The notes below the pieces were generated by a model. It worked only from the letters and a program-made list of their open reading frames with translations. It had not been told where the DNA came from and ran no database searches. Of a DNA stretch of 22,794 bases, positions 1 through 22,794 are shown in pieces. Numbering within the stretch: the first letter of the stretch is position 1; every line of letters begins with the position of its first letter. This stretch comes from a virus: IMG/VR virus record IMGVR_UViG_3300042568_001269, positions 1-22,794 of that record; one strand, 5' to 3'. Made by a program: the position numbers and the translations under genes.

Positions 1-477
1 TGGACGTTGTAGTTGTCGGCGAAGCCGTCGTTGTCGAACTGCCATACATGGACGTTGTAGTTGTCGGCGAAGCCGTCGTTGTCGAACTGCCATACATGGA
101 CGTTGTAGTTGTCGGCGAAGCCGTCGTTGTCGAACTGCCATACATGGACGTTGTAGTTGTCGGCGAAGCCGTCGTTGTCGAACTGCCATACATGGACGTT
201 GTAGTTGTCGGCGAAGCCGTCGTTGTCGAACTGCCATACATGGACGTTGTAGTTGTCGGCGAAGCCGTCGTGGTGGTCGGCGCAGCCGTCGTTGTCGGCG
301 AAGCCGTCGTTGTCGAACTGCCATACATGGACGTTGTAGTTGTCGGCGAAGCCGTCGTGGTGGTCGGCGCAGCCGTCGTTGTCGGCGAAGCCGTCGTTGT
401 CGGCGAAGCCGTCGTGGTGGTCGGCGCAGCCGTCGTTGTCGGCGAAGCCGTCGTTGTCGGCGAAGCCGTCGTAGTTA
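1..477. repeat. 48-bp perfect tandem repeat plus shorter related units
   Basis: Five identical 48-bp units occupy 1-240, starting tggacgttgtagttgtcggc. From 241 to about 477 the array turns into a mosaic of 18-21-bp sub-units (gtcggcgaagccgtcgtt and a cagccgtcgtggtg variant), with the 48-bp form reappearing around 300-350. All unit lengths are multiples of 3, so copy-number change would lengthen or shorten the encoded Thr-rich protein without shifting frame. The array continues past the window edge. Confidence 0.95.
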
Positions 478-535
478 CACCCCCAACGGTATTGAAGGTG
501 TCTCCCGCAGCCATGATGGTTCTGGACGCTAGCAT
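1..535 (-). CDS. Thr/Ser/Pro-rich repeat protein, partial (runs off left edge)
   Basis: The minus frame from the ATG at 535 stays open to the window edge (178 codons, 3' end missing). It begins MLASRTIMAAGDTFNTVGG and then becomes almost purely Thr, Ser, Pro and Ala: TTTASPTTT-type units, then 16-residue repeats containing TSMYGSSTTTASPTTT. The ATG overlaps the TGA of the upstream fibre gene by one base (TGATG), and AGGGAAG lies 8 bases before it; a second in-frame ATG at 514 has no RBS. Low-complexity Thr/Pro tracts of this kind occur as linkers or stalks in surface and phage structural proteins. Last in the fibre cluster, this is probably an exposed virion protein or extended linker. The other two minus frames are also open through the repeats, because 48 is a multiple of 3, so the frame rests on the start, the RBS and the composition. 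Function unknown. Confidence 0.7.
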   Translation of the reverse strand, partial: MLASRTIMAAGDTFNTVGGVTTTASPTTTASPTTTAAPTTTTASPTTTASPTTTAAPTTTTASPTTTTSMYGSSTTTASPTTTAAPTTTTASPTTTTSMYGSSTTTASPTTTTSMYGSSTTTASPTTTTSMYGSSTTTASPTTTTSMYGSSTTTASPTTTTSMYGSSTTTASPTTTTS

Positions 536-3468
536 CAGAAGTTCTTCCCTGATTGCATACCTAACCACGTTGTGCCGTTGTCGACACTCAAGAATGTGTA
601 TACGTCAATCTTATTGAGGGTGCTAGTCAAAGTCGGAGCCACAGCCCCTGGCCATTTTACTGACGCTGGCCAGGTGATAGTTCTGGCTGTGCCATCGGCA
701 GTCAAGATAAGCGTAAAGGAAACTGCGTTGGTGCCGGTAGGCACATTCGTGATCGACAACGAAGTGATGTTGGCGTTAAGGCTGACTGTAAATGTATTGC
801 CGTTTTGGATATTGAGTGTCAGCGCCCCGGCGCTGATGGTAGGGGACGTTTTTGTTTCGGAATACCCCTGAATCTGGACTCCACTGAGTGTGCCTCCGAT
901 GCTACTGGAGGCGGGACTAGTGTCGACCCACTGACTACTGGTTCCGTCGTTGTAGTAGACCTTGAGCGTCCCAGTGCTGCTTTCCCACCAGAGCGATCCG
1001 GCGCTGACGCCAGAGGGGGCTGTATCGGAGACAGACACCACTGGAAGCGTGTTGACGGTCGCCCATGTGGGAGCAGCAGCACCGTTTGATGTGAGAACTT
1101 GGTTGGATGTCCCGGCTGCTGTGATGGCCATTGCAGATGCTGACGAGTAGACGATTCCGCCGTTGACTGCCGTCAGGCTTGCCGCAGTTCCCCCTTTGTT
1201 GAGGGCTATGTTTGTCGCAGACCACGTTCCTGTCGCAATTGTCCCCAGGGTCGTAATGCTTGAGGTGCCTGCCCATGTGGAAAGGGCGGTGTTTTCGACG
1301 TTGCCTAGCCCGACGTCGGACTTTGATACTGTAGACCATGAGGGGGCGGCGGAGACACTGCCCGTTCCAGTTTGACTGAGGAAGTTCTTCGTCGCAGTGG
1401 TGTTGCCCGCCAGTCGCGTGGCGGCGTTGGTGCCACTACCATAGACAATGTCGCCGAGCGTGGTGATCGGAGACAGAGCATTGAAAGCTGCTGTAGCGGT
1501 AGTCTGGCCCGTGCCGCCATAGGCGATTCCAATGGCTGTCGCATTCCATGTGCCTGATGTGACTGTGCCCAAGGACGTGATCGTGGGTAGATCCGAAGCA
1601 ACCAGAGATCGGAAAGCCGGGGTCGTGGCTGCGCCGCCGGATGGACCCGCAAATACAAGATTTGCGTTTTGATTCGCTAGGGTTCCGGTCAAGGTGCCAG
1701 AAGACTGTACTGGTGAGCCAGAAACAGAAAAAATGTTAGGAAGAGACAGTCCGACACTTGTGACTGTTCCAGACCCACCAGAGGAAACGGTTGACCAAGA
1801 AAGCGTTCCAGATCCGTTGGTGGTTAAGACCTGATTGTTAGATCCATCCGTAGTAGGATAAATGTATGGGTAAGTCTCGCCGTGAAGACGCCACTTGGTC
1901 GAAGTCGCATCGTAAATAGCCTGCACAATTCTATTAGGCCCTAAAACGATATCTCCGGCTGTGGGAGTTATAAAGCGATTGGCTGCAATAGATGAAGACG
2001 AATCATGCTTTAGGGTTATTCTGGCAGTTCCGACATTGTGAATCGTGATCATTCTGCCATCGACATGAGATCCTCCAGGTGGAGCAACACCAGTGATATT
2101 ACTAGCAGCAGTACAGTTTAGTCTTTGGAATGCTGATCCGGTTAGCACATAGTCATTTTGTGATGTGGTAATTTCTGCTGGCGTAGAAGCCTTAAATGCT
2201 AGCGATCCACCATTGCTGCAATCATACTGCTCATAAATTCCAATAGTTCCTCGTCCGGCTGTTTTTATGGCGCCGTTATAAGATACTCCAAATGTAATAA
2301 TTCCATTTGATATAATAGCATAAGTTCCATTAAATGTAGCTTGTTGGTTAAAATAAAAAGAAAATGGGCAATCAAAAGTCAGCGAACCATTTGCAGTATC
2401 TGAACAATTAATTCTAGCAATTTCAGCTCCATCACTAGTCCTATACCATAGAACTCCTCCGTTGTTGGTATTGTAGTTCGGAGATATTGAAATTGCGGTA
2501 GTGCCTCCTGTACGCAAAAAATTAACTTTCCCATTACCGCCAGTAGTAGCTTGTGCCCCAGGCTGTAGCGATATTGAACCTCCGGCGCCGCTAGTGAACC
2601 CATTCGTGGCCTTAATCGTGATGTCGTTCCCGGCACCACTTGTTGTTCTCTGGAAAGGAATTATCGTTGCCGCACTACCTGAGCCTATTAGTTGCGTAGA
2701 ACCATACAGGTGAGTCTGAGTCGTGCTAGTGTTACCAATAACAGTTGTGTTTGAGCCTTCGCCTTGAGCTGATGCTCCAATTACAATGCTGTTTGAGTCG
2801 CTGACAGTTGAAGCTCTTGTTAAATATCCAAGAAAAACACAATCAGCAATTGCATTTACATTAACTGAGGCTGCTGTGAAAGCGCCAGCGCTGCGCCCCA
2901 CAACAACATTATTTGATCCGTCCTGTAGAGATGTGGCAGCTTGAAATCCGATCAATGTATTATTATTCGATGCGCTGACACTAGATCCTGCATCTGCTCC
3001 TACGACAGTATGACCAAAGCCAGTTGAACATTGATTCAATGCACTTTTGCCGACGCCCGTATTAGAATCGCCAGTCGTCATGTTTGATCCGGCACTGCTC
3101 CCAACCAACGTATTGCTAGATGATGTGACTTTTTGGCCAGCCAAATGACCAACCAAAGTGTTTCTGAGCGCAGTGGTAACGAGAGCGCCAGCAGAGTTTC
3201 CAATCGCAGTATTTTCACCGCCACTTGTGATTGCGTTCAACGCAGACACACCCACAGCAGTATTGGTCGCCACTCCACTATTGCCGCGACCAACTGTCAA
3301 TGTGTCAATAACAACCTTACCCGGACCACCAGTAACCGCTTGCGCCCCAGGCGTAATTGTGATATTTCCACCAGCGCCAGATGTGTTACCAGATCCGGCA
3401 CTGATAGTTAGGTTGTCGCCAGCACCAGACTCCTGCTTGTCCTGGATACCGATAATTTTAGTAGCCAT
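535..3468 (-). CDS. Large tail-fibre-like protein with YadA-head-like repeats
   Basis: 977 residues, no signal peptide or membrane segment. Residues 67-248 hold repeated NTxVGxxAG motifs (NTAIGNSAG, NTLVGHLAG, NTLVGSSAG, NTGVGKSAL, NTLIGFQAA, NVVVGRSAG), the pattern of YadA-type trimeric adhesin heads. A short SGAG...PGAQA.TGG.GKV unit occurs twice, at 14-51 and 277-315. Residues 465-529 hold a module (HVDGR...NVG...TLKH...NR) shared with the protein encoded at 5395-6963. Phage-fibre repeats follow, including ITSLGTVTSGTW, IAYGGTG and KSDVGLGNVENT. The last ~100 residues form a Thr/Ile-rich beta domain ending GMQSGKNF. GAGGA-type RBS (GAGGAAAG) lies about 7 bases before the ATG. By family resemblance this is a trimeric receptor-binding or decorating fibre. 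Host target cannot be told, and no C-terminal chaperone/peptidase motif was recognised. Confidence 0.8.
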   Translation of the reverse strand: MATKIIGIQDKQESGAGDNLTISAGSGNTSGAGGNITITPGAQAVTGGPGKVVIDTLTVGRGNSGVATNTAVGVSALNAITSGGENTAIGNSAGALVTTALRNTLVGHLAGQKVTSSSNTLVGSSAGSNMTTGDSNTGVGKSALNQCSTGFGHTVVGADAGSSVSASNNNTLIGFQAATSLQDGSNNVVVGRSAGAFTAASVNVNAIADCVFLGYLTRASTVSDSNSIVIGASAQGEGSNTTVIGNTSTTQTHLYGSTQLIGSGSAATIIPFQRTTSGAGNDITIKATNGFTSGAGGSISLQPGAQATTGGNGKVNFLRTGGTTAISISPNYNTNNGGVLWYRTSDGAEIARINCSDTANGSLTFDCPFSFYFNQQATFNGTYAIISNGIITFGVSYNGAIKTAGRGTIGIYEQYDCSNGGSLAFKASTPAEITTSQNDYVLTGSAFQRLNCTAASNITGVAPPGGSHVDGRMITIHNVGTARITLKHDSSSSIAANRFITPTAGDIVLGPNRIVQAIYDATSTKWRLHGETYPYIYPTTDGSNNQVLTTNGSGTLSWSTVSSGGSGTVTSVGLSLPNIFSVSGSPVQSSGTLTGTLANQNANLVFAGPSGGAATTPAFRSLVASDLPTITSLGTVTSGTWNATAIGIAYGGTGQTTATAAFNALSPITTLGDIVYGSGTNAATRLAGNTTATKNFLSQTGTGSVSAAPSWSTVSKSDVGLGNVENTALSTWAGTSSITTLGTIATGTWSATNIALNKGGTAASLTAVNGGIVYSSASAMAITAAGTSNQVLTSNGAAAPTWATVNTLPVVSVSDTAPSGVSAGSLWWESSTGTLKVYYNDGTSSQWVDTSPASSSIGGTLSGVQIQGYSETKTSPTISAGALTLNIQNGNTFTVSLNANITSLSITNVPTGTNAVSFTLILTADGTARTITWPASVKWPGAVAPTLTSTLNKIDVYTFLSVDNGTTWLGMQSGKNF

Positions 3469-3485
3469 TTAAGAGCTTTCCTCGA

Positions 3486-5405
3486 TTAGAACTGATTGCC
3501 TGTTGCTCCTGCACGGATCAAGGAAACCTTAGCTTGCCATAAGATAGTTTTGCTTGCCTCGCCAGTGCATGTGATTTTTAGCGAGTTATTTGTGGCATCT
3601 GCTACTGCCGTGACAGTCCACGCTGCTGCTCCTGTGTCTCTAGTCTCAATGTCTTGAGATACAGCCCCTGTCATTGAAGTAGTCCCGCCGGAAGATCTTT
3701 TAATAGATCCTACTAATTTTACAGTGATAGTGTCCCCGACCGTTCCTGACGCACCACCAGTCTGAGTTCCTAAAATGTTGGCTTCAAACCTCCACACCTC
3801 GCTGGCGACCAACGTCATGCGAGTGGTTGAGCCGTCGACAAACAGTTCCGTAGCAGTTCCGTTAGATGTAGTATTATATACAAAAACATCAGTATGTCGA
3901 CCATTGGTAGGAGTAAGATATGTATCAATCTGGCGGACTGGTGTTCCAGACGAACCAAATACTAGATAGTTATTTGCACTAGCAGTAATAGTGGTTACCA
4001 GAATCCCACCAGAAAAGGTCTTCGCTCCAGATACAGTTTGAGCACCAGACAAGGCAACATAGGTTGAAGATAAGTCGGGGATGTCGCCTGACGCTAACGA
4101 CGCGTAAGACAGGATTGTCCCATTCCCCTTAAGGAATCCTGTTCCGATAGAACTTAAACCAGTACCACCGTTAGCTCCGGCAAGAGTGCCAGTCACAGCA
4201 GAAGACTGAGAGATGTCGATTGCGCCAAACGCTGGCGCTCCTCCGCCCGAAGCAATTCGCAAAACCTGATGGGCTGTGCCAGCCGATGTTGCTGATATTG
4301 CAGAAGTGCCATTGCCCAAAAGAACGCCAGCAGAAGTCAAAGTGGTGGCGCCCGTACCGCCATTGCCAACGGGCAATGTTCCCGACAAATCTCCGACTGG
4401 AATGGATGCCGAAGCACTCAATGTGCTGGCACCGTTGCCTTTGAGGTAGCCGGTGAGGGTAGAAAAGACAGGCGCGGATGAGAAGGTCTTGGTGCCGCTA
4501 ATAGTGACTGATCCAGACACGGCCACATAGCTGGAAGATAGGTCGGGAATATCTCCAGAGGAAAGAGACGCGTAGCTGAGGACAGTGCCGTCGCCCTTAA
4601 GGAATCCCGTCCCAATAGAACTTAAACCAGTACCGCCATTCGCTCCAGATACAGGCGTCGACAAGGAAATGGTGTTGCCCGCTTTGCTCAGGCCTGTTCC
4701 TACTAAGATTTGACCCGTGCCTGAGAACTGAACCCAAACCAAATCGCTTGTGCCTAATACATAGGTTCCTGCAGGCTTCTGCATCACAAAGCCAGCATTA
4801 GCGTCCGTTCCCTCCTCGACGAAAACAAAAGCGCCCGCATTTAGCTCGGTTGTCGAGTCAGCATCTGTCGATCGGGTCAGGGCCGAGCCTGAGCCGTTAA
4901 AGATGTAGATGCCGTTCTGCGATACCGTCGTTTGATTCCTGACTAAGACACGGTCTCCGTTTGTCAGAGTAATACCATCGATGACCGCTGTGCCAGGATT
5001 GGAGATTGTGATATTGGACTGGGTTGCTACTCTGACCGACGCTTTTGGGTCAATCCCAGAAGCTATTGCGTCCACATAAGATTTGGTGGCGGCGTCTTGT
5101 GCGCTGGTTGGGTCTAGCAGCGATGTTATTTTCTGACTGTTAAGAGACACAGATCCGGTAGGAGACGCCATCTGATCCAGTCGACTGGTGCGTACCTGGG
5201 TGTCAAAGTCGGAAATCTTTGATGCTGTCAGGGTGGGGATATCTGCAGCAATAAGAGTGGTAAAACTTAAGACGCCAGAGGCGTCAGTAATCATCAGTTG
5301 ACGACTGGTCCCGTCCGCCGAGGGAAGGGTGAAGACCACAGACCCTGTTGCTGGGGCCTTAAGCGTTACTGATCCGGCTGGACTCTTGTCAAAATTAAGT
5401 GGCAT
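3486..5405 (-). CDS. Tail-fibre-like protein with internal duplication
   Basis: 639 residues. Residues 55-249 are a fibre module (SKISDFD, RLDQMASPT, DAATKSYVDA, IDPKASVRVATQSNI, DRVLV, NGIYIFNGSGS, FVEEGTD) nearly repeated in the protein at 7924-9417. Residues 254-314 and 410-466 are a recent internal duplication (GANGGTGLSSIGTGFLKG). The C-terminal ~130 residues (from about 505, TDVFVYNTTSNG) form the beta domain also found at the ends of the proteins at 5395-6963 and 7280-7924, closing with TGEASKTILWQAKVSLI. GAGG lies 6 bases before the ATG, inside the 3' end of the previous gene (11-base overlap), so translation is probably coupled. Role by family: fibre or fibre-tip component of the virion. 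The exact attachment (tail or head) is not shown. Confidence 0.8.
   Translation of the reverse strand: MPLNFDKSPAGSVTLKAPATGSVVFTLPSADGTSRQLMITDASGVLSFTTLIAADIPTLTASKISDFDTQVRTSRLDQMASPTGSVSLNSQKITSLLDPTSAQDAATKSYVDAIASGIDPKASVRVATQSNITISNPGTAVIDGITLTNGDRVLVRNQTTVSQNGIYIFNGSGSALTRSTDADSTTELNAGAFVFVEEGTDANAGFVMQKPAGTYVLGTSDLVWVQFSGTGQILVGTGLSKAGNTISLSTPVSGANGGTGLSSIGTGFLKGDGTVLSYASLSSGDIPDLSSSYVAVSGSVTISGTKTFSSAPVFSTLTGYLKGNGASTLSASASIPVGDLSGTLPVGNGGTGATTLTSAGVLLGNGTSAISATSAGTAHQVLRIASGGGAPAFGAIDISQSSAVTGTLAGANGGTGLSSIGTGFLKGNGTILSYASLASGDIPDLSSTYVALSGAQTVSGAKTFSGGILVTTITASANNYLVFGSSGTPVRQIDTYLTPTNGRHTDVFVYNTTSNGTATELFVDGSTTRMTLVASEVWRFEANILGTQTGGASGTVGDTITVKLVGSIKRSSGGTTSMTGAVSQDIETRDTGAAAWTVTAVADATNNSLKITCTGEASKTILWQAKVSLIRAGATGNQF
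4008..4178. repeat. Internal duplication in fibre gene, copy 2
   Basis: Encodes residues 410-466 (GANGGTGLSSIGTGFLKG through VSGAKTFSGG). It matches 4480-4646 closely at both protein and DNA level, for example atagaacttaaaccagtacc in each. The duplication lies within one fibre gene and preserves the frame. Confidence 0.85.
4480..4646. repeat. Internal duplication in fibre gene, copy 1
   Basis: Encodes residues 254-309 of the same fibre protein. It is the partner of 4008-4178 and is separated from it by a stretch with further GNGGTGATTL-type fibre repeats. Confidence 0.85.
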
Positions 5406-6963
5406 TCTGCACCTCTACTGTTTTTACTGCTGCCACCCAACGGATGGTTTTTCCTGTCTCGCCGGTCGCACGCACCGACATGGCGCCGCGAACTACGTCT
5501 GACTCGACCACAACATCCCAAGGCACAGAAGATCTTGAAACAGTAGTCTTGCTCACTCCACCAATCAGGATGTCGACAGTGCCAGCCCCCGTGTTACGGA
5601 AAGCCACCCCTTCAAACCTGAAAGCAGCGCGTTCACCAACTACGTCCTCTCTCTGAGCACTAATAAGGATGTCGAAAAGATACGTTGAATTATTCGGAAG
5701 AACAATTTGATTGTCAGAGTTTAGCGCCTGGCCGTCTGTGGTTAGAGGTTCGGTTGTTGCCGAAAGCGTGACCTTAGAAAGGACATACAATCCGCAACGG
5801 CCATACGTCGAACCAGACAGGAACTTCCCCTGGACAAACAGATCACTCCCATTAGTAGATACACCTGAGGCTCCGGCCAAAACTCCAGACGAGGAGTATT
5901 GCAATGAACCATTCGATCCGGAGGCGCTATCGACACCAGAAGTGCCCCCAGAGACTCGAAAATATCCCGAGGTGGCATCGTAAGTCATCTGGGCCGATCT
6001 TCCTGGAGCAACGGCAAGATCGGAACCAATCTGGGTGTAGAGACGATTTCCCGAAGAGCTAAGTCCAGAAAGGTGCTTCAGCGTAAGGGTGCCACTACCA
6101 ACATTAAAGAGAGAAAGCTGGCGACCATCGATATGTCCAGAACCAGTGGGTGACAAGCCAGTAAGGTCGACGGATCCTGAAGGATTGATCCGTAGATGGG
6201 AGGCGGGGCCGACAGCAAGATTGTTGGTGGTAGAAGAAAGGGAAAATGTGGAGGATGGCGAGGAAAAAGAACCACCACCAGAGGAACCATTAGTTATACC
6301 TAATATCCCACTGCCTTTTCTTTCTATACCGACATCTGGAGCGCCGGAATTAGAGCCAGCCAAGGACGTAATTTTTCTTGGCCAGAGAAGCCTAGCATTA
6401 ACAATGTCAAAACTGGTAAAGTCTTCAGAATAGATCCCCCTCTTTGTTTCGTCGACGTCGTTTGTTCCTACTACAAATAGTCCCTCAACCTGCATTGGTC
6501 CAGCAATTACGACTGTTGGGCCGGCATTAGCAATATTTTGACCAACGTGAACCCAACAATAAGTGTTCGAGCCACTACGAAGTAAGAGCGTTTTACCTTG
6601 ACCTATTTCTCCGGCAGCAAGGGTTGTTGTCTCAGCGTCAAACGCAAAAAAGGCGTCGGAGCCAGATGGAGAAGAGCCACCAGTAACAAAATAAACGCGC
6701 CCCCAATAATTAGGATAATCGCCACCAGGGCCACCGGCCTTCTTGCCTGGGACTAAAAGTATGTGGCCACCGATAGATCCAACAGAGCGCTGTGGTGCAA
6801 TTATGGGTAGGCTATTTCCACCAGTATCTACAGACTGATCAAGCCCGTTTCGCACAAGCTGATAAAGCCTAGATCGACCAGCTACGCCATCAGTAATGGT
6901 AGATACGACCCAATCGTCATTGAGTGGTACTCTATTATCAAGCTGATCAATTCTCTTGGGCAT
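5395..6963 (-). CDS. Fibre-like structural protein with shared C-terminal beta domain
   Basis: 522 residues. The N-terminus (MPKRIDQLDNRVPLNDDWVV) resembles the short attachment segments that start many phage structural proteins. Residues 50-200 are Gly-rich beta-like sequence I do not recognise. Residues 274-339 carry the module HIDGRQLSLFNVGSGTLTLK...YDATSGYFRV shared with the 977-residue fibre. Residues ~400-522 are the beta domain shared with two neighbours, with the conserved stretch WDVVVESDVVRGAMSV and TGETGKTIRWVAAVKTVEV. The start overlaps the stop of the previous gene by one base (TGATG) and has only a weak upstream GGGGTG, so re-initiation coupling is likely. Probably a virion fibre or decoration subunit; the attachment site is unknown. 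Confidence 0.75.
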   Translation of the reverse strand: MPKRIDQLDNRVPLNDDWVVSTITDGVAGRSRLYQLVRNGLDQSVDTGGNSLPIIAPQRSVGSIGGHILLVPGKKAGGPGGDYPNYWGRVYFVTGGSSPSGSDAFFAFDAETTTLAAGEIGQGKTLLLRSGSNTYCWVHVGQNIANAGPTVVIAGPMQVEGLFVVGTNDVDETKRGIYSEDFTSFDIVNARLLWPRKITSLAGSNSGAPDVGIERKGSGILGITNGSSGGGSFSSPSSTFSLSSTTNNLAVGPASHLRINPSGSVDLTGLSPTGSGHIDGRQLSLFNVGSGTLTLKHLSGLSSSGNRLYTQIGSDLAVAPGRSAQMTYDATSGYFRVSGGTSGVDSASGSNGSLQYSSSGVLAGASGVSTNGSDLFVQGKFLSGSTYGRCGLYVLSKVTLSATTEPLTTDGQALNSDNQIVLPNNSTYLFDILISAQREDVVGERAAFRFEGVAFRNTGAGTVDILIGGVSKTTVSRSSVPWDVVVESDVVRGAMSVRATGETGKTIRWVAAVKTVEVQNAT

Positions 6964-7268
6964 CAGAGCACCCCAGCAGCAACAGCTAGTCTAGTAAGGT
7001 TGCTAATGACCGCGCTCATCGTTGACGCCACAGAAGCATCTGTTTCAGCCAATAACCAAACATCCTTGATGTGAAAGTTTCTTCGCTCGTCACCAAAGGC
7101 CCACCCACCATTGGGAAGTCTAGCCGCAATTCTGAACCAGGCCTCTGCCTCTAGTTTTTGGTTGACTCCATCACCACTAAAAACTAATGATTCGACAACC
7201 CAAATGTCATAAACCATTTCTGAGGTCGCTGGCTTAACTACTGGTACTGAGGCAACGATATCCGCCAT
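6963..7268 (-). CDS. Small conserved-looking structural protein
   Basis: 101 residues, not recognised. It contains VYDIWVVESLVFSGDGVNQKLEAEAWFRIA followed by NGGWAFGDERRNFHIKDVWL and an Ala/Val-rich helical tail (STMSAVISNLTRLAVAAGVL); no signal peptide or membrane span is evident. AAGGAG sits 7 bases before the ATG, and its stop overlaps the next start (TGATG). Its position between two fibre-like genes that share the same C-terminal beta domain suggests a small accessory subunit or chaperone for those fibres. That is inference from position only. Confidence 0.7.
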   Translation of the reverse strand: MADIVASVPVVKPATSEMVYDIWVVESLVFSGDGVNQKLEAEAWFRIAARLPNGGWAFGDERRNFHIKDVWLLAETDASVASTMSAVISNLTRLAVAAGVL

Positions 7269-7279
7269 GATAAAACTCC

Positions 7280-7924
7280 TTAACAGGTTACTTCCGTAGT
7301 CTTAATAGTTGCAACCCAACGTATAGTCTTACCATTCTCGCCTGTTACAAAAATAGCAAGTCTACCATTGATAACATCTGCGTGCGCCCTAACGTCCCAC
7401 GATACGTTTGTTTTTCCTATGATGTTACGATTAAAGTTTACCATATTTGTAGAAGAAGCCCCAGAGTCTCTCGAGATACATCCAGAAATAGAAAAGGCAG
7501 AGCTGCCTCCCACCGCATCGGCGCGCCTTGCCACAATATTAACTTCAAACAACATCGTCGCGTAGTTCGGCAACACAAAAGTGTTACTATTGGTTGCGGT
7601 CATCCCGTCTAGTGACAGCTCTCTTTCTGTGTCGTCGTTAGTCACACATCTAAGCATGCCTGCCCTAGATTGAGCGTCCCCCAAAAGGGCAAAGTTTCCA
7701 TTAGCCTGGGCGCTTACGGACACACCCCGATTGGTAGATCCGGAGCCGACAATGCTTTGACCATTGGGGTCAAAAGCAGGCAGCCTAGATACCACCCCAG
7801 CTTCATTTTTTGTAAAAAGTATAGTGTCTGCTGTGTTGATGGCTAACTCGCCAGTAACAAGCGAATTTGCTGAAGGAGAAACTCCAGAGGACGTATTCCT
7901 TTTTATCCTTATTGTGTTTGCCAT
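7280..7924 (-). CDS. Short fibre-like protein, MANTIRIKR N-terminus
   Basis: 214 residues. The N-terminus (MANTIRIKRNTSSGVSPSANSLVTGELAINTAD) has the form seen at the start of many phage tail-fibre and neck proteins: a basic IRIKR strand, then SLxxGELAxN. After a short linker, residues ~95-214 are the C-terminal beta domain shared with the two fibre-like proteins downstream (LFEVNIVARR, WDVRAHADVINGRLAI, TGENGKTIRWVATIKTTEV). It therefore looks like a minimal fibre: attachment segment plus end domain without a shaft. The start overlaps the preceding stop (TGATG), with no clear RBS, so it is probably translationally coupled. Confidence 0.78.
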   Translation of the reverse strand: MANTIRIKRNTSSGVSPSANSLVTGELAINTADTILFTKNEAGVVSRLPAFDPNGQSIVGSGSTNRGVSVSAQANGNFALLGDAQSRAGMLRCVTNDDTERELSLDGMTATNSNTFVLPNYATMLFEVNIVARRADAVGGSSAFSISGCISRDSGASSTNMVNFNRNIIGKTNVSWDVRAHADVINGRLAIFVTGENGKTIRWVATIKTTEVTC

Positions 7925-9417
7925 CAGAATGTGCCACCGTCAATTGCGCTGGACGAGTCCATATAGTCCGTACCAGCAGTGGCGATAGAGAAAGCAGAAG
8001 TGCCATTACCCTTTAATATTCCCGTAAGCGTAGTCGCGCCGGTGCCACCATTAGCTACCGCGACAGTACCACTAACATTCCCGGCTGTTCCAGATATATT
8101 TCCTGATATGGCTGATCCTGGGATTGTCGATGAGGCAGTCATCGCAGACGTGCCGTTTCCATAAACGTAACCAGTTAAAGTAGTTACGCCAGTACCACCA
8201 TAAGAAACTTCAATTGGATTGCCGTTCCAAACGCCAGTAGCTATACTCCCAAGAGTAGTGATTGATGTCTGGCCGACATAGGTAGAAGAGATGTCGATGG
8301 AGTCAGCGTTTGCCGTAATTCGATTTGATGTCCCAACAACATTGATAGTGTTCGCCGTTTTCGTGAGGCCATTCCCTGCTGTTATCTGGCCAGCCCCCGA
8401 GAATTGAACGAACACAAGCGTCGTTGAGCCAAGTGAATAGGATCCTGATGGTTTTTGAAGAACATAGCCGTTGCTAGAATCCGTGCCTTCTTCGATAAAG
8501 AAAAATGCTCCACCATTTAATTTCGCTTCACTACTGGCATCGATCGACCTGGTCATTACAGAGCCAGAACCATTGAAAACATAAATGCCATTATCCGCAC
8601 CAGCAGATTGGCTCTTGACGAGAACCCTATCTCCGCTCGCCATCGTTATGCCATCAATCGTAGTCCCAGGCGAAGAAAGATTGATATCTGATTGTGTCGC
8701 TACCCGAACTGACTGTTTAGGATCCAGGCCTTGGGCGCTGGCATCAACATATGCTTTTGTCGCAGCGTCCTGGGCGGACGATGGATCAGAAAGGCCAGTA
8801 ATCTTCTGGTTGTTGAATGGGACAGAAGATGTAGGGCTAGCCATTTGATCAAGACGTGAATTACGAACCGATGAGTCAAAGTCTGAAATTTTTGATGAGG
8901 AAAGAGTTGGGATGTCGGATGAGGAAAGCGTTGTTGCAGACGTCACTAGCCCTTTTGCGTTGACTGTCAGTTTTGTGTATGTCCCACCCGTTACTCCAGA
9001 GTTAGCCAGTGTCAATGTTATAGAAGTTGTTCCTGCCCCGGTGGCATCACCATAAACATTGATTGTCTGGTTGGAAGTTAAGTAACCCTGAGCCTTCACA
9101 AACGCGGTAGTGGCTAGCCTGGTCGAATCGTCAGTATATAGTCCTGTGGTAGCAGTGGCGCTTGAGCCGAGACTGACCGTTCCTGAAAAGACCATGGGTC
9201 TAGAAATTGTTACTGATGAATTGCCAGACAGACTTAAGAATGCTCCCTCTCCGCCAATCGGGATCACGGAGCCAGAAGTGCCACCAGCTCCACCAGTACC
9301 AAACCCATAATAAAGTATCTTGTCTACTTCATTGAAAGCTAGTTCAGCATTATATAAAGAAGATGGTGCGCCAGCACCTCCCGACGCCCTTCTCTTAATA
9401 CGAATAATATTTGCCAT
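7924..9417 (-). CDS. Fibre-like protein, MANIIRIKR N-terminus
   Basis: 497 residues. The N-terminus MANIIRIKRRASGGAGAPSS and then LYNAELAFNEVDKILYYG is a classic phage fibre/neck-attachment start, paralogous to that of the 214-residue protein after it. Residues 168-360 are the ~190-residue module shared with the protein at 3486-5405 (SKISDFD, SRLDQMASPT, DAATKAYVDA, DPKQSVRVATQSDI, NGIYVFNGSGS). GGTGVTTLTG-type repeats follow, and the protein ends YMDSSSAIDGGTF. It lacks the C-terminal beta domain. The ending echoes SIVDGGNW at the end of the 88-residue protein upstream. Its ATG overlaps the preceding TAA (TAATG). A virion fibre component by family resemblance. Confidence 0.8.
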   Translation of the reverse strand: MANIIRIKRRASGGAGAPSSLYNAELAFNEVDKILYYGFGTGGAGGTSGSVIPIGGEGAFLSLSGNSSVTISRPMVFSGTVSLGSSATATTGLYTDDSTRLATTAFVKAQGYLTSNQTINVYGDATGAGTTSITLTLANSGVTGGTYTKLTVNAKGLVTSATTLSSSDIPTLSSSKISDFDSSVRNSRLDQMASPTSSVPFNNQKITGLSDPSSAQDAATKAYVDASAQGLDPKQSVRVATQSDINLSSPGTTIDGITMASGDRVLVKSQSAGADNGIYVFNGSGSVMTRSIDASSEAKLNGGAFFFIEEGTDSSNGYVLQKPSGSYSLGSTTLVFVQFSGAGQITAGNGLTKTANTINVVGTSNRITANADSIDISSTYVGQTSITTLGSIATGVWNGNPIEVSYGGTGVTTLTGYVYGNGTSAMTASSTIPGSAISGNISGTAGNVSGTVAVANGGTGATTLTGILKGNGTSAFSIATAGTDYMDSSSAIDGGTF

Positions 9418-9683
9418 TACCAGTTGCCCCCATCAACGATACTGTCGTTGACCCATTTTCTTTCTAGTTCTGAATAGACCAAGAAATTAGTGCCAGAAGG
9501 AAACGGAATGTTAACGTCCACAAGTCCAGACAATGAACGAGCTTGTGTCGGCAAAAGAGGCAAGATATCGGAAGCGACAAACTTGCCTGACGCAGTGTTA
9601 AATACTACGACCTGACCGGAAGCAGGAGTGCCTGTGAAGTCGTCCTGATCCTGAATGCGCGTGACGATACGATAGGCGTTCAT
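9417..9683 (-). CDS. Small fibre-associated protein
   Basis: 88 residues, MNAYRIVTRIQDQDDF... with SLSGLVDVNI, NFLVYSELERKWVN and a terminal SIVDGGNW, phrases typical of short segments inside phage fibre proteins. I chose the ATG at 9683 because GGAGG lies exactly 6 bases upstream; the frame is open farther upstream, but that extension is Arg/Leu-rich, runs through the intergenic hairpin and antisense to a better-supported small gene. The stop overlaps the next ATG (TAATG). It is the first member of the fibre cluster and may be a connector or a detached fibre N-terminus. Function unproven. Confidence 0.75.
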   Translation of the reverse strand: MNAYRIVTRIQDQDDFTGTPASGQVVVFNTASGKFVASDILPLLPTQARSLSGLVDVNIPFPSGTNFLVYSELERKWVNDSIVDGGNW

Positions 9684-9721
9684 GCGCTGCCTCCACAGGA
9701 ATTTACACCGTAACAAGAGGG

Positions 9722-9737
9722 CGTGTCGACCGACACG
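9722..9737 (-). other. Small perfect inverted repeat
   Basis: cgtgtcg-ac-cgacacg lies in the 70-base gap between the Cys-rich gene and the 88-residue gene. On the minus transcript no U-run follows, so it is not an obvious terminator. It could be an mRNA-stabilising or processing hairpin. Confidence 0.4.
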
Positions 9738-9753
9738 ACTCAGCGCTCTACCT

Positions 9754-9942
9754 TCAGGTAAAGCAGGCAGTTGGACGAGGTCGATAATAAATTTTGGGCG
9801 GAGGCTGCCTTTTCTTTTTTTGTTCTGGTGGATTAGCAATAGTGCTGCCCACCACCTTAAAGTTCTCGCAAAGGCATGGCTTACATTCGCACTTGTCTTT
9901 GCATGGGCATATAGATAACGCAAGAATCAAAAACATAAGCAT
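9754..9942 (-). CDS. Small Cys-rich protein, putative secreted or lipid-anchored
   Basis: 62 residues, read from the ATG at 9942. AGGGAG lies 6 bases upstream, which is strong support for a gene this short. A hydrophobic start (MLMFLILALSI) leads straight into CPCKDKCECKPCLC, six cysteines in alternating spacing, then a basic Pro-rich tail (PPEQKKKRQPPPKIYYRPRP). The N-terminus is short for a signal peptide and has no standard lipobox spacing, though Ala8-Leu-Ser-Ile-Cys is loosely similar. It could be an exported disulphide-bonded or metal-binding peptide, or a lipoprotein affecting the infected cell surface (superinfection exclusion or lysis), but none of this is shown. It follows the major capsid gene directly after a terminator hairpin. 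I do not recognise the family. Confidence 0.6.
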   Translation of the reverse strand: MLMFLILALSICPCKDKCECKPCLCENFKVVGSTIANPPEQKKKRQPPPKIYYRPRPTACFT

Positions 9943-9954
9943 GTTGTACTCCCT

Positions 9955-9990
9955 AAAAAAAGAGGGGGTGGCCCCTGAAAGACCACCCCC
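9955..9990 (-). terminator. Rho-independent terminator after the capsid gene
   Basis: On the minus transcript GGGGGTGG (9990-9983) and CCACCCCC (9971-9964) form a perfect 8-bp GC-rich stem with an 11-base loop, followed by TC and seven U (9961-9955). It sits 25 bases past the capsid stop. The U-run is immediately followed by the AGGGAG RBS of the Cys-rich gene, so read-through rather than a new promoter may feed the fibre genes. Confidence 0.8.
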
Positions 9991-10015
9991 CCATTAACAA
10001 TAGAGTCGGGATACC

Positions 10016-11035
10016 TTACAGGGCGCCGAGCAGTACGCGACGGTTGTCGAGTACCGAGAAGCCGTACTCGCCAAAGCCGTAGAAGCCGGCGCGACGCTGA
10101 CGGTGGAAGGTTGGGTCTTCGAAGACTTCAATTTCTTGACGCCAAGGCATCACGAAGCTGTCGTCCTTTTCGAGATCCAGACCAACGGCCAATTCCAACT
10201 TTTCGTCGTTGGCGCTGCCGAAGTCGACGGTGCCACTAAGGGTGTCGATAAAGTACGACTGATAGTCCTGACCAACGCCGAGTTCATCGATGTCGTGCAG
10301 GTTAACGCCGAAGATCTTCGTCTGGCCAAACTCATTGTTACCTTCGCCGGCAACATAAATTTCTCGGCGAGTGAAGTCATCAACCTGAGCGAGATCCCAG
10401 CTGCGCATGTCTTCCATAGCTTCTGGGCTGACGTAAAGGTCAGTCAGATGGCCACGGTTAACCGACGTGCTGTTACCGCCCGCATTGCGACGCATGATGG
10501 TCTTCATCAAAGCGATCAGTCGCTTGGTGAAGAGTCCTGGGGTTGCTGCTGCGTCATACACAGTCAGGTTGCGGCTTTTGCCTGCGCTGATGATTGTACG
10601 CCAGCCATCGTCGTTCATCTTACGAACGAATCCAGCTTCCAAAACTTGCATACAGCGGCCAACGATATCCCAACGGGCATCGCGAGCATACTTTAATGCA
10701 AAGTCAATGGAGTCAGCTACTTCGTAGGTTGGCACCATGACGAAATCGCCGCTGACATGCTTTTCAGGAATGCGTCCCTGAGCAGGCACGGTGTAGGCGA
10801 TGAAGTCTTTTTCTGTGCCTGGTGCCAAGAAGTCGAGCGGAAACTCAACAGCTGTACCTGGAGCAAAATAGACGGTCTCGAAAATACCCGAGACGATGTC
10901 TCCCTTCAAAATTCCCTGACGCAATGGCAGGGTAAGGGCTTTGGCCAGCTCCTGTTGAGCTGCGCAGGCGGTTTCAAACGAATGGTCGCCGGCACGACGG
11001 AGCAGGCCGACCATTTCTTCGCTAGGCTTCTTCAT
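10016..11035 (-). CDS. Major capsid protein (probable HK97 fold)
   Basis: 339 residues. It shows the style of phage major capsid proteins: acidic and aromatic, with an N-terminal helix (SFETACAAQQELAKAL), GIFETVYFAPGTAVEFPLDF and VPAQGRIPEKHV in the early part, long central helices (DIVGRCMQVLEAGFVRKMNDDGW), a LYVSPEAMEDMRSWD segment, and a C-terminal VMPWRQEIEVFEDPTFHRQRRAGFYGFGEYGF domain ending in VLDNRRVLLGAL. It follows the protease/scaffold and decoration genes, the standard head-module order. GGAG lies 9 bases before the ATG. No obvious N-terminal scaffolding (delta) domain is present, which fits a scaffold supplied in trans by the protease/scaffold gene. The assignment rests on gene order and family feel; a structure-aware search would confirm the fold. 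Confidence 0.8.
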   Translation of the reverse strand: MKKPSEEMVGLLRRAGDHSFETACAAQQELAKALTLPLRQGILKGDIVSGIFETVYFAPGTAVEFPLDFLAPGTEKDFIAYTVPAQGRIPEKHVSGDFVMVPTYEVADSIDFALKYARDARWDIVGRCMQVLEAGFVRKMNDDGWRTIISAGKSRNLTVYDAAATPGLFTKRLIALMKTIMRRNAGGNSTSVNRGHLTDLYVSPEAMEDMRSWDLAQVDDFTRREIYVAGEGNNEFGQTKIFGVNLHDIDELGVGQDYQSYFIDTLSGTVDFGSANDEKLELAVGLDLEKDDSFVMPWRQEIEVFEDPTFHRQRRAGFYGFGEYGFSVLDNRRVLLGAL

Positions 11036-11066
11036 TCTAAGGGTCTCCTGTTAGGTGGTTAGCTGA

Positions 11067-11531
11067 TCAGACTACTGGAAGGTTAACATAAACCTTCACA
11101 AAGCCGTCGGCGTCCACCTTGCCGGCGAACTGACCGATCTTGGGGTTGGTGCTAGCGGTCGGGGTCAAAAGCCCGTTCGCTCCGACATAAGCAGTGACGC
11201 CTGCGTCGATAGACGCAGAAACGCCCGAAGCGATGCGGTCTGTAACAACCCACCCCTTGCGAACAAGAGGAGCCTTTTCGCCGATGACTTGCTCATCGCG
11301 CTGAAAGTTCCTTTTTTGGCGAGTTTGGTCGATGTTGACAAAGTTAGACAAGCTAACTCCGGCAGGAATCTTTCCTGACGAGTTGGCTGCCACAGTAACA
11401 ATGCCTGGGTTGTAAACGCCCACACCACTCATGGATGTGCTATAAACCAGAACAGTACCAGTTTCGTGAGCATCGTTGCACACGAGAGTAATGTCTGACT
11501 CAAGAATGTGGCGATTGGGTTTCAGTGCCAT
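11067..11531 (-). CDS. Putative capsid decoration (cement) protein
   Basis: 154 residues, beta-rich, no signal peptide. Recognisable stretches are SDITLVCNDAHETGTVLVYS, then AANSSGKIPAGVSLSNFVNI, DQTRQKRNFQRDEQVIGEKA and VRKGWVVTDRIASG, ending KIGQFAGKVDADGFVKVYVN. Short proteins of this style (IPAGV...NIDQTRQ...KGWVVT...GQF) commonly sit just before the major capsid gene in marine and environmental phages, and are thought to coat the head. AAAGGAG sits 9 bases before the ATG. It lies between scaffold and capsid genes, with 31-34-base gaps. The role in stabilising capsids is inferred from position and size. Confidence 0.65.
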   Translation of the reverse strand: MALKPNRHILESDITLVCNDAHETGTVLVYSTSMSGVGVYNPGIVTVAANSSGKIPAGVSLSNFVNIDQTRQKRNFQRDEQVIGEKAPLVRKGWVVTDRIASGVSASIDAGVTAYVGANGLLTPTASTNPKIGQFAGKVDADGFVKVYVNLPVV

Positions 11532-11565
11532 CTCAGTCGTCTCCTTTAGGGTTTAGGCCACTCGT

Positions 11566-12204
11566 TCAATCAGCTGCCAGCTCTTCATTTTCGCTCGCCC
11601 CAAAAAAAGCGGCGATCTGAGCTGCAACCTTGTTGACACTCTGATCCACAGAAGAAGCAGCGAGAGCTGGCTCTTCGTTGGGAATTACGTTATTTAATAC
11701 CGAACCACTCACGATTTGAGCTGCTTCCGGAGGGAGCGGCTTCTTGGGAAGAGGCATTTTCTTAATGCTCTTGACGCCAGCCTCGGATTCTTCTTCCTTG
11801 GCTTCTTTTTCTTCTTTAGGACTTTTTGACACATAGTCCTTAACCTGCTGAAGAATACTTTTGAGTTCTTCTGCAACAGTCTTAAGGTCGTTATCGACCT
11901 GCTCAACCGTGCGAGAGCGTGACTCAGCAGCTTTGTAAGCCGCGATTTTGGCATTTAGATAGTCGTTGATAGCAGCTAATGCTACAGCGAATTGATTGTC
12001 ATCCAGGTGGATGAGCGCGTTAGCAATCGCGTCGCTATCAGAACCCAGTGCCTCAGTAGTCGATGCTACCAAGCGGGCCTGGCGCCGTTCAGCCTTAAGA
12101 TTGAGCAATTCCTCAGAAGCAGCGGCCAGCTCGATTTCGAGTTTGGCAGCCTTTTCTTTGGCTTGAACAACCTCAGACTCAATGTTTTTACTGTCTTCTG
12201 ACAT
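11566..12204 (-). CDS. Nested scaffold protein from an internal start
   Basis: An in-frame ATG at 12204 (residue 261 of the full protein) has GAGAGGAG about 9 bases upstream, as good an RBS as those of bona fide genes here. It would yield a 212-residue protein beginning MSEDSKNIESEVVQAKEKAA, containing only the coiled coil, charged linker and Ala-rich tail, with no protease residues. The start lies exactly at the domain border. This matches the lambda C/Nu3 layout, in which a scaffold is made from the 3' part of the protease gene. Expression is inferred, not shown. Confidence 0.6.
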   Translation of the reverse strand: MSEDSKNIESEVVQAKEKAAKLEIELAAASEELLNLKAERRQARLVASTTEALGSDSDAIANALIHLDDNQFAVALAAINDYLNAKIAAYKAAESRSRTVEQVDNDLKTVAEELKSILQQVKDYVSKSPKEEKEAKEEESEAGVKSIKKMPLPKKPLPPEAAQIVSGSVLNNVIPNEEPALAASSVDQSVNKVAAQIAAFFGASENEELAAD

Positions 12205-12984
12205 ATTGAAACACTCCTCTCTGGGAACTTCATACCCCGAAACCTTGTAGGCATCGAGAATTACACTGCCTGGGTTGGCTGGTTTACGGACCAGCCCTTT
12301 CCCAGAAAAGGTGATCTGTCGTAGAATACGACCGACCTGTGCGCCTTCGTAGGTGCCATTTCCACCATATGCTCGAAGGTGCTTCGTCAAAAACGCAGTC
12401 TTGTCGTTACGAGCAACGATCTGCGTGCCATTTGCGTTCTTGAGCGAATAGTCAAAACCATGGAATAAAGCTTCCATAGACACAAACCATTTGCCTTGTG
12501 CTATTTCCAAAATCATTTTGTCCATACGAGACTGAAGCTCGGCATTTTCCCAGATCTTATAAAGAACTGCGGTAGTGACAATATGATATTGTTTTGGCAA
12601 CTTTTCCAAAGAAATGTCTTCTGGAATCGGAGACAGGTCAACATTGACGGCGACACTACCAGTAATGTGTCCAATGATATCCGCTTGATTATGCTCTAGA
12701 TTAAAAGGCTTATCTTCTGGCGTCGCCTTAGCAGCCCACATTTCTACATTGTCAAAAACATCGTCATTACGATTCCATCCGGCGGTCACCATTATTGATC
12801 GTATGTAGTGAAGATCAATTTGATTCTTGTTGCTTGCCTTCGCAAGCAAGTTTGCTTTTGATGACTCATTTATAGAGAATGGCTCAGCAATACCAGCGTC
12901 GGCAAGCAAGGCAATACTAGCGTTTGCCTTGATGAGGTCTTCAAGACCCGCCTCTCGCTCTGCTGAATAAACGGCAATACTCAT
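11566..12984 (-). CDS. Prohead protease fused to scaffold domain
   Basis: 472 residues from the ATG at 12984, which follows GGGGAGG by 9 bases; an in-frame GTG at 13002 overlaps that RBS and is rejected. Residues ~55-250 look like a phage prohead serine protease: a beta-rich start (IRSIMVTAGWNRNDDVFDN), NLEHN with candidate catalytic His98, WFVSMEA with candidate Ser169, and the closing SGKGLVRKPANPGSVILDA that ends many such domains. Residues 261-350 are a strong coiled coil (KEKAAKLEIELAAASEELLN), and a Lys/Glu-rich linker (KEEKEAKEEESEA) and Ala-rich tail follow. A protease plus scaffold in one frame is a known head-assembly arrangement (lambda C/Nu3). The protease presumably matures the prohead and destroys the scaffold. 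Lies between portal and decoration genes. Confidence 0.75.
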   Translation of the reverse strand: MSIAVYSAEREAGLEDLIKANASIALLADAGIAEPFSINESSKANLLAKASNKNQIDLHYIRSIMVTAGWNRNDDVFDNVEMWAAKATPEDKPFNLEHNQADIIGHITGSVAVNVDLSPIPEDISLEKLPKQYHIVTTAVLYKIWENAELQSRMDKMILEIAQGKWFVSMEALFHGFDYSLKNANGTQIVARNDKTAFLTKHLRAYGGNGTYEGAQVGRILRQITFSGKGLVRKPANPGSVILDAYKVSGYEVPREECFNMSEDSKNIESEVVQAKEKAAKLEIELAAASEELLNLKAERRQARLVASTTEALGSDSDAIANALIHLDDNQFAVALAAINDYLNAKIAAYKAAESRSRTVEQVDNDLKTVAEELKSILQQVKDYVSKSPKEEKEAKEEESEAGVKSIKKMPLPKKPLPPEAAQIVSGSVLNNVIPNEEPALAASSVDQSVNKVAAQIAAFFGASENEELAAD

Positions 12985-13020
12985 AAAAAAAAGCCTCCCC
13001 ACGGTTTTACACCGATGGGG
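12985..13020 (-). terminator. Terminator-like hairpin overlapping the protease RBS
   Basis: On the minus transcript CCCCA-T-CGGT (13020-13011) and ACCG-TGGGG (13005-12997) pair with one bulged U, followed by AGGC and eight U (12992-12985), then directly the protease ATG at 12984. The 3' arm includes the GGGG of the GGGGAGG RBS, so folding would both favour termination after the portal gene and hide the RBS. Confidence 0.65.
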
Positions 13021-13041
13021 GCCTGCAGACGATCATTTTAT

Positions 13042-15117
13042 TCACAATGTCGCATAAACAGCATAAACAGAAGCGTCAAGACGCCTCCGCTCTTCCGCAG
13101 ATGGCGATGCCCCCTGCCTTGAGATAAATCTCGAAACTGTTTCTTTGTGTAATGCTTGGAGAGGAGGCGGTGTTTTAATGTCCGACCTCAATATCTCCCG
13201 CACCCTTTCTTCAGTGATCTCTTCGCCTACCGTAAATTGCGCAAGAACAGCAAATCGAAAACTTTCGAGTGCGACAATCTCTTCGCTAGAAGCTTCCCTC
13301 AAATTCTTTTTGCCTATAGATTTCAAATAGGCAGGATGAGTAAGCTCAGAAATCTTCTTGTGGGCTGAGTCAGCCCAGACAAAAGCTTCTGCGTATTCTG
13401 CCTGAGACGGCCTCATCTCGCGCCTCTTGCGGGGCTGAGTGTCCGCAGAACCATCTGGCCTTCCCTGTCCAGGCTGTCCCTTTGGCTTTTCTTCTGTCGG
13501 CGCACCAGGAAGGGGGCTTGAGGATTGCTCCTTCGGGATAGACGTTGCGGGATCGATGCCAAAGTCCGAAGGGGACATTTGCCCCATTTGAGCAAAGATC
13601 TTTTTGACAGACTCAGTGGTGTCGGTCGTGAATGGGCCTGGACGAAAAGGCATATTGCCGTCTTTCCGCATACGACTCTCCCTCCGAACACGAACACGCT
13701 CAATCTCTGGCACAAGCGAGAATCTTTCCTGAAGTGCTTCGTCAGAGATCAGTCCTCGGTCAGACAGATCAATCAGCAATCTCTGTAGGGCCGCCTCGTC
13801 AGTCAGCGTGTTCTGGTCGAACACAACCTGGGCAGGCAGACGAAAACCCATTGCCTGCTGAACGATGCGAATTTCGTTCGCCCAGAAGCGAGCCAAGATA
13901 TCTCTTCCGTATTGCAACCTCTCTATGAGCGTCGACAAAGAAACAAAGTTGTTACCAAATCCCTGGGGAGAAGGAAGACCAGTTAACCCAGGAGGAATGC
14001 CCAACCCAGCAAAAATACTATTCAAAATAGGACGATACTTTTCCTCGCCCAGAAACTTAGAAATATCTGTAGATGTTTCCTGGAGCTGTAGCTCAGGCCC
14101 CCAGATCAGGTCAATTGAACCACCCCCCACGTTGTTCATCAGCATGTCTGCAAGCCTAGCAATGGCTGCTTCCGTCGGGAGAATCCTGTGCTCAAGAGAA
14201 CCGAGCTTCCATAAGCGAATGTGAGAGACCGCCCCGTCTAGGGCTGAGATGTCTGCCAACTTCATTTTGCGAAGCATGATTAAGTCTTCGAGGATTGAGT
14301 AAGTCATGGGGCGTGCCCAAACTTGCCAATCGTCTCGCTTGTAATACAGGGCGATGGTCTTTTCTGCAGGGAGGGGAATCAGCTTGCCTCCCTTGCGGGC
14401 CAGATCCATCACTTCTTTTGGAACCCTGGTCAACATGTCGGTTTCTATAGATGCCTGAGGCTTCTTCAATTTTTTAGAAATCACTTCCGAAACACGAACA
14501 CCATACCGAAAGTGCTTGGTGCCGATAAAAGGCGCAAGCTCTGCACCATACACATCAATAGAAAGAGGGTTAAAAATAGTATATTCCCAAGGAATTTCCA
14601 TTGGCTTTGGCGGCTTGCTAATGTCAGCCACCATGTCTGCGGCTTGCCCTTTTTGGATCGCCGCAGCATCCCCGTCAGAGATGCGGGCTGTTGAACGCTT
14701 GATGATCACGTTCGCCGCGCGGAATAACATGTTGAGAATGCGTTCTGTGCGCTCCTTACCGTTAATCTTGTTGAACCACTCCTTGAAGAACTTTTCGATT
14801 CTTGGGTTTGGATGGACCAGGTCAATACCCTGACAGGCGAACTCACTCATCATGTCGATGGTGTTTCGAACAATCCCAATCCTATCGTATGACTGCATGC
14901 ACGCGCCAATGATATCAATGTCTCTCGTCGGGATAGCTTCTCCAGGACGAAAGAAGTCGTAATCTCGGCGATCATACCCTTCCCGAACAGAAATATTTGG
15001 TTGTGAAACATTACGGAAAGTGTTACCACCAGTGGTCTTATGTATGATCACCTGGCCGTCATGATATGCTTGTTCTTTTTCGTCAGCGCTGACGAAAAGT
15101 GGCTTGTGTTCACTCAT
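13042..15117 (-). CDS. Portal protein
   Basis: 691 residues, directly after the large terminase with a 4-base overlap (ATGA), as portals usually are. N-terminal half: RNTIDMMSEFACQGIDLVHP, then KFFKEWFNKINGKERTERIL and MLFRAANVIIKRSTAR, the wing and clip style of large portals. Centre: PLSIDVYGAELAPFIG, YKRDDWQVWARPMTYSILED, LGIPPGLTG, GFGNNFVSLSTLIERLQYGR and FWANEIRIVQQAMGFRLPAQ, matching the portal core and crown helix. C-terminal tail (from about residue 540) is Pro/charged, then helical. Only weak RBS potential lies upstream, so translational coupling to the terminase is likely. It forms the ring through which DNA is packaged, and docks the terminase. Larger than many portals because of the tail. 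Confidence 0.85.
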   Translation of the reverse strand: MSEHKPLFVSADEKEQAYHDGQVIIHKTTGGNTFRNVSQPNISVREGYDRRDYDFFRPGEAIPTRDIDIIGACMQSYDRIGIVRNTIDMMSEFACQGIDLVHPNPRIEKFFKEWFNKINGKERTERILNMLFRAANVIIKRSTARISDGDAAAIQKGQAADMVADISKPPKPMEIPWEYTIFNPLSIDVYGAELAPFIGTKHFRYGVRVSEVISKKLKKPQASIETDMLTRVPKEVMDLARKGGKLIPLPAEKTIALYYKRDDWQVWARPMTYSILEDLIMLRKMKLADISALDGAVSHIRLWKLGSLEHRILPTEAAIARLADMLMNNVGGGSIDLIWGPELQLQETSTDISKFLGEEKYRPILNSIFAGLGIPPGLTGLPSPQGFGNNFVSLSTLIERLQYGRDILARFWANEIRIVQQAMGFRLPAQVVFDQNTLTDEAALQRLLIDLSDRGLISDEALQERFSLVPEIERVRVRRESRMRKDGNMPFRPGPFTTDTTESVKKIFAQMGQMSPSDFGIDPATSIPKEQSSSPLPGAPTEEKPKGQPGQGRPDGSADTQPRKRREMRPSQAEYAEAFVWADSAHKKISELTHPAYLKSIGKKNLREASSEEIVALESFRFAVLAQFTVGEEITEERVREILRSDIKTPPPLQALHKETVSRFISRQGASPSAEERRRLDASVYAVYATL

Positions 15118-18100
15118 TTGGATTGTGTTCCGTATGTGTTTGGATCTATTCGTTCTACACCGTCACGACCGATCGCCGCTCCATAATTGCCCCTAGTTGC
15201 GGATAGAAACCACTCTGGAGCAATATACAGGTCGCCACCAGTGTTCTTAACATTGTTGGCAAAGCCACCTACGGGTAAGTATTCTCTTGGCGGTTCTGTC
15301 CTTTGGATTTCTCTTGCTGCCGAATTGGCCATGAGTAGTGCCGAATAACGGTCCTTCCTTTGTCTACCCGCTCTTGATCCGGGCAATCTTACAGATGGGA
15401 GATCCCACCGATCACGACCACTAGCAGTAGACGTGTGAACGATACTAGACAACTCATCCTTGAGTTCTTCGATATCCATGACGGCATCTTCAAGAGTGTC
15501 AAAAAGAGAGATCTCTTCTCCGTCCTCAAGCACGATACGCCCAGCAACCTTATCTTCTTCATAGGCTAGGCCGAGCGCAGCCGAGTCAAATGCTGGGAAA
15601 AGAAGAACCCTATCTTCGAGATCTTTGCGTAAGCCATGATTGGCCTCAACCATCCACTTGATGTCGACGAAATTAACCATTTCGACAATGTGTTCACCAG
15701 GCTTACTGTCTGAGTCCTGTGGTTTGCTACCGTTGACTATTCTCCATAAGGGCTTTTCTCCCTCTTTCATTTTCTCTGTGTCGTGAAGAGCCTCTTCAAC
15801 AGTCACACCTCCCCCCTGGGAGTCGATACAGAGACGCTGTACATTGGGGAAACTAGCCATAAGTTCGCGTATTTTGCGAGCACAGAACGCATAGAAGTTC
15901 TGCTCCTTAATCGTCCCCCTCTTAAGCCTTTCCTTGTGCGCCTTTCTGTTGGTCGTCCAGCAATAAACTAATCTGCGATGAGACGGATAGAGTGCTAGTA
16001 CGACGACAGAAAAATGATCGCGTTCAGACGCTGGGTCAACCGCTATGATGTGCTGAACATCTTCTCCAATGAGATTGACCCCGAAGGTCACCACCTCATT
16101 GTCGTGGACAATGTTCGCATTATGGTTTGCTACGCTGGCCTCAATCAGACTTCGCTTAAAGAAACCCTCCGAGTCTGTAGCAAAAGAAGCCCCAAACTCA
16201 ATCATGTAGTTGCTTCTAGACAAAGTCGCCTTAGCAGACGAAATCTGTTTCTCATCCATGAAGCCTTTTGGCAACATGTCGACCGGCATCCTGATGATTG
16301 AAAAATCCTTCCAGTCAAAACCATCTGGAACAGGACCGTCAAAAATCGCCTCCAACTTTTTCCTGTCGCCGCAGCTTTCAATGAAAGCCTTGTATGTCTT
16401 CCATGTTTTATAGAAATGATTGAATGCATAATAGGCAGTTCCGGAAATCACATTTTGGTTGGATCTCATAACCCTAGCTTCTGTTTTGTCATCCTCTTCT
16501 GACCAGTGTCCAAGCTTCTTGAGAAGACGAACTCTAGCTTGGTGCCTAACGCCAGCAGCAGGATCGGCACTCACCGAGGCAAAGCCTCGGACGACATTCT
16601 GATAGATATCCTCAGGCACAGAATTATGCTGCACGAAACCATTCGCAACGAAACGATGCCCATCAGGAAGATGATAGTCATACAAAGTATGTACGCCAGG
16701 AAGCTCTTCAACGGAAAGAACAACCCGAGAACTTGGCCTGTCGTCCTTCTCCAAAAGGAGGACCCATCCAATGTCACCATTTTGACGTATCGAAGAATGG
16801 CGCCCCATCTTCAACAAGAGTATCTGTGTTTCTCTAGCCATAGTCTCAGACAAACTGCTACCAAAATCTGGGCGGGAAAGGAGGGATTCCAGATAGGAGG
16901 CGACGACAGGAAAAGAGGATGTGAGAATGACGGCAGGTGTCACCCCACCAAGGTCGACAGACTGGCCAACCATCTCAGCCAAACTCTCCTCTTCGTCTAC
17001 CATAGGCCCCGCCTCTGGAAAACGATAGGTTGATGGCATAGGCAATATGTCACCAGGAGAAAGGTCGCGCCCCAACTTCCATCCATTCTCTGTTAGGGCC
17101 TGATGGATCCCTGAGCAGACAAAGGAGAAGCCGCTGGCTGTCGTCACCCTGTATGCTTTGATAGGTGGGGTGCGGATAAACATGTCTGGGGACTCGTAAC
17201 CCCTTTCGTCACCAGTGTTTAGGCGAATATCAGTCATGCCTTCCGTTTCTTCAATCCGGAAAAGGCCCCTGTCTGTCTCGACTAATGTTCCAGCACCAAG
17301 ACAAGCATATTCGTCAACGATGATGTAATTCGCTCTCTGGCCTCTGATCTTCTCTCCGTTGCCTAGGGGAAGTGCTATCCCGGTAGAGTCACCGATAATC
17401 ATTTCACATCGGTCAATGTCTCTACGAGGCCCCTGCTCCCTATTCGCCCTACCTTTGCCAGTCCCACAGAGATCGCGCAGAAGCACTCCGTCGGCCCAAA
17501 ACTTTTCCATGTATTCGAAGATGACCTTAGACTGTCGAAATGCGGCCCCAATGATGGCTACCTTTGCGCCTTGCGTAAAAGTCAGCCTCAGTATTGAATA
17601 TAGGCCAAGGATAAATGAGTTGTGGGAGATGAATCCGTTGCTTACAAACGAGTGATCCTCTGGGACATACAGATCGTATGTTACGCTGGATGATGAGTCC
17701 AAGGATCCAACGGTGTCGTAGTAGTAGTTCTCGTCGTAAATGCGCTTAAGTTTTTGCCAGGGCAACGAGTTCGACTTATTCGACGTCGCCTTCAACGCGG
17801 CGCCAAGAATTTCATATCCTATTGGGCCGGAGTTAGCGATAAAGCCTTGCCCCAGCTCACACAACTCCTTTTCCACAAGCTTTGTGGGGATATTGTCAAA
17901 ATTGCTAGAGGTGGTCTTAGAAAGAGCAATGGTCAGCGCCCGTCTTTTTTTCTCGACCTGAAACCCAATATTTTCAGCAAACATAGATCTGCTTCTACCG
18001 ATAATTCTTAGCTTGTACTGTAAGACAGATCTGACAGATGGGGCGATACGAGAGATAATGCCAAAACGAGTCAGTACAAACTGAAGAGTAGACATCAGCT

Positions 18101-19160
18101 TCATAGATTTTGAATAGTATTCAATCGACCCATCTTCACACACCGAGCCTCTAACGTCAAATAGAGCGCGAATAAATGCCGCACAGCTAGCCTTGGGGGC
18201 CTGGAGTATGGACGTCGGAAAATCTTTTTCTTTAGATGCCGCTGAACCAAAACCGTATTTTTGAAAAAGTTCGTCCCATATCTCGTTGCTGCGAAATTTG
18301 TATCTGTATTTCTTTTGCTTCGAAAAACAAGTCTTGTCCCAAAACATAAGAGATAGTTCGTCAAATTTTTTAGCTATTTCAATCTGCTGAGTATTGACAC
18401 TTATGTAAGAGCGAGTTGTGTAAGATCCGGCGCCCACCAATATGCCAAACAAATACGCCATATCTTCACAAACGTCATTCGTCTCAGTAAACCAAGTCTC
18501 AGATCTGTCTATAACGACACGAGTACCAAGTTTAAGATTCTCAGTATTGACCCACTCCACCCTGTCTCCAACGACCGCCCTAATAGGATGATTGGGGGTG
18601 TTTTCCATTTCAAAACCACCCCTGGTTTTGACGACAATGTTGTTGGACATACCATTCTTCCAGGCGTAGGCGACATCCTTGTGGCCATTTTCTCCAAGGA
18701 CAGTTAGTCCGACATGCTCTACTTTCTGGTGAGGCTCCGCATCAATAGCAAAGTTTTCGATTTTATGAATGCCAGTATTAGTCATGATCAGTGTGGGGCC
18801 AGATACACACTTACCAAGACCTCGACTACCTATCAACATGGGGAAGGGGCGATTCCAAAGCTCTCTCAGAATGACATGCTGGAAAGGCATGATGTCCACG
18901 CCCAAAAGAAGCTTGCATGTGAATGGAAAATATTCAGGATTCCTCATCACCCGTAGTAAGTTTTCGGGCGTGATGTTTCCTTTAATTGCTCTAAGCGGAT
19001 GCTTAGCGTCGACAGGAAGAGCTACTAGGGATTCCAACTGCTCAATTGACGTCTGGGCAGTTACATACTGAAGGTCTTTTTCCGACAGCAACCAAGCCCT
19101 CTCAATCAGCCTCTTAATCCTGTCCTGGTTCTGGTCCTGGTTCTTGCTGTCGCTTGACAT
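15114..19160 (-). CDS. terL: Terminase large subunit with two inteins
   Basis: 1348 residues; the mature protein would be 724 after removal of two inteins (residues 118-514 and 620-846). AGGAG lies 8 bases before the ATG. ATPase: the Walker A loop GSRGLGK-S is split by intein 1 between Lys117 and Ser515; Walker B NYIIVDEYA (612-619) is followed directly by intein 2. Nuclease (RNase H-like): HIIAVDPASERDHFSVVVL with Asp1042, RLCIDSQGGG with Asp1113, and RQRKDRYSALL with Asp1270 are the expected three acidic motifs. The enzyme cuts concatemeric DNA and pumps it into the prohead through the portal. Both inteins interrupt catalytic motifs, so activity depends on splicing. N-terminal 47 bases overlap the ERCC4 nuclease gene; the stop overlaps the portal ATG (ATGA). 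Confidence 0.92.
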   Translation of the reverse strand: MSSDSKNQDQNQDRIKRLIERAWLLSEKDLQYVTAQTSIEQLESLVALPVDAKHPLRAIKGNITPENLLRVMRNPEYFPFTCKLLLGVDIMPFQHVILRELWNRPFPMLIGSRGLGKCVSGPTLIMTNTGIHKIENFAIDAEPHQKVEHVGLTVLGENGHKDVAYAWKNGMSNNIVVKTRGGFEMENTPNHPIRAVVGDRVEWVNTENLKLGTRVVIDRSETWFTETNDVCEDMAYLFGILVGAGSYTTRSYISVNTQQIEIAKKFDELSLMFWDKTCFSKQKKYRYKFRSNEIWDELFQKYGFGSAASKEKDFPTSILQAPKASCAAFIRALFDVRGSVCEDGSIEYYSKSMKLMSTLQFVLTRFGIISRIAPSVRSVLQYKLRIIGRSRSMFAENIGFQVEKKRRALTIALSKTTSSNFDNIPTKLVEKELCELGQGFIANSGPIGYEILGAALKATSNKSNSLPWQKLKRIYDENYYYDTVGSLDSSSSVTYDLYVPEDHSFVSNGFISHNSFILGLYSILRLTFTQGAKVAIIGAAFRQSKVIFEYMEKFWADGVLLRDLCGTGKGRANREQGPRRDIDRCEMIIGDSTGIALPLGNGEKIRGQRANYIIVDEYACLGAGTLVETDRGLFRIEETEGMTDIRLNTGDERGYESPDMFIRTPPIKAYRVTTASGFSFVCSGIHQALTENGWKLGRDLSPGDILPMPSTYRFPEAGPMVDEEESLAEMVGQSVDLGGVTPAVILTSSFPVVASYLESLLSRPDFGSSLSETMARETQILLLKMGRHSSIRQNGDIGWVLLLEKDDRPSSRVVLSVEELPGVHTLYDYHLPDGHRFVANGFVQHNSVPEDIYQNVVRGFASVSADPAAGVRHQARVRLLKKLGHWSEEDDKTEARVMRSNQNVISGTAYYAFNHFYKTWKTYKAFIESCGDRKKLEAIFDGPVPDGFDWKDFSIIRMPVDMLPKGFMDEKQISSAKATLSRSNYMIEFGASFATDSEGFFKRSLIEASVANHNANIVHDNEVVTFGVNLIGEDVQHIIAVDPASERDHFSVVVLALYPSHRRLVYCWTTNRKAHKERLKRGTIKEQNFYAFCARKIRELMASFPNVQRLCIDSQGGGVTVEEALHDTEKMKEGEKPLWRIVNGSKPQDSDSKPGEHIVEMVNFVDIKWMVEANHGLRKDLEDRVLLFPAFDSAALGLAYEEDKVAGRIVLEDGEEISLFDTLEDAVMDIEELKDELSSIVHTSTASGRDRWDLPSVRLPGSRAGRQRKDRYSALLMANSAAREIQRTEPPREYLPVGGFANNVKNTGGDLYIAPEWFLSATRGNYGAAIGRDGVERIDPNTYGTQSK
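16623..17303 (-). other. Intein 2 (mini-intein after Walker B)
   Basis: Residues 620-846 of the terminase frame, 227 long. Starts Cys620 (CLGAGTLVETDRG, block A); block B is FVCSGIHQAL with Ser683-x-x-His686 where Thr is usual; the end is YDYHLPDGHRFVANGFVQHN (blocks F/G), with His845-Asn846 and Ser+1. These are all residues needed for standard splicing. There is no LAGLIDADG motif, but residues ~728-805 (RETQILLLKMGRHSSIRQNG) resemble the tail of such an endonuclease, suggesting deletion of most of it. Inserted next to the Walker B acidic pair. Confidence 0.88.
17619..18809 (-). other. Intein 1 (Walker A) with degenerate LAGLIDADG domain
   Basis: Residues 118-514 of the terminase frame, 397 long. 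Block A CVSGPTLIMTNTG with Cys118; block B ENTPNHPIRAV with Thr188 and His191; C-end VTYDLYVPEDHSFVSNGFIS then His513-Asn514 with Ser+1, all the splicing residues of a class 1 intein. Two endonuclease helices are visible: LFGILVGAG (237-245) and IRALFDVRG (330-338). The catalytic Asp of each LAGLIDADG-type motif (last D) is Ala244 and Arg337, so DNA cleavage is probably lost while splicing is kept. It splits the P-loop between Lys and Ser. Confidence 0.92.
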
Positions 19161-19629
19161 CTATGACTCTCCTGAAAATATGATGCGCGATATCCTGGCC
19201 ATGCCTGCCCGCAAGTATTACCTTGGTCGGGTACTGCACCTGGATCTCCATGAGCCTGCGCATCAAGAAGGGACCCTTTACCCGTATGAACGGAATCTTT
19301 GTTCGAGGAATACTTCCGTCATAAGGAAATTTTAACAGATCATCCATCGTGAATTCTAGAACAAGAAACGAAAACGGAAATTCTCGCATCCTCTCAAGCT
19401 CTCGCTCAAAACGCGCCTGAGTAACATTGCCAGCAAACTCATCCACACTACCCTTCCGCTCTATCGTCAAAATCGTTTCCATTCCACGCAAAGAATAATC
19501 CCCCGTCTTAAGCGTAGAAATTTCTGTTCCAGCACAAGACTTTCCAATCGGGAAAGACCAACCCTGCTGCTCTCTCGTATCCTTCACCACCGTGAACTTG
19601 GGTTCTTCTTTTGGCACGGGTGTCTCCAT
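19114..19629 (-). CDS. ERCC4/XPF-type nuclease
   Basis: 171 residues from the ATG at 19629. The core shows the ERCC4 motifs in order: VVKDTREQ (Asp17), TGDYSL (Gly43-Asp44), LTIERKGSVDEF (Glu57-Arg58-Lys59 and Asp63, the ERKx3D signature), then FSFLVLEFTMDDLL. This family cuts branched or structured DNA. Between the small and large terminase genes, a role in trimming recombination intermediates before packaging is plausible (as T4 endonuclease VII does), but it is inferred. No helix-hairpin-helix domain is present; the C-terminus is a basic/Pro-rich tail. The frame stays open upstream to 19860, with another ATG at 19740 that has no RBS and lies inside the previous gene; the chosen ATG has only a weak GTAGG. 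Ends 47 bases inside the terminase gene. Confidence 0.8.
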   Translation of the reverse strand: METPVPKEEPKFTVVKDTREQQGWSFPIGKSCAGTEISTLKTGDYSLRGMETILTIERKGSVDEFAGNVTQARFERELERMREFPFSFLVLEFTMDDLLKFPYDGSIPRTKIPFIRVKGPFLMRRLMEIQVQYPTKVILAGRHGQDIAHHIFRRVIDVKRQQEPGPEPGQD

Positions 19630-19681
19630 AAGGCCTACCGGGATAGTTCGGGTGGGACGCCCCCTGCGTTTCCCCGAATCT

Positions 19682-20512
19682 TTATGTCGACGCTGCGAGA
19701 ATGGTGTCAGAATTAAGTAGGGGGAGGTCTTCTGCGTCATCGTAAAACTTATGTACTGAGCCGAGCCGGTCTGATTCCCTGTCCGCGGCGACACGAAGAA
19801 GTTCCATGTGCCTTCCCGTGAACTCCCGCTCGTCCTCATCCTGTAGTCGTCGCACCACACCCAGGAAGGTCTCCTTGGATGACTCTATTCTGCTAACACG
19901 CTGATCTCTCGTTGCCTTCAAGTCCTTCAAAAGCCCCTGGTGCTTCTCTTCTAACTTGATGAATTCCGTACTCTTGGCGGCGTCAGCCGCCTTACACGCC
20001 TGGATTTGAGTCTCAAGCTGGAGCACATAGTCCCGGTCAGCATCAGTCATCTCTGCGGGGTCTTCAAATCGCTTTGAAAAAGCGTCTAGAAGTTTCGTTA
20101 GCCTAATCACATCCACCATCGCGCCCCTCTTGCCGCGAGAGTTCCTGTGCATCATGATTTCTAACTTGATTACAAGAAAAATCTGAGTTTCCTCAGTAAC
20201 CAATACGTCCTCCTTGAACTGACTCATGTACTGAGAATACTTTTCCTCAAAATACTCCAACTCGTCATCCGCTAACTCATCCTTCAACTGCTTCCACGCC
20301 ATCGTCTTGCGAAGCTTGTGACGAGATTCTAAGAGTTCGACTTCCTCTTTCACTTCCTTCGGAAGATCGAGAGAGTGTTCCATGAGATATGTGCGGACTT
20401 GCTTCGGGGATCTGTTGATGCGCGTGGCGACTTCTTCAGGAGTCATGTTTTCCACGTTGATGCGGATGAAAGCTTTTTCCGCAGTTGACATTTGACCCTT
20501 TTTGACGTTCAT
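19682..20512 (-). CDS. Putative terminase small subunit (HTH plus coiled coil)
   Basis: 276 residues. AGGGAG lies 8 bases before the ATG, which overlaps the stop of the preceding gene (ATGA). Residues ~8-45 contain a helix-turn-helix (MTPEEVATRINRSPKQVRTY), the DNA-recognition part expected of small terminase subunits. Two long charged helical stretches follow (KEEVELLESRHKLRKTMAWK and, at 150-235, ETQIQACKAADAAKS into EKHQGLLKDLKATRDQRV). The C-terminus is acidic. Recognition of packaging sites and loading of the large subunit is inferred from HTH, oligomerisation potential and position two genes before the large terminase. It could be another DNA-binding regulator, since the protein is longer than many small terminases. 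Confidence 0.55.
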   Translation of the reverse strand: MNVKKGQMSTAEKAFIRINVENMTPEEVATRINRSPKQVRTYLMEHSLDLPKEVKEEVELLESRHKLRKTMAWKQLKDELADDELEYFEEKYSQYMSQFKEDVLVTEETQIFLVIKLEIMMHRNSRGKRGAMVDVIRLTKLLDAFSKRFEDPAEMTDADRDYVLQLETQIQACKAADAAKSTEFIKLEEKHQGLLKDLKATRDQRVSRIESSKETFLGVVRRLQDEDEREFTGRHMELLRVAADRESDRLGSVHKFYDDAEDLPLLNSDTILAAST

Positions 20513-21075
20513 GACAGTATCTCCCTGATCTTCGCAGCAACAGCGTCCCTCTTAGACTTCGGAACCGCCTCACCAGATAACATCCGCAAATAAATACCGC
20601 GAAGCTCAGTAGGCAAACCCATGTCTATCTTACTTAAGATCTCGTCACGAGACAAATTTTCCGTCAAATCCTCGCAAACAGCATCAACATCCTCGCGATC
20701 ACTCAAATCAATAGGACGCATCAACGACTGCTTGGCAGAATTACGCTTCTTCCAAGAAATAAACTTGTCACACTGAACACCATCAGCATGACGACCACCA
20801 CGACCACATAACAAACACGGAGGATCATTACGATGAAAACGATCACGACGAAAATTTATCAGACGATTTTTAATGTGAGTGTATACGAAATTGGCAAGAG
20901 GACGAGTAGGGTCGTATCGGGAAAGACCCTCTGCCGCAAATACAAACGCCTCTTGGCGGATATCGTCCGAATCGTAATAGCCAAACGCAAACGTCTTTGC
21001 TAACAGATCACACGCCTTGGAAACGGCGTCAAGAAAATCCGACTCGGTTACTCCCTCAGGTAGCTGCACAACCAT
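20509..21075 (-). CDS. Sigma-70-like factor with zinc-knuckle insert
   Basis: 188 residues. Residues ~20-76 match sigma region 2: LLAKTFAFGYYDSDDIRQEA, FVFAAEGLSRYDPTRPLANF and VYTHIKNRLINFRRDRF, i.e. the DxxQEA core-binding motif and the aromatic/basic -10 recognition helix. A CCHC cluster follows (Cys87-x2-Cys90-x5-His96-x5-Cys102), then DKFISWKKRN. The C-terminal part (LSRDEILSKIDMGLPTELRG...) is a short, degenerate region 4. It would redirect host RNA polymerase to phage promoters, probably late ones. The ATG at 21075 is only 2 bases from AAGGA; a GTG at 21069 would have better spacing (8), so the true start may be two codons later. Overlaps both neighbours. Confidence 0.75.
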   Translation of the reverse strand: MVVQLPEGVTESDFLDAVSKACDLLAKTFAFGYYDSDDIRQEAFVFAAEGLSRYDPTRPLANFVYTHIKNRLINFRRDRFHRNDPPCLLCGRGGRHADGVQCDKFISWKKRNSAKQSLMRPIDLSDREDVDAVCEDLTENLSRDEILSKIDMGLPTELRGIYLRMLSGEAVPKSKRDAVAAKIREILS

Positions 21076-21250
21076 CTTCCTTTTTGCTGTCGACGCAAGC
21101 TGGCTCCGCCAGCACGGCTTGCGCTAAAATTAAAGATTCCGCAATAGCCGCGGCGGCGACAGAAGGAAGCGGGTCCGGAATAATCATGTCCATACTAACT
21201 GACTTTTCAACTTGCTCTGATTGAGTGGCCTTAAGCATCGTGCGAATCAT
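21056..21250 (-). CDS. Small Ala-rich protein at the head of the operon
   Basis: 64 residues from the ATG at 21250, begins MIRTMLKATQSEQVEKSVSM. A GTG two codons earlier would fall inside the RBS. The RBS GGAGGTGATC matches the 16S anti-SD over ten bases with 5 bases to the ATG, the best in the window. The middle (PSVAAAAIAESLILAQAVLA) is a hydrophobic/amphipathic helix, and the end is polar with two Cys. It overlaps the sigma gene by 20 bases. Not recognised. It might feed or modulate the sigma factor, but only position suggests that. Confidence 0.65.
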   Translation of the reverse strand: MIRTMLKATQSEQVEKSVSMDMIIPDPLPSVAAAAIAESLILAQAVLAEPACVDSKKEDGCAAT

Positions 21251-21260
21251 GATCACCTCC
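21251..21260 (-). promoter_or_regulatory. Ribosome binding site with ten-base anti-SD match
   Basis: Minus-strand GGAGGTGATC, perfectly complementary to the GATCACCTCC 3' end of bacterial 16S rRNA, with 5 bases from GGAGG to the ATG at 21250. It decides that start and indicates high initiation at the head of the transcript. Confidence 0.85.
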
Positions 21261-21333
21261 AGAAAGTATTACCCCGATAACGATGGGGAGAGATATCAAT
21301 AGGGTTACCGGGATAGAGGGGGTGGTACATTGA

Positions 21334-21364
21334 GGGGGGTGTCCTTGTCACGCCTTAACCCCCC
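21334..21364. other. GC-rich inverted repeat in the leader
   Basis: ggggggt (21334-21340) and acccccc (21358-21364) pair over 7 bp around a 17-base loop, in the presumed leader of the leftward transcript. No U-run follows on either strand, so it is not a simple terminator; an operator or RNA structure is possible. Confidence 0.45.
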
Positions 21365-21398
21365 CGCGCGGGCGCGCCTGATATCATTGTCTAGCCAA

Positions 21399-21427
21399 CT
21401 AATATAAAAACACCGTCGCCTTATCAA
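21399..21427 (-). promoter_or_regulatory. Candidate leftward sigma-70 promoter
   Basis: On the minus strand TTGATA (21427-21422) and TATATT (21406-21401) are 15 bases apart, or TATTAG (21404-21399) at 17 bases. The matches to TTGACA/TATAAT are good but the spacing is ambiguous in an AT-rich stretch. A start near 21390 would give a ~140-base leader before the first gene. Confidence 0.3.
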
Positions 21428-21694
21428 GACTACTTTGTCCATTATTCAACCGCGAAAAAGTGAAAATCGTTTGTAAAGGCCGATCTTTTCAACGATTGAC
21501 CATATGCCCACTATAAAAAAAAGTCGATCATAGGCGATTTTCAAGGCACTAGAAACGATATTCTACAAAAAAAGTAGAAAAAAAAAGATAGGCTTTTTTC
21601 GTCTATATTAGCCTAGACTAAAGTCTCAATTTAGCCTTGCCTAACCCATGGTATAAAAAAGTTTTACTAAGAAAATCCGGAAAATTGCAAGCGT

Positions 21695-21718
21695 CACTAT
21701 TGTCGTGTGTCAATAGTG
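21695..21718 (+). other. Inverted repeat 1 before the rightward gene
   Basis: cactattg / caatagtg, 8 bp perfect, 8-base loop. Not followed by a T-run. Together with the next hairpin it makes a structured leader or an operator pair. Confidence 0.6.
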
Positions 21719-21731
21719 CCGATAGTATGGT

Positions 21732-21757
21732 CATGCCGAATACTTTTTTTCGGCATG
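21732..21757 (+). other. Inverted repeat 2 before the rightward gene
   Basis: catgccga / tcggcatg, 8 bp perfect, 10-base loop rich in T. It ends 16 bases upstream of the AAGGA of the rightward gene. Confidence 0.6.
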
Positions 21758-21787
21758 CCTCGAAACCACGAAAAAGGAATTCACGCT

Positions 21788-22570
21788 ATGTCAAGCTTTT
21801 TTTCCGGTATTTCAGAATATGGAACCACGAAAAAAGAAAATCAGAAAAGCTTACTTGTCAAGCTTTTCAGGGCACTAAAAAAGCTACCGAATTCGGAAAA
21901 AGCTACCGAAAAACAGAAAAAGTTATATGGTGCCTTATCGTCTATCGTATTACCACAACTACTTGCGAGATGTCAAAACGGGGTAATATGGCGAAAGTTC
22001 GAGGCTATATTTTCCGAAAAAGCTTCGAATTCTAATATGAAAAAGTTGCACCCACTACTTCCATGCGTGGTTTCGCAAGAACAAGCAGTTAGTGACGCTA
22101 TGGAAAAAGTATTGGAACACGTTTTGAGCGGAAAATTCCCTAGTCTAATCGACACAAACGATATTGACAACGCCTATGTCATAGCTTTTTTCGTCCGTTT
22201 TTCCGCTAATTGTTTGCGTGGTATCGTGTTGCCTAGGCAAGTAGATGACGAAAAAAAGTCTGAAATAGCAAAAAAAGACGAAAAAGCTACCGTCGAAGTA
22301 GTAATTGTAAGTGAGACTATGAAAGACTTCACTTTCGATATCCTGAAAAAGCTATCGGAAACTTTCAGTTTCGAGGAATTGCAACTATGGGGAAAATCAG
22401 TGCAAGGGGGGGGGAAAAAAGCTTTTTCAGACTGGAAAAAAGGAAAATCGGTAGGGTACGTCTCAATTAATTCGGTGAATATAGTAGTGAGAGATTTTCT
22501 AGGGAAAATTGACGATAGAATTCTACGGGGTAAAGTTGCGAGAGAAGTAGTCAATAGCTTGACTACTTGA
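21788..22570 (+). CDS. Unrecognised protein; weak resemblance to an ECF sigma factor
   Basis: 260 residues from the ATG at 21788 (AAGGA 9 bases upstream); the frame is open back to a GTG at 21707, but that extension crosses the hairpins and has no RBS. It is the only rightward gene, and its DNA is A-rich with many AAAAAGCT tracts, unlike the leftward genes, suggesting a different origin. Lys-rich N-terminus (KSLLVKLFRALKKLPNSEKA). Residues ~115-175 (EQAVSDAMEKVLEHVLSGKF then AYVIAFFVRFSANCLRG) are spaced like sigma region 2, and 205-250 (FDILKKLSETFSFEELQLW then YVSINSVNIVVRDFLGK) like region 4 HTH. I treat this as a hypothesis. A run of 9 G then 6 A lies in the codons for GGGKK at 22406-22420. 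Followed by a strong terminator, so it is monocistronic. Confidence 0.75.
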   Translation: MSSFFSGISEYGTTKKENQKSLLVKLFRALKKLPNSEKATEKQKKLYGALSSIVLPQLLARCQNGVIWRKFEAIFSEKASNSNMKKLHPLLPCVVSQEQAVSDAMEKVLEHVLSGKFPSLIDTNDIDNAYVIAFFVRFSANCLRGIVLPRQVDDEKKSEIAKKDEKATVEVVIVSETMKDFTFDILKKLSETFSFEELQLWGKSVQGGGKKAFSDWKKGKSVGYVSINSVNIVVRDFLGKIDDRILRGKVAREVVNSLTT

Positions 22571-22593
22571 CACGAAAAAAGCTTACTTTTTCT

Positions 22594-22627
22594 AGGCTAG
22601 CCTTTTTCTAGGCTAGCCTTTTTTTTT
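22594..22627 (+). terminator. Rho-independent terminator of the rightward gene
   Basis: Two copies of the palindrome AGGCTAGCCT (22594-22603 and 22610-22619), each self-complementary and complementary to the other, fold into a 10-bp stem with a 6-base loop, followed by nine T (22619-22627). It begins 24 bases past the stop. Confidence 0.85.
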
Positions 22628-22636
22628 GCTTTTTTT

Positions 22637-22652
22637 GCAAGCCGCGGCTTGC
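22637..22652. other. Perfect 16-bp palindrome next to the tandem array
   Basis: gcaagccgcggcttgc reads the same on both strands. It sits between the terminator T-runs and the first 20-bp repeat and shares its last bases with it. No U-run follows it on the plus strand; on the minus strand an A-run follows. Not a terminator on its own. Confidence 0.6.
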
Positions 22653-22794
22653 CCTGATTCCAGTCCCCTTGCCCTGATTCCAGTCCCCTTGCCCTGATTC
22701 CAGTCCCCTTGCCCTGATTCCAGTCCCCTTGCCCTGATTCCAGTCCCCTTGCCCTGATTCCAGTCCCCTTGCCCTGATTCCAGTCCCCTTGCCC
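22651..22794. repeat. 20-bp perfect tandem repeat, seven copies plus part, to the window edge
   Basis: Unit gccctgattccagtcccctt repeats identically from 22651 to 22790, and four bases of the next copy close the window. There are no spacers. Twenty is not a multiple of 3, so all three frames cycle, which argues against a coding repeat. Could be iterons, a binding array, or an assembly-edge artefact. Confidence 0.95.

Follow-up and report, generated by a model that had tools for sequence, protein, structure and literature searches.

A phage large terminase subunit (TerL) has very probably been invaded at two conserved sites of its ATPase by homing class-1 inteins, which were then retained after decay of their endonucleases. 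The gene lies in the window, by which we mean the whole 22,794-nt stretch of viral record IMGVR_UViG_3300042568_001269 analysed here, a contig that represents a single metagenome assembly. It is read from the minus strand as an open reading frame (ORF) of 4047 nt with no stop across all 1348 codons, and is laid out as follows:

15114-19160, minus strand: TerL precursor ORF, T4-type large terminase; 1348 aa, or 724 aa without both inteins
18810..19160, minus strand: N-extein, 117 aa, with Walker A GSRGLGK at its C-terminal end
17619..18809, minus strand: intein 1, 397 aa (residues 118-514), Cys1 ... His-Asn|Ser+1, at the Walker A site
17304..17618, minus strand: middle extein, 105 aa, from the Walker A Ser to Walker B DEYA
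16623..17303, minus strand: intein 2, 227-aa mini-intein (residues 620-846), Cys1 ... His-Asn|Ser+1, after DEYA
15114..16622, minus strand: C-extein, 502 aa plus stop, with the remaining ATPase and the nuclease region (AVDPASE)

The assignment of the interrupted gene draws largely on its relatives. By itself, the middle extein gave a weak match to the PHROG terminase large subunit in a profile search (E = 0.0014); an intein-free relative, L014, matched a PHROG terminase at 1e-23, and both L014 and the likewise intein-free L061 scored above the cut-off for Pfam Terminase_6N (PF03237). Searched as a profile against solved structures, the C-extein returned no match. Judging from the family profile on these relatives, the Walker A and B motifs and the neighbouring head gene, the window TerL is a T4-type large terminase (Terminase_6N). 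A portal-like gene comes after TerL, and a sigma-like gene and an ERCC4-type nuclease gene lie upstream, the latter directly so (19114-19860, minus strand). Elsewhere in the window, a 287-aa ORF on the opposite strand to TerL (21707-22570, plus strand) found no convincing match in a family search, and at the contig end (1-532) a minus-strand ORF is cut off within its low-complexity PTTTTASPTTT repeat. TerL relatives also occur in two bacterial metagenome bins, which is not informative on the host.

Aligned with the intein-free L014, the precursor shows two insertions and no others, one at K|S and one at A|S; zero extein residues are lost, and the exteins join cleanly and in frame at both junctions. 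Each insert was matched separately by the Pfam profile Intein_splicing (PF14890), intein 1 with E = 1.4e-10 and intein 2 with E = 8.1e-09, the latter just 0.1 bit above the cut-off, and NCBIfam detected two C-terminal splicing regions in the precursor. Both inserts retain the block A Cys1, block B His, block F Asp, C-terminal His-Asn and Ser+1; block B reads NTPNH in intein 1 and CSGIH in intein 2, where Ser (SGIH) takes the place of the usual Thr. By these residues, the profile and the in-frame insertion, the inserts are two different class-1 (Cys1) inteins, and both are predicted to splice. AlphaFold models of the two inteins had pLDDT values of 46.8 and 36.3, too low to test the Hint fold. 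These results bear out much of the initial annotation, which had proposed two inteins with intact splice-site residues in one TerL and had placed them at residue ranges that are exact (18809..17619 and 17303..16623, both minus strand). Its statement that both catalytic motifs are interrupted holds for Walker A, which intein 1 splits between K and S (GSRGLGK|S), but not for Walker B: the YIIVDE motif itself is uninterrupted, and intein 2 sits beside it at DEYA|S, two residues past the catalytic DE.

The two inteins differ in what is left of their endonucleases. Intein 1 also matches LAGLIDADG_3 (Pfam), yet both catalytic acids of its LAGLIDADG motifs (LFGILVGAG and IRALFDVRG) are replaced, with A and R at the catalytic positions compared with D and D in the terminase intein of Psychrobacillus phage Perkons (MT325768). 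Lacking both acids, the endonuclease is probably inactive, and intein 1 is therefore not expected to home. A peptide-pattern search using intein 1 alone found no relative, whereas a junction pattern did recover relatives; a variant of the Walker A junction pattern gave zero matches. One candidate retrieved by the intein 1 profile, L095, was set aside, as it looks like an intein end in a ribonucleotide reductase.

The 227 aa of intein 2 contain no LAGLIDADG profile match, whereas its allele in relative L011 (L011:4801-6000) is a full-length intein of 400 aa with such a match and with a weak match to an AP2 domain (E = 0.00012) that falls under the cut-off. When aligned to this full-length allele, intein 2 was found to keep remnants of blocks C, E and H, so that, as far as the alignment can tell, it is a mini-intein whose LAGLIDADG domain was deleted down to remnants. 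With its endonuclease so reduced, intein 2 is not expected to home either. Its identity is 67-68% to the alleles of L002 and L003, 66% to that of L011 (N part only) and 40% to that of L083, which is likewise shortened, but differently, and the catalytic splicing residues are otherwise conserved among the allelic B-site inteins. Within the mini-intein clade intein 2 evolves faster than the exteins; pN was 0.22, compared with pS values of 0.62 and 0.82 in the pairs involving the window, a level at which pS is near saturation and selection is measured only roughly. This low pN/pS suggests that splicing is under selection.

Site occupancy was examined in 80 TerL relatives taken from viral contigs and was counted only where the site was covered. 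The Walker A site was empty in all 70 covering relatives, and the Walker B-side site in 66 of 71, the other five carrying an allelic intein (four with a 675-nt insert and one with a 1200-nt insert). In one of the four short-form carriers, L001, the sequence begins within the intein or coverage is incomplete, and the short form was assigned from its readable part. In a C-extein tree the mini-intein carriers formed one clade (support 96/96); L011, the carrier of the full-length intein, was nested in an intein-free group, adjoining L006.

The TerLs of L006 (83-2239) and L011 (4159-7515) share ~98% amino-acid identity, and their nucleotide differences crowd at the L011 insertion site. Of the 58 downstream differences, 45 fall in a 270-nt stretch of the 1515 nt (binomial p = 5e-23): the first 150 nt hold 37, the following 150 nt hold 8, and later intervals of that length about 2 each. 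Upstream, 7 of the 13 differences are found no more than 28 nt from the site (binomial p = 4e-7). The tract cut-offs for both tests were picked after inspection of the data. Such crowding is the pattern expected of co-conversion in homing. Because this co-conversion-like tract accompanies an intein whose GC content (50%) is below that of its gene (62%), the full-length allele of L011 appears to have homed recently. The window clade is not clearly supported as its donor: at the 45 tract differences the window agrees with L011 at 17 and with L006 at 17, and L003 agrees with L011 at 23 and with L006 at 11.

Further members of the same family carry inteins at these and other sites. Junction patterns identified three inteins in the TerL of L083 (L083:240-5027, minus strand, on a 148.8-kb contig), at Walker A, before KIRGQRAN and at the DEFA site, each insert matching an intein or LAGLIDADG profile; the Walker A-site intein is 36% identical to intein 1. 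A fourth intein-like match lies elsewhere on that contig (61936-62145). Two inteins interrupt the TerL of L092 (L092:411-4796), one before KIRGQRAN and the other at a fourth site (FGA|C...HN|C); the TerL of L093 has a single one, before KIRGQRAN, and L091 starts within an apparent Walker A-site intein and also carries a DEFA-site intein. Among those compared, the inteins cluster by insertion site and not by phage. What is new here is the number of intein sites in the window TerL family, at least four, and the presence of three inteins in one TerL, that of L083. No report of a three-intein TerL was found in the literature searched, where the single paper mentioning three inteins as well as terminase deals with three separate genes, none of them a terminase; this is not proof of priority.

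We picture the history of the gene as follows. Inteins would have arrived by endonuclease homing at two conserved ATPase sites of TerL. After translation, self-excision of each would ligate its flanking residues (K and S within Walker A, A and S next to Walker B), and double splicing would yield the 724-aa TerL; because both inteins sit at essential ATPase sites, we infer, in agreement with the initial annotation, that packaging needs both splicing events. The endonucleases would decay and the inteins persist, since any imprecise removal would leave TerL non-functional. Relatives that are mostly intein-free, the occurrence of single and triple occupancy, and endonuclease decay together fit an ordinary homing cycle.

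The initial annotation had gone further and proposed that the paired inteins act as a timing or condition sensor, that is, that they are kept since their splicing rate responds to redox, temperature or DNA and so times or gates packaging. Both do occupy sites at which failure to splice should abolish activity, both seem immobile yet retain their splicing motifs, control of packaging by inteins was proposed by the authors describing cyanophage Mic1 (PMC7156551), and two mycobacterial DnaB inteins are reported to respond differently to stress (PMC6195587). We nonetheless consider this unlikely: close relatives mostly package without inteins, as the empty sites counted above indicate, occupancy is patchy and tracks homing and decay, and retention at essential sites requires no benefit. 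In addition, five mycobacteriophage TerL inteins that were tested spliced fast, mostly to ligated product (PMC5050341). A broader version, which treats the TerL family as a hot spot for inteins (at least four sites, up to three inteins per protein) and holds that dead-endonuclease inteins are kept there for staged-splicing regulation of motor assembly, strikes us as distinctly unlikely.

The replacement of the block B Thr by Ser in intein 2 could be taken to mean that one or both inteins are splicing-dead, with TerL function supplied by another copy or by cleaved fragments. This is very improbable, as the other catalytic residues are present and conserved across allelic B-site inteins, the reading frame is unbroken and intein 2 is evolutionarily constrained. 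We give practically no credence to a chimeric assembly or misread gene; the sequence does come from a single contig whose left end enters repeats, but the ORF is uninterrupted, and independent contigs with allelic inteins at the same sites, together with the clean joins, argue against an artefact. Homing at two sites followed by endonuclease decay thus remains the preferred reading.

Two inteins in one TerL are an already known kind of arrangement. The TerL of cyanophage Mic1 has a published pair which, like that of the window, combines an intein carrying a homing endonuclease domain with a smaller one, but these lie in the ATPase and nuclease domains, whereas both window inteins are in the ATPase (PMC7156551). 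The crAss-like Delta-group phage OBYQ01000140 likewise has TerL in three in-frame parts with two inteins; these are described as Hint-Hop type with recoded TAG, in contrast to the LAGLIDADG-type remains and standard code of the window (PMC7886860). Mycobacteriophages provide precedents for both site types: TerL1-a lies at the P-loop K|T and TerL1-e at Walker B, the same two kinds of site as in the window, and the BAKA and Bethlehem TerL inteins cleave the empty allele (PMC5050341). Those inteins reside in terminase_1 proteins and are not known from that account to share one protein, whereas the window has a T4-type terminase with both sites occupied at once. The Perkons terminase intein is also inserted after the Walker A Lys and is 27% identical to intein 1, but its LAGLIDADG acids are intact and it is the one intein seen, at Walker A, compared with two inteins in the window. 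Haloarchaeal MCM similarly has several inteins, neighbouring ones among them, in one ATPase gene, and these home independently; it is, however, a cellular gene with active endonucleases, whereas both window endonucleases appear inactive (PMC10643990). Relative to these systems, the window contributes a T4-type terminase that has an intein at each of its nucleotide-handling motifs, and the B-side site offers a natural series of empty, full-length (apparently homed recently) and mini-intein states. With the three-intein TerL of L083 and the pair L006 and L011, homing, decay and a possible regulatory benefit become open to direct test.
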